This document shows positions 1 through 50,517 of a stretch of 50,517 nucleotides of DNA, piece after piece. The position numbers were made by a program, and so were the translations under genes. The stretch's first letter is position 1. Each line of letters starts with the position of its first letter. The DNA is from Bacteroidota bacterium (GTDB lineage: Bacteria; Bacteroidota; Bacteroidia; B-17B0; Aurantibacillaceae), in NCBI GenBank assembly GCA_030681615.1, contig JAUXSA010000100.1, positions 1 through 50,517 of the forward strand, read 5' to 3'. The notes beneath the pieces are model-generated. The model saw only the letters and a program-made list of their open reading frames with translations, ran no database searches and was not told where the DNA came from.

Positions 1-1
1 T

Positions 2-310
2 ACAGAAATAATTGACACCATTGCTGAACGTATTTTAACGCTTGGTGGTATTCCTTTATTAACAGCATCTGAAATACTGAAAGCCTCTTCTATTAAAGAA
101 AAAGCTGGTAGCGGCAACCAGGAAAAATGTGTTACAGGAATGTTGCATGACCTAAAAGAATTGGGTGTTATAGAAAATGAAATAGCAAAACTAGCGGATG
201 ACCATAATGATATTGTTACCACCGACCTAATGACAAAATATTTAGGAGAACAACAAAAAACAAGTTGGATGCTATCTCAGTTCTTAAATAAAAAATCATC
301 TATTAAATAA
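2..310 (+). CDS. dps: Dps-family ferritin-like protein, C-terminal part
   Basis: The window opens inside this gene; the last 102 codons are present and the TAA is at 308-310. The fragment carries the Dps C-terminal pattern: 'IAERILTLGGIPL' (helix C-D region), then a helix with 'MLHDLKELG', and the ending 'TTDLMTKYLGEQQKTSWML' that is typical of the last Dps helices. Members form 12-subunit cages that oxidise and store iron and protect DNA in stationary phase or oxidative stress. The ferroxidase residues lie in the missing N-terminal half, so activity cannot be judged. A small outer-membrane protein gene starts 29 bp downstream on the same strand, so co-transcription is possible. Confidence 0.88.
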   Translation, partial: TEIIDTIAERILTLGGIPLLTASEILKASSIKEKAGSGNQEKCVTGMLHDLKELGVIENEIAKLADDHNDIVTTDLMTKYLGEQQKTSWMLSQFLNKKSSIK

Positions 311-339
311 AATATAAAAACAAACAAAAAACAAAAACC

Positions 340-882
340 ATGAAAAAAATTATCCTATCACTGATCTTAGTAACCCTCTTTACAAATGGCCTAAGGTCGC
401 AAGAAAAGTTCGGAAGAACATTAAATCTGGGAGCTGGAATCGGGTATTACGGTTACGCACCTGCCTTGAGTTTAAATTACGAATTTGATGTTTTCAAGAA
501 TTTTACATTAGCACCATTCGTTACAGTTATGAGTCACAGACATTATAGGTATTGGGGCGATAATAACAAGAATTACCCATACAGAAATTATTATTACAGA
601 GAAACCATCATCCCGATTGGTGTAAAAGCAACTTATTATTTTGATGAATTGTTGCACGCCGGAGAAAAATGGGACTTTTATGCAGCTGCATCCTTAGGTG
701 TAGCATACAGAACAACCACATGGGACAGTGATTATTATGGCGACAGAGTAGTTAGATCATATTCTAGTCCATTATATGGTGACATACATATAGGTGCTGA
801 AGCGCACTTAAGTTCAAAAGTAGGTTTGTTCCTTGATCTTTCAACCGGCTTATCAACTTTAGGACTTGGATTTCATTTTTAA
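340..882 (+). CDS. small outer-membrane beta-barrel protein
   Basis: A 180-residue protein with a clear Sec signal peptide (about residues 1-20, 'KKIILSLILVTLFTNGLRS') and a mature part dominated by alternating aromatic/polar strands ('LNLGAGIGYYGYAPALSLNYEF', and aromatic-rich stretches such as 'YRNYYYRETI'). It ends in an aromatic residue after 'TLGLGFHF', the usual outer-membrane barrel signature. Length suggests an eight-stranded barrel of the OmpW/PorT-like size class. No enzymatic motif is visible. It sits 29 bp after the Dps gene and ends before a hairpin terminator. Function is unknown. Confidence 0.75.
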   Translation: MKKIILSLILVTLFTNGLRSQEKFGRTLNLGAGIGYYGYAPALSLNYEFDVFKNFTLAPFVTVMSHRHYRYWGDNNKNYPYRNYYYRETIIPIGVKATYYFDELLHAGEKWDFYAAASLGVAYRTTTWDSDYYGDRVVRSYSSPLYGDIHIGAEAHLSSKVGLFLDLSTGLSTLGLGFHF

Positions 883-998
883 GCGAAGAAAACCTTTAAC
901 TGAAAATTAGCATATTTAATTAGCCACTCTCATTTAATTAAACACTCTGTAAAATAACTCTTTACACTTTGCATAAAAATTAGATTTGACAGCTTTAT

Positions 999-1031
999 AA
1001 AACGCGGTATTATATACTGCGTTTTATTTTT
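999..1031 (+). terminator. rho-independent terminator after the barrel gene
   Basis: Arms AAAACGCGGTA (999-1009) and TACTGCGTTTT (1015-1025) pair over 11 bp with one G-T wobble and a 5-base loop, followed by ATTTTT. It lies 117 bp after the barrel stop codon. It could also act for reverse transcription leaving the cyanophycin synthetase gene, since the region between is empty, but the T-run is best on the + strand. Confidence 0.65.
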
Positions 1032-1169
1032 ATATGGAATTAATTTTACTCTAAAAAAAGCCAACAGATAAAATGATCGATTCAGTTTTATAAAAAACCA
1101 TTTTTGACTATACACATAAATTCATAGATTGGATTTAAGATGCATTATTAATTTAAAATTTCGTTTTAC

Positions 1170-3809
1170 TTAATGCTTTATTAACACCACATTTTCTTCC
1201 AGCTCCTCTTTTAATCTGTTTTGAATATACTCAATGCTTTCCTGAATAAGGTCTGTGCACAAAACAATAAAGGCACCTTTTTGAGCATGATCTAGCGCGT
1301 ATTGTATGGCTTCTAATTCATCAGAGATAACCGTGATCGATGCATTCGTATTTTCCTGTTTAATTCCCTGCATTAAAAGATCAGTGATCTCGCTTTGCGG
1401 TCTTCCACGCGTATCCTTATCATGTCGAATAATAATCTCATCAAACATCTTTCCTGAAAAAACACCCAGGCTCCGGATGTCCTCATCTCTTCTATCTCCT
1501 ACCCCTGTAATGATCCCGATCTTTAAAGAAGCCTCTGTCTTATCTAAGAAAGTTTTTAATTCCATAAAGCCACCCGTGTTATGTGCATAATCAACCATAA
1601 ATTCAAAATTCCTGAATTTAAAAATATTCATTCGGCCCGGTGTAAGTTCCGGCGATGGAATAAATGTTTGTAATGCAGTACGGATATCTTCAATTTTAAA
1701 ATTTTGGATAACAGCTGCAAGTACAGCTGCTAAGATATTTTTGATCATGCATTCGGATTTTCCTCCAAAAGTCAATGGTATATTTTCGATCTTACTTACC
1801 CGTATTTTCCATTCACCTTTACAAATGGTTAAATAACCTTTTTCAATAACGGCTGCAAGTCCGCCAATTTCGCAATGCTTTTTAATTCGTTCGTTATTTA
1901 TATCCATGCTAAACAAAGCAACGTTACAATCGAGCTCTTCGGATATTTTATATACCAGGTCATCATCAGCATTTAATATTGAGAAGCCATGATCAAAAGT
2001 GCTTTTTGCTACAACAGCTTTTACTTTTGCCATTTCTGAAAGTGTTTTAATTCCTTTTAAACCTAAATGATCTTCAGAAATATTTGTAACAATGCTTATG
2101 TCACAATGATCAAAACCTAATCCCGACCTTAAAAGACCGCCCCTTGCGCATTCCAACACTGCAAAATCAACTGTAGGATCGGTTAAAATTGTTGTTGCAC
2201 TTTGATGTCCTGTGCAATCTCCAAAATGGATCGCCTGATCCTGTATATAAATACCATCCGTTGTAGTGTAACCAACTTTATGTCCTGCGGTTTTTGCTAT
2301 ATGAGCCGTTAAACGCGTGGTGGTTGTTTTACCGTTTGTACCAGTAACAGCTATTACGGGAATGCGTGATGTTTTGCCCTGAGGGAAAAGCATTTCTATT
2401 ACAGGCTCCGCAACATTACGCGCCAGGCCTTTTGAAGGATTAAGGTGCATTCTAAAACCCGGGCAGGCATTTACTTCGATCACGCTTCCATTATTATTCA
2501 AATGAATAGGTTTGCTAACATCTTTTGCTACTACATCAATACCGCAAATATCAAGATGCATTAATTTTGCAATGCGCTCTGCCATTAATATATTGGCAGG
2601 ATGAATAGTATCTGTAACATCAGTAGATGTTCCACCAGTACTTATATTAGCTGTGTCTTTTAAAAATAAAATTTCGCCAAGAGGCAATGTGTGACCGAGC
2701 GTTAAATTTTTCCTATTTAAAATTGCGGTTGTTACTTTATCAATTTTTATGGTGGTCATAGCCTTTTCATGGCCCTCTCCTCTATTCGGATCAGCATTTG
2801 TCTGATCGATCAATTGCTGGATAGATGAAACGCCATCACCCATGATCATAGCAGGTGTACGTTTTGCAACCGCCACTAACTTATAGTTCACTAACAAGAA
2901 ACGGTAATCATCCCCTTCAATATATTTTTCTATTATTATTTCGTTTGAAACAGTTTTTGCTATCTGGAATGCTTTTATCGCATGTTCTAATGTTTGTATA
3001 TTAGTAGTTATACCTCTGCCGTGATTACCATTAATTGGTTTTATCACAATGGGAAAGCCCATCTCACTAATAACAACTTTCAATTCTTCTTCTGTATACG
3101 CAACATTTCCGGATGGAACGGGGATATATGCTTTTGAAAGTAACCGTTTTGTTTCTTCTTTATCACCTGCAGTATCAACGCCCAAACTACTTGTATCAGA
3201 TGTCATTGATGCTCTTATCATTTTTTGATTAACGCCCTGACCAAACATTATTAACGACCCGTTTTCCATACTCCGAAAAGGGATATTTCGCTTTTTTGCT
3301 TCAGCAATTATAGAAAATGTACTTGGCCCAAATCCTTTTCTTAATTTTATCTTTCTTAATTGGGCAATATCTTCATTTATATCATATTCATCGCCACTTA
3401 TTAATTTTTCTGCTATCCTCACAGCAGCTTTTGCTGCATAAGTTCCGGCCGTATCTATTTCATAAGAAAATACAACATTATATACGCCGCGTTCTCCTGT
3501 TGAACGGGTCCTTCCAAATCCACACTCCATACCTGCAAGACATTGTATCTCTAAAGCAATGTGTTCAATCACATGGCCCATCCATGTGCCCGCTTTTACG
3601 CGCTCAAAAAAACCACCTTCATAATCCTGTGAACAACGATGGCAAAAAAGTGATGGGATCATTTTCTCAATACGCTCTAAGAAACCATTTATCTTATTAG
3701 TTGGTTTGTCCTCCAGTTCCTGAAGGTCTAATTTTAATACAATAAGGTTATGCCGATAATTTGACCAAAGGTTTGGTCCTTTCATGGTTTTGATCTCGAG
3801 AACATTCAT
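1170..3809 (-). CDS. cphA: cyanophycin synthetase
   Basis: The 879-residue length matches CphA (about 870-900). The protein has the CphA N-terminal domain (1-160), an ATP-grasp domain (about 205-470, with 'VIKPINGNHGRGI' near 255 and the metal-binding 'VIEVNACPG' near 443-451), and a Mur-ligase-like domain starting at the P-loop 'VTGTNGKTTTT' (K494), with 'ISEDHLG' and 'VDYAHN' further on. CphA polymerises aspartate and arginine into multi-L-arginyl-poly-L-aspartate, a nitrogen and carbon store, in the cytoplasm. The ATG at 3807-3809 gives the usual 'MNVLEI' start; an alternative in-frame ATG lies eight codons in. No cyanophycinase or isoaspartyl dipeptidase gene lies next to it, which is unusual for the pathway, so degradation enzymes must be elsewhere or absent. 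Confidence 0.93.
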   Translation of the reverse strand: MNVLEIKTMKGPNLWSNYRHNLIVLKLDLQELEDKPTNKINGFLERIEKMIPSLFCHRCSQDYEGGFFERVKAGTWMGHVIEHIALEIQCLAGMECGFGRTRSTGERGVYNVVFSYEIDTAGTYAAKAAVRIAEKLISGDEYDINEDIAQLRKIKLRKGFGPSTFSIIAEAKKRNIPFRSMENGSLIMFGQGVNQKMIRASMTSDTSSLGVDTAGDKEETKRLLSKAYIPVPSGNVAYTEEELKVVISEMGFPIVIKPINGNHGRGITTNIQTLEHAIKAFQIAKTVSNEIIIEKYIEGDDYRFLLVNYKLVAVAKRTPAMIMGDGVSSIQQLIDQTNADPNRGEGHEKAMTTIKIDKVTTAILNRKNLTLGHTLPLGEILFLKDTANISTGGTSTDVTDTIHPANILMAERIAKLMHLDICGIDVVAKDVSKPIHLNNNGSVIEVNACPGFRMHLNPSKGLARNVAEPVIEMLFPQGKTSRIPVIAVTGTNGKTTTTRLTAHIAKTAGHKVGYTTTDGIYIQDQAIHFGDCTGHQSATTILTDPTVDFAVLECARGGLLRSGLGFDHCDISIVTNISEDHLGLKGIKTLSEMAKVKAVVAKSTFDHGFSILNADDDLVYKISEELDCNVALFSMDINNERIKKHCEIGGLAAVIEKGYLTICKGEWKIRVSKIENIPLTFGGKSECMIKNILAAVLAAVIQNFKIEDIRTALQTFIPSPELTPGRMNIFKFRNFEFMVDYAHNTGGFMELKTFLDKTEASLKIGIITGVGDRRDEDIRSLGVFSGKMFDEIIIRHDKDTRGRPQSEITDLLMQGIKQENTNASITVISDELEAIQYALDHAQKGAFIVLCTDLIQESIEYIQNRLKEELEENVVLIKH

Positions 3810-4089
3810 GTTTTTTACGATTAGTTACTCTTATGAAAAGAAAACTTCGTGCCATTTTTTTTAGACTGATTTACAGAGTTTTCGAAATTATGAATTGTGT
3901 AGAATATACATCTATATTTATAAATTGTAGAATCAATTCCCCTTTTTGGCCTTTGGGGTTTATCCATTTCCCAGTGGGAATAAGCTATACAGTATTGGGG
4001 CGTTTGGCATAAAGTTTTCAGTAAATGTTGCACATGATATAAAAATAGCATGATATAAACTTTAAACAAAAATTAAAAAATAAATTATT

Positions 4090-4944
4090 ATGAAAAATTA
4101 CATTTGTATTGCAGCAGCTTCGTTAATTATAATGACAGCATGTAAAGACCCACAAAAAGATGAAACGGTAGTACGTCAGAGAGATTCACTTTTAGCGGTG
4201 ATCGACGAACGCGAAGCATCTGTAAATGAATTTATGACATCTTTTAACGAAGTGGAAAGAAATTTAGATTCAGTAAGTACAAGACAACATATTATCTTAA
4301 TGAATTCTAATAAAGGAGATCTTAAGGCAGACCAAAAAGCGCGTATCAATGCTGAGATAAAGGCTATTAATGAGTTGATGGATGCAAACAACAAAAAATT
4401 AGCACAATTAAGTCGTAAGTTAAATCGTTCCGACAAAAAAAATGCGCAGTTAGAAAAAACAATCCAATTGTTAAACGATCAATTAAACCAAAAATACGCT
4501 GAGTTAAACGACCTGAACCAAAGGTTAAATGAACTTAATGCACAAGTAGCACAGTTACAAACTTCGGTTGATACGCTTTCTAACCAGAACATGGCACAAT
4601 CGCAAACCATCAACGAAAAAACCGCACAGTTACACACTGCATATTATGTTGTAGGCGAATCAAAATATCTTCAAAAAGTTGATCTGATCGATAAAAAAGG
4701 TGGTCTATTAGGAATTGGAAGAACTTCTGAATTAAATTCTAATATTGACAACAGTTTGTTTACTAAGATTGATTATACAGAAACAACAAGTATTCCGGTT
4801 AACAGTAAAAATGCTAAATTAATTACAACACATCCAGCTGATTCTTACACATGGGATAAAACAGGTAAAACGATCAATAGTTTAATGATCACTGATCCTG
4901 AAAAATTCTGGAGCGCATCAAAATATTTGGTAATAACAAATTAA
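4090..4944 (+). CDS. coiled-coil lipoprotein, conserved Bacteroidota type
   Basis: 284 residues. The N-terminus 'CIAAASLIIMTACKD' fits a lipoprotein signal with the acylated cysteine at about residue 18. Residues about 25-185 are a long charged coiled coil rich in Leu/Asn/Gln heptads. The C-terminal part (from 'HTAYYVVGESKYL', about 185-284) is a compact domain with the conserved-looking 'GGLLGIGRT' and 'PADSYTWDK' segments. Proteins of this architecture are common in Bacteroidota and have been described as adhesin-like, but that label is weak here. A direct repeat CATGATATAAA (4033-4043 and 4049-4059) lies just upstream and might be regulatory. A terminator follows at 4998. Confidence 0.7.
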   Translation: MKNYICIAAASLIIMTACKDPQKDETVVRQRDSLLAVIDEREASVNEFMTSFNEVERNLDSVSTRQHIILMNSNKGDLKADQKARINAEIKAINELMDANNKKLAQLSRKLNRSDKKNAQLEKTIQLLNDQLNQKYAELNDLNQRLNELNAQVAQLQTSVDTLSNQNMAQSQTINEKTAQLHTAYYVVGESKYLQKVDLIDKKGGLLGIGRTSELNSNIDNSLFTKIDYTETTSIPVNSKNAKLITTHPADSYTWDKTGKTINSLMITDPEKFWSASKYLVITN

Positions 4945-4997
4945 ATTGATCTTAAGCTTATGAGTTAGTTTTAGTTTAAGCTTAAATTCAAAAATAA

Positions 4998-5030
4998 AGA
5001 ACCGTTCTAATGAGCGGTTCTTTTTTATTT
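4998..5030. terminator. bidirectional terminator between convergent genes
   Basis: AGAACCGTTC (4998-5007) pairs with GAGCGGTTCT (5012-5021) around a TAAT loop, followed by TTTTTTATTTT on the + strand and preceded by an A-rich tract that reads as a T-rich tail on the - strand. It separates the convergent lipoprotein and serine-hydrolase genes and overlaps the hydrolase stop codon. A second dyad built of TTAAGCTTA copies (4952-4960 and 4976-4984) lies just upstream. Confidence 0.85.
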
Positions 5031-6071
5031 TACATAAGCCCTTTGCCTTAGTTTTTGTAAAAGGAGATTCGAGTAAGATACATCATTATTGCTCACCCAA
5101 ATAATGATGATATCCTGTTTGGGATGCAGGATTATCTGCGTGGCAAGACCCGAACCGGATCCTGCACATTCCACATAAGTATCTTTATTTGGCTCTTCGT
5201 GAATAGTCCATGAAAACCCATTTGTTGGATTCCGCATTGATCTCCAGTTATCGTGCTTATAAATTTGAGTTGCTGATTTTGCGGTTTCACAATCCAAAAA
5301 AACACATTCTTTAATAGCATATACATATTTACGTAAATTGCCTGGCGATGTCCATATACTATTACATAATGGATACTTTTCGTCGCAGCTTTGTGTGTTA
5401 TATGCGGTATATTTACCTTTTAATTTTTTATATCCCTGTGTTCTTTGTTTGTCTTTATAATTTCCGTTCACTATTTTAGAACTGATCATACCGGTAGGTT
5501 CAAAAATATATTTTTGTATGAATGCTTGCCACTTTTCACCGGTTATTTTCTCAATTATTAAACACAGGATATTATAATCAACACCTGAGTACCTGTAATT
5601 ACTTCCAGGTTCAAAATCGGGTCTATCAATAAAAACAAGTGTGTCGTTTGTTTTTGTAGCAATGACAGGAAGTCCCGAACTATGGCTAAGTAAATGCTTG
5701 ATCTTTATTTTACCGGCCGTGGCCGTGTTCTTCATATTTGGAAAATAGGTTACGAGGCTATCATCCAGCAACAATTTACCTTGCTTTTGAAGGATCAAAA
5801 TACCATAAGCAATAAATGTTTTTGTAACAGATGTAATATTAGAAACCGTGTTTTCGGTAAATTTTTCTTTTGTTTTTAAATTGGCCAAGCCAAAATTTCT
5901 TGAATATAGTGATTGGTTGCCTTTTTGAATGTAAACCGATCCACCCGGTTCGGTGTCTTTCACTTTAGAAAAAACAGAATCTAATGCAAGAGTAAGCAGA
6001 ACATCTTCTTCCTGCGCAGTAATTGTTAGAAGAGAAAATAATAGGATAAAAACCGAGACAATTTTATTCAT
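5025..6071 (-). CDS. periplasmic serine hydrolase (beta-lactamase / class C PBP fold)
   Basis: 348 residues with a Sec signal peptide (1-19, 'SVFILLFSLLTITAQ'). The nucleophile motif SxxK is 'SVTK' (S81-K84), the Tyr motif region is 'YRYSGVDYN' (about 165-173), and the late Gly-rich strand is 'GSGSGLATQIILHPKQD', replacing the KTG/HxG box. This is the beta-lactamase-related family (Pfam Beta-lactamase) that holds esterases, D-aminopeptidases and peptidases; substrate cannot be read from sequence. It is transcribed away from the LytS/LytTR genes and shares a short divergent promoter region with them. Confidence 0.88.
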   Translation of the reverse strand: MNKIVSVFILLFSLLTITAQEEDVLLTLALDSVFSKVKDTEPGGSVYIQKGNQSLYSRNFGLANLKTKEKFTENTVSNITSVTKTFIAYGILILQKQGKLLLDDSLVTYFPNMKNTATAGKIKIKHLLSHSSGLPVIATKTNDTLVFIDRPDFEPGSNYRYSGVDYNILCLIIEKITGEKWQAFIQKYIFEPTGMISSKIVNGNYKDKQRTQGYKKLKGKYTAYNTQSCDEKYPLCNSIWTSPGNLRKYVYAIKECVFLDCETAKSATQIYKHDNWRSMRNPTNGFSWTIHEEPNKDTYVECAGSGSGLATQIILHPKQDIIIIWVSNNDVSYSNLLLQKLRQRAYVK

Positions 6072-6089
6072 GCGTACATAAATATAGAA

Positions 6090-6128
6090 ATTTAAATATT
6101 CATTTAATAAAAATTCATTTAAATATTC
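6090..6128. repeat. direct repeat in divergent promoter region
   Basis: The 12-mer ATTTAAATATTC occurs at 6090-6101 and 6117-6128 (27-bp period) in the 70-bp gap between the serine hydrolase and the LytS-type kinase. Being purely AT-rich it may be chance, but the exact copy in a divergent promoter makes it a candidate operator. Confidence 0.3.
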
Positions 6129-6141
6129 TTACTTTTATTAA

Positions 6142-7137
6142 ATGGAATCCATTCCTACCAAACAATTAATTAAAACAGCTTTTGGCACTGCTCCCATAAT
6201 GGGTTTGATGCTGATAACCCCCGTTTTTATTTTAACGAACGGGCTAAACCATTTTAATTTTTTTATTCTTTGGGCTGGCGCTACATGCGCCATAACATTT
6301 GCCTGGATGTTTCATATTGCCTTCCTCGCTTTTATTAAGCATCCATGGATAAAGACCTGGAAACGACCTCTAATGGTGACAGGAATAATGTATGGTATAA
6401 GTTTTATTGCTTTTTATATTATTGATCCTCAGCTAAAAATTGATCGTTCAAATATTGAAATTATTCGCCTCACAAATATACTAGCGGTTAATGCGATCAT
6501 TTTTGTTTTAACCGACCTTATCCTAACAAAAGAGAACAAAAATAAATTTGCCTTAGAAAATGCCAATTTAAAATTGGTAAATCTGGAAGCAGAATACAAA
6601 TTACTTAAAGATCAGATCAATCCTCATTTTTTATTTAATGCTTTAAGCACCGCAAAAGCGCTTATAAAAAAACAACCTCAATTGGCCGAAGAATATATTA
6701 TCAGGTTATCAGAGTTTTTGAGGGCCAGTATAAATAATAATAGAAAAACCATTCCTCTAAAGGAAGAATTAGCATTGTGTAACGAATACATCGCTCTAAA
6801 TAAGATCCGTTTTGGAGAAGCTTTGAAATTTGAAACTAACATTACAATTAATATGGAAAATTATACGGTTCCTTATTTTTCTATACTTTCTCTTATCGAA
6901 AATGCCATAAAGCACAATATTTTTACTACTGAAACCCCTTTGCATATTACCGTTAGCGCATATGATAATTATTTGGAATTAACCAACAATAAACAAGTTA
7001 AATTTGTGCTGGAAGATTCGCCTAAAACAGGCTTAAAAAATCTAAATGAAAGGTACAAATTACTAAACATCGAAGAAATTGTGGTTAAAGAAACAGCCAC
7101 TCAATTTTCAGTTAAAATTGCTTTAATAAAAAAATGA
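6142..7137 (+). CDS. LytS-type sensor histidine kinase
   Basis: 331 residues. The N-terminal half has about four membrane helices (roughly 14-34, 40-63, 78-96, 108-126), with no recognisable extracellular sensor domain, so the signal is probably sensed in the membrane. A short coiled coil (135-155) leads to the His_kinase domain 'DQINPHFLFNALS' with the phospho-acceptor H162, and an ATPase domain with N-box 'LIENAIKHNIF' and 'GLKNLNERYKL'. This is the LytS/YehU family. The gene overlaps its regulator by 4 bp (ATGA), so the two are translationally coupled and form one system. The likely target is the efflux operon just downstream. Confidence 0.92.
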   Translation: MESIPTKQLIKTAFGTAPIMGLMLITPVFILTNGLNHFNFFILWAGATCAITFAWMFHIAFLAFIKHPWIKTWKRPLMVTGIMYGISFIAFYIIDPQLKIDRSNIEIIRLTNILAVNAIIFVLTDLILTKENKNKFALENANLKLVNLEAEYKLLKDQINPHFLFNALSTAKALIKKQPQLAEEYIIRLSEFLRASINNNRKTIPLKEELALCNEYIALNKIRFGEALKFETNITINMENYTVPYFSILSLIENAIKHNIFTTETPLHITVSAYDNYLELTNNKQVKFVLEDSPKTGLKNLNERYKLLNIEEIVVKETATQFSVKIALIKK

Positions 7138-7898
7138 AAGTTGTAATTATAGAAGACGAACAATTTACAGCCGAAGATCTGGCATCTGTAATAACAGAAC
7201 TGCGGGATAATTATGAAGTTGTAAAAATTCTTAGTTCCATTTCGGAAGCAAAAAAATATTTTTTACAACACAACGATTTTAATTTGATCTTTTCTGATAT
7301 TCATTTAGGAGACGGTTTAAGTTTTGAGATCTTTAAATCTATACCTTTAAGATCGCCTGTTATTTTTTGCACCGCTTACGATAACTACGCTATTGAAGCC
7401 TTTAAGGCAAACGGCATCGATTATGTTTTAAAACCTGTAAATCGTAAGAACATTCTGGAGGCCATCGAGAAATTTGAAAGATTAAGCACGCCTGTTAAAG
7501 AAGGTAATCCTGTAATGACCGAACTTCTGGAGCTTTTTAAACATAAGTCTTTCGAAAAAGCAAGCCCGTCAATTTTAGTTCACCAAAAAGATAAGATCAT
7601 TCCAATAAAAATGGAAGAGATAGCAGTTTTTTTTATAAGAAATGAAATAACCTCAATTCTTGACTTTAACGGCAAGGTTTATTCGATAAGTGAGACTCTT
7701 GAGGAAATTGAGTTGTTAGAAAGGCTTGATTTTTTTAGAGCGAATCGCCAATTCATTGTAAACCGGAAGGCGGTAAAAGATGTTTCTCAACATTTTGCAC
7801 GCAAATTAGTTTTAAATCTTTCGATACCTTTTACAGAGCAAATTCTTGTTAGTAAAGAAAAAACACCTTTACTTTTGAAGTGGCTTAAAAATAATTAA
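7134..7898 (+). CDS. LytTR-family response regulator
   Basis: 254 residues: a receiver domain (1-120) with acidic pocket E7/D8, phospho-acceptor D55 in 'IFSDIHLGDG', T/S in 'FCTAYDN' and K in 'VLKPVNR', then a LytTR DNA-binding domain (about 150-250) with 'FFIRNEITSI' and 'FFRANRQFIVNRKAV'. LytTR domains bind pairs of direct repeats about two helical turns apart, and such a pair (TTTTGTCCATTNCAC, 21-bp period) begins 7 bp after this stop codon and upstream of the efflux operon. The gene is the second of a two-gene operon with the LytS-type kinase. Confidence 0.94.
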   Translation: MKVVIIEDEQFTAEDLASVITELRDNYEVVKILSSISEAKKYFLQHNDFNLIFSDIHLGDGLSFEIFKSIPLRSPVIFCTAYDNYAIEAFKANGIDYVLKPVNRKNILEAIEKFERLSTPVKEGNPVMTELLELFKHKSFEKASPSILVHQKDKIIPIKMEEIAVFFIRNEITSILDFNGKVYSISETLEEIELLERLDFFRANRQFIVNRKAVKDVSQHFARKLVLNLSIPFTEQILVSKEKTPLLLKWLKNN

Positions 7899-7904
7899 CC
7901 CCAC

Positions 7905-7940
7905 TTTTGTCCATTTCACTAACTTTTTTGTCCATTACAC
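7905..7940 (+). promoter_or_regulatory. predicted LytTR operator (two direct repeats)
   Basis: TTTTGTCCATTTCAC (7905-7919) and TTTTGTCCATTACAC (7926-7940) match at 14 of 15 positions with a 21-bp period, two turns of B-DNA. This is the geometry LytTR-domain regulators use. The pair sits between the LytTR gene and the TolC-like gene, ending 33 bp before a consensus -7 box, so it is well placed for activation of the efflux operon. Confidence 0.7.
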
Positions 7941-7957
7941 CCTTTTTTACTTAGCGA

Positions 7958-7981
7958 TTGCTTTTTACCTGTCTAATTTTG
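7958..7981 (+). promoter_or_regulatory. candidate promoter of the efflux operon
   Basis: TAATTTTG (7974-7981) matches the Bacteroidota -7 consensus TAnnTTTG exactly. A TTG lies at 7958-7960, too close (13 bp) for the usual -33 spacing, so the promoter would be weak without an activator bound at 7905-7940. The predicted transcript would have a very short leader before the ATG at 8000. Confidence 0.45.
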
Positions 7982-7999
7982 AGTAAAATTTGATTGATA

Positions 8000-9337
8000 A
8001 TGTATTCAAACAAACAAAACAACCATACATTTCTTTTTATCTTATCGCTTTTTTTTGCTTTTACAAATTTAAGCGCGCAGATGGCCCTTCAATTTAATTC
8101 ACTCGATTCCTTATTTAAGTATGCCGGGAAGAACAGTGCTACAATTAAAACAGGCTATCAACAAAGTCTTTCGGCCAAGTGGACAAAAATTGCATCTCTT
8201 GGAAACACCATTAATTTAAGAAGCCCTTTTACGGCAGCCTGGACGGATAATACAATACTCCCGGTAAGTTATCTTCCGGCTGAGGCTTTTGGCGGCCCTG
8301 CAGGCACATTAAAACCAGTATCGTTAGGGCAACAATATGTAAGCAGTTATGGCATAACACCACAGATAGATATCATTAATCCTTCTGCTTGGGCTCGTAT
8401 TAAAAGTGCCGAATTAAATAAACAATTAACCGAAACAAATAATCTGGTCGCTAAAAAAAACCTATTTGAATCCATTTCGGCTTCTTATTATAATATTGTT
8501 GCATTGCAATATCAAATTAAAAATACGGAACAAAGTGTAGGTGCTGCTGATTCAATCCTTTTAATTTCAAAAACTAAATTTGCCCAGGGTATTATTCGTG
8601 AACAGGATGTGAATAACGCAACTATTAATTTTTTAAATATACAAGATAAACTAGTTCAATTAAAATTATCTCTGGAACAAAATTATAATAGCCTTAAGAT
8701 CTTATGCGATATTAAACCTGAAGGTAATTTGCAGATCACAGAGTCTGTTGGCAATAATAGTATCAATAGCCCAAAAGCTTCCTCCTCTTCGCTGATCGAA
8801 AAACAATCTCAGTTACAATCCGCCTATTTTAAAAGTGAATTAAATGTAAATCGGTTAAACTCATTTTCTCCAACTTTATCGCTTATTTTTAATCAAACCT
8901 GGCAACAAAATAGTAATCTAAGTTTTACCGACGCTAATTCCAATAATTTTACTTCGCAATATATAGGAATAAAATTTACAATGCCTTTTCCTTTTGATGT
9001 TAACCGTTTGAGCACCAACTACACAACAAAGATCAATTATAATATTTCCAATATTAATTATATGCATTCAACGTTGCAAAATCAAATTAACAACAAACAG
9101 CTTGATCTTGAATATCAAAAAGCCTCCTCAACCTATAATACTGCTCAAAAAATAAATGAATTGAAAACAATAAACTATCAAAAAAGTATAAACCAGTATA
9201 ATGAAGGGATAATTTCAACAGATATTTTACTGACCGCTTTTACAGATAAGATAAACGCTGAATTAAATTATAGCGCCGCTTTTGCCGGACTAAAATATGC
9301 AGAAACAAAAATTAACATAAATAATACAATACAATGA
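8000..9337 (+). CDS. TolC-like outer-membrane efflux protein
   Basis: 445 residues from the ATG at 8000 (an upstream in-frame TTG at 7994 would add only two residues). A Sec signal peptide ends near 'FTNLSAQ'. The rest is the long helical, Asn/Gln/Ser-rich pattern of outer-membrane efflux proteins, with two related halves and the C-terminal 'YNEGIISTDILLTAFTDKINAELNY' helix repeat typical of the family. It should form the trimeric outer-membrane exit duct for the ABC pump encoded next. It overlaps the adaptor gene by 4 bp (ATGA) and is the first gene of a four-gene operon. Confidence 0.9.
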   Translation: MYSNKQNNHTFLFILSLFFAFTNLSAQMALQFNSLDSLFKYAGKNSATIKTGYQQSLSAKWTKIASLGNTINLRSPFTAAWTDNTILPVSYLPAEAFGGPAGTLKPVSLGQQYVSSYGITPQIDIINPSAWARIKSAELNKQLTETNNLVAKKNLFESISASYYNIVALQYQIKNTEQSVGAADSILLISKTKFAQGIIREQDVNNATINFLNIQDKLVQLKLSLEQNYNSLKILCDIKPEGNLQITESVGNNSINSPKASSSSLIEKQSQLQSAYFKSELNVNRLNSFSPTLSLIFNQTWQQNSNLSFTDANSNNFTSQYIGIKFTMPFPFDVNRLSTNYTTKINYNISNINYMHSTLQNQINNKQLDLEYQKASSTYNTAQKINELKTINYQKSINQYNEGIISTDILLTAFTDKINAELNYSAAFAGLKYAETKININNTIQ

Positions 9338-10425
9338 AAAAATTAATTGCTATTGCTGTTGTCGTGATCATTTTATCATCCTGTGGTAAAAAAACAAATG
9401 ATGTAAGTCCGCAATATAAAGATATTACTGAGATGGTATTTGCCTCTGGTGTTTTAGAGCCAAATGATAAATATAATCTAACAGCGCAATCAGAAGGCTA
9501 TTTAGTGAAATTAAATTTTACAGAAAGTTCTATTGTAAAAACAGGAGATGTATTAGCTGTTGTAGATAATCAACAATCTGTTTATAGCGATAGATCTGCC
9601 ACTGAATTATTAAACATTTCGCAAATTAATGTTTCTAATAATGCACCGGCATTAAAACAAGCGGAAGCAAATATTGCCTTAGCCAATGAAAAAGTAAAAC
9701 AAGATGAAATTCAGGTAGCCCGTTATAAAAAATTACTCGAAACAAATAGTGTTTCAAAATTAGAATATGAGAACATTGCATTAGCGCTAGAAAATTCAAA
9801 AACCAATCTATTGAATTTACAACAAGTTTACAAGCTTCAAAAACAACAGGCCGATCAGCAATTGATATCACAAGAATCACAAAAAAATATTAATTCATTT
9901 TTCAGTAGTAACAATAATATAAAAGCAGTAGTAGGTGGCAAAGTATACAAAAAGCTAAAAGAAACCGGCGATTATGTCAGGAAAGGAGATGTTATTGCGG
10001 TAATTGGAAATGCAACAGAGTTGTACGCCCGTTTAAATATTGATGAAAGTAATATTTCTAAAATTAAAGAGGGGCAAAAAGCCATAATTAAATTAAACAG
10101 TACAAAAGAAATAAACTATGAGGGCGTTGTATCTGAAATTTTACCCGCCTTTGAAGAATCATCTCAATCTTTTATTTGTAAAGTAAAATTTACTAAAGAA
10201 CCGGCATTAAAAATTTCGGGCACACAACTACAGGCAAATATTATTATCGGCACTAAAGTAAAAGCTTTTGTTATTCCCCGCGGTTATTTAGACTTCGGCA
10301 ATAAGGTTCAATTAAAAGGTAGCAGCGAACCTGTGGAAGTTAAGACCGGCTTTATTTCGAGTGAATGGGTTGAAGTAACTGACGGTTTAAAAGAAAGTGA
10401 TGTTTTAGTTTCTCAAATAAAATAA
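9334..10425 (+). CDS. HlyD/MacA-family periplasmic adaptor lipoprotein
   Basis: 363 residues; 'VVIILSSCGKK' is a good lipobox with C17 as the lipidated residue, anchoring it to a membrane. Domain order fits membrane-fusion proteins: a split biotinyl-lipoyl-like domain ('GYLVKLNFTESSIVKTGDVLAVVDN' and later 'GGKVYKKLKETGDYVRKGDVIAVIG'), a helical hairpin between (about 100-190), then a beta-barrel domain. It would link the inner-membrane permease to the TolC-like channel. It overlaps the channel gene and ends directly at the permease ATG (TAAATG). Confidence 0.9.
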   Translation: MKKLIAIAVVVIILSSCGKKTNDVSPQYKDITEMVFASGVLEPNDKYNLTAQSEGYLVKLNFTESSIVKTGDVLAVVDNQQSVYSDRSATELLNISQINVSNNAPALKQAEANIALANEKVKQDEIQVARYKKLLETNSVSKLEYENIALALENSKTNLLNLQQVYKLQKQQADQQLISQESQKNINSFFSSNNNIKAVVGGKVYKKLKETGDYVRKGDVIAVIGNATELYARLNIDESNISKIKEGQKAIIKLNSTKEINYEGVVSEILPAFEESSQSFICKVKFTKEPALKISGTQLQANIIIGTKVKAFVIPRGYLDFGNKVQLKGSSEPVEVKTGFISSEWVEVTDGLKESDVLVSQIK

Positions 10426-11667
10426 ATGAAGCACAAACATAATATTAGTTCCGAGATCTCCATTTCTTATATTGTTACAAATAAGAAATTGACCTTGATA
10501 GCTGCCTTAGGAGTTACAATAGGCATTGCCATTTTTGTGTTCATGAATTCTATGATGAAAGGCTTTGACCGCATTTCTTCAGAGGCCATTTTTAAAACTG
10601 CCCCTCATATTCGTTTATTTAAAGATGATGAAACAAGCATGCCGCTTTTAAAAAATAACAAAAAGCAAATAGAGAGCGTTATTATTAATCCTAAGATTGT
10701 TCCCGAAAATAATGTACTTGTAAACCCAGACGCACTTATTAAGTTATTACAAAGCCAGGATAATGTAATTGTGGTAACACCACAAACAAATGTAAACTTG
10801 TTTTACAACAATGGTAAGTCACAGATCAGCGGCCTGTCAACAGGTATTAATATTGAGGAAGCCAACAAAATGTTCAACATTAAATCGTTTGTAGTAGAAG
10901 GCAATGCCGACGATCTGAAAAGTGTGCAAAATGGTATTTTATTAGGCGTTGGCATTGCAGATAAGATGAATGTGAGAACAGGAGATGACATTAGTATTAC
11001 CTCTTCTAAAAATGTACATAAGGTTATGAAAGTTGTAGGGCTTTTTAGGACCAATAATTCCATCATCGATAAATCAAAATCATATATAAATATTAGTTTG
11101 GCACAGCAACTATTACAAAAAAACTCCAGTTACATTACTGATATCAATGTAAATATTAAAGATTTCGATCGCGCAGCTATTTATGCAAGCAGGTTCTCTA
11201 AATTAACCGGGTATAAAGCAGAAGATTGGAAAGCAGCTAACGAAACCCTTATGGCTGCTGCTAATATGCGAAAGATAATTATAACGGTCATCTCATTCTC
11301 TATTTTATTAGTAGCAGGATTTGGTATTTATAATATTTTAAATATGACCATCAGTCAAAAAATAAATGATATTGCTATTCTTAAAGCCATGGGTTTTAGA
11401 GGGGGTGATGTAGTTAGAATTTTTGTACAACAAGCTTTGATAATTGGTTTTTTAGGGATCGCGTTAGGTTTAACACTTGCTACAGTTCTGGTAAATGTAT
11501 TATCTCATGTTTATGTGGGCGGTGATATTGGTTTTTTTCCGATAAGATTTGAACCCAGCCAATATCTTAAAGGGTTAAGTTTTGGGTTCCTGGTCACTTT
11601 TTTTGCAGGATATATTCCCGCACGTAAAGCAGCAAATGTAGATCCGGTTTCAATTTTCAGGAAATGA
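10426..11667 (+). CDS. MacB/LolC-type ABC transporter permease
   Basis: 413 residues in the FtsX-like permease layout: one membrane helix near the N-terminus (about 26-46, 'LIAALGVTIGIAIFVFM'), a large periplasmic domain (about 50-270), then three helices in the last 140 residues, with the family motif 'ILKAMGFRGGDVVRIFVQQ' and 'PARKAANVDPVSIFRK' at the end. These type VII ABC permeases act mechanically on periplasmic substrates instead of forming a channel. The partner ATPase overlaps its stop codon. Substrate is unknown; macrolide-, lipid- and peptide-type cargo are all known for the family. Confidence 0.9.
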   Translation: MKHKHNISSEISISYIVTNKKLTLIAALGVTIGIAIFVFMNSMMKGFDRISSEAIFKTAPHIRLFKDDETSMPLLKNNKKQIESVIINPKIVPENNVLVNPDALIKLLQSQDNVIVVTPQTNVNLFYNNGKSQISGLSTGINIEEANKMFNIKSFVVEGNADDLKSVQNGILLGVGIADKMNVRTGDDISITSSKNVHKVMKVVGLFRTNNSIIDKSKSYINISLAQQLLQKNSSYITDINVNIKDFDRAAIYASRFSKLTGYKAEDWKAANETLMAAANMRKIIITVISFSILLVAGFGIYNILNMTISQKINDIAILKAMGFRGGDVVRIFVQQALIIGFLGIALGLTLATVLVNVLSHVYVGGDIGFFPIRFEPSQYLKGLSFGFLVTFFAGYIPARKAANVDPVSIFRK

Positions 11668-12362
11668 TGAACAGGCAAATAGTACTACAAACAAAAAATG
11701 TTGGAAAATATTTTTATGACCCTGAAAAATTCAGGGTATTAAATAATATTTCTATTGATGCCTACAAGGGCGAGTTTTTAACTCTGGTAGGTAAATCGGG
11801 GTGTGGCAAATCTACCCTACTCTATTTACTGTCAACTATGGATAGGGATTATGATGGAGAAATTTGGATAGATGAAAAAAAAGTAACCGGTTTAACTCAA
11901 AATTCTTTGGCCGAAATTAGAAATGAAAAAATTGGTTTTGTTTTTCAATTTCATTATTTGTTGCCGGAGTTTACATGTTTAAAAAATGTAATGATTCCTG
12001 CTTTGCGGTTAGGCCATTATACCAGGGAAGAAATTGAAGAAAGGGCCTATAAAAAATTAGAGATCCTTGGTTTAAAAGATCAGGCATTAAAACCAGCCTC
12101 TAAACTTTCGGGTGGACAGCAACAGCGCGTGGCAATTGCAAGGGCACTTATTAATGATCCTAAAATAATTATGGGAGACGAGCCAACAGGCAATTTAGAT
12201 AGTAAGAACACCCAAATTGTTTTTGATATATTTAAGCAGCTCACTTCAGAATTTGGACAAACTATTATTGCAGTTACTCACGATAACGATTTTGCAAAAG
12301 CATCTGACAGAACAATTACCATGCAGGACGGAGAAATACTTAATAACGGTATGAATGTATAG
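11664..12362 (+). CDS. MacB/LolD-type ABC transporter ATPase
   Basis: 232 residues with a full set of ABC motifs: Walker A 'GKSGCGKST' (43-51), signature 'LSGGQ' (148-152), Walker B 'IIMGDEP' (168-174, catalytic E173), D-loop 'NLDS', H-loop 'THDND'. It is LolD-like in length and sequence. ATG overlaps the permease stop (ATGA), completing the channel-adaptor-permease-ATPase operon. Its stop lies 2 bp from the stop of the convergent DHFR-like gene, with no terminator visible between them. Confidence 0.95.
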   Translation: MMNRQIVLQTKNVGKYFYDPEKFRVLNNISIDAYKGEFLTLVGKSGCGKSTLLYLLSTMDRDYDGEIWIDEKKVTGLTQNSLAEIRNEKIGFVFQFHYLLPEFTCLKNVMIPALRLGHYTREEIEERAYKKLEILGLKDQALKPASKLSGGQQQRVAIARALINDPKIIMGDEPTGNLDSKNTQIVFDIFKQLTSEFGQTIIAVTHDNDFAKASDRTITMQDGEILNNGMNV

Positions 12363-12364
12363 TT

Positions 12365-12925
12365 CTAATCTTTCCTCTCGTAGTTAAGCAACAAAATATT
12401 ATCCTTTTCAAAACTGCGACTTGACGTGAGTTTCAAATCCAGTTTATTTTTTACTCCGCTAAAAAGCGATGTGCCATTTCCCAAAGCTACCGGGTCAAGC
12501 ATAATAGCATACTCATCAATAAGACCGGCATCTGATAATTGAGTAATAAGGCTTCCACTACCTAAAATCGTTATCCCTTTTTTTGAAGTATTCTTTAGTT
12601 GTGAGATCTGCTTAATAATATCCCCACTCATAATTGTTGTGTTTTGCCAGTCAGCTTTTTTCAATGAGTTTGAACAAACAATCTTTTGTGCCGAGTTCAT
12701 ATTTTTGGCGACTACAGGAAATGATTCTGCTGCCATAGTTGTGGGCCAAAAACTGTACATCATTTCATATGTTCTTCTTCCGAAAAGTAATATGTTATCA
12801 GACTTCGATGCTGTCTCTGAATATTTAGTGGCTTCATTACCATGAATGTGCCAGCTTGTATCCTCATTTTGGCCTTTGTAAAATCCATTGAGGGTAATAA
12901 ATGTGAATGAATTTAGTTTACTCAT
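12365..12925 (-). CDS. DHFR / RibD C-terminal-domain reductase
   Basis: 186 residues matching the dihydrofolate-reductase-like family of YyaP/YwjB type: 'FITLNGFYKG' at the start, 'LLFGRRTYEMM..FWP' (about 47-62), a Rossmann-like 'ITILGSGSLITQLSDAGLIDEY' and 'PVALGNGTSLFSG' near the C-terminus. Members bind NAD(P)H, but most have no known substrate. Monocistronic, convergent with the efflux operon; about 190 bp separate its start from the cytochrome gene. Confidence 0.85.
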   Translation of the reverse strand: MSKLNSFTFITLNGFYKGQNEDTSWHIHGNEATKYSETASKSDNILLFGRRTYEMMYSFWPTTMAAESFPVVAKNMNSAQKIVCSNSLKKADWQNTTIMSGDIIKQISQLKNTSKKGITILGSGSLITQLSDAGLIDEYAIMLDPVALGNGTSLFSGVKNKLDLKLTSSRSFEKDNILLLNYERKD

Positions 12926-13117
12926 ATTGATTGTTTTAACTGAATAATTATGTTAATATAAATTATTTACCTGCAAATTTATGACAGAAAAAATAACTTA
13001 TCAATTGATCTAAGTCAAAAAAATAAACGTATCTTTTACTTACGACTTAGCGTTCCCTGTCCTGGTGATAGAGTTATATTACAAGGTGCTGTTCTTTACT
13101 TTTAAATATAAATAGGG

Positions 13118-13501
13118 TTACTTGCCTTTACAGCAAGGAACAAGTGGGTTATTTTTTTTCTTATAACCTAAAAAGGTCATTATAATACTAAGCTCTTCTT
13201 CAGTTACCAAAGTATCGGGCATGTTTTTTTCATGCTGGGCATTTGCAACGCGTAATGTATAACCTGTTAATTGTTCTGGCTTAAAATCAGGGATCACTTG
13301 TCTGCCCTTTACTATTGTATTATGACATTTTGCACAATTAAGATCATATAAGATCTGGCCTTTATCGCACTGAACGGTGTACATTACTTTTACATGTGGG
13401 AGCATTGCCTCCGGCAATTCGTATTGCGCTTTCTTTTGCGAATGACACTGAATTAAAACAAATGCTATAATAGATAAGATAATTATTTTTGAGTACTTCA
13501 T
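13118..13501 (-). CDS. small mono-heme cytochrome c
   Basis: 127 residues with an N-terminal export signal (about 1-18) followed by a cysteine (C19, 'VLIQCHS') that could be lipidated, although the residues before it are not an ideal lipobox. One heme site, 'CAKCH' (C56-H60), with M94 in 'KNMPDTL' as the likely axial ligand. A Cys pair (C123/C124) lies near the C-terminus. It is the last gene of the reverse arm, 9 bp after the stop of a di-heme peroxidase, so it probably donates electrons to that enzyme. Confidence 0.85.
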   Translation of the reverse strand: MKYSKIIILSIIAFVLIQCHSQKKAQYELPEAMLPHVKVMYTVQCDKGQILYDLNCAKCHNTIVKGRQVIPDFKPEQLTGYTLRVANAQHEKNMPDTLVTEEELSIIMTFLGYKKKNNPLVPCCKGK

Positions 13502-13510
13502 TTTTATAAA

Positions 13511-15436
13511 TTAATATTCGCCACTTACTTTTCGTTTATTTAAACTTTTAATTTTTGACACCGGTAATTTTTCGGGGACAGTTTCAAATTCGATCTTTTC
13601 ATTCAACGATCTAATAAAAGCAAGCAAATTACTTTTGTCTTCTTTACTTAAATGCAATGAATCGGATGATAAAGTTTGATTTGGAACGTGCAAACCTTTA
13701 CCAATACCTCCGCCTGCATCATAAAAATCAATAACCTGATCTAATGTATTAAACACGCCATTATGCATATAAGGTGCGGTTTTTGCAGCATTCCTGATAG
13801 TTCCGGTTCTGAATGCATTTGCCATTTCGGCTGCAGGATTTATACCAAACCTACCCTTATCCAAACTTAACTCTTTGTAAGTAGTATCGTTTGGCACTCC
13901 CAAAACTTCAAATTCAGAACCAACATACGGAGGTTTTACACCGTTAAACTGCGGCGCAAAATGACAAGTAGCACATTGCGCTTTACTCATAAAAACATTA
14001 AAGCCTTTTTTTACGGGCTCTTCAAGCGCAACATTGTTATTCATAGCCAAATCAAATGGTGAATAATATTTACTGAATTTACCATAATATAAAGTAATAG
14101 CCGACGACACATGTTCAATAGTTATTTCTTTCTCAGCAGGTGTATATTTTAAAAATTCTTTAAAAGCAGTTTTATAGTCGTTACAGCTTAATATTTTTTT
14201 TAATACCTCCTGTTCGTTACTGCCTAACTCTATTGGATTTGTTATAACATCTTTTGTTTGATGTTGCAAAGAAATATGTTTTCCATCTAATAAGATCAAA
14301 TGATTGTACGGTGCATTAATAAGTGATGGCGAATTTCTTGGTAAAAAAGTTTTACCATCAAATTGCAAGGATGTATTAGTTAAGGTGTCTGTAAAATGCT
14401 GGGCAGGCTTATGACAGGAGGCACAGCTTCTTAAATTATTACCAGATAGTATAGGATCGTAGAACAATAATTTTCCTATTTTTTCTATTTCAGCTAATAC
14501 TTTTTTATCCTGTACACGTAAAAAAATGCCTTTTGAATTTTGTCCATTATATAAATTCTTACTAAAAATTGATGCGCTGTTTTTATTTAACGAATAATCA
14601 ACATTACTTTTTGTGCTTACATTATATTCTTTTATTAGTTGCTGGTTAATGGTAAATAATGGATTAATATAATCCTTTATGAATGTAAAGTGGTCAAATT
14701 GCCCGGGATCTGACGGTTGTTTTTTTACGAACTCTATAGTTGCATTGTATAATTCAATATAATTAGTTGGTAATACCGTGCCTTCGAAACTTGAATTAAA
14801 CGAAACGTATGTTTTATATACCGCATCCAACATAGCACGTAACTCTGGAATTACTTGTTCATGCTCCGGACATTCAAAACCAGTAGTATAAATAGCTGCA
14901 AGGTTTAATAAAAATAAGCGATTGCATAAAAAAAAGTGATGGTGTTCCTTTAACTGATCAGTAATAGAATCTGCATTAAACACCTGCGTAGCATTAATGG
15001 AGGAACGAATAAGCTCTAACAAAACATTCTTTTCAATATTTTTTTCTTCCAGGTAAAGTGCGGCAAGCGTTAAACCTGCACCTTCACGTTTATATGGCTT
15101 TTCGAATTTTTCAAACACTTCCGTTTCCCATTCAACAGGCAAGGGTCCATTTATTTTTTTATAGGAGATGGGTTCAAGATAGCGCAGCCAAAGGTCCATA
15201 CTTTTTAAAGCAAGGCGCGTATTATTTACTTGTAATTTTATCTTTTCAATATCTTTCACGGTTGAAAGATCACTCTTCTCAATACATTCCAATAAAAACG
15301 ACTGCCTGCTTTTGAAGATCGATAATTTAGTTTGGTAATCATTTGAATAATCGTTGTTGGTGACCGTCTTTTTGAAGGAAAAAGTAACACAAATTATAAA
15401 CAGAAAAAGAACTATTGTTATTATCTTTTGTTTCAT
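13511..15436 (-). CDS. di-heme cytochrome c peroxidase (MauG-like) with long N-terminal domain, copy A
   Basis: 641 residues, about twice the length of a plain bacterial cytochrome c peroxidase (about 300-350). After a signal or anchor (1-20) comes a helical region of about 290 residues without heme sites, then the peroxidase core with heme motifs 'CASCH' (338-342) and 'CATCH' (488-492), 'MHNGVFNTLDQVIDFY' and the tail 'LNKRKVSGEY'. The family reduces H2O2 or, as in MauG, uses high-valent hemes to oxidise a protein partner. It lies between the PhoX-like gene and the mono-heme cytochrome on the same strand. The N-terminal region aligns by eye with copies at 17771 and 33305 but is the most divergent: 'GAGLTLAALYLEE' replaces the 'GFQxxE' segment. 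Confidence 0.9.
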   Translation of the reverse strand: MKQKIITIVLFLFIICVTFSFKKTVTNNDYSNDYQTKLSIFKSRQSFLLECIEKSDLSTVKDIEKIKLQVNNTRLALKSMDLWLRYLEPISYKKINGPLPVEWETEVFEKFEKPYKREGAGLTLAALYLEEKNIEKNVLLELIRSSINATQVFNADSITDQLKEHHHFFLCNRLFLLNLAAIYTTGFECPEHEQVIPELRAMLDAVYKTYVSFNSSFEGTVLPTNYIELYNATIEFVKKQPSDPGQFDHFTFIKDYINPLFTINQQLIKEYNVSTKSNVDYSLNKNSASIFSKNLYNGQNSKGIFLRVQDKKVLAEIEKIGKLLFYDPILSGNNLRSCASCHKPAQHFTDTLTNTSLQFDGKTFLPRNSPSLINAPYNHLILLDGKHISLQHQTKDVITNPIELGSNEQEVLKKILSCNDYKTAFKEFLKYTPAEKEITIEHVSSAITLYYGKFSKYYSPFDLAMNNNVALEEPVKKGFNVFMSKAQCATCHFAPQFNGVKPPYVGSEFEVLGVPNDTTYKELSLDKGRFGINPAAEMANAFRTGTIRNAAKTAPYMHNGVFNTLDQVIDFYDAGGGIGKGLHVPNQTLSSDSLHLSKEDKSNLLAFIRSLNEKIEFETVPEKLPVSKIKSLNKRKVSGEY

Positions 15437-15459
15437 TTACACGAACTCTATTTTACGGT

Positions 15460-15478
15460 AAAGGCCAGGCATGCCTTT
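15460..15478 (-). other. intergenic hairpin
   Basis: AAAGGC (15460-15465) and GCCTTT (15473-15478) form a 6-bp stem with a 7-base loop containing CAGGCAT, in the gap between the PhoX-like gene and peroxidase A. It lacks a T-run, so a processing or regulatory role is more likely than termination. On the - strand it contains ATGCCTGG, a motif also found just before the genes starting at 19693 and 21482. Confidence 0.3.
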
Positions 15479-15515
15479 GCACACCCAGCCTATAACTTTT
15501 TTAGTATTTAAATAA

Positions 15516-17606
15516 TTAATGGCTTACAACCATTTCAATTTTTGATGCTTTGTTTCCGGCAGTTATTTCTACAAAATACAAACCGTTCTTTAGATCGGCT
15601 GTGTTTATAGAAATTAAGCTTTCTCCTTTTTCAATATCTTTTTCAATTGGTGATTTTACCAATCTACCTTGAATATCGTAAACATTGATAGTTACTTTTT
15701 GATCATTTTCATTTACGATCTTAATAGTAGCCTCATCTTTTGTTGGGTTTGGAAATAAACTAACAGATTCTGCAAATGATCTATAAGCATTGATACCTGT
15801 AGTAACCACAGCATTACCTTCTAATTTGTAATCATACCATGTTTCGCTATAATCAGTATTAACAATTTGAATCATGGCGCTTCTTGTACCAGCTGCTAAA
15901 GGGGCGAATTGAACCGTAATAGTTTGTGAAGCCGCAGGAGCAATATTCCATGGATAAGCAGGAGCACCAATTAAAGTAAACTCGCTTGCGTTAGCGCCTG
16001 AAAAACCAATTTGCGTAATTGCTAAAGTACCTGTACCTGTATTTTGAATCACATAAGTTTTAGTTTGTGGAAAACCAATACCAACTGTACCAAAATTTGT
16101 ATTATCGCCAACTGATGTTGTAATAGCACCATCAGTAATATTTGTAGCATTACCTTGTAAATTTATTTCAGGATTTGAAGTGGCAGTTGTTGGATTGTAC
16201 ATTGCAAGCATTTGTCCTGGCTCTACAACCGGGGCAGGAAGGCTTGTATGCGCTTGATCAACAAACAAGAACATACCTGCACCTAATATAGATTGTGCAT
16301 CAAATATTCCTGAAGCTTCCTCATCCTGCGTAATAAAATTTGAACCACCGGTAATAAAACGGTTAGGGTCGTGTTGAGCTATCAAAGTAAGATTATCATT
16401 TGCAATCGTATATTGCCAGGTTTTTCCATTGTGAGCCTGGTTTCCAACATCTTCTTGTATAAGAATATGTCCTGAATTATCAATTCCAATATTATCCATC
16501 ATGATCTGACCTTCGCTTCCATCTAAAACTGCAGTAATTGTGCCGCCTAATTCAGGATTAGATATATTAGTGAAACTTAATTTCCAAAGTCGGCTATTAG
16601 CTGTAAAACCATTTGTTGTTACAAAATAAAAATCTTTTGGATTCGATGGATCCCAAACACCATCTTCGGGACGTAAAAATTGAGTAACACCTGAGTTGGT
16701 ACTCATGGTTTGTAAAGAAGCGCCAGTAACAGCAGTAACGTCACCCAAATCTACAAGAGAAAAAGTTGTTCCCGCAGTAGGTACACTTGCATTACTTTCT
16801 AAAACCAACCCTGTAACAGCAACGCCAAATAATTTACCATTGGTTAAACCAGCTTTATCTACTTCATTTCCAGTATTTGTTTTGGTGCCAATGTAAAAAT
16901 AAACTTGTCCTGGTGTCGCATCATCCATCCCAGCTACAACAGTTTTGTCTATAGCGTAAGGACTTGCAACTGAGTTTTCCCAGGAAAATTTTCCAAGCCG
17001 AGGTAGCTCATAAGAGGTGCCTGTATTAGGTCCAGTAGCAATGTGTGCAAAGCCGCGACCTGTAGCTCCGTTCTCTTCACCATTCATAAAAATACGCTCT
17101 GTAGTTCCATTTCCTGTAAATACATTCCAAAAAGCAGAAACAGAAGGAAGATCGGCAGAACAAAAACGTGAAAATGCTGCTAAAGGTGAAGGTGATGCAG
17201 CGTTATAAGTTGTATACGAAGTACCATTCCATAAATTAACATTTTGTATAAGGTCTGTTCCACTAACAACTGCTAAAGTAGATTTGTTGATCACCCACTT
17301 TGACACAAAAGCGCCGGTTGAACCATGTGCGTGAACTGCTCCTGCACTATTTTGCATTTCATGAGCAATAAGCATTGAGAATGTTCCGTTACCATTATCC
17401 CAGGCACCAGCACCATCCATTAAACCACAAGCAGTGTAACTGCCAATTGATTGTGTGGCAGTAAAAATTGAAGTGATGGTTGAGTTAGGAATAGTAGGAT
17501 TAAGATACGGTGATTGAGAGCTGCTTGGCCCCGTTACAGAAGTTTGTGCTAATGTCGCACCCACTGTAAGCATACTAAGTAATAAAGTTTGTAAAGAATT
17601 TTTCAT
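15516..17606 (-). CDS. PhoX-like (DUF839) secreted protein with T9SS tail
   Basis: 696 residues from the ATG at 17606, chosen because 'MKNSLQTLLLSMLTVGATLAQ' is a proper signal peptide; a start 13 codons upstream would bury it. The central part looks like the PhoX/DUF839 propeller: 'CGLMDGAGAW' and 'LIAHEMQN' early, 'NGEENGATGRGFAHI', 'VAGMDDATPGQVYFYIG', 'RPEDGVWDPSNPKDFYF' and 'ILIQEDVGNQAHN'. A choice-of-anchor / HYDIN-like beta domain follows (about 500-610), then a T9SS type A sorting domain ('SLFPNPTKDEATI' to the end). PhoX enzymes are Fe/Ca phosphomonoesterases, so a secreted or surface phosphatase is likely, but catalytic residues cannot be confirmed. It is upstream of peroxidase A on the same strand. 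Confidence 0.7.
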   Translation of the reverse strand: MKNSLQTLLLSMLTVGATLAQTSVTGPSSSQSPYLNPTIPNSTITSIFTATQSIGSYTACGLMDGAGAWDNGNGTFSMLIAHEMQNSAGAVHAHGSTGAFVSKWVINKSTLAVVSGTDLIQNVNLWNGTSYTTYNAASPSPLAAFSRFCSADLPSVSAFWNVFTGNGTTERIFMNGEENGATGRGFAHIATGPNTGTSYELPRLGKFSWENSVASPYAIDKTVVAGMDDATPGQVYFYIGTKTNTGNEVDKAGLTNGKLFGVAVTGLVLESNASVPTAGTTFSLVDLGDVTAVTGASLQTMSTNSGVTQFLRPEDGVWDPSNPKDFYFVTTNGFTANSRLWKLSFTNISNPELGGTITAVLDGSEGQIMMDNIGIDNSGHILIQEDVGNQAHNGKTWQYTIANDNLTLIAQHDPNRFITGGSNFITQDEEASGIFDAQSILGAGMFLFVDQAHTSLPAPVVEPGQMLAMYNPTTATSNPEINLQGNATNITDGAITTSVGDNTNFGTVGIGFPQTKTYVIQNTGTGTLAITQIGFSGANASEFTLIGAPAYPWNIAPAASQTITVQFAPLAAGTRSAMIQIVNTDYSETWYDYKLEGNAVVTTGINAYRSFAESVSLFPNPTKDEATIKIVNENDQKVTINVYDIQGRLVKSPIEKDIEKGESLISINTADLKNGLYFVEITAGNKASKIEMVVSH

Positions 17607-17770
17607 TTTAAGTTTTGTTTTGTACAAAAATACCACTGCCATCAAATGGATATCATTACTTATACTTAATCAAATTATTAAGATTATTTAGTAAAGGCTG
17701 ATGATTAATTTATTTGATAATATTAAGTTAACGTACTTCAGCACTCATTTTTAGTGACTGTAAATTGATC

Positions 17771-19693
17771 TTAATACTCTCCGCCAATTTTTCGGGCATT
17801 CAATCTTGAATTGTCAATTTTTGGCAAGCGTTTTGGTACCGAAGTTAGGTTGGTTGTATCAGTTAAAGTCAACAAAAAAGATTTAATGTCTTTTAATTCG
17901 GTTTTTGTTAAACCCAAAGAATCAAATGGTAATGTTTGATTCTCAACTTTAAATTTTAATCCTGCGCCACCCCCTTTATTATAAAATTCAAGAACCTGGT
18001 CTAAATTTGAATAAGCGCCATTATGCATATATGGTGCAGTTAAAGCTATATTTCTTAGTGTTGGGGTCTTAAATGCAAATTTGTGAATGCTTTTTTTGGA
18101 AACTGCTTCTCTACCAATATCATCATCCATAATTTTATTGGTGGAGTCTGTTGGTGTTCCTATTACTTCAAATTCGCTATCGTTAAACATTGGCGGAACA
18201 GTTCCATTAAACACCGGAAAAAAATGACAGGAACCACATAACGCTTTACCATTAAATAAATTAAAACCGCTTATCTCATGCTTATTAAGAGTAGAATAAT
18301 TTCCAGAAATATATTTATCAAATCTACTATTTTTAGATTCTAAGGTTTTAATATATTCTGCAATAGATTTTATTACAGCATAAAACGTTATGATCGTATC
18401 TGGCGAATTAACAAACGCTTTTTTAAAAAGTTGTTTGTATTCGGAGCTTTGCTTTAATTTTGAAATAATATCCTCTTTCGACATCTTCATTTCCTGCTCG
18501 TTGTGAAAAACATTATCTGCCTGTTCTTCCAAATTAAATGCCCTGCCATCATAAAAAAATAATTTCTGTAAAGAGGAATTCAATAAGGTAGGTGCATTTC
18601 TTGAAATTTTGTTTTTATTATCAAAAGCAATGCTCTTATCCAAACCATCAGTAAATGCCATATTTGGTTGGTGGCAGGAGGCGCATGCCCGTTTATTATT
18701 ATTTGAAAGAAGCGGGTCAAAAAAAAGTAATTTTCCTAGTGAAGCCTGTTCTTTATTATTTAAAGTATCATACCTGTAAATAGAAAAATGTTGCTTATTT
18801 AAGTTTGAAATAGTAAAAAGCGATACTTGTTTTAGTTTAACCGCGTAATTTACCTGCGAGGACGGCACATTCATACTTACCAAAAATGCAGTGAGGTTTT
18901 TATATGCAGGATTTAAATGCCTTGTAATAAAAAAAAGTCTGTCGAATTTATCTGAATCAGTATCTTTTAATAATTGTTTTATACAATTATTCAGATCGTC
19001 TTTTGCTTTTTTATAAACCTTGCTATCTGCTGGAACGTTTTTATAAGCTCCGAGAACTTTTACTATTCCCGAAACAGAAGAAGCACATTCGGTTAAACTT
19101 TCTTTATTAATTGTGCAATCATAACCGTTAAGTGTAAGGCACATTATTCTAATTACCTCAAGTTGTAATGCTTCATTTAAATTTGCTTGTTCAAGTGTAA
19201 CGGTAGAATAATATTCAAATAAAGAATCAAATTTTTGAGATAATAATTTGTATTGCTTTAATAATTCTTCGGAGTTAAATTTGTCTTTACTAAAGAGTTG
19301 GTCTTCTATCACCTGGAAACCCTGCGGCTCGTAAACTATTGGGCCAAACTCGATCTCATTCTTAGGAACAAGCGGACCATTAATAAAATATTTAGCATCA
19401 AAGGCTGAATAATACTCAATAAAAAATTCTATTTCCTTATAGTATTTTCTAGCCCGCCTATACTCTAAGATCAATAGCGAGTCTGCATGTTCAGCCTTAA
19501 TATTTATACTATTTTCTGATGTTTTAAGAGAAGAAATGATCTTTGTTATGTTCTTTAAAACCATTTCCCGACAAAACTCTTCAGGCGAACGTTCTTTTAC
19601 ATTTTGCTTAAATGAAACAACAAAAGGTATCCCTATTAGTAAAAATAGAGATACCCATGTAGTTTTCCGAAAAGAAACAAAAAAACCAGGCAC
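17771..19693 (-). CDS. di-heme cytochrome c peroxidase (MauG-like) with long N-terminal domain, copy B
   Basis: 640 residues; heme motifs 'CASCH' (337-341) and 'CGSCH' (486-490), 'MHNGAYSNLDQVLEFYNKGGG' and the conserved tail 'LNARKIGGEY'. The N-terminal region (about 35-290) is helical and holds 'YFINGPLVP' and 'EPQGFQVIED' (about 122-131), a G-x-x-x-x-E pattern recalling the GxHxxE motif of imelysin-like proteins. No in-frame ATG lies near the hydrophobic anchor (13-28); the start used is the GTG at 19693. An out-of-frame ATG and a run of seven T's lie close by, so a start shift is possible. It follows the purple-acid-phosphatase-like gene by 13 bp, so the two are probably co-expressed. Confidence 0.88.
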   Translation of the reverse strand: MPGFFVSFRKTTWVSLFLLIGIPFVVSFKQNVKERSPEEFCREMVLKNITKIISSLKTSENSINIKAEHADSLLILEYRRARKYYKEIEFFIEYYSAFDAKYFINGPLVPKNEIEFGPIVYEPQGFQVIEDQLFSKDKFNSEELLKQYKLLSQKFDSLFEYYSTVTLEQANLNEALQLEVIRIMCLTLNGYDCTINKESLTECASSVSGIVKVLGAYKNVPADSKVYKKAKDDLNNCIKQLLKDTDSDKFDRLFFITRHLNPAYKNLTAFLVSMNVPSSQVNYAVKLKQVSLFTISNLNKQHFSIYRYDTLNNKEQASLGKLLFFDPLLSNNNKRACASCHQPNMAFTDGLDKSIAFDNKNKISRNAPTLLNSSLQKLFFYDGRAFNLEEQADNVFHNEQEMKMSKEDIISKLKQSSEYKQLFKKAFVNSPDTIITFYAVIKSIAEYIKTLESKNSRFDKYISGNYSTLNKHEISGFNLFNGKALCGSCHFFPVFNGTVPPMFNDSEFEVIGTPTDSTNKIMDDDIGREAVSKKSIHKFAFKTPTLRNIALTAPYMHNGAYSNLDQVLEFYNKGGGAGLKFKVENQTLPFDSLGLTKTELKDIKSFLLTLTDTTNLTSVPKRLPKIDNSRLNARKIGGEY

Positions 19694-19706
19694 GTTTTAA
19701 ATTTAC

Positions 19707-21482
19707 TTACTGTACTATAATTTTACCCTTACTTACGGGGTTTGCGTTTTTAAGGATATTATACTGGTACATTCCGGCAACTGCTTTTAATTGAATAAGG
19801 TTATTACCTGGTTGTAATTCGCTATGGTGAATCAATTGCCCGACAATATTAAAGACTTCAATCGTATACATTTCATTACTATTAAGATCAATACTAAAAG
19901 CCCCGTTATTTGGATTTGGATAAATTTTAATAGAAGTATTGTTTCCTAAAAATAATGTTTCAACACCTGTTGGTATATTAACAACAAACTTAAACGTATC
20001 GGCAACACAATTATTTGGATCTTTTACCCAATAGGTTGTATTTACTGAAGTTGTAACTGAGATAGAATTAGTTGTTGCGGCATTGCTCCAAACGTAAGTG
20101 CCCGGCCACGATGCAGAAATGTTTGTTGTAGCAGTTGGAGTAACAGTATAAATTTTAACCGAGTTAACATCTTTATAAATGGTAAACTTATCACGGATAA
20201 CACCATCTGCACAAAGCCATTTTGCATCCAGACGATTGTCCTGAATATCCAGGATAAATGAGCCGCCATGGGTTGCACTTGAATAGTGCATGGCATTATG
20301 CGGAAATTGTGCCTGGGTGCTACCTAACTGTCCTGCAGATCCTGATACAACATAAACTGTTCCGTTTTTAGCATTGATAGAATCTTTTATATAAGGACAA
20401 GAATTGGCCGAGCCATCATAAGCGCCTGATTGTGTACTTAAGTTATGCGTACCTGCATTAAAAGAAGATTCAAGTCCGTAATGTCCTTTCATTAATTTTG
20501 AACGCTCATAATCATGGCTATGTCCGCAAAGGATAAGATCTACTTTACGGCTTTCTAAAATGCGAATGAATTTAGAACGCACTTCTCCAAGGTCAAAAAA
20601 CTCAAAGTCTGAATTATGTGAGCCCATGGTATAAGGCGGATGATGCCAATAAGCGATCGTCCATCTTTTTGTGTTTGCCGCAAGGTCGGCTTTTAGCCAT
20701 AAGGCTTGAGCTCCCAAAGTATCGTACATTTTGTTACTTCCAACAGTGCCATAAGAGTCTAAAGAAATAAAATGAATATTGCCATAATCATATGAATAAT
20801 ATGCGGGCGTGCCTGAAGCAAGTCCACCGGCCTGCCCTGCAGTTGGCATTGAAAAAATACTGTAGTACGGAACGTTTGTTGCTGTAGAAGCTCCATTATT
20901 GTAATCGTGATTACCAGGTGCCGGCCACAATACCGCTTTTTTCATAATATCTGTTTCGTAATAGTTAAAAAATTTTGTGTCATACTCTGCGTTTGTACCA
21001 TTACTGTATGCATTATCTCCCAATAACAACCAACCATGTGTAATATTATTTCCGTTATAAGTTAAGTACTGATTTTTACAATTGGTTTGATTTGTTGATC
21101 CGTTACCACAATCACCCGTAACCCAAAACCTATAATTACCCGGAGTTCCCGGAACCGGCGAGGTAACAAAATAATTATCTGCCCCTTGTTGAATTACAGT
21201 AGTTGAATTTCCAACACTATAGTAATATTTTGTAAAAGCGCTTAAACCTGTTATTAAAACACTGTGGGAAGTTACAGAAGCGGCAACATTAACTGTAGAT
21301 GTTAGGGCTAAAGAACTTGTTCCGTATGTAACCCTGCTATTTGAAGCAATGTTTGTTTCCCATCTTATAACCATAGAATTTGGAGTGCCTATTTGAAGAT
21401 AAGGTCCTTTTACAAGTGTTACCTGAGAAGTAACATTAAAAATTATAAAAGAAAGTAATAACGTAAAAAATAATTGTTTCAT
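19707..21482 (-). CDS. purple-acid-phosphatase-like metallophosphoesterase with T9SS tail (1)
   Basis: 591 residues from the ATG at 21482 ('MKQLFFTLLLSFIIFNVTSQ' is the signal peptide; a longer frame adds a charged 12-residue stretch in front). An N-terminal fibronectin-like domain ('GPYLQIGTPNSMVIRWET') is followed by the phosphatase domain with all five blocks: 'GDCGNG', 'GDNAY' (Tyr is the Fe(III) ligand that colours purple acid phosphatases), 'GNHDY', 'YWHHPPY' and 'GHSHDYER'. The C-terminal T9SS type A domain starts at 'IKIYPNPNNGAFSI'. It should hydrolyse phosphate esters outside the cell. Close paralogue of the gene at 28051. Followed by peroxidase B. Confidence 0.9.
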   Translation of the reverse strand: MKQLFFTLLLSFIIFNVTSQVTLVKGPYLQIGTPNSMVIRWETNIASNSRVTYGTSSLALTSTVNVAASVTSHSVLITGLSAFTKYYYSVGNSTTVIQQGADNYFVTSPVPGTPGNYRFWVTGDCGNGSTNQTNCKNQYLTYNGNNITHGWLLLGDNAYSNGTNAEYDTKFFNYYETDIMKKAVLWPAPGNHDYNNGASTATNVPYYSIFSMPTAGQAGGLASGTPAYYSYDYGNIHFISLDSYGTVGSNKMYDTLGAQALWLKADLAANTKRWTIAYWHHPPYTMGSHNSDFEFFDLGEVRSKFIRILESRKVDLILCGHSHDYERSKLMKGHYGLESSFNAGTHNLSTQSGAYDGSANSCPYIKDSINAKNGTVYVVSGSAGQLGSTQAQFPHNAMHYSSATHGGSFILDIQDNRLDAKWLCADGVIRDKFTIYKDVNSVKIYTVTPTATTNISASWPGTYVWSNAATTNSISVTTSVNTTYWVKDPNNCVADTFKFVVNIPTGVETLFLGNNTSIKIYPNPNNGAFSIDLNSNEMYTIEVFNIVGQLIHHSELQPGNNLIQLKAVAGMYQYNILKNANPVSKGKIIVQ

Positions 21483-21705
21483 TCTTGTTTTTTTTTTTGA
21501 TAAAGCTAAGTCAGGCATGTAGGGATTATTAGTTGTTTAGGTTATAAAAAAATTATATTCTGTATAAAACAAAATGATCGCACTTGACAGGTTAACATAT
21601 TCTTAAAATTGAAATAACATAAAAACACCATAATTTAACAGGTGCTACTTTTTAAAACAAAAATATTTTCCCGACTAGGTATAACAAAACTTAATTCCGC
21701 TCGCT

Positions 21706-21747
21706 AAAAAAATTAAAAAAACCTGCATGAAAAATTCCATGCAGGTT
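21706..21747 (-). terminator. terminator after the propeller gene
   Basis: AACCTGCATG (21720-21729) pairs perfectly with CATGCAGGTT (21738-21747) around an 8-base loop. On the - strand the hairpin is followed by a T-rich run (A-run at about 21706-21720). It lies 27 bp beyond the stop of the propeller gene, separating that gene from the downstream phosphatase-peroxidase genes. Confidence 0.85.
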
Positions 21748-21773
21748 AATATAACAGAGTGAAGAATCTTATC

Positions 21774-24700
21774 TTATTCTACAATTATCTTTTTTGTTGA
21801 AGAATTATTAATTGAAATGATATAAACGCCTTTGCTAAAATTTGTAAGATCAATTAATAATTCGTTAGTACTTATATTTTCAGAATAAACTTTTTTACCT
21901 AACATATTAAATATCTCTACCAACTTTTTATCAGCATCAGTAAATTGAATCTTAACTTCGCTTACAGCTGGATTAGGATAGATATTGAAATCACCTGATA
22001 TTGCAATTTCATTAATACTGGTACATAAAGAAACAGTTTGCACAAAGTTTGTGCTATTTGTGCAAGAATTTGCTGCAGTTGCTGCCACTGTATAAGTTGT
22101 GTTTACAGTTGGACTAACAGTATATGATGCAGAATTTGGTCCGCTTGTCCAGCTATAAGTAGATGCTCCGTTGGCAGTTAATGTTGCCGTTTGCCCAACA
22201 CAAATTACACTTGATGAACTCACCACATTTATTGTTGGTGAAGGATTTACACTTATACTTTGTGATAAAGAACTTACAGAACAATTTGTACCGCCGGTTA
22301 TAGCAACCGAATAATTACCACTAGCCATTGCCATTACTGTATTTGATGTTGCACCAACAATAGGTGTTCCATTATTACTCCATTGATAATTTAAACCAGA
22401 AGCAGATGGTACGCTAATTATTGGGCCATTGGCAGAACATAAACCTGTTGTGCTACCTGCAACGCTTAAAGAACTTGAAACTGGTGAAGCACATCCTGGA
22501 ATACCGTAGATAGAAAGTGAGCTACTGATCTCGTTAGCTGCGATAACAAGGTGCATACCGTTAGGACTTTGTGATTGAGGAATAAAAATAATTCCTTCTG
22601 CACCTCTATCAGGACCATTACCAATAAAAGATCTGTTATTTACATACGTTACATATACTGGCGCTGCAGGGTTAGTAATATCATAAACCATAATGCCACC
22701 AATACGCTCAACAGCTATAAAAGCAAATGTGTTTGTACCAATAGCGCCTATAGCAATACCTTCCGGCTCTGGACCTTTATCATCACTTCTGTCTTTTTTA
22801 GTTATTGATGTATTACTTGCATTAAACATTACAGAAAAAGAATTAGTGGAAGTTATTAACTCCATTTGGTCTCCGCTATCATAAACTAAATTTCCGGTAT
22901 TGGCATTCCAAATAGAAAAAGAACGGCTTCCATAACAATAGATAGAATCAATATCTCCATCGTTATCTGTATCCCCTAGTTTATCCGTTGCATTTAGGCG
23001 GCCCAATACTGAATTGTTTTGCAAGTCAGCAGCGTTTGGAAATTTTGATGCATCAAGCAATAAAGCACTTATTCTTTTTTCTTCTGAAAATCCTGAATAC
23101 GCTCTTGCATCTCCTTCGTTAGCAGTAACCAAATAATTTACGCCACCAACTGAGTAACTTGCGATTGCATCTGGTAAAAACAAACCTTTTACTGGAAAAT
23201 TAGCAATGTTAACTCCTTTGGTAACATTTGAAGCATCCATGCCTTTATTCAATAAGTTATGATTTTTTGCACCTAAGGGTTTAAGATAATTGATAGCGTT
23301 ATTGGTTAAATTTATTTCTACTATAGCATTATTTTCCTGCAAAACTACCCAGGCTTTTGAATCATCTTTTGCGATAGTAACATATTCCGGTTCAAAATCT
23401 TTAGAAGCAGATGCTCCAAGTCCATATATCCTAATACCTTGTGCTTTAAGTGTTGCTTCCTGTCCATTATAAACTGTAAATGTAACATGCGCCACATTTG
23501 TTTGAGATAAAGCGGCAATACCGCCAGAAATATCGACGATACTTACAGAACCATCAGGATCTGTTGTATAAGAATCATTTGGTTCTCCTTCATTTGCTGT
23601 AAAAACTTTTGTTCCAGCATTATTATAGGTTATCATATCAGGCATCATTCCAACCTTTACCTGCTTAAGAAAAATTCCATTCTTATCAAAGAAAACAACT
23701 TTTCCACTGTCTTGTGGGTTTGTTCCACCAATAGCTACCGAACTATTTTCTATCGCACAGGCAACTGTGCCATTTTTTACAGCTACAGAATTAATATTTC
23801 CATACGTGGTAATGTTGATACTTGCAATTAATGTTGGTGTAGATGGATTGATAAAATCAATAATATCCAATTTACCTGCAATACTATTTGCAATATATAA
23901 ACGTTGTGTAGTTGGATCATGTACAACGATCTCAGCTGAATTAGTACCTGATACAAAATTCTGATAGCTTCCTAATAGATTTAAACTTATTGTATTTGCA
24001 GCCACAGGTGCAACTTTGTCATCATCTAAAATATAAAAAGTACATTGGTTTGTTGAACCAATAGTTGCATTCATTTGAGGTACTAATTTTAAAATTGCAT
24101 ATTCTGCACTCTCAAGAATTGCATCATTAGTAAGATTTATAGAAACTGATGCAGTAGTATTTACTGGTGCATTAGCAGCAAAAGTAACCGTTGCAACTGC
24201 AATAGTGTAATCACTGCTTGTTGCATTTGACCAGGCTGAAGCAACAACACTCACGGCGCTTGCCGAAGTACTTGAAACCGTTTGTTTTAAATAGATAGTT
24301 GCTGAAGGGGTTGTTTCAACTACAGAAGTATCGTTACTTAAAAAAGAAATAGTTGCCGGAGCAGCAGATGTAGTTAACGAAACTGAACTACTGGCATTTG
24401 TTTGTGAAGCGAAAGGTGTTACAGAAAAAGTTCTTGGCTGTGTCCATGAATTATTTGTTGTATTAAAAATTCCAGTTGCCGTAATAACATCCGGGCCGGG
24501 GTCTGTGGTGAAAAAATTTCCGGTATTTAATTTACCACCTGAATAAAGATCATTAACAGGCATTTGATAACCGTCAACACCTGCATTTACGATCGCGGTT
24601 CCTAAACCTGTACCAAAGAATAGAGCATCCCTTGGAACAGACGAGTTTGTAATAGATGCAACAGGGAGATCAAAAACAGCAACACCATCAGCATTTGCAC

Positions 24701-25109
24701 CACCATTACCAAAAACGCCAGACGCTGCGGGTGTGCCAATTCCACCGTCCCCATTTACGTACTTAACGTTTAAAACTCTTAATTTTTGTCCTGCTGGTAC
24801 CATGCAGCTTCCGCCAACATATACAACATTTCCGGCAGCAACAGACCCTGAAGTTATTGCAAAAGCATAGCTAATTGCTCCACCAGCGATCCATCCGGCA
24901 GTTGTTGCATTTCCATTATTGTTAACAATTATAGTATAAGGTGTTAATCCAAAATTAATTGGTTTAGTAGCGATTAATTCTACGAATTCATGACAACTGT
25001 CTGTACCAGCAGGATTTGGAAAAAATTCACTGATAACTAATCCGGGATTTTGAGCACTTATTTTAATTACTATAAATGTAATTAAAGCGAGAAATAATTT
25101 TCTGTTCAT
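21774..25109 (-). CDS. choice-of-anchor-I beta-propeller surface protein, T9SS
   Basis: 1111 residues. Signal peptide 1-19, an N-terminal lamin-tail-like domain ('VISEFFPNPAGTDSCHEFVEL'), a Calx-beta-like repeat (about 250-370), then a long seven-bladed-propeller-like region (about 380-880) with 'FTANEGEPNDSY', 'TANEGDARAYSG', 'KGPEPEGIAIG' and 'DRGAEGIIFIP', the hallmarks of the choice-of-anchor-I family related to phytase-like and atypical alkaline phosphatase proteins. Ig-like modules (about 890-1030) and a T9SS type A domain ('FNIYPNPAVSEVKIQF') complete it. Its position at the head of the phosphatase arm supports a role in phosphate-ester use, but activity is unproven. Confidence 0.78.
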   Translation of the reverse strand: MNRKLFLALITFIVIKISAQNPGLVISEFFPNPAGTDSCHEFVELIATKPINFGLTPYTIIVNNNGNATTAGWIAGGAISYAFAITSGSVAAGNVVYVGGSCMVPAGQKLRVLNVKYVNGDGGIGTPAASGVFGNGGANADGVAVFDLPVASITNSSVPRDALFFGTGLGTAIVNAGVDGYQMPVNDLYSGGKLNTGNFFTTDPGPDVITATGIFNTTNNSWTQPRTFSVTPFASQTNASSSVSLTTSAAPATISFLSNDTSVVETTPSATIYLKQTVSSTSASAVSVVASAWSNATSSDYTIAVATVTFAANAPVNTTASVSINLTNDAILESAEYAILKLVPQMNATIGSTNQCTFYILDDDKVAPVAANTISLNLLGSYQNFVSGTNSAEIVVHDPTTQRLYIANSIAGKLDIIDFINPSTPTLIASINITTYGNINSVAVKNGTVACAIENSSVAIGGTNPQDSGKVVFFDKNGIFLKQVKVGMMPDMITYNNAGTKVFTANEGEPNDSYTTDPDGSVSIVDISGGIAALSQTNVAHVTFTVYNGQEATLKAQGIRIYGLGASASKDFEPEYVTIAKDDSKAWVVLQENNAIVEINLTNNAINYLKPLGAKNHNLLNKGMDASNVTKGVNIANFPVKGLFLPDAIASYSVGGVNYLVTANEGDARAYSGFSEEKRISALLLDASKFPNAADLQNNSVLGRLNATDKLGDTDNDGDIDSIYCYGSRSFSIWNANTGNLVYDSGDQMELITSTNSFSVMFNASNTSITKKDRSDDKGPEPEGIAIGAIGTNTFAFIAVERIGGIMVYDITNPAAPVYVTYVNNRSFIGNGPDRGAEGIIFIPQSQSPNGMHLVIAANEISSSLSIYGIPGCASPVSSSLSVAGSTTGLCSANGPIISVPSASGLNYQWSNNGTPIVGATSNTVMAMASGNYSVAITGGTNCSVSSLSQSISVNPSPTINVVSSSSVICVGQTATLTANGASTYSWTSGPNSASYTVSPTVNTTYTVAATAANSCTNSTNFVQTVSLCTSINEIAISGDFNIYPNPAVSEVKIQFTDADKKLVEIFNMLGKKVYSENISTNELLIDLTNFSKGVYIISINNSSTKKIIVE

Positions 25110-25268
25110 GTGTTTTATATTTTTAGCAAAGAACAGTTTCTGAACTTACTTCAAAATATTCTAAACATTATGTATAAGTAAATAATAATACTGCAAGTTT
25201 AATTTAGTATTAAGAATAATACTCATGGCTTCCCAATTTATTTACATTTAGAGCACCGATCTATAGCC

Positions 25269-25889
25269 TTAATTAACTTTTTCGACCGTAACATTTTCCA
25301 CGTCGGCTTCATTCTTTAGCCATTGGGTGATCACAAATTCTAATTGTTCAACACAGTCTCTTAAGTTTGACCACGATTCAAAAGCAATTGCGTGTCCCTG
25401 CATCAATTCAATATTTCCATTAATTTTATCACCCATCCATACTCCTGTTTTTAGCAAAACAAAATCTGTTGCCAGATCGTTATTATCGCTAAACTCAAAT
25501 GTCTCTGGCTTAATATTATAAAAATCAGCTAACTCGTTAACTATAATTTCAGGAAGTAAACCGCTATTGATAAATTCTTCAACATTAAATAACTGGTTTG
25601 AATCTGGATCAAACAAAATTATGGCATCTTCATATCTTTCATTTAGAATTTTGTTATTATATGCTGATATACCAAAAATACTACATGTTATGGTATCCGA
25701 AGTTTTTGAAATTCCATCATCCAGATCGTGAACTGAAAAATTTATCTGAATTGTAGTAGAATTAAAGTAATGGGCCAGTTCTTTTACTTTTGCAATATGT
25801 TTTGGTAAGACACGCCTATTCTTATTTTGTTTATAAATAAATAATACAATGGCTGCAAATATTATTACAACTATAAGTATTAAAGACAT
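25269..25889 (-). CDS. single-pass membrane protein of unknown function
   Basis: 206 residues: one N-terminal membrane helix (about 3-20, 'LILIVVIIFAAIVLFIY') followed by a basic stop-transfer stretch and an acidic soluble domain with no known motif. A signal-anchor topology would leave the domain either cytoplasmic or periplasmic. It lies between the propeller gene and the orphan histidine kinase, all on the - strand, with about 90 bp gaps that could carry promoters. Not recognised as a member of a named family. Confidence 0.65.
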   Translation of the reverse strand: MSLILIVVIIFAAIVLFIYKQNKNRRVLPKHIAKVKELAHYFNSTTIQINFSVHDLDDGISKTSDTITCSIFGISAYNNKILNERYEDAIILFDPDSNQLFNVEEFINSGLLPEIIVNELADFYNIKPETFEFSDNNDLATDFVLLKTGVWMGDKINGNIELMQGHAIAFESWSNLRDCVEQLEFVITQWLKNEADVENVTVEKVN

Positions 25890-25982
25890 AACTAAAATAT
25901 ATTTTGATGAAAGTAAAAAACAGACGGATCATTTATGTTAATCTACCGTTAACTAATCACTATGCTTTAATAGTAAAATTTC

Positions 25983-27806
25983 TTAATTTAAAGTTAAGTT
26001 GGTTAGCTCCGAGATCTCGCGGTTATGCAGTATTTGCTCCTTAACATTTTTCTTTTTATAGTTTGTTGGCAGTAACACAGTAAAAGTTGTCCCTGTACTT
26101 TCATCACTTTCAAGACCAATTGCACCGTGCAGTTTTTCAACCGAACACTTTACAATATAAAGGCCAAGGCCTGTTCCATTAGCAAGGCTAGTGCCTCTGA
26201 AGAACATATCAAATACCCTATCGTGGTATTGTTTATTTATTCCAATACCATTATCTAACACTTCAATTCTCAACATATCATCATTTTGATCCACAACCGA
26301 AATTTTCAGAAAACTAAAACTTGATCTTTTAACTGCGTATTTAATGCTATTCTCCATTAAATTCCTAAATATCGCTTTTACCAGTCCGGGCGAAGAAAAA
26401 AATTGGTTCTTAGTTTTAATTTCAAGAGAAAAAATAATATCATCAAAATGCATAAGTGATCTTAATTCAGAATAAACAGATCGTATTAATTCATCGAGGT
26501 TTATTAATTCGGGTTTTATTTCCTCGCTTCTTACGTTCGTTATTATTCCAAGTTCATCAGTTGTGGTAATTAATTTTTCCCATGATTGATTTATTTGTAA
26601 TAGGTATTCTTTCGCCCCGGGATCCGAGGTTTTTGCTAAAGCATCATTAGTAAGCTCTTTCACTTTTATTAATGGATTACGGATATCATGTGAGGTTGCA
26701 TAAAAAAGCATTTCCAGATCTTTGTTTGATACTTTTAGAGATGTCATTTGATTAACAATATGTTGTTCCATGATGCTGAAATTTGTTGCCAAAACATCTA
26801 TTTCATATGAAGAATTATTTATTGGAAGTATTGTTCTTGTAGTAAAATCGCTTTTTACAAACTCATCTATTTTTTGTTTTAAATGGGTTATCGAACTTGA
26901 AACTTTTTTGGAAATTGTTAATGCCGAAAAAATGCCGATCAAAATAAAAATAAAACCAATTGTAAGAAACACAATTTTAATATGGGCAAGCGCTAATTTC
27001 TCTTTTTGTGCCGAAAATTCAACCAGCGTTGCTAAAGAAATTTCGATCTTATTTGAAATATCATCTATTTGTTTTTTAAGGCCTAATCCATTCTTTAAAC
27101 CAAGTCGTTTCTCATATACAGTAAGATTGTTAAATTCGATAGAATAGTTATTAAGCATCTTTATGATCTTACTTTTTTTGTCTGGACTAATATTATGCTT
27201 AATTGCGAGGTCGTCCTTTATCTTATGTATTAATTTATTATGCTTATCAATATACGGTTCTTCCTGGCGAATGATAAAGTCCTTTTCATGCCGGCGAAGC
27301 TGTAATATATTTACCAGCCCTATCTCAGCCTGGAAATTTTCAAGATCATGCGCAAAATTTCTCATATTTCCTTCAATACCATAATCTTTAAATCCCCTGA
27401 TCAGGATCTGCCTGAACATTTCGGCTGTTAACACTTTATATTTAGAGAAGGCTATTTTAAGATCTATAATTGAATCATTCAACCCGAAATTATTTTGATC
27501 CTGAAGGGTATTTAGATCGTTCAATGCTTGTTCAATATTATTACATATTTTATTATGTGTATTTATCAAATTGCTGTTTCGTGTTTCAAAAAAAACCGGA
27601 TTAATTGTTTCGTTCTCAAAAAATTCATGCGTTACTTTAATATCCTTTAAAAGTAATATATGCGTACTCTCTGCATTTTGGGTAATGTTTGAAAGTGAGT
27701 CTTTATTCTTCTCAAAATAATTAAAGATTATTACCGAGGTTATTACTGTTATTAATACAAATAATAAAAATATTGCCAATAATTTTGAGCGAATAGTATT
27801 AAACAT
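25983..27806 (-). CDS. membrane sensor histidine kinase, orphan
   Basis: 607 residues. Two membrane helices (about 10-28 and 277-298) flank a helical periplasmic sensor domain (about 30-275) of the four-helix kind. A HAMP-like linker (about 300-355) leads to the kinase core: 'TSHDIRNPL' with phospho-acceptor H373, N-box 'RNLMENSIKYA' (481-491), 'DNGIGI' (518-523) and G-box 'GTGLGL' (544-549). No response regulator gene is adjacent. It sits between the two divergent phosphatase arms, so it is a candidate regulator of them, though that is only positional evidence. Confidence 0.9.
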   Translation of the reverse strand: MFNTIRSKLLAIFLLFVLITVITSVIIFNYFEKNKDSLSNITQNAESTHILLLKDIKVTHEFFENETINPVFFETRNSNLINTHNKICNNIEQALNDLNTLQDQNNFGLNDSIIDLKIAFSKYKVLTAEMFRQILIRGFKDYGIEGNMRNFAHDLENFQAEIGLVNILQLRRHEKDFIIRQEEPYIDKHNKLIHKIKDDLAIKHNISPDKKSKIIKMLNNYSIEFNNLTVYEKRLGLKNGLGLKKQIDDISNKIEISLATLVEFSAQKEKLALAHIKIVFLTIGFIFILIGIFSALTISKKVSSSITHLKQKIDEFVKSDFTTRTILPINNSSYEIDVLATNFSIMEQHIVNQMTSLKVSNKDLEMLFYATSHDIRNPLIKVKELTNDALAKTSDPGAKEYLLQINQSWEKLITTTDELGIITNVRSEEIKPELINLDELIRSVYSELRSLMHFDDIIFSLEIKTKNQFFSSPGLVKAIFRNLMENSIKYAVKRSSFSFLKISVVDQNDDMLRIEVLDNGIGINKQYHDRVFDMFFRGTSLANGTGLGLYIVKCSVEKLHGAIGLESDESTGTTFTVLLPTNYKKKNVKEQILHNREISELTNLTLN

Positions 27807-28050
27807 AATTAATTTTATTACGCTAAATTAACTGTGCTTTATTACCAAAAAGATAAGTTAAGTTATCTTTAATATTAACATCGCTAAAGGTATTCTATAC
27901 AACGTTAAAGGATAAAAAATACAGGATAAATAATTACTGGCTTTTATTTAAGTAAATATTTTGCGCCAAAAATGTAATTAATAAGTAACGCAATGATAAC
28001 CTTTCGATATTAGACGAATTAAAATTCTTCTTTAGTTTCGCCCCTGAGTT

Positions 28051-29898
28051 ATGGGTAAATTTAGATTACTTGTTTTTTTGATCATAGGAGTTGTTTGTGA
28101 AGATGTATCACAAACAACTCCTTTTCGTACTTCAACAGCTCCACCCATTAATATTTCACGTGGCCCGTACCTGCAGATGGGAACAGCAAACAGTATGATA
28201 TTGAAATGGCGAACCGATGTTAGCTGTGATACAAAAGTATGGTATGGCACTTCCCTAAGTACACTAACGAACCAGGCAACAAACTCTTCTTTAGTCACCA
28301 ATCACGAAATTAAATTAACAGGCTTAAATGCATCAACAGTTTATTATTATATCATTGCAACAACCTCTGCAACTTTAACGGCCGCCAATACCAACCAATA
28401 TTTTAAAACCAGTCCTGTAATTGGAACTAAGGGCAAATATAAATTTTGGGTAGTTGGCGATGCAGGAACCGGAAATAGTAATCAGGTTAGCGCTAAGACA
28501 GGCTTTTTAAATTACATCGGAAACAATCATACTGATGGATGGTTATGGTTAGGCGATAATGCATATGATGGTGGGTTTGATAGCGAATATCAGACAAACG
28601 TTTTTGCAAATGGAATTTATGCGGATGAATTAAAAAAAATTGTTGTATGGCCCGCACCAGGGAATCACGATTATAATAACAATATTCCTTTTTCTCCTTC
28701 ACCAGCGTATCTTGATATTTTTACTTTGCCTACTTTAGGTGAAGCTGGTGGACTTGCCTCCGGAACTGAAAAATATTATTCTTACAATTATGGAAATATC
28801 CATTTTATTGTTTTAGATTCTTACAGCGTTGGCCGCAACAGTTCTGATCCAATGGCGGTATGGTTACAGGCCGATCTTACGGCTAACACATTGCCATGGG
28901 TAATTGCCTATTGGCATCATCCACCTTATACAAAAGGAAGTCATAATTCCGATAATTCAAATTTCCTGGATGGGGAATTAGTAGATATGCGACAAAACAT
29001 TCTTCCAATATTAGAAAATGGTGGTGTTGATCTTGTATTGAATGGCCATAGTCATTGCTACGAACGTTCTTTTTTAGTGGACGGGCATTATGGTACATCT
29101 GGCCAATTAAATGCTTCAATGATAAAAAATAATACAAGTGGATCTTACCCAACTGTTTGTCCATACCAGAAACAAACTTTAATTAATAAAGCACATAAGG
29201 GTGCTGTTTATTCCGTTGTAGGTTGTTCCGGAAAAACCAGTGGTACATCAAGCGGTTGGCCACATCCTGTATTTTATAGTTATAATAATACGCTATTTGG
29301 AAGTATGCTGATAGAAGTAAACGATAATCGTTTGGATGCAAAATTTATTACAAGCACAAATTCTGTTTACGACAGTTTTACCATCGTGAAAAATGCAAGT
29401 AAAAAGGTTACACTAAATATTTGCCAGGGACAAAACGCCATTTTAAAACCATCCTGGCCTGAAGCCGTTTATTGGTTTCCACTCGGAACAACTTTAGATT
29501 CAGCAATTGTAAGTCCTGCCTTCTCTACTGTTTATTATGCTTACGATCCTAACTCATGTATTAAAGATACGTTCATAGTAAATGTTACCCCAAACACTAT
29601 TCCTCCCTGCAATATAACTTCACTCGCGGCTTATGAACCTGCCTCAGAGGTAAGCGTTTATCCAACCCTCATTAAAAATAAGAACGAAGCGTTTGTGATC
29701 AGAACATTATCCGGAACAAAAATTGAGTCGGCAAAAATTCTTGACATACAGGGGAAAATAATGGAAGCTTCATTAGATGAAATTTCCACTACTGAAGTAA
29801 AAGTTTACTTTAAAAACGAACCTTCAAATGGCGTTTATTTTCTTGAATTAATAATTGATGATAAACCTATCCATAAAAAAATAATCTTTAATAAATAA
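28051..29898 (+). CDS. purple-acid-phosphatase-like metallophosphoesterase with T9SS tail (2)
   Basis: 615 residues, paralogue of the protein at 19707. Signal peptide (about 1-20), N-terminal fibronectin-like domain ('GPYLQMGTANSMILKWRTD'), then metal-binding blocks 'GDAGTG', 'GDNAY', 'GNHDY', 'YWHHPPY' and 'GHSHCYER'. The C-terminal part ('VYPTLIKNKNEAFVI' to 'KIIFNK') is a diverged T9SS domain that lacks the usual 'YPNP' (it reads 'YPTL'). Expected to hydrolyse phosphate esters at the cell surface. First gene of the forward arm; the next gene starts 3 bp after its stop. Confidence 0.9.
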   Translation: MGKFRLLVFLIIGVVCEDVSQTTPFRTSTAPPINISRGPYLQMGTANSMILKWRTDVSCDTKVWYGTSLSTLTNQATNSSLVTNHEIKLTGLNASTVYYYIIATTSATLTAANTNQYFKTSPVIGTKGKYKFWVVGDAGTGNSNQVSAKTGFLNYIGNNHTDGWLWLGDNAYDGGFDSEYQTNVFANGIYADELKKIVVWPAPGNHDYNNNIPFSPSPAYLDIFTLPTLGEAGGLASGTEKYYSYNYGNIHFIVLDSYSVGRNSSDPMAVWLQADLTANTLPWVIAYWHHPPYTKGSHNSDNSNFLDGELVDMRQNILPILENGGVDLVLNGHSHCYERSFLVDGHYGTSGQLNASMIKNNTSGSYPTVCPYQKQTLINKAHKGAVYSVVGCSGKTSGTSSGWPHPVFYSYNNTLFGSMLIEVNDNRLDAKFITSTNSVYDSFTIVKNASKKVTLNICQGQNAILKPSWPEAVYWFPLGTTLDSAIVSPAFSTVYYAYDPNSCIKDTFIVNVTPNTIPPCNITSLAAYEPASEVSVYPTLIKNKNEAFVIRTLSGTKIESAKILDIQGKIMEASLDEISTTEVKVYFKNEPSNGVYFLELIIDDKPIHKKIIFNK

Positions 29899-29901
29899 AA
29901 T

Positions 29902-31494
29902 ATGAAAACATTTTTACACAAAGCCATTTTTTCTATTACACTCTTGTGTTCGCATTTCTTATATCCGCAATGCACCATTAATAATGTTGCAGGAGATCTG
30001 GTTATTTCTTCAAATATTATTATGACAGGTACATATAATGTATCCGGAAAATTTGTTATTCCTGCAGGTATAACAGTTTTTGTGCAAGGCTACTCTTCTA
30101 ATACCTGCGGAAAATTAGTTATAAATGCCCAAAAAGTTTTTGTACATGGAACGATCAATGCTAATAATTCAGGGTATCCCGGCGGATTGGGTGGTGTTGG
30201 CGGAGCAAGCGTAACAAGTATTACAGGCGATGCCGTTTCATTAACAGGTTGTAATAATAAAGATAACACAGGGCATGTAACTGTAGAAGGCGGAAAACAA
30301 GGTGTTGCCGGTTTAGGCCTGGGTGGTGGCGTTCCGGGTGCTAACGGCGCAAACGGTTCCGGCCCAAAACAACAGTGCTTAAGTAATAATGATGAGTGCG
30401 GAATGATAGGTTCTGGTGGTGGCGCCGGTGGTGGCTCAGGTGGAACATATGGCGGTAAAGGCGGTAACGGCTCTAATGGTGGTAACGGAACAAATTCTTA
30501 TACAGCAACCGGTGCCAATGTATCAACAGGTTATGCTGTTATTCCAGGTAATGGTGGCTCAGGTGGTGTTGCACTTAATAATGTTGGAACGCCTACAGGA
30601 AACGATATTGATCTTGGTTCAGGCGGCGCAGGAGCAGGTGGTGGCGGGCGTTCGTTCATCGCAGGTTTGCAGGGAAGTAAGGGCGGAAATGGTGGTGGTA
30701 TGGTAATGTTGGTTGCCTCAGATACGTTATTGATCTCAGGTTCTATTACTGCAACAGGTGAAAATGGTTTGAACGGAGGAAAAGGAGGAGACGGCGGCGT
30801 TACTGCAAAATGTTGTTCGGATGGTTGTGACGATTGCGGAGAAGCTACTTTATCATGTGGTTCAGGTGGTGGTTCTGGTGCAGGTGGTGGCTCAGGCGGT
30901 GGAATTTATTTGGAATCACAAAACAAAGCGGTAATCACCGGAACGTTAGTTGCTAATGGTGGAAATGGAGGAAACGGTGGTCAAAAAGGAAATGGCACTA
31001 GCTGCAATTACAGCGCAACTTTTTGTGGAACACAAGTGCTTATAAGCGGTAATGGCTCTGATGGAACTACAGGTGGTGGCGGCGGCGGCGGAAGAATAAA
31101 AATATTTGTACCAAGTTGTACTCAAAATACAATTTCACCGGTAAGTAATGTATCTGGCGGAACATTAGGTAATGCAGGTTTACCGGGTTCTTATAATGTT
31201 ATTTGTAATGTTACAAGTGTGATCGAAAATTATGTTTATCACCAGTTAAATATTTTTCCTAATCCTGCAACAAACCAGATCACTTTAAAATTTAAATATT
31301 TTGATTCGTTCAAGGATGAAAATTGTTCTATTGAAATTATTGACCTTAATGGCAAAAAAGTAATGGAAACGTCTTCGCTTTTGCATTTGAATGCAGAACA
31401 AACAATAGATGTGAGCGAGTTAAACAGCGGCATGTATTTTTTAAGATTGAACACGCATGATCATTTAATTAATCAAAAATTTATAAAACAATAA
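29902..31494 (+). CDS. glycine-rich T9SS-secreted protein
   Basis: 530 residues. After a signal peptide (about 1-23) and a short beta-rich start ('GDLVISSNIIMTGTYNVSG'), residues about 90-410 are strongly glycine-rich with many GG/GGxGG/GGNGG tracts and clusters of cysteines ('CCSDGCDDCGEATLSCG'). The C-terminal T9SS type A domain is clear ('LNIFPNPATNQITLKF' to 'NQKFIKQ'). No enzymatic domain is visible. Such low-complexity proteins can be structural or adhesive. It lies 3 bp after one phosphatase gene and 3 bp before another, so it is firmly inside the phosphatase operon. Confidence 0.8.
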   Translation: MKTFLHKAIFSITLLCSHFLYPQCTINNVAGDLVISSNIIMTGTYNVSGKFVIPAGITVFVQGYSSNTCGKLVINAQKVFVHGTINANNSGYPGGLGGVGGASVTSITGDAVSLTGCNNKDNTGHVTVEGGKQGVAGLGLGGGVPGANGANGSGPKQQCLSNNDECGMIGSGGGAGGGSGGTYGGKGGNGSNGGNGTNSYTATGANVSTGYAVIPGNGGSGGVALNNVGTPTGNDIDLGSGGAGAGGGGRSFIAGLQGSKGGNGGGMVMLVASDTLLISGSITATGENGLNGGKGGDGGVTAKCCSDGCDDCGEATLSCGSGGGSGAGGGSGGGIYLESQNKAVITGTLVANGGNGGNGGQKGNGTSCNYSATFCGTQVLISGNGSDGTTGGGGGGGRIKIFVPSCTQNTISPVSNVSGGTLGNAGLPGSYNVICNVTSVIENYVYHQLNIFPNPATNQITLKFKYFDSFKDENCSIEIIDLNGKKVMETSSLLHLNAEQTIDVSELNSGMYFLRLNTHDHLINQKFIKQ

Positions 31495-31497
31495 AAA

Positions 31498-33351
31498 ATG
31501 AAAAAGCTTCTGATCCTAATATGTATTTTTTTGGTGAAAGATCTTTACCAACAAACCAATCATAAAATAACTTTACAACCCTGCTTAAAACCTTTTTATC
31601 ATGGCGTTGCTTCCGGCGACCCAATGACCGACAGGGTAATTATTTGGACACGTGTAACTCCTGATACTAACCAGATAAACCAATCTATTATTGTGGACTG
31701 GAAAATTGCAACTGATACAGGAATGGTGAACGTTATTAACCAGGGAACTTTATTAACCGATTCAACAAAAGATTTTACTGTAAAAGTAGATGCAACAGGA
31801 TTAAATCCTAACACATTTTATTTTTATGAATTTAAAGCTAACGGAAAATATTCTCCACGTGGAAGAACAAGAACAACGCCTTTAGCCGCTGCGGATAGTT
31901 TACGTTTTGCCCTTGTATCCTGTGCCAATTTTGAAGCGGGTCTTTTTAATTCGTATGCGAGTTTATTAGCGCGTAAAGATTTTGATGCTGTACTTTCTCT
32001 TGGTGATTATATATATGAATATAATACTGGTGGATATTCGCCTAATCCTGCAACACCATCAAGGACCTGGTCTCCCGCAAATGAAATTATTTCAATCGCA
32101 GATTACCGCATGCGTTATTCGTCGTATAGATTAGATCTTGATCTGCAACGATTGCATCAACAATTTCCTTTTGTTTGTGTTTATGATGATCATGAATTTT
32201 CAAATGATGCATGGATCAATGGTGCAGGCAATCATCAGGCTGGTGAAGGTCCCTGGAACGCAAGAAAACAATGTGCGCAAAAAGCTTTTTTTGAATGGTT
32301 ACCGGTTAGGGTAACAGGAACTATTAATCCTTACCAGATCTACAGAAAAATAAAATACGGTAATCTTGTAGACCTGATCATGATGGACACGAGGGTTGAA
32401 GGGCGAGATCTGCAAGCTGGTACTTCGGGGGCAACAGTTACAAGTCCAACAAGACAACTATTAGGATCAACACAATATAATTGGTGGAAAAACAAAATGG
32501 ATTCAAGTACAGCACAATGGAAAGTCTTAGGTCAACAGGTTATGATGGCCCCGTTACAGGTTTTTGGAATTGGTTTTAATGGCGACCAGTGGGATGGTTA
32601 CCCTGCACAAAGATCAAATATTTACAACCATGTTCTTAGTAACAATATTTCAAATATGGTTGTAATAACTGGTGATATCCATTCTTCGTGGGCAAACGAC
32701 CTTCCCACTGCAACATATAACAGTAGTACAGGAGCGGGATCTGCAGGTGTTGAATTTGTGACGCCAAGTGTAACTTCACCAGGAATGAGCATTCCGTTAG
32801 GCGCATCAGCTATTATGGCTGCCAATGGTCACATAAAATATACAAACTTATCAGCGCATGGTTATGTAATTATGGATATAAATCAAAACCGCACGCAGGC
32901 AGATTGGTACCATATTACAACTATTGATAATCCAAGTACAGCGTATACATATGCTACTTCTTTTAAGGTAAATAATTTTCAAAGACATTTAATACCTGTT
33001 GGTTCGGCTTCTTTACCAAGACAAAGTATTTATCACATCCTTGCGCCTTTATGTCCAAGGCCTGCTTTAATAACGTCTTTGAACGATACATACAAAGAAA
33101 ATATTTTCCTTTCGGTTTATCCAAATCCTTCAATGGATTATGTTACCATACAATTTAACAACAGTAACCAGGGTAAGGTAAAGATATCTGTTTGTGATGC
33201 TGCCGGAAAAATTGTTTATGATCATACAGATGTCATAGATCAGGGTGTTAATAAACACTATATTAATTCTACATCTTTTAGTGAAGGGATTTATTTTATA
33301 AAAATTGAAACCGTTGGGAATTCAGAAACTATTAAGTTCGTTAAGCAGTAA
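31498..33351 (+). CDS. phoD: PhoD-family alkaline phosphatase with T9SS tail
   Basis: 617 residues. PhoD N-terminal domain starts at 'FYHGVASGDPMTDRVIIWTR' (33-52); the catalytic domain has 'VSCANFEAG' (C142, the position of the Fe-ligand Cys), 'SLGDYIYEY' (167-175), 'YDDHEFSND' (229-237) and 'TGDIHSSW'. The T9SS type A domain begins at 'LSVYPNPSMDYVTI'. PhoD enzymes hydrolyse phosphomono- and diesters and use an Fe/Ca centre. The signal peptide is short and not a Tat signal, in keeping with T9SS export. The 3' end overlaps the next gene by up to 47 bp. Confidence 0.92.
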   Translation: MKKLLILICIFLVKDLYQQTNHKITLQPCLKPFYHGVASGDPMTDRVIIWTRVTPDTNQINQSIIVDWKIATDTGMVNVINQGTLLTDSTKDFTVKVDATGLNPNTFYFYEFKANGKYSPRGRTRTTPLAAADSLRFALVSCANFEAGLFNSYASLLARKDFDAVLSLGDYIYEYNTGGYSPNPATPSRTWSPANEIISIADYRMRYSSYRLDLDLQRLHQQFPFVCVYDDHEFSNDAWINGAGNHQAGEGPWNARKQCAQKAFFEWLPVRVTGTINPYQIYRKIKYGNLVDLIMMDTRVEGRDLQAGTSGATVTSPTRQLLGSTQYNWWKNKMDSSTAQWKVLGQQVMMAPLQVFGIGFNGDQWDGYPAQRSNIYNHVLSNNISNMVVITGDIHSSWANDLPTATYNSSTGAGSAGVEFVTPSVTSPGMSIPLGASAIMAANGHIKYTNLSAHGYVIMDINQNRTQADWYHITTIDNPSTAYTYATSFKVNNFQRHLIPVGSASLPRQSIYHILAPLCPRPALITSLNDTYKENIFLSVYPNPSMDYVTIQFNNSNQGKVKISVCDAAGKIVYDHTDVIDQGVNKHYINSTSFSEGIYFIKIETVGNSETIKFVKQ

Positions 33352-35245
33352 AAATAAACGCTTACTGTGTATTGCCGGAATTCATTTTATTGCCATTGAA
33401 GGCATATTACTGAGTTTTTCGTTTATTGGAATTCAACCGCAGAATGTCAATGTAATTATTGATACTCATTTTGGCAAGCTCATCGAAAATATTGATAGCC
33501 TTGAAAAGAATGTGGTAGAAAACAGGCCCATCACGCAAAAACAATTTTATTACACCTTATCGCGTAAAAATTACAAATATCTTGAAACAGTTATTGAATA
33601 TGTTTCGCCTTTTTTTGCCAAGTATTATATTAATGGGCCACCCATTAGGAAACATGATCTTGAAAGTGGCAATAAAGTTATTGAACCACACGGCTTTCAA
33701 TTACTGGAAACTTTTTTTTTTACCGACAACAACAGCTTGTCAAAAGAAGAAATAGTTTACGAGATCAGACTCCTTAAGGAAACGATCGTTCAAACACGAA
33801 AAAAATACAAAAGTGTAACTCCAAGAACTGAGCAGTATTTTGACATGATACAAATGGAATTGGTACGCATTATCAGTTTAAACATCAATGGTTACGATTG
33901 CGCTATCACCAAAGACAATATACAAGAAACTACTTTTATTTTTGACGGCATATTAGGGGTTCTTGAAGGTATTGAAGAGGTTAGAGAGAAAGGCCGGTCG
34001 CTTCCAAAAATAAAAAAACTAATTTCAGATTCCAAAAAATATCTATCCTTAAACAAGGGGTACGATTCATTTAACCGGTTATATTTTATTACAGATTACG
34101 TTAAGCCGCTTTATTCAATGGTGCAAAAAATGAGGGACGAATTACAGCTATCAAGCACGCCGGTAAATTACGCTATCAATTTCAGTGAAAATAATTTATT
34201 TGACAAAACCTTTTTTAACAGATATTTTTTTTCGGTTAACATATCCGACTCAACAAATATAGTAGCGCAAACAGAGCTTGGAAAGAATTTATTTTTCGAT
34301 CCTATTTTATCTGGTAATAATAAGCGTGCCTGTGCCTCTTGCCATAAACCTGAGTTTGCCTTTTCAGATACGATCAATAAAAATTTTGAATATAACCGAT
34401 CAGGTGTTGTTAAGAGAAATACACCGGCTTTATTAAACGTTATGTATCAAAAAAATTTCTTTTATGACGGAAGGTCGTTACAATTAGAAGACCAGGTAAG
34501 CGATGTGTTACATGCGCAAAATGAAATGAATTCTATTCCTGCAGAAATAGTAAATAAGTTAAGGCAAAGCGATGACTACAGAAATTTATTCAAAAAAGCT
34601 TTCAACGGCAAGGCCGATACCGCCATAACATTTTACGGAGTTTTAAAATCCATATCTGAATTTGAAAAAACGCTATTATCATTGAATTCAAAATTTGATA
34701 AATACATTAAGGGAGATAAAAAAGCATTAAACCAAAATGAAATAAACGGTTATAATGTTTTTGCCGGAAAGGCATTATGTGGCTCTTGTCATTTTTTACC
34801 TTTATTCAATGGGCTTGTACCTCCTGTTTATAATGATAATGAATTTGAAGTTATTGGCACATTAAAAAGTCCTAACTCTAATGAACTTGATCCCGATAGC
34901 GGCAGGATCTTAATTACAAAAAAGAACATCCATGCCTTTTCATTTAAAACGCCGGGTATACGAAACATTGCAAGTACATTTCCTTATATGCATAATGGCG
35001 CTTACAGAACTTTAGAAGAGGTGATTGAATTTTATAACAAAGGTGGTGGGAGTGTTAGTGCACAAAAGATCGAACATCAAACTTTGCCTTTCGATTCTTT
35101 ACAACTTTCAACTAAAGAAAAACAGGATATAAAATATTTCTTATTAAGCCTGTCAGATAACCCTTACAAAAACATAACTCCAAAAAAACTGCCAAAAATT
35201 AAAGATCCCGTTCTTAATGAAAGGAAAATTGGAGGGGAATATTAA
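33305..35245 (+). CDS. di-heme cytochrome c peroxidase (MauG-like) with long N-terminal domain, copy C
   Basis: 646 residues in the frame from TTG 33305. Heme motifs 'CASCH' and 'CGSCH', 'MHNGAYRTLEEVIEFYNKGGG' and the shared tail 'LNERKIGGEY' are present. The N-terminal helical region (about 45-280) contains 'YYINGPPI' and 'EPHGFQLLE', matching copy B closely. No ATG exists before the anchor segment 'LLCIAGIHFIAIEGILLSF'; candidates are TTG at 33305 or 33314, inside the end of phoD. Translation therefore probably depends on coupling to phoD, with re-initiation around its stop codon. The true start is uncertain. Follows phoD, just as copy B follows a phosphatase gene. Confidence 0.87.
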   Translation: MKPLGIQKLLSSLSSKNKRLLCIAGIHFIAIEGILLSFSFIGIQPQNVNVIIDTHFGKLIENIDSLEKNVVENRPITQKQFYYTLSRKNYKYLETVIEYVSPFFAKYYINGPPIRKHDLESGNKVIEPHGFQLLETFFFTDNNSLSKEEIVYEIRLLKETIVQTRKKYKSVTPRTEQYFDMIQMELVRIISLNINGYDCAITKDNIQETTFIFDGILGVLEGIEEVREKGRSLPKIKKLISDSKKYLSLNKGYDSFNRLYFITDYVKPLYSMVQKMRDELQLSSTPVNYAINFSENNLFDKTFFNRYFFSVNISDSTNIVAQTELGKNLFFDPILSGNNKRACASCHKPEFAFSDTINKNFEYNRSGVVKRNTPALLNVMYQKNFFYDGRSLQLEDQVSDVLHAQNEMNSIPAEIVNKLRQSDDYRNLFKKAFNGKADTAITFYGVLKSISEFEKTLLSLNSKFDKYIKGDKKALNQNEINGYNVFAGKALCGSCHFLPLFNGLVPPVYNDNEFEVIGTLKSPNSNELDPDSGRILITKKNIHAFSFKTPGIRNIASTFPYMHNGAYRTLEEVIEFYNKGGGSVSAQKIEHQTLPFDSLQLSTKEKQDIKYFLLSLSDNPYKNITPKKLPKIKDPVLNERKIGGEY

Positions 35246-35308
35246 AAAATTTCATTTTGATACACTAACCTTAACAAAAGGTTAAGATATGTATGTTTCA
35301 TTTGTGAA

Positions 35309-36241
35309 ATGAAAACGTTTTCTCTGATCACTAGATCTTCTGTTTATTTTCTTTTCTTTTTTGTATTTGTAAATTGTACTGATTCTTCTTCTACTGAAAA
35401 AGAAAAAGCTGAAAAACAAAAAAAACTTATTACAATTAAAGGTTCAGATTCTGAATTGAATTTATTAAAATTCTTTGCTGATGAATACAAAGCAAATCGC
35501 CCTGGCCTAATAGTGAATGTTTCCGGCGGAGGAACATCACACGGTATAAAAGCTTTAATAAATAATGAAACCGATATAGCTATTGCCTCAAGAATAATAA
35601 CTGAAGAAGAAATTACTAGCGCAAAGGCAAAAGGTGTTAACCCATTGGCATTTATTATTGCCCAGGATATTGTTGCAATAATTACACATCCCGAAACCGG
35701 TATAGACAGTTTATCATTATCTCAATTATCAAAGATAATGAAGGGAACAATTATTAATTGGAAAGAATTAGGTGGAATAGATCTTCCAATAAAAATTTAC
35801 GGACGAGATAAACACTCTGGCACTCGTTATTACTTAAAAGATAAGTTAGGCGTTAAAAAATTTCCAGCACATTACGAAGAGTTAGATGGAAATGCCCAGA
35901 TCATAGAAAAAATTCACAGCGAAAAAGGGTCTATGGGTTATGTAAATGTAGGATCCATAGTAAATGTAGAGGGCAAACCAACCAGTAAAGTATGGGCAAT
36001 GAATTTGTATATCGAAAACAACAAAGCTTGTTCGCCATATGAAAATCAGAGAATAAAATATGGGGAATATCCTTTAGTAAGGCCATTAATACAATACACC
36101 AATGGCAAACCCTCAAACGAACTATTGGAATTCATCAATTTTGAATTACTTGAACGACAACAATCAAACCTTGAAAAACACGGCTATTTAAAAATTAACG
36201 CTACCTATTTTAATATGAATCAAAATAGCTTAAACAACTAG
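35309..36241 (+). CDS. PstS-like phosphate-binding lipoprotein
   Basis: 310 residues; lipobox 'VFVNC' with C23, then 'TIKGSDSELNLL', 'SGGGTSHGIKALI', 'IAIASRIITEEE', 'IINWKELGG', 'GRDKHSGTRYY' and 'EKGSMGYVNV', the phosphate-contacting loops of the PstS-like family (PBP-like domain). It should bind inorganic phosphate in the periplasm or at the outer membrane. No PstC, PstA, PstB or PhoU genes follow in this window, so it either works with a pump encoded elsewhere or acts as a surface phosphate trap. It starts 63 bp after peroxidase C. Confidence 0.88.
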   Translation: MKTFSLITRSSVYFLFFFVFVNCTDSSSTEKEKAEKQKKLITIKGSDSELNLLKFFADEYKANRPGLIVNVSGGGTSHGIKALINNETDIAIASRIITEEEITSAKAKGVNPLAFIIAQDIVAIITHPETGIDSLSLSQLSKIMKGTIINWKELGGIDLPIKIYGRDKHSGTRYYLKDKLGVKKFPAHYEELDGNAQIIEKIHSEKGSMGYVNVGSIVNVEGKPTSKVWAMNLYIENNKACSPYENQRIKYGEYPLVRPLIQYTNGKPSNELLEFINFELLERQQSNLEKHGYLKINATYFNMNQNSLNN

Positions 36242-36367
36242 TTTTAATTCATTTCTAATGTTATTAAGTAAATTTTACACAACAATTCTTTCACAAAAAA
36301 ATAACATTCCTTTACCCTATTCTTTTGTTAAAATAAATAATTTTGTTTAGTGAAAATCCTTGAAGTT

Positions 36368-36385
36368 TTATACAGTTCTGTATAA
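36368..36385. promoter_or_regulatory. perfect 8-2-8 palindrome, possible operator
   Basis: TTATACAG-TT-CTGTATAA is a perfect inverted repeat centred 49 bp upstream of the SprB-repeat gene. A consensus-like TAATTTTG lies about 25 bp upstream of it. The arms match a typical dimeric-repressor operator in size. No T-run follows, so it is not a terminator. Confidence 0.45.
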
Positions 36386-36424
36386 CTCCTAAACCACAAA
36401 AATTTTGTAATTTTTTTAAATAAA

Positions 36425-39400
36425 ATGAGAACAAATTTATTTTTTTGGATTTTTACGGTTGTTTTAGTTTGTAACACATCATTTTCACAGCAACTGGTAA
36501 TTAATGAGGTCTCACAAGGGCCAAGCGGATCTAAAGAATATGTGGAACTTGTTGTAGTTGGAACACCAACATGCAATGCCATACCATGCATAGATATCAG
36601 GGAGTATATTATTGATGATAACAATGGCAACCATGCAACGGGAGGCGGAACAGGAATTGCATCAGGATGTGTACGATTTAAAAATATCCCTTTCTGGTCG
36701 TGCATACCTATCGGAACAATGATCTTAATATACAACGATGCAGATATAAATGCGTTGGTGCCAGCTATAGATCTTTCTATGACAGACGGTAATTGCAAAT
36801 TAGTTATTCCAATAAGCGAATGCACCTTACTAGAACGCCATACTGCGCTTCCCACAGTTGGTACGCCTGCTTACCCCACAACTGGTTATACAAATTGTGG
36901 TAATTGGACGCCGGTATCAATGGCCAATGGCGACGATTCTTTTCAAACAATAAATCCTACCGGAGGGGTTGTGCATTGTGTGAGTTGGGGAAACAATAAT
37001 CTTTCAACAGTTATTTATTTTGCTGGCTCAGCTGCAGGTAAAGTTGCCCTAATGAATAATTCTGTTGATAATAATCCTGCTAATCAAGCCAACTGGACAT
37101 TTATGAATGTACCCGGGAATGAAACACCCGGAAGTCCAAATAATGCTGCCAATAATAATTGGATACACTCTATGAATAATTCATGTGTACCTCTTCTACC
37201 TTTATCTGCCACAGTTTCTTTTTCTAATTCTGGTTGCATTTGTAACGGCTCGGCAACATTAAATGCAAGTGGTGCTATTTCGCCATACACATACACATGG
37301 CTCCCTTCCGGAGGAAATGCAAATATAGCAGCTGGTTTGTGTGGTGGTACGTACACCGTTCAATCAACTTCTTCCAATGGGTGTACACAAAGCCATACGG
37401 TTACTATTGGTACCTTTAGTAGCCTAACTTTATCCATTACCAATAATAGTGTAACATGCAATGGTTTATCAAACGGCAGTGCTACTGTTACGGCAATAGG
37501 CGGAACGTTACCATATTCATATACATGGACACCGGTTGGAGGAAATTCACAATCAGCAAGCGGATTAGCGGCGGGTGTTTATACAGTTATAGTAAAGGAT
37601 GCTAATAATTGCACTTCAATTGCAACAACATCTATTGCCCAGCCAACTGCAGCTCTAAGTGCAATAGTTTCATCAACAAATAATCTATGTTTTGGTGGTT
37701 CAACCGGTGCAGCCAGCGTTACCCCAAATGGTGGCGCTCCGGGTTATACGTATACATGGAGCCCTTCTGGAGGTAATTCCTCATTAGTAAACGGTTTGTC
37801 TGCCGGAATATATACGGTATTAATCAATGACGTAAATAATTGCGCTACAACTATTACAACATCAATTTCACAACCTGCAACAGGTTTAATTGCTAACATA
37901 TCTGCAACAAATAATGTTTGTTTTGGCGCTTCAAATGGTATAGCAAACGTAAGTATGAATGGCGGCAGCGGACCATATTCATATACCTGGTGGCCTGGCG
38001 GAGGTAATTCTGCGATTGTTACCGGCTTATCTGCAGGCACCTACAGCGTTTTAATTAACGACATTAATAATTGTATACTTACGGCATCAGTTTCAATTTC
38101 GCAACCTACCAGCGGAATAAACGCAGTTATTTCTACAACAAATGTTTTATGTTCTGGTGCTTTAAATGGTGCGGTCAGTGTAAATGTAAACGGCGGCACA
38201 CCAGGTTATACCTATACCTACAGCCCTACTGGTGGAAACACGTCCTATGCCAGTGCATTAGCTGCCGGTAATTATTCCGTATTCATTAAAGATGTAAATA
38301 GCTGTAATGCTATTGTAACATTTTCTATCAGTTCTCCACAGCCATTGTTATTAAGTGTAAATGCGCTAACATTATGTAGTGGGCAACAAGGGATTTTAAC
38401 TTCAACACTCTTGGGTGGGTTTTCTCCTTTTATTTATAATTGGAACGGAACATCAACACTTACAAACACAATAACCGTTACAGCAACAACCACAACGGTT
38501 TATCCTGTAAGCGTAACCGATGCAAATGGTTGTGTTTCGAATTTGCAAAATGCTTCGATAAATATTGCCGGTTTAGTTACTCTTTCAGTAACTCCTGGTT
38601 TTAGCATTTGTAACGGCGCAGCAGCTACTTTAAGTGCTAATGCAAGTGGCGGTAATGGAAACTATAATTTTATATGGCAACCGGGTGGGATGAATGGCCC
38701 GATCCAGGTTATTTCTAATGTCACAGCATCACAGGTCTATACTGTTAGTGTTACAGATGGTTGTTCTGGGGCTGTAACTAAAACTATTGATCTGGTCAGT
38801 CTTCCAAATCCACAATCAAATATTATTACGTCTGAGACTAAAGGCTGCGAACCGTTGTGCGTGACGTTTTCAAATACACCTCTACTTACTTCCGGATTAG
38901 TACAAACCTATCAATGGAATTTTGGCGATAATAATTCATCTGCATTGTCTTCCCCCGAACATTGTTATAATAAATCCGGAAATTATTCTGTTATTTTAAA
39001 CTATGTTACCATTAACGGCTGTGTTGGCTCACAAACACTAAGTAATTATATACAAGTTAATCCTATTCCAATTGCAGAATTTACTAGTGATATATCTGAA
39101 ATTGATATTTATAATACATCGGTCAATTTTATTAACCAATCAAGCGGTGCAACACAGTACAATTGGTTTTTTAGCAATGAAGGAACTTCGGAGCTACCTA
39201 ATCCCGTTTTTACTTTTTCAAACGAACAAGACCAATTTATTTATTTATTTGTAAAAAACGAGTTTGGTTGTACAGATACTATCACAAAAAAAATAAAATA
39301 TATTACCGGCTTTACTTTTTTTGCACCGAATACTTTTACTCCAAATGAGGACAATTTAAACGATACTTTTTTACCAAAAGGCATTGGTTGGAATATAGAT

Positions 39401-39595
39401 AAGTATGAGTTAAGTATTTATGACAGGTGGGGCGAAAAAATATTTGGCACAAAACAATACAACGAAGGTTGGAACGGTAAGGTGCGTGGAAGTGAAAGTA
39501 GCGTGCAAAACGATATATATATTTGGAAAGTTAGTTTAACAGATATGTTTTCTAAATATCACGAATTTGTAGGGCACATTTTTATTGAAAAATAA
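36425..39595 (+). CDS. SprB-repeat adhesin with gliding-type (type B) T9SS domain
   Basis: 1056 residues. Signal peptide (1-20), an N-terminal lamin-tail-like domain ('LVINEVSQGPSGSKEYVEL', 1-245), about five SprB-type repeats of about 76 residues (about 258-640, each with 'C.G..NG.A.V...GG..PY.YTW.P.GGN' and 'GL.AG.Y.V...D.N.C'), Ig-like domains (640-790), a PKD domain ('YQWNFGDNNSS', about 805-880), and the C-terminal CHU_C/type B sorting domain ('APNTFTPNEDNLNDTFLP' to 'FIEK'). SprB repeats occur in mobile surface adhesins of gliding Bacteroidota. The protein is probably attached at the surface; type B domains often need a PorP/SprF-like partner, which is not adjacent here. Confidence 0.9.
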   Translation: MRTNLFFWIFTVVLVCNTSFSQQLVINEVSQGPSGSKEYVELVVVGTPTCNAIPCIDIREYIIDDNNGNHATGGGTGIASGCVRFKNIPFWSCIPIGTMILIYNDADINALVPAIDLSMTDGNCKLVIPISECTLLERHTALPTVGTPAYPTTGYTNCGNWTPVSMANGDDSFQTINPTGGVVHCVSWGNNNLSTVIYFAGSAAGKVALMNNSVDNNPANQANWTFMNVPGNETPGSPNNAANNNWIHSMNNSCVPLLPLSATVSFSNSGCICNGSATLNASGAISPYTYTWLPSGGNANIAAGLCGGTYTVQSTSSNGCTQSHTVTIGTFSSLTLSITNNSVTCNGLSNGSATVTAIGGTLPYSYTWTPVGGNSQSASGLAAGVYTVIVKDANNCTSIATTSIAQPTAALSAIVSSTNNLCFGGSTGAASVTPNGGAPGYTYTWSPSGGNSSLVNGLSAGIYTVLINDVNNCATTITTSISQPATGLIANISATNNVCFGASNGIANVSMNGGSGPYSYTWWPGGGNSAIVTGLSAGTYSVLINDINNCILTASVSISQPTSGINAVISTTNVLCSGALNGAVSVNVNGGTPGYTYTYSPTGGNTSYASALAAGNYSVFIKDVNSCNAIVTFSISSPQPLLLSVNALTLCSGQQGILTSTLLGGFSPFIYNWNGTSTLTNTITVTATTTTVYPVSVTDANGCVSNLQNASINIAGLVTLSVTPGFSICNGAAATLSANASGGNGNYNFIWQPGGMNGPIQVISNVTASQVYTVSVTDGCSGAVTKTIDLVSLPNPQSNIITSETKGCEPLCVTFSNTPLLTSGLVQTYQWNFGDNNSSALSSPEHCYNKSGNYSVILNYVTINGCVGSQTLSNYIQVNPIPIAEFTSDISEIDIYNTSVNFINQSSGATQYNWFFSNEGTSELPNPVFTFSNEQDQFIYLFVKNEFGCTDTITKKIKYITGFTFFAPNTFTPNEDNLNDTFLPKGIGWNIDKYELSIYDRWGEKIFGTKQYNEGWNGKVRGSESSVQNDIYIWKVSLTDMFSKYHEFVGHIFIEK
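37200..38345 (+). repeat. five tandem SprB-type coding repeats
   Basis: Within the adhesin gene, units of about 228-231 bp repeat with the protein pattern C-x-G-x(2,3)-NG-x-A and 'GL.AG.Y.V'. The units differ in sequence, more at the first and last copies than the central ones, so they are old duplications instead of recent expansions. Confidence 0.8.
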
Positions 39596-39603
39596 AGCAA
39601 GTA

Positions 39604-39798
39604 ATGCCAAGGGGAAAAGTAATTTTCTTTAATAAAAAAAGTAAATTCGGTTTCATTAAGGATTTTAATGACAACAAAGATTATTACGTACGGGAAAAAA
39701 ATCTCATTGACCAGGTGAAGCAGGATGACGAAGTAGAATTTGAAATAAAAGAATCGAAAAAAGGCTTCGAAGCTTTTGCGGTTAAGAAGATAATATAG
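39604..39798 (+). CDS. cold-shock-domain RNA-binding protein
   Basis: 64 residues: 'MPRGKVIFFNKKSKFGFIKD' is a cold-shock domain start with an RNP1-like 'KFGFI' motif, followed by 'DYYVREKNL' at the RNP2 position and 'DEVEFEIKES'. Single-domain CSD proteins bind single-stranded nucleic acid and melt RNA structure. It is 8 bp after the adhesin stop codon. In many Bacteroidota, small CSD proteins are growth-phase or cold induced; no such control can be read here. Confidence 0.9.
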   Translation: MPRGKVIFFNKKSKFGFIKDFNDNKDYYVREKNLIDQVKQDDEVEFEIKESKKGFEAFAVKKII

Positions 39799-39839
39799 TA
39801 TATGAATCTATTTTTGAAACTAAAAAAATTTAATGAGAA

Positions 39840-39954
39840 AGATTTGCTTCGCAGCTCTAATTGACGCTCATTTTGATGATATATTCGAGTGTTAGCTGCC
39901 CTTCTTAATCAAAAGCTAAAATGCAAAACAACTTTAATAAAACAAATGTTGTTT
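39840..39954. repeat. intergenic hairpin element (copy D, diverged)
   Basis: Part of the 355-bp gap 39799-40153 with no gene. AGATTTGC-TTC-GCAGCTCT (39840-39858) forms a hairpin with a TTC triloop; the segment CTAAAATGCAAAAC follows at 39916-39929 and then AAACAAC/GTTGTTT (39926-39932, 39948-39954). The same order of hairpin, '(T/C)AAAATGCAAAA' and variable hairpin occurs twice near 48600-48860. Similarity is weaker here than between those two. Confidence 0.4.
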
Positions 39955-39988
39955 AGGAAAAGCGAAATAAGCGTATTTGTAATAAAAA

Positions 39989-40041
39989 ACTGCCCCGGCA
40001 AGGTATCCTGAGATACTTTTTGCTGAAAAACCTTTGGCAGT
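39989..40041 (+). ncRNA. structured RNA candidate upstream of terC
   Basis: ACTGCC (39989-39994) pairs with GGCAGT (40036-40041), enclosing a hairpin in which CGGCAAG (39996-40002) and GTATC (40003-40007) pair with GATAC (40012-40016), TTT and GCTG (40022-40025) around a CTGA loop with a two-base bulge. The element lies 112 bp upstream of the terC ATG on the same strand. Some TerC genes in other phyla carry a manganese riboswitch (yybP-ykoY), but its conserved core is not recognisable here, so the identity is unknown. Confidence 0.4.
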
Positions 40042-40153
40042 CACAATTGGAAGCTGTAAATTACCGAAAGAACAAAACTAAGCTATAGCTAAACATATAC
40101 CCATATTTAGTTGTTAGGTAGAAATAAATAGAATTTACACATAATACAAACTT

Positions 40154-40852
40154 ATGCTTATAGACGCTTTAATACCATTGATCTCTCTTATTGCTTTGGA
40201 AGTTATACTCGGCATAGATAATATAATTTTTATCTCCATCTTATCAGATAAACTACCCGCCGGCCAACGCGATAAACTTCGTTATTGGGGAATTGGCCTG
40301 GCCATGTTCATACGGTTGTGCTTACTGGGAATTATCTCGTGGATCTTAAAACTCGACACTACTTTATTCACACTATTTAACATTGATTTTTCCGGTAAAG
40401 GAATTATTCTGATACTTGGTGGATTATTTCTCCTTTATAAAAGCACGAAAGAAATTTTTGAAAACACAGAGACGGACAATAACGAATTAGAACTGAAATC
40501 AAAAAAAGGAAGTTTTAAAAAACTATTAGTCGAAATAATTATTTTAGACCTGGTTTTCTCAATAGACTCTATTATTACCGCCGTGGGAATGGTTCAAGAA
40601 CTATGGGTGATGTACGCTGCGGTAATTGTGGCTGTTGGTATTATGTTAATCGCATCAAAGCCAATAAGCCGTTTTGTACAAAAACACCCTTCGTTTAAAA
40701 TATTAGCACTTTGTTTTTTAATGATGATTGGGCTTTCACTTATCGCTGAAGGGCTACATTTTGAGATCCCTAAAGGATATATTTACTTCTCTATGGCCTT
40801 TGCGTTTTTAGTTGACATTATACAAATGAAAAAACTTGGCCGCAAGGTCTAA
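40154..40852 (+). CDS. TerC-family integral membrane protein
   Basis: 232 residues with about seven membrane helices. The two family motifs are present: 'LEVILGIDNIIFISIL' near the start and 'LDLVFSIDSIITAVGM' in the middle, whose Asp residues sit in the membrane and bind metal. TerC-family proteins are linked to manganese export (Alx/MeeF/YkoY) and, in some contexts, to tellurite resistance and metalation of exported enzymes. It is monocistronic, with a 355-bp upstream gap that holds the structured element at 39989. Confidence 0.92.
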   Translation: MLIDALIPLISLIALEVILGIDNIIFISILSDKLPAGQRDKLRYWGIGLAMFIRLCLLGIISWILKLDTTLFTLFNIDFSGKGIILILGGLFLLYKSTKEIFENTETDNNELELKSKKGSFKKLLVEIIILDLVFSIDSIITAVGMVQELWVMYAAVIVAVGIMLIASKPISRFVQKHPSFKILALCFLMMIGLSLIAEGLHFEIPKGYIYFSMAFAFLVDIIQMKKLGRKV

Positions 40853-40939
40853 ATCAACCAAATAAGTTATATTTTAGAAACATGCCAAAAAAAATTGGGA
40901 TAGATGAGTGGATTAAAATTAAAGCGCAAACAAAAGTAC

Positions 40940-42265
40940 TTATTTATCAATGATCACTTTCTTTGTTAAACTTCCTTTAGGAGACTTAATTACAATAAAA
41001 TAAATTCCATTTTTCCAACTTTCGGTACTCAAAGAGTTATTTGAAATAACAATTTCTTTTTCGCTGCCTAACAAGTCATACGCTTTAACCGCGTAATTTA
41101 TTTCTTCGGTAATAAGTGAAACTTTATTTGTTGCTGGGTTTGGATAGAGCTCAAAATTAGTTTTACTATTTGAGTTACTTATTATACCAACACTGCCAGG
41201 CAATGTACTTGCCCTTAACCAAACCGAAAATGAATTGCTTGGTTTATTTACATTTTTAAAGCCTAATTTAATACTTCCACTATCTGCAATGGCATCAGTA
41301 AAAAAATCAATGCTGTAATGAGAGGTTGTAAAAGGATCTAAATTTACTTCAATACTGTCGTCTAATGTGCTGTAACAAATGTCGGCGCAAAACGCCGTTT
41401 GCCAACCTGCCGGTAAAGCCTTTTGCAGTTTTTTAATTTTAACGGTAGTAACTACAGATGTTGTATTAATAACATCAAAATAATCGTACATCAGGTCACC
41501 GGGATTTCCATTAACATTTGCATTAAGTACGTTAAGATTAAAATTACCCTGTGCGGTAGTAGTTGGAACGCATAAACCACTTGTAACATTTAGGATACTA
41601 TCGAGGTCACAAAAAATGTTATCGGGTGATTTGTGAAACCAGCCATGTTTATTTAACACCACTCCATTGGTGCCAATTAAGTATGAATTATTTGGCGCTG
41701 GTCCAAAATTCTTCCACCAGTTATTACACGGCCCATCAATAAATACAGGTGCATTTAATGTAAGATAACTACTCATAGTATCAACCATTTGTTTTCGGGC
41801 GCCATAAGTTTGAGGCTGCGGAAATAAAATTCCTGCCGTTACATTTTGTGAGGTAACATTAATATTGCCAGAATACACTGAGGTATCGGTTGGATGCGCC
41901 TCTAACGTATTAATAACAAACACTTTTATATTTGAACTGTACGTTGAAACTATCTGGTTGATTGCTGTAATTTTTGCTCTAAAAACCGGACACGTTAAAC
42001 TTCCGGCGATCAAAAGAACCGGTTTTCCATTTGCTAGTTCTTGCGAAAGAATGATGGAATCGCCACTAAGGCCATATAACTTAAAATCAGGTACTGTATC
42101 CCCTTGCTGATACCCTGTAACATAAAAATTCCCTAAATAAAAAGGTTCAACGCATATAGTTGCATTGTTGGCTGGCATGGTATTTAAGCCAATGCCAGGG
42201 AGTAGTTGCGCTTTTGATTTGAAAAGAAACAGGGTAAATAATAAAAAGTAAATATGCTTTTTCAT
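40940..42265 (-). CDS. T9SS-secreted redoxin resembling iodothyronine deiodinase
   Basis: 441 residues: signal peptide (1-19), a thioredoxin-like domain (about 50-220) with 'GDTVPDFKLYGLSG', the active-site 'GSLTCPVFR' (C92) and 'NTLEAHPTD' (E122, H124). These last two blocks match the deiodinase family, where the first holds Sec or Cys and the second is the 'EAH' motif. A middle beta domain (about 230-365) and a T9SS type A domain ('FELYPNPATNKVSLI' to 'KKVIIDK') follow. Deiodinase-like redoxins in bacteria have no settled substrate; dehalogenation or peroxide reduction is possible. A secreted version is unusual. Confidence 0.82.
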   Translation of the reverse strand: MKKHIYFLLFTLFLFKSKAQLLPGIGLNTMPANNATICVEPFYLGNFYVTGYQQGDTVPDFKLYGLSGDSIILSQELANGKPVLLIAGSLTCPVFRAKITAINQIVSTYSSNIKVFVINTLEAHPTDTSVYSGNINVTSQNVTAGILFPQPQTYGARKQMVDTMSSYLTLNAPVFIDGPCNNWWKNFGPAPNNSYLIGTNGVVLNKHGWFHKSPDNIFCDLDSILNVTSGLCVPTTTAQGNFNLNVLNANVNGNPGDLMYDYFDVINTTSVVTTVKIKKLQKALPAGWQTAFCADICYSTLDDSIEVNLDPFTTSHYSIDFFTDAIADSGSIKLGFKNVNKPSNSFSVWLRASTLPGSVGIISNSNSKTNFELYPNPATNKVSLITEEINYAVKAYDLLGSEKEIVISNNSLSTESWKNGIYFIVIKSPKGSLTKKVIIDK

Positions 42266-42318
42266 AGTATTTATATGTTATTTGACTATCATAAACCCAA
42301 ATGGTTTAATGAAATAAC

Positions 42319-42413
42319 GACAAATTTGTCAATTAGCAACCTTATTCGGCGATTTATTGCCTCATTTAAGGTGATTGTTTCTCCTTATAGGAGTTTCGAT
42401 CCGATTAACGGAT
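42319..42413. other. palindrome and two small hairpins
   Basis: GACAAATTTGTC (42319-42330) is a perfect 12-bp palindrome 54 bp upstream of the redoxin start. Farther up, CTCCT-TAT-AGGAG (42381-42393) and ATCCG-ATTAA-CGGAT (42399-42413) are adjacent short hairpins. No T-runs follow. They could be operator or leader elements; nothing else is seen in this 243-bp gap. Confidence 0.3.
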
Positions 42414-42508
42414 GCTCTAATGACATGTAAACGATTGATAAAGGAATAAAGAAATTCTTAGCAAGATTAAAAAATTATGCCAATGATCATTTTTTTCTTT
42501 TGTAGGAT

Positions 42509-43186
42509 TTAAACGATACTATTTTCAACTAAAATTTTCAGCAATCCTTTCTCTTCAAATGAATCGGGTGTCAAAATTTCGTTAACATTGAATTCGTTTA
42601 ATTTATATTTTGTAGTTGATCCAATTGCGATAACTGTTTGCCCCGAATCGGGCTTGTACTTATTATAATATGCTATAACATTTGAAGGACTTGTAAAAAT
42701 TAAAATGTCAGAGTAAGGTAAATCAATATCATTTCTAATACTTGTTTTATAAACGTACAAATTATAGCATGTATTACTAAAAGCCAATTGCTTTTGTATG
42801 GTTTGATATGAATCTATCGCTTGAGGAAAAAGAACACTTTGATCCTGTAAAGCCTCTTTAAACTCTTTCGCAATATTTATTAAGTTTACCCCTTTTCCAA
42901 CAAAATCAGCAACAACATCGTAAGTTAATAAATGCTGGGCCGAAGCATTACTAATAACACCATACTTTACCTGTTCAGGTATATCCGGATCTTGCGCAAA
43001 AAAATAATCAATTGCATTTTTACTTGTAAAAAATATCCAGTTTGTTTGTGGCGTATAAGAATACCTTATTTGAGTAGTTTGTATCAGAGACTGATCAATG
43101 ATCTTCAGATCTTCCTTTTGCAGCAAAGCAAAGAAGGGGCTATCCGCAGTTAATTTTCTTGATATGAATATAGTTTTACCTGACAC
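42509..43186 (-). CDS. hemD: uroporphyrinogen-III synthase
   Basis: 225 residues from GTG 43186, which gives 'MSGKTIFISRKL', close to the usual HemD start; an upstream TTG at 43213 would add nine residues. HemD features are 'FTSKNAIDYFF' (about 60), 'FPQAIDSYQTIQKQL' mid-protein, 'YKTSI', and 'ILIFTSPSNVIAYYNKY' with 'VIAIGSTTKYKLNEF' near the end. The enzyme closes hydroxymethylbilane into uroporphyrinogen III, the branch point for heme and siroheme. It stands alone on the - strand. Heme supply matters here because four c-type cytochromes are encoded in the window. Confidence 0.85.
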   Translation of the reverse strand: MSGKTIFISRKLTADSPFFALLQKEDLKIIDQSLIQTTQIRYSYTPQTNWIFFTSKNAIDYFFAQDPDIPEQVKYGVISNASAQHLLTYDVVADFVGKGVNLINIAKEFKEALQDQSVLFPQAIDSYQTIQKQLAFSNTCYNLYVYKTSIRNDIDLPYSDILIFTSPSNVIAYYNKYKPDSGQTVIAIGSTTKYKLNEFNVNEILTPDSFEEKGLLKILVENSIV

Positions 43187-43568
43187 TTTCAGTATTTTAA
43201 TTGTAAGCGCCAAAAGTACTAAAAAGTAAATGATATAAATTTAGGAAAGTTATTAAAAGTTAAAAATTATGGTGTGCAAAAATAAATAGTGTAATTTTAC
43301 GGTAATACAAAAATGAGCAACATTAGTATCATATTAAAACTTTTATCTTTTTCTCCATCTATTGGAAGAAGTAAGCTCATTTTTTCTTCGAATAACAAAG
43401 CCTTTATTAATTAGGCCCGTAGAGTTCACTCTGCGGGTAAAGAGTTAGCCTCTTTCAGCAAAACGTTTTAGAAAATATTATAAAATATTAGCGCATGCAT
43501 ACTATTTTATAAAGATCGCACACATCTATTACGGTTTATCATTTATTACTAATTAAAATAATATTATT
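43187..43568. other. 382-bp gap with tandem hairpins
   Basis: No gene is visible between hemD and the small basic protein. CCCGTAGAG-TTCA-CTCTGCGGG (43416-43437) is a 9-bp stem (one wobble) and AAAGAG-TTAGC-CTCTTT (43439-43455) a second stem directly after it. There is no T-run, so classical termination is unlikely. The hairpins lie 114 bp upstream of the small ORF at 43569. Confidence 0.4.
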
Positions 43569-43727
43569 ATGAGGACCCGCACAGAAATAAAAAGACTCGT
43601 CGGCCAATTAGATAAAAAGGCAAAAGAGCATAAACGAAAAATTGATATTATAAGGAGGATCAAATATCTGATCAAAGCAACTCCGGGCAAAACACTAAAA
43701 ACATCAAATAATTTAAACGAAGAATAA
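43569..43727 (+). CDS. small basic protein
   Basis: 52 residues, ATG 43569 to TAA 43727. It is rich in Lys and Arg ('TEIKRLVGQLDKKAKEHKRK') and predicted helical, with the look of a nucleic-acid-binding or ribosome-associated peptide, but it is not recognised. It ends 12 bp before the GreA/GreB-like gene, so the two are probably one operon. The call rests on start, spacing and composition only; a reverse frame in the same place has no support. Confidence 0.5.
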   Translation: MRTRTEIKRLVGQLDKKAKEHKRKIDIIRRIKYLIKATPGKTLKTSNNLNEE

Positions 43728-43739
43728 AATTTAGTTAAT

Positions 43740-44114
43740 ATGAAACTTTTAAAACCAATCATCTCGCAATCAGTTTATAAAATTTTACGCAATTTGGTTA
43801 GAAAAAAAAAGGCGCTTGAAGCGAAGCCTTTAAACGAAGAATTATTGAATGCTCAAATAGTAAAAGACGATTTTTTAGATTCAAAAATAGTTAGTTTAAA
43901 TTCGATCGTAGAGTTTATTATCTCTTCATTTAAAAAACCAATGTGTTTTCAAATTGTACTTCCAGAAGATGCTGATCTTAACAAAAAAAAGATCTCCATT
44001 TTATCACCTATAGCTACTGCTTTAATAGGGTTTAAAGAGGCGGATCATTTTACGTGGAAAATGCCTTCAGGAGTTAAGAACATTAAAATATTAAAAGTTT
44101 ATAACGCTCAATGA
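43740..44114 (+). CDS. GreA/GreB C-terminal-domain protein (Rnk-like)
   Basis: 124 residues. Residues about 65-122 match the GreA/GreB C-terminal FKBP-like domain: 'QIVLPEDADLNKKKISILSPIATALIGFKEADHFTW' and 'KNIKILKV'. The N-terminal part is short and helical, without the paired coiled coil that reaches the polymerase active centre in true Gre factors. That matches Rnk-type or anti-cleavage members that bind the RNA polymerase secondary channel without cleavage activity. It follows the small basic protein by 12 bp. Confidence 0.75.
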   Translation: MKLLKPIISQSVYKILRNLVRKKKALEAKPLNEELLNAQIVKDDFLDSKIVSLNSIVEFIISSFKKPMCFQIVLPEDADLNKKKISILSPIATALIGFKEADHFTWKMPSGVKNIKILKVYNAQ

Positions 44115-44236
44115 TCAATAAATAAAGCCAGTTGTTTTTGAATCCGTTTATAAAATGCTTATGGCCAGATAATAAAACAGAAATTGTTGTAAGTAAGGCA
44201 TGTTTAAAAAGCAAGAGAATAAAATAACACCAATTC

Positions 44237-44266
44237 TTTGTTCTTTCAAATACCAAATTACATTTT
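44237..44266 (+). promoter_or_regulatory. promoter of the arsR operon
   Basis: TTTG (44237-44240) and TACATTTT (44259-44266), 18 bp apart, match the Bacteroidota promoter consensus (TTTG, TAnnTTTG) at all but the last base. The predicted start site is near 44272, giving a leader of about 40 bases before the arsR ATG. Confidence 0.6.
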
Positions 44267-44295
44267 AACATTTTCTTCTGCATCATTTCCAAAGT

Positions 44296-44315
44296 TCATC
44301 GTCTTTATGCGATGA
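44296..44315. promoter_or_regulatory. dyad over the arsR start codon, possible operator
   Basis: TCATCG (44296-44301) and CGATGA (44310-44315) form an inverted repeat with an 8-base spacer that covers the ATG at 44312. A wider pair CATCAT/ATGATG surrounds it. As DNA it could be the ArsR operator; as RNA it could shield the start codon. It lies just after the predicted transcription start. Confidence 0.4.
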
Positions 44316-44605
44316 TGAGTAATGATACAACCAAATTAGCGGCATTTTACAAGACACTTGGGCACCCTGCAAGGCTACAGATCCTTTCCAAACTCTTAGT
44401 TTGCGAATCCTGTTTTTGCAAAGATTTCGTTGATGATCTCAAATGGTCGCAAGCCACAATTTCCGAACATCTTAAAAAATTAAAAAAAGCGGGGCTTATA
44501 TCACTTAGTATTAAGGGTGTTAACTCTCAATATCGGCTGAACCAAAATAATGATCTGCATCTTTTTTTAAATCCTCCGTCTTACTATACAAAAACCATAA
44601 AATGA
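44312..44605 (+). CDS. arsR: ArsR-family metalloregulator
   Basis: 97 residues with the ArsR winged-helix pattern: 'LGHPARLQILSKLL', 'QATISEHLKKLKKAGLI' (recognition helix) and 'GVNSQYRLN' (wing). The sensory site is 'CESCFC' (C31, C34, C36); the last two match the CxC of As(III)/Sb(III)-responsive ArsR proteins in the DNA-binding helix region. Metalloid binding should release DNA and turn on the operon. It overlaps the flavoprotein gene by 4 bp (ATGA). Another thiophilic metal is possible. Confidence 0.88.
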   Translation: MMSNDTTKLAAFYKTLGHPARLQILSKLLVCESCFCKDFVDDLKWSQATISEHLKKLKKAGLISLSIKGVNSQYRLNQNNDLHLFLNPPSYYTKTIK

Positions 44606-45879
44606 AAAATAATAATTTACCCGTAGCAGTAATTGGAGCCGGGCCGGTTGGAATGGCGGCCGCTGCGCATCTAACCAAAAGAAATATCCCTTTCATTCTT
44701 TTTGAAAGCCGTAATACGGTTGGTGGCAATATCACTTCATGGGCGCATGTAAATGTGTTCTCTCCTTGGAAATACAATGTAGATAAAGCCGCAAAAGAAT
44801 TATTAGACCGCGCGGGATGGACTCATCCGCCGGAAGAAAAAGTACACAGTGGTAAGGAGTTTATCGATCTCTATTTAAATCCGCTTGCTTCAATACCTGT
44901 CATAAAACCTCACATCCATCTTAACTCCAAAGTAGTAGCTATCGGAAGAAAGAACATGGATAAAATGAAGGATAAGCATCGTGAGAATGTGCCTTTTGTA
45001 ATTAGAGTAAAACAGGGTGACAAATACAATTTGTTCGAGGCAAAAGCGGTGATCGATGCAAGTGGTTCATGGCTTAATCCTAATCCGGTTGGCTCTGATG
45101 GAAACTTTGCTATTGGCGAAACAGAAAATGCTTCACGCATATTTTATGGGATTCCTGATGCGTCAAAAAAATCTGAAGAACGTTATGCTAACAAAAAGAT
45201 GGCTGTTGTAGGTTCTGGTCACTCTGCTATCAATACAATTTTTGAGCTAGAAAAGATCAAAGACAAATTTCCTGATACGGAGATCAATTGGATCCTTCGT
45301 AAACAAAATATAAAAGATGTTTATGGCGGACAGGCTAATGATCAGCTTGCCGCTCGTGGTGAATTAGGAATCAAGATAGAACAATTAGTGAATTCTGAAA
45401 AAGTAAATATCTACACCCCTTTTAGAATTGAGGAGATCCGCAAAATGGAATCCAAAGTAGCATTGATCGGTTACCAAGGCGACCGTCGCGCTATGATCCC
45501 CCATATTGATGAAATAATATCCAACACCGGTTCACGTCCCGATTTTTCATTCTTAGGTGAGATTAGATTAAGCGTCAGCAGTTCGGTTGAGAGCAGCGCA
45601 GCAATTGCTGACCTGATAGACCCCAATCTTCACAGCTGCGGTTCTGTTCGCCCACACGGCGAATTAGAACTAGCACATGCTGAAAAAGATTTTTACATCG
45701 TTGGGATAAAAAGCTACGGCCGTGCACCAACATTTTTAATGGCTACAGGTTACGAGCAGGTACGTTCGGTAGTAGCTGCGCTTGATGGTGATATGGAAGC
45801 AGCTCGTAAAGTTGAATTAGAATTGCCTGAAACAGGCGTTTGTAATTCAGGAAGAGGAGAAGGTGCTTGTTGTGCTTAA
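44602..45879 (+). CDS. ArsO-like FAD/NAD(P)-binding oxidoreductase
   Basis: 425 residues. N-terminal FAD Rossmann motif 'GAGPVG' (12-17) with 'LFESRNTVGGN' after it, a second dinucleotide motif 'VVGSGHSA' (about 199-206), 'ISNTGSRPDF' and a C-terminal FAD-contact segment 'IVGIKSYGRAPTFLMATGYEQ'. It resembles flavin-containing monooxygenases of the ArsO type found in ars operons, whose exact chemistry is not settled. The last 15 residues carry C414 and a terminal Cys pair (C423, C424), a feature shared with neighbouring products. It overlaps arsR and the MFS gene, so the genes are coupled. Confidence 0.8.
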   Translation: MKNNNLPVAVIGAGPVGMAAAAHLTKRNIPFILFESRNTVGGNITSWAHVNVFSPWKYNVDKAAKELLDRAGWTHPPEEKVHSGKEFIDLYLNPLASIPVIKPHIHLNSKVVAIGRKNMDKMKDKHRENVPFVIRVKQGDKYNLFEAKAVIDASGSWLNPNPVGSDGNFAIGETENASRIFYGIPDASKKSEERYANKKMAVVGSGHSAINTIFELEKIKDKFPDTEINWILRKQNIKDVYGGQANDQLAARGELGIKIEQLVNSEKVNIYTPFRIEEIRKMESKVALIGYQGDRRAMIPHIDEIISNTGSRPDFSFLGEIRLSVSSSVESSAAIADLIDPNLHSCGSVRPHGELELAHAEKDFYIVGIKSYGRAPTFLMATGYEQVRSVVAALDGDMEAARKVELELPETGVCNSGRGEGACCA

Positions 45880-47011
45880 CGCTACACTCAAATATTCATT
45901 GTTGTCATCATCAGTTTTAGCGTTGGCAGGATTGGGAGATTCATTTCTCTACATTTATCTTCCTGCCAACTATAAAAGCCTTGGCCTCTCGGTATTCTGG
46001 GTTGGTATTCTTTTGTCTGTTAACAGGTTCACGCGCTTATTGCTAAATTCCCGGGTAGCTTACCATTTAAGTAAGCATGGCATCAAAACTATTACGGTAG
46101 CAACAATTGTTATGGCAATATTAACAACGCTAATTTATGGCTTTGTTAATTCCATTTTTCTTTGGCTCATCGCTCGTGTATTGTGGGGCATATCATTTTC
46201 AACACTTCGTTTGAGTAATATCATTTATGCCTTACAACATAATAAGCAAGGTTTTTCATTAGGCCTTAGTAAAAGTATTACAGAGATCGGTTCTGTACTA
46301 GTTTTATTGATCGGCCCTGTTTTAATTTTACATTTCGAACGTAGTTTAACTTTTATCTTTCTTGCCTCACTTTCTGCAATTGGATTGCTTTTAGCTCTTG
46401 CTTTACCACAATTAAAAATTAAACCTGTAGCTCGCAAAGAGCTCATTCTTTCTTTTCCATCCGCATTAAATATATTGGTGTTGTTAAACACATTTGTTGT
46501 CGAAGGAATGCTGGTGGTTTTAACAGGTCGTTTAATTTATGATGGGATAAATATTTCTGCATTACAAGTTCTTACAATTGCAGGATTCTATTTGGCTTAT
46601 CGCCGTATATGCCTGATCTTCTTTTCTCCTCTTTCCGGATGGATGGCTGATAAATTCGGTTTTCAATCTTTATTTAATTATACAGCACTGTTTTTAGTTA
46701 TTGGAATCGCTCTAATAGCATTTGGTGTTACTTTACCCGGAATAATTATAGCCTTTACGTTCTCGGCTATGAATGCATCTGTAGCTCCAGGTAGTGCTTT
46801 AACTCAGCCCGCATCAATGGTCAAAGATATTTCAGACAATGCAACATGGCGTGATATTGGCGCCGCCTTTGGAACATTAACCGGATCATTATTGCTCAAT
46901 ATTTCTTACCTTCATATTGTATTTATGGTATCTCTTATTCCAATATCTATAGGTTTGTTCGTTCAATTCAATAACTCAAAAAAGAAAACTATCTACAATG
47001 GAATTAGCTGA
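45863..47011 (+). CDS. MFS transporter of the arsR operon
   Basis: 382 residues (GTG at 45863; GTG at 45872 has better spacing, 11 bases, from AGAGGAGA and may be the real start). About 12 hydrophobic helices, with 'GLGDSFLYIYLPANYKSLG' in helix 1 and 'SGWMADKFG' in the loop after helix 8, typical of the major facilitator superfamily. In ars operons MFS proteins such as ArsJ and ArsK export arsenic species, so efflux of the operon's ligand or its modified form is likely; the substrate is inferred. It overlaps the upstream gene and overlaps the sigma factor gene by 14 bp. Confidence 0.82.
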   Translation: MLVVLNATLKYSLLSSSVLALAGLGDSFLYIYLPANYKSLGLSVFWVGILLSVNRFTRLLLNSRVAYHLSKHGIKTITVATIVMAILTTLIYGFVNSIFLWLIARVLWGISFSTLRLSNIIYALQHNKQGFSLGLSKSITEIGSVLVLLIGPVLILHFERSLTFIFLASLSAIGLLLALALPQLKIKPVARKELILSFPSALNILVLLNTFVVEGMLVVLTGRLIYDGINISALQVLTIAGFYLAYRRICLIFFSPLSGWMADKFGFQSLFNYTALFLVIGIALIAFGVTLPGIIIAFTFSAMNASVAPGSALTQPASMVKDISDNATWRDIGAAFGTLTGSLLLNISYLHIVFMVSLIPISIGLFVQFNNSKKKTIYNGIS

Positions 47012-47570
47012 AGTATATACCAAGTTTCGTAAATCGCTGTTTAATTACATTTACAGCAAGATCAACAATCGTGAAGATGCGGAGGATATTTTGCAGAATG
47101 TGTTTGTAAAAATGCAAATCAATATTGACACACTTTATGATAAAGAAAAAATTCAAAACTGGTTATACAGGATCACCCGCAATGCCATTATAGATTACTA
47201 CCGTAGTAAAGGCAATAAAAAAAGCAATTTAGAGCTTACTGAAAAATTCCCGGCTGATCTTGACGAGGAACAATCTTCTGATAATACAAAAGGGATGGAT
47301 AAATGCGTGAAAGGATTTATTAACCAATTGCCTGAAGAATACAAATCCATAATTATTGATTCCGAATTAAAAGGCATCCCACAAAAGGAACTTTCTAAGA
47401 AATACGATCTCGAATACGTTACGCTTCGCTCACGTGTTCAACGTGGCCGTGAGCGCATCCATAAAATGTTCACAAAATGCTGTGCTATTGAAACAGATAA
47501 GCGTGGTAATATTCTCGAAGCTTCTTTAAAAACCGGTTGCGATACGTCATGCGACTCTTCTTGTAATTAG
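46998..47570 (+). CDS. ECF sigma factor (SigZ-like) with cysteine-rich tail
   Basis: 190 residues. Region 2 (about 10-72) has 'NREDAEDILQNVFVKM' and 'QNWLYRITRNAIIDYYR'; region 4 (about 108-158) has 'LPEEYKSIIIDSELKGIPQKELSKKY' split around the helix-turn-helix 'VTLRSRVQRGRERI'. Beyond region 4 it has C161, C162 and the tail 'GCDTSCDSSCN' (C181, C185, C189; CxxxCxxxC). No anti-sigma gene is adjacent. In the CorE group a cysteine-rich C-terminal domain senses metal directly, so this factor may do the same. Its ATG lies in the end of the MFS gene; the next gene starts 1 bp after its stop. Confidence 0.88.
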   Translation: MELAEVYTKFRKSLFNYIYSKINNREDAEDILQNVFVKMQINIDTLYDKEKIQNWLYRITRNAIIDYYRSKGNKKSNLELTEKFPADLDEEQSSDNTKGMDKCVKGFINQLPEEYKSIIIDSELKGIPQKELSKKYDLEYVTLRSRVQRGRERIHKMFTKCCAIETDKRGNILEASLKTGCDTSCDSSCN

Positions 47571-47571
47571 C

Positions 47572-47811
47572 ATGAAAGGTTTGATTGAAAAGGCGGCGTT
47601 TTACAAAACGCTTATCGACCTCATGAAAAATCGTAAGGATGATATAGCCATTCCTGAAAAAGATAAAGCTCAGTTCTGCTTTATGCTTCATGATGAAGTG
47701 TTAAACGAAACTCACAAGGTAGAGGTAAATGATCTTAATGAATGGCTTACTGATGGTAGTTTCCAGAAGCATGATAAACTCTATATTTCCTTTCTTATTA
47801 AGGAGAATTAA
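47572..47811 (+). CDS. 79-residue protein of the sigma-factor operon
   Basis: 79 residues, starting 1 bp after the sigma factor stop. It is charged, soluble and has one cysteine ('KAQFCFML'). 'DEVLNETHKVEVNDLNEWLTDGSFQKHDKLYISFLIKEN' looks like a small alpha-beta fold. No membrane helix or anti-sigma domain is visible. Coupling to the sigma gene makes it a candidate sigma-binding partner or accessory factor. Not recognised as a named family. Confidence 0.65.
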   Translation: MKGLIEKAAFYKTLIDLMKNRKDDIAIPEKDKAQFCFMLHDEVLNETHKVEVNDLNEWLTDGSFQKHDKLYISFLIKEN

Positions 47812-47872
47812 TTCCTTGCATCATTTTCTCTCCACTCCGTCTTTATAGGTATAACGTATAAAACTTAATACC

Positions 47873-48058
47873 ATGAAAAACGAAACAATAGAAGTTCTTG
47901 AGAAGAACAAAGTCGAAAAAAATGAATCTAGCTGCTGCGGCGGAGCTCCTTCTGCTAACGAGGATGCTTGCTGTAAACTGGATGAAGAAAAGAAAGCCGA
48001 AGGTGAATCAGGGTGCGGTTGCAACACCGATCCTAAGAAAAAATCTTCTTGCTGTTAA
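47873..48058 (+). CDS. cysteine-rich 61-residue protein
   Basis: 61 residues with eight cysteines arranged as four pairs or near pairs: C21/C22 ('SSCCGG'), C33/C34 ('ACCK'), C48/C50 ('GCGC') and C60/C61 (the C-terminal 'SSCC'). The rest is Glu/Lys-rich and likely unstructured without ligand. No signal peptide, so cytoplasmic. The pattern suggests a metallothionein-like binder of a soft metal or arsenite. It follows the sigma-factor operon by about 60 bp, on the same strand. Confidence 0.75.
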   Translation: MKNETIEVLEKNKVEKNESSCCGGAPSANEDACCKLDEEKKAEGESGCGCNTDPKKKSSCC

Positions 48059-48124
48059 GCATCATTTTTAAAAAGCAACGTCTTTAAAGGTTAATTCAAT
48101 TATTGTCTAACTAAAAAAAGAAAA

Positions 48125-48325
48125 ATGAGAAAGAGAATTCTTATGGCTACTTCCGCTTTAGCAATTACAGCGGGTAGTATCTTTGCCTACGCCAACACAG
48201 GCGGCAAAACAGTTGTTGCGAAAGCTTCAACAGAGCAATGCCCGCCTGAGTGCTGTAATGGTAACGGTGGCGATTGCGGCCCCGACCATTGCGGAAAAGG
48301 TGGCGAAGCATGTTGCGAAAAGTAA
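48125..48325 (+). CDS. exported cysteine-rich 66-residue protein
   Basis: 66 residues: a Sec signal peptide ('RKRILMATSALAITAGSIF', about 1-22) then a short Gly-rich mature part with seven cysteines (C39, C43, C44, C51, C56, C63, C64), including 'ECCNG' and the C-terminal 'ACCEK'. It is likely a periplasmic metal or metalloid chelator or carrier. A terminator begins 6 bp after its stop codon. Its cysteine-pair style matches the neighbouring 61- and 48-residue proteins, though sequence similarity is low. Confidence 0.75.
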   Translation: MRKRILMATSALAITAGSIFAYANTGGKTVVAKASTEQCPPECCNGNGGDCGPDHCGKGGEACCEK

Positions 48326-48330
48326 AACAA

Positions 48331-48360
48331 AAAGGTAGCCTTAGGGGCTACCTTTCTTTC
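48331..48360 (+). terminator. terminator after the exported cysteine-rich gene
   Basis: AAAGGTAGCC (48331-48340) pairs with GGCTACCTTT (48346-48355) around TTAGG, followed by CTTTCTTAAA. It lies 6 bp beyond the stop of the exported protein. The last small gene of the group starts 15 bp later, so it depends on read-through or its own promoter. Confidence 0.8.
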
Positions 48361-48375
48361 TTAAATAAAATCAAA

Positions 48376-48522
48376 ATGAAATTTATTGAATTATTAAAAA
48401 GTATTTATCGGTCAATTAAAGAGATCGATTTAAATTACTCTTACAGGGATTTACAATCCGAAGAAGAAATTATTGATGAGACCTCGCGATGTTGTAAATC
48501 AACCGAGATATTCTGTGAGTAG
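48376..48522 (+). CDS. 48-residue protein with C-terminal cysteines
   Basis: 48 residues from ATG 48376. The N-terminal two thirds is a likely amphipathic helix ('FIELLKSIYRSIKEIDLNY'), the end is 'SRCCKSTEIFCE' with C39, C40 and C47. The 'CC' near the C-terminus matches the other products of this cluster, which is the main reason to call it. A longer frame reaching back to 48274 runs through the previous gene and its terminator and is unlikely. Not recognised. Confidence 0.55.
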   Translation: MKFIELLKSIYRSIKEIDLNYSYRDLQSEEEIIDETSRCCKSTEIFCE

Positions 48523-48551
48523 TAATTTCGCGTTCCACTTCCTTCAGCTAT

Positions 48552-48604
48552 CAAAAAAAAGCCCTTGCTAATCAACGGCTTTTGTTGCGTAGACCCGGAG
48601 AGAT
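48552..48604 (-). other. possible tRNA 3'-end remnant with downstream terminator
   Basis: Read on the - strand, AATCTCTCCGGGTCTACG looks like the 3' half of a T-arm plus acceptor strand, followed by AACAAAAGCC, a loop, and GGGCTTTTTTTT, a hairpin with a T-run like those after tRNA genes. No 5' acceptor, D-arm or anticodon arm can be found upstream, so this is at best a fragment. tRNA 3' ends are common integration sites, which would fit repeats and unusual genes to the right. Confidence 0.3.
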
Positions 48605-48697
48605 TAACTTCGCTGATCTCTCCTAACCATAAGTCAAAATGCAAAAGTAATTTTGCTTCGCAAAATGCTTTTTGTTATTCCTTATGCTTTTGAAAAT
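48599..48697. repeat. hairpin repeat element, copy A
   Basis: Starts with a strong hairpin (48597-48623; stem GGAGAGATTAAC with GCTGATCTCTCC, triloop TTC), then CCATAAGTCAAAATGCAAAA, then ATTTTGC-TTC-GCAAAAT and GCTTTTTG. Its first 50 bases match copy B at 47 positions, offset 160 bp. The CATAAG/CTTATG ends also pair, making one long folded unit. Confidence 0.6.
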
Positions 48698-48721
48698 ATA
48701 CTTTAATAAAATAGTAGAAAA

Positions 48722-48754
48722 AGAGATTAGCTGCGCTGAGCTTGATGAAAAGTC
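48722..48754. repeat. hairpin repeat element, partial copy C
   Basis: AGAGATTAGCTGCGCTGAGC (from 48722) resembles the first hairpin of copies A and B with changed stem bases that still pair (TTAGC with GCTGA around TGC). The following AAAAGTCAA resembles the 'CATAAGTCAA' segment. The rest of the element is missing. Confidence 0.4.
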
Positions 48755-48758
48755 AAGA

Positions 48759-48855
48759 AGAGATTAACTCCGTTGATCTATCCTAACCATAAGTCAAAAT
48801 GCAAAAGTCGTTGTTTTGCAACGCTTTTTTGTTTTCCGCATCCGCTTTTGAAAGC
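48759..48855. repeat. hairpin repeat element, copy B
   Basis: GATTAAC-TCC-GTTGATC (48761-48777) is the first hairpin, followed by the conserved CCATAAGTCAAAATGCAAAA and a second hairpin CGTTG-TTTTG-CAACG flanked by CAAAAGT and CTTTTTTG. The second hairpin has a different sequence from that of copy A but the same position and flanks, which argues that structure is what is kept. Confidence 0.6.
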
Positions 48856-48879
48856 TTGCTTTCAACACCTCTGCTGAAA

Positions 48880-48910
48880 ACAAAAAAGTCCCGCCTTGCG
48901 GCGGGACTTT
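48880..48910 (-). terminator. strong reverse-strand terminator
   Basis: AAAGTCCCGCC (48885-48895) pairs perfectly with GGCGGGACTTT (48900-48910) around TTGC. On the - strand it is followed by TTTTGTTTTC. It would end transcription of the gene at 49115-50236, about 205 bp downstream of that gene's stop. Confidence 0.85.
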
Positions 48911-49114
48911 GGCGTTTATTAGTGGAGCATCAAGGCCACTTTTCAAACACATTCATGCAGGATCTTCAAATTTTAATAAAACTAAAGGCCTATATCTCAG
49001 CTTATTAAACAACTGCTTAAAGTTTAATTTTTGGGAATAAACTTGAAAAAAGTCAATAATTTACTTTTCTTGAAAATAGTTCGAACCCTTAATTAAAGAT
49101 ATATATACTACTAA

Positions 49115-50236
49115 TTAATATGGTGGTTTTAAAGTAAGACTGCTTCTATCCACTCCTTGCATCATACTATCCTCCGCTTCAATATTAGGATCATACCAAT
49201 CAGCTTTTTTTCTAGCCCATTGAATCCATCCTTGCGATAATTCACTAAATTCATCTTGAATAGGTTTTTTCTCAACTGCACTTATATAACTTCGAATAAA
49301 TTCAGCTTCTTGCCAACGTTTTGCATTTTGTAATAGTCCTTTAAACTTGATTAACTCTTCCTCCTTTTGTTTTTGTATGTTTTGTTTAATCCTGTTTCTT
49401 TCTCTTTCCTTATCCCAGTATTCTTTAATCCTTAAATCTTCGGCTATAATCTCTTTAACTTTTATTTCTATAAATGCAAGTATTTTAGATAACTGCTTTT
49501 CGATAGGTAATTTCCCATCCTTCCATTCATAAATTCTATAAGATCTTTCCTTTATTCTAAAACATAATTTACCTGAAGGGGAATCTTCTGCGGTTTTCCA
49601 GCTATACTTTGTATCAAGCATTACACGCTTCATCTTTTCCCTCAAACTAATTTCAAGCCTTATGTCATCTATAAGAATGAAAGTTCTATTTTCTTGAATT
49701 ACTTTATGACCTCTTAATCTTATTAGCTTAATGAATGTATCCATAAAACAAAGTGAACGGTTTACATTATCAGGAGAAACCTGGATACTCAATTGATCTC
49801 TATATGTGTGTACCAAACCTTTGCCATTTCCAAACCCGCTTGGTCTTTGTTTCATTAAAGTTTCTTTTGAAATTATAACCAATTTATCCGGATTATTTAA
49901 TTTTCCGGAAACATTTAGTGATAAAGAGAAGTCTGCTTCGATCTCTTTTTGTAGCTTCGATAATGGAGACTGAGCATTGTTTTCTTTATCTCCATCGTTT
50001 AAAAAAAGTGTAATTTCCTGATCACCCGAATGGCCTAATGAAAGTGATTCTATCTCAACTTCTTTCCTATATTGAATTTTTTGCCAGTGACCTGCTTTAG
50101 GTATAGGAATATCCATTTTTTTACAAATTTTCCTTAAACCGGAATCACTTATCAAATAGTTTTTTACAAGAGTAGTCATTGGTGTTGACCATACTAATTT
50201 ATAGAGATCTTCTCGTGTCAAAGTAATATTCTTCAT
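49115..50236 (-). CDS. HTH-like protein of unassigned family
   Basis: 373 residues. The N-terminal segment 'LTREDLYKLVWSTPMTTLVKNYLISDSGLRKICKKMDIPIPKAGHWQKI', here split over about residues 5-54, is a recognisable block seen in a widespread family of uncharacterised bacterial proteins; 'ISDSGLRKICKKMDIP' looks like a helix-turn-helix. The middle has mixed alpha-beta character, about 280-320 is a charged helix ('KERERNRIKQNIQKQKEEEL'), and the C-terminus has a Trp-rich stretch ('QGWIQWARKKADWYDP'). DNA binding is likely; role unknown. It stands alone, ending well before the reverse terminator at 48910. Confidence 0.75.
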   Translation of the reverse strand: MKNITLTREDLYKLVWSTPMTTLVKNYLISDSGLRKICKKMDIPIPKAGHWQKIQYRKEVEIESLSLGHSGDQEITLFLNDGDKENNAQSPLSKLQKEIEADFSLSLNVSGKLNNPDKLVIISKETLMKQRPSGFGNGKGLVHTYRDQLSIQVSPDNVNRSLCFMDTFIKLIRLRGHKVIQENRTFILIDDIRLEISLREKMKRVMLDTKYSWKTAEDSPSGKLCFRIKERSYRIYEWKDGKLPIEKQLSKILAFIEIKVKEIIAEDLRIKEYWDKERERNRIKQNIQKQKEEELIKFKGLLQNAKRWQEAEFIRSYISAVEKKPIQDEFSELSQGWIQWARKKADWYDPNIEAEDSMMQGVDRSSLTLKPPY

Positions 50237-50384
50237 AGCTATTTTTTTGTTAAACTTAAACTAAATTGTTGCAATTTAAAGAGCAAAATTATTCTATTCA
50301 TTAATTTTACAAATTAGATTCTATTTTTTAAATAGATATCACCACTTTCAAAAAAACATTTAATCCTGAATCTAATACAAACAT

Positions 50385-50517
50385 ATGACATCAAAAGTAA
50401 AAATCGCTTCGACAGAATTGACCGTTGAAAAATTAAGAACTTATCCCGGTTTTGAAACTTTCACAGATGAAAAAGCAATAGAAGCAATTACAAACATTAG
50501 GGCGCTCACCAGAATTG
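50385..50517 (+). CDS. start of an unknown gene, cut by the window end
   Basis: An ATG at 50385 opens a frame of 44 codons that runs off the end ('MTSKVKIASTELTVEKLRTY', then 'PGFETFTDEKAIEAI'). Divergent from the HTH-like gene with a 148-bp gap. Too short to identify. Confidence 0.5.
   Translation, partial: MTSKVKIASTELTVEKLRTYPGFETFTDEKAIEAITNIRALTRI

Follow-up and report, generated by a model that had tools for sequence, protein, structure and literature searches.

The window, the whole 50,517-nt stretch of DNA that was analysed, carries on its forward strand a compact group of genes and regulatory motifs. In the order in which they begin, these are:

44279–44307, + strand: ECF-type promoter motif 1, TGCATCATT-N12-CGTCTTTA, whose CGTC stops 8 nt short of the arsR ATG
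44312–44605, + strand: arsR, ArsR/SmtB metalloregulator of 97 aa (NF033788, PF01022)
44556–44584, + strand: ECF-type promoter motif 2, lying inside arsR at its 3′ end and 21 nt upstream of the ATG of the flavoprotein gene
44602–45879, + strand: FAD/NAD(P)H flavoprotein of 425 aa, most likely ArsV-type (profile matches, homology, AlphaFold2 model)
45863–47011, + strand: putative MFS exporter of 382 aa with a GTG start (PF07690, 44.7 bits)
46998–47570, + strand: SigZ-like ECF sigma factor of 190 aa (NF007215 and TIGR02959 matches)
47572–47811, + strand: p79, 79 aa (54–70% identity to two same-genus relatives)
47817–47845, + strand: ECF-type promoter motif 3, before C61
47873–48058, + strand: C61, 61 aa with 8 Cys (homology to the flavoprotein C-terminal Cys domain)
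48058–48086, + strand: ECF-type promoter motif 4, beginning AGCATC (one change), before C66
48125–48325, + strand: C66, 66 aa with 7 Cys (shorter relatives at other SigZ loci)
48331–48355, + strand: predicted intrinsic terminator (hairpin of −15.9 kcal/mol)
48376–48522, + strand: C48, a 48-aa ORF with CC, a marginal member (its one counterpart, in L039, is a 42-aa ORF with 28% identity)

The five genes from arsR to p79 overlap or touch, as originally described, since arsR and the flavoprotein gene share 4 nt, the flavoprotein and MFS genes 17 nt, and the MFS and sigma genes 14 nt, while 1 nt separates the sigma gene from p79. The three small cysteine-rich genes (C61, C66, and C48) likewise lie downstream on the same strand, and a Cys feature is present in six of the eight products (ArsR, the flavoprotein, the sigma factor, C61, C66, and C48); the MFS protein and p79 have one Cys each and no claimed Cys pattern. 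C48 is the weakest member and was not retained as a firm part of the operon, because it lies behind the terminator, resembles its L039 counterpart so distantly, and is undetected at E up to 0.01 in L040, a second same-genus locus; a larger scan also gave no match. The hairpin itself keeps its pairing in L039 despite changed bases.

According to Pfam and NCBIfam, the operon products include neither ArsB nor Acr3 nor ArsC, in agreement with the view that this is not a standard ars operon. The accompanying statement that ArsA, ArsB, Acr3, ArsC, and ArsM are missing holds for the operon but not for the genome as regards ArsC, which another contig (C129) encodes in the order ArsR-ArsR-DUF6428-ArsC-aquaporin; no ArsM scores above the family cut-off in the genome. 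The window ArsR belongs to its family by NF033788 (59.5 bits; cut-off 55), also matches PF01022 (45.6 bits), and has Cys at positions 31, 34, and 36, which form a CxC (C34-x-C36). This CxC is kept in L039, and the C-terminal CC of two other same-genus ArsRs is absent from the window protein. An identification of the exporter as ArsK was ruled out, as it has no match to the ArsK model NF033733 (cut-off 400 bits) at E up to 1, whereas the MFS protein beside a related flavoprotein in Ensifer adhaerens E-60 scores 513 bits and is ArsK. Homologues of the window MFS protein adjoin the flavoprotein at other loci.

The flavoprotein had been called ArsO-like, a label that fails: only residues 8–220 align to the ArsO model NF040505, with 37.6 bits against a cut-off of 425. 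It belongs instead to the type that occurs next to arsK and is presumably ArsV. It is 47.5% identical over its full length to the flavoprotein of the Ensifer arsR-flavoprotein-arsK locus, which adjoins arsenite oxidase, and 46.4% identical over about 420 residues to a flavoprotein of Bosea F3-2. Its 47% identity to the Ensifer enzyme makes it most likely ArsV-type, a label taken from the locus type and secondary citations that would imply an enzyme able to oxidize trivalent organoarsenicals as well as Sb(III). No model named ArsV occurs among the best 25 of 78 NCBIfam hits.

The AlphaFold2 model of the flavoprotein (pLDDT 86.5) is closest in fold to YpdA bacillithiol disulfide reductases (TM by target 0.84), followed more weakly by ferredoxin-NADP reductases, N-hydroxylating monooxygenases, and FMOs. 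A reductase is therefore possible, and the enzyme could be a YpdA-like NAD(P)H disulfide/thiol reductase that keeps C61 and C66, or else a low-molecular thiol, in the reduced state; the operon would then respond to general metal thiol stress rather than oxidize arsenic. This is also what the top NCBIfam match (the YpdA model TIGR04018, 44.2 bits), the Pfam Pyr_redox_3 match (53.1 bits; cut-off 30), and a Roseivirga promoter motif that precedes a PIG-L-type gene and a 75-aa Cys-rich ORF would suggest. However, the TIGR04018 score is far under the cut-off of 339.9, which places the protein outside YpdA; the window flavoprotein reads GAGPVG at what we take to be the position of the YpdA catalytic Cys; and members of its family adjoin arsB, arsC, ArsN-type GNATs, and arsK. 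Thiol reduction is thus judged an unlikely role, and an ArsV-type oxidase remains the preferred assignment.

The flavoprotein ends in a cysteine-rich tail (C414, C423-C424), and at least three Cys occur from the ETGV[C] position on in all 76 flavoproteins with a readable tail among 85 loci. C61, with the pattern CCGGxP-x6-ACC-..-GCGC-..-CC, is by homology a free-standing copy of this C-terminal domain: its plasmid matches all fall C-terminally within a flavoprotein ORF (11 of 11). The original prediction of small thiol proteins therefore stands for the presence of Cys-rich genes but not for C61 as an arbitrary thiol protein. Fused C61 forms occur in both halves of the tree, which gives no order for fusion and separation; the change count on this tree leaves out 75 unlabelled rows, and the pattern used to recognise fused tails did not pick up that of L239. 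C61 was also considered as a general Bacteroidota peptide, and this was rejected, as only 5 of 296 phylum genomes give a match at E up to 0.01; beyond the window, two of these lie in flavoprotein frames and two are weak (E 0.005–0.009). Weak matches also came from L057 and L069 (34–41% identity), and that in L062 falls in an ORF of its own (68 aa). The domain of Bosea AS-1 (L238) occurs in an ORF of only 383 aa that has no annotation in the record, so this copy may be shortened.

The N-terminus of C66 resembles a signal peptide when judged by eye, and its shorter relatives lie beside SigZ loci L042, L044, and L046. Relatives of p79 were found only in the two same-genus genomes; it has no Pfam or NCBIfam match, including to any known anti-sigma family, and its structure model is of low confidence (pLDDT 63).

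The gene order, together with C61 and C66, recurs in two further genomes of the same genus (L039 in G021 and L040 in G025), with identities of 78 and 73% for C61 and 65 and 62% for C66. Given this recurrence, the association of these genes is, on comparative sequence grounds, beyond chance. A search for conserved ArsR-flavoprotein-MFS-SigZ neighbourhoods had been proposed, and their occurrence elsewhere without Cys-rich genes had been named as an objection. L039 and L040 answer this by retaining C61 and C66, and L059–L062 by carrying other Cys-rich genes in that place; two of these loci, similarly arranged, come from cultured species, L059 from Dawidia soli and L060 from Aquimarina macrocephali. 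Arsenic genes also lie close to both same-genus operons. In L040 the operon genes are preceded by ArsR-GNAT-DUF6428-ArsC and a 177-aa ORF, the best NCBIfam match of the GNAT being ArsN1a (133.9 bits; cut-off 170), and in L039 the operon is followed by two opposite-strand ORFs and then ArsR-ArsR-DUF6428-ArsC-aquaporin. More broadly, ArsR, ArsC, ArsB, or Acr3 occurs within 4 kb of flavoprotein relatives at 56 of the 85 loci, and ArsC alone, by aligned positions, at 37; absences are soft at 16 of the 85, which have less than 4 kb of sequence on one side. L058 shares its contig with L040, and L078 its genome with L054; of these four, only L058 and L078 are counted among the 85. These neighbourhoods support the metalloid assignment of the original prediction. 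A SigZ-cluster gene is carried by 12 flavoprotein loci, including L079, whose sigma factor matches that of the window only weakly (17% identity), and 7 of the 12 are without ArsR within 4 kb.

An ECF-like motif, TGCATC[AT]TT-N12-CGTCT, precedes arsR, the flavoprotein gene, and C61, and a copy with one change precedes C66. The motif is asymmetric, its spacing is fixed, and it is rare in its own genome (4.28 Mb), where each of two exact patterns has three matches, all within this operon. With two mismatches, the same genome gives nine forward matches (four in the operon) against three for the reversed control, and the window alone, at up to two mismatches, gives five against 1.08 expected. A motif scan returned 22 matches in 14 genomes and none for the reversed control. 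Nineteen of these lead to a flavoprotein (8), a small Cys-rich gene (8), arsR (2), or a sigma factor (1); the other three precede a secreted-looking Cys-bearing protein, the PIG-L-type gene with its Cys-rich ORF, and, in one case, no assigned gene. Among the 296 phylum genomes, the motif occurs three times in the window genome, twice in one SigZ locus, and seven times elsewhere (six of these inside ORFs of more than 100 aa), against one match for the reversed control. It also tracks SigZ in a looser form, with 23 matches in 61 SigZ loci (672 kb) versus 6 in 1292 kb of control sequence from 91 loci; of these six, that in L078 comes from the same genome as L054, which is counted in the SigZ set. 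The window, L039, and L040 served to define the motif, and the independent cases of the TGCATC form are L059–L061, L054, and L184. Five same-genus genomes each have a single copy of a TGCGTC variant, at most about 220 nt from the SigZ paralogue (7 matches versus 2 in the reversed control); because this form was read from the relatives' sequences before scanning, its rarity rather than its discovery is the evidence. Neither form matches in G148, which has the flavoprotein and SigZ, and SigZ-flavoprotein loci L056 and L057 have no motif match.

This shared motif suggests sigma-driven control of the enzyme and the small thiol proteins, which had been proposed with no sequence evidence for it. Control by ArsR alone, with the motif acting either as a constitutive promoter or as a site for some repressor or activator, would fit the position of arsR as first gene, its CxC, and the motif placed 8 nt before its ATG. 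It fits poorly with the asymmetry and fixed spacing of the motif, with its presence in L059–L062, where the flavoprotein has no ArsR within 4 kb, and with the TGCGTC first box beside a paralogous sigma factor in same-genus genomes, and is considered quite improbable. We infer that the window sigma factor reads the motif and that its Cys tail acts as the sensor.

The sigma factor scores just under the cut-offs of NF007215 (188.4 bits; cut-off 212) and TIGR02959 (165.4 bits; cut-off 168.65), so it is termed SigZ-like. Its only Cys are at positions 103, 161, 162, 181, 185, and 189, giving a tail of CC-x18-C-x3-C-x3-C, and the tail CC is present in 45 of 53 sigma factors versus none of 19 controls. 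SigZ-like sigma factors lie near arsM, arsI, acr3, or arsC at 13 of 40 loci, compared with 0 of 20 loci of weaker ECF controls (Fisher p 0.002), which are lower-scoring relatives unmatched in lineage and include two shorter loci (L213 and L230); the ArsI references were added after the SigZ set was known, with both sets scored alike. SigZ is not arsenic-only, because 27 of the 40 phylum SigZ loci have none of the strict ars genes within about 4.5 kb; the L046 sigma factor has no ars gene beside it. No anti-sigma factor was recognised by Pfam or NCBIfam among the operon products. The earlier scheme, in which ArsR acts first and the sigma factor amplifies, is not borne out, as a sigma-type promoter precedes arsR itself; given this promoter and the seven SigZ-flavoprotein loci without nearby ArsR, the sigma factor may be the primary sensor.

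The true signal could also be a thiophilic toxicant other than arsenic (Cu, Cd, Hg, Te, or reactive sulfur), the ars neighbours reflecting shared thiol chemistry. SigZ-like loci L210–L212 adjoin P-type ATPases that appear Cu-type by eye, L188 and L204 adjoin SaoE/CuZn-like permeases, and CorE-type Cys-tailed sigma factors answer Cu or Cd/Zn (PMC8999054, PMC3107203). The window flavoprotein family and the nearest operons are nevertheless tied to ars genes, these being what the systematic search covered, and such a signal is regarded as very unlikely.

We consider it fairly probable that the operon is a sigma-factor-controlled variant of an ArsV/exporter detoxification module. Once a trivalent metalloid has entered, the likeliest being Sb(III) or an arsenical that is methylated or aromatic, the SigZ-like sigma factor would be activated and would drive the four promoters before arsR, the flavoprotein gene, C61, and C66. 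With NADPH and O2, the flavoprotein would convert the trivalent species to a far less toxic pentavalent form, and the MFS protein would export the oxidised product. C61 would hold the thiophilic substrate and hand it over as a chaperone, a role that the domain may also have where other bacteria carry it fused to the enzyme, C66 would bind metalloid outside the cytoplasm, and ArsR would add repression through its CxC site. A wider and more tentative proposal, to which we give somewhat less than even weight, is that Bacteroidota SigZ-like ECF sigma factors are new one-component metalloid sensors. Their CC...CxxxC tail would bind trivalent As or Sb with no anti-sigma factor, and they would activate TGC[AG]TC-N-CGTC promoters of arsenic-handling enzymes and small Cys-rich proteins and replace ArsR in part of the phylum, with paralogues differing in the first promoter box and in the operon served.

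A sigma factor paired with a promoter this rare in the genome would allow its regulon to be read from sequence in Bacteroidota genomes, would offer a function for SigZ-like sigma factors, and would provide an arsenic/antimony reporter part. The Cys tail of ArsV-type enzymes would become testable as a delivery domain because it occurs as a separate protein, C61. Ars operons are commonly under ArsR repressors (PMC11868830), and the titles and abstract openings of the matches listed in the literature searched mention no ars operon with an ECF sigma factor; the nearest case there is the arsenite oxidase of Herminiimonas, which sigma-54 controls (PMC2848651). What is new here is the ECF-like promoter before arsR, the flavoprotein gene, C61, and, with one change, C66.

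Among the most similar known systems, ArsV occurs with ArsW or ArsK in Ensifer adhaerens ST2 and Paracoccus sp. SY (Chen 2021 and Zhang 2022, as cited by PMC10080717, PMC11719878, and PMC9144182). Like these loci, the window operon has ArsR, a flavin enzyme, and an MFS exporter in a row, and the Ensifer E-60 flavoprotein tail carries the C61 domain; unlike them, it has an MFS protein of another subfamily, encodes the Cys domain in a gene apart from the enzyme, and includes in addition a SigZ-like sigma factor with its own promoters. ArsO is similar in being a family of NAD(P)H-dependent flavoproteins from ars clusters, but is set apart by the NF040505 score, and SigZ (TIGR02959/NF007215) is matched over nearly its full length, though just under both cut-offs. 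CorE and CorE2 of Myxococcus (ECF44/ECF238) are, like the window protein, ECF sigma factors with a C-terminal Cys cluster, metal(loid)-resistance genes nearby, and, as is reported of CorE, no recognised anti-sigma factor. They depend on Cu and on Cd/Zn, respectively (PMC3107203, PMC8999054), and the 21 CorE-type sigma factors reported in 2011 came from Proteobacteria, Acidobacteria, Verrucomicrobia, and Nitrospira. Their four invariant Cys (C-x2-C-x7-C-x-C; positions 181, 184, 192, and 194) and linker CxC are missing from the window sigma factor, whose different Cys spacing places it outside the CorE-like ECF44 group.

The predicted cysteine-rich operon of ArsR, flavoprotein, MFS and sigma genes (44312-48522, + strand) is real. 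ORF calling recovers all eight ORFs at the positions originally assigned, the first five overlapping or touching (overlaps of 4, 17 and 14 nt, then a 1-nt gap), with the genes for the small cysteine-rich proteins C61, C66 and C48 (named by length in aa) downstream on the same strand; six of the eight products carry a cysteine feature. Family scans identify the first product as an ArsR (NF033788, 59.5 bits, cut-off 55), the second as an FAD/NAD(P)H flavoprotein, the third as an MFS protein and the fourth as a SigZ-like ECF sigma factor, which falls below both cut-offs (188.4 vs 212 bits; 165.4 vs 168.65). The four small proteins (p79, of 79 aa, and the three cysteine-rich ones) have no family match in these scans, the sole exception being a chance-level hit for C66 (E 0.03). 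The ArsO-like identity first proposed for the flavoprotein is ruled out, at 37.6 bits against a required 425.

The window corresponds to positions 1-50517 of contig C158, in a draft genome of 4.28 Mb. Outside the operon, a phosphate-scavenging-like cluster with haem proteins spans 13118-36241 (all named by eye), its interleaved ORFs being PhoX-like, purple-acid-phosphatase-like, PhoD-like and PstS-like:
13511-15436, di-haem cytochrome c peroxidase/MauG-like ORF
17771-19693, di-haem cytochrome c peroxidase/MauG-like ORF
33305-35245, di-haem cytochrome c peroxidase/MauG-like ORF
Downstream of the operon, 48623-48648 and 48783-48808 are exact 26-nt copies, possibly of a small dispersed repeat.

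The flavoprotein occurs in 6 of 395 genomes of the phylum, its own included (E up to 1e-20), and has at least 585 confirmed relatives in named genomes, the best 80 of which are mostly from Bacilli, with others from Bacteroidota, Chloroflexi and Proteobacteria. Neighbours were counted within 4 kb at 85 loci (these best 80 of at least 585, plus L039, L053 and L055-L057), 16 of which are incomplete on one side. At this radius, ArsR is found at 46 of the 85 loci, ArsC at 37, ArsB at 32, an ArsN-type GNAT cluster at 25, a SigZ-cluster gene at 12 and Acr3 at 6; at least one of ArsR, ArsC, ArsB and Acr3 is found at 56. Plasmid-borne arsR-flavoprotein-MFS sets adjoin arsenite oxidase in Ensifer adhaerens (p-3), arsH/arsC/acr3 in Bosea F3-2 and arsJ in Neotabrizicola. 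The Ensifer MFS protein is ArsK (513 bits, cut-off 400), and that of Neotabrizicola is ArsK-like (219.7 bits vs 400). The available text of citing papers describes ArsV as a flavin enzyme that oxidises methylarsenite, ArsW as an exporter of methylarsenate and ArsK as an exporter of methylarsenite (PMC10080717, PMC11719878). Because of this account and of the locus type (arsR-flavoprotein-MFS/ArsK), the flavoprotein is here called ArsV-type. Its predicted structure is good (pLDDT 86.5), the weaker parts being the loops at the invariant HSCG (343-348) and YGRAP (373-375) and the tail. In fold it comes closest to YpdA bacillithiol disulfide reductases, followed by ferredoxin-NADP reductases, N-hydroxylating monooxygenases and FMOs, so the modelled fold alone would fit an oxygenase or a reductase and does not decide between them.

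Among 60 related genomes, the sigma's nearest relatives outside its own genome are in G021 (78% identity) and G025 (49%), which have in common the order flavoprotein, MFS, sigma, p79, C61, C66. The MFS gene of G025 is in two ORF pieces (L040, 5446-6583), a break or an assembly error. The G021 operon is followed by two opposite-strand ORFs and then ArsR-ArsR-DUF6428-ArsC-aquaporin, a set that the window genome carries on a separate contig, C129. In G025, ArsR-GNAT-DUF6428-ArsC, together with a membrane-type ORF of 177 aa, precedes the operon; the top NCBIfam match of the GNAT is ArsN1 family A (133.9 bits, below the cut-off of 170). No arsenite methyltransferase in the window genome exceeds the curated cut-off (best 37.5 vs 263 bits), so methylarsenite, if it is the substrate, would come from outside.

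Judged by its sequence, C61 is a cut-off domain, homologous to the flavoprotein's own C-terminal tail. At L053, L054/L078, L116 and L129 the C61 sequence forms that tail, and in all 11 records matched among 72,556 plasmids, Ensifer adhaerens and Bosea sp. AS-1 included, a flavoprotein ORF carries it C-terminally (an ORF that is short and unannotated in AS-1). C61 and the fused tails have the pattern CCGGxP-x6-ACC-x2-D-x3-K-..-GCGC in common, frequently with a CC end. Within the 85-locus set (best 80 of at least 585 relatives, plus five), the flavoprotein tail is readable at 76 loci; from the ETGV[C] position onwards each of the 76 has at least three cysteines, and CC is present in 65. Other free-standing CC-rich proteins occur in the operons of Dawidia, Aquimarina, Chryseolinea and a Flavobacteriales bacterium (L061). 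The C61-type thiol domain may bind a trivalent metalloid and present it to the enzyme, in cis or in trans.

The sigma-driven control guessed at originally now has sequence support, in a common promoter-like motif that serves the enzyme, ArsR and two cysteine-rich genes and tracks the SigZ-like sigma. Two boxes at fixed spacing lie upstream of arsR, C61 and C66, and a further copy precedes the flavoprotein gene, within the end of arsR; a mildly degenerate motif matches five times in the window vs 1.08 expected. The pattern TGCATC[AT]TT-N12-CGTCT has 22 matches, in 8 of 14 whole genomes, and its backwards form none. Nineteen precede flavoprotein (8), small cysteine-rich (8), arsR (2) or SigZ (1) genes; the others precede a secreted-looking Cys-bearing protein, a PIG-L-type gene and no assigned gene (one each). 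The window's C66 site differs at its first base and lies outside this count. The PIG-L-type deacetylase site (L295, ~3900-4715; G376, Roseivirga), followed by a 75-aa Cys-rich ORF, lies away from the flavoprotein and may have a low-molecular-thiol link.

Across 296 genomes of the phylum there are 12 matches (reversed control 1): three in the window genome, two at a SigZ locus of G156 and seven elsewhere. None of the seven resembles the operon sites, as six fall within ORFs of more than 100 aa on one strand or the other, and no ORF of 40 aa begins within 150 nt of the seventh. At this background, the Poisson chance of three or more matches in one genome is ~2e-6. The variant TGCGTCTTTT-N11/12-CGTC has seven matches in the nine genomes searched (reversed control 2). 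Five are found one per same-genus genome, within ~220 nt of its SigZ paralogue, so that the first box varies with the sigma paralogue: at L041 the site leads into the sigma gene itself, at L042, L044 and L046 it points to tiny Cys-rich ORFs on the opposite strand, and L043 is less clear. The other two, in Chryseolinea, precede the flavoprotein gene and a 68-aa Cys-rich gene. G021 has both sigmas and both motif forms, and G454 the TGCGTC form only; neither form matches in G148, which has flavoprotein and SigZ, and no match is found at L056 or L057. The sites, selected by pattern, number 31, of which 27 have the common 29-nt spacing, and 26 of these 27 have T after CGTC. CGTC is a typical -10 element of ECF sigma promoters. 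Near 6287 of L293 (G451, Dawidia), a TGCGTC-type motif precedes a second SigZ-like gene, which clusters with ArsR, ArsC and Acr3.

Neighbourhoods link some SigZ-like sigmas of the phylum to ars genes. TIGR02959 has 45 matches there at 111 bits or more; the neighbourhoods of 40 were scored, the five other loci being already among those studied. arsM, arsI, acr3, arsC or DUF6428 lies nearby in 13 of 40, vs 0 of 20 controls (weaker ECF matches handled alike; Fisher p 0.002). NF041414 confirms two of three ArsI proteins tried (third, 112.5 vs 116). The tail contains CC in 45 of 53 SigZ-like proteins vs 0 of 19 controls, and at least two cysteines in 51 of 53 vs 2 of 19. P-type ATPases, Cu-type by eye, adjoin sigmas of a different tail (L210-L212) and one control (L215); these and L213, which has no such neighbour, are related ECF sigmas whose CxxC...CxC-like tails are nearer the CorE style than the ars-linked CC tail. 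At L188 and L204, the genes after SigZ encode a protein of ~80 aa, thioredoxin-like by eye, and a permease; the L204 permease resembles SaoE/SO_0444 but scores under both cut-offs. In five genomes of one family (L178-L181, L187), three consecutive genes encode a membrane-type protein of ~410 aa, a SigZ-like sigma and a C-As lyase of ArsI/CadI type.

In the proposed scheme, a trivalent arsenical or Sb(III) would activate the sigma through its tail and be oxidised by the enzyme, and the MFS protein would export the product; C61 would buffer and deliver the metalloid, C66 would work outside the cytoplasm and ArsR would curb the response. A SigZ-cluster gene accompanies the flavoprotein at 12 of the 85 loci (best 80 of at least 585 relatives, plus five), and seven of these 12 show no ArsR within 4 kb, which suggests that the sigma can manage without ArsR. 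The operon is probably a novel form of the known ArsV/exporter kind, with a predicted sigma-controlled regulon; the titles and abstract openings of the papers surfaced by literature searches yielded no description of a regulon of this type. The nearest mechanistic precedent for the Cys-tailed sigma is CorE, for which the accessible text reports that the Cys-rich tail governs activity, that DNA binding requires copper and that no anti-sigma is encoded alongside (PMC3107203, PMC8999054). Because the cysteine spacing differs, the SigZ-like sigma probably works like CorE rather than being a CorE.
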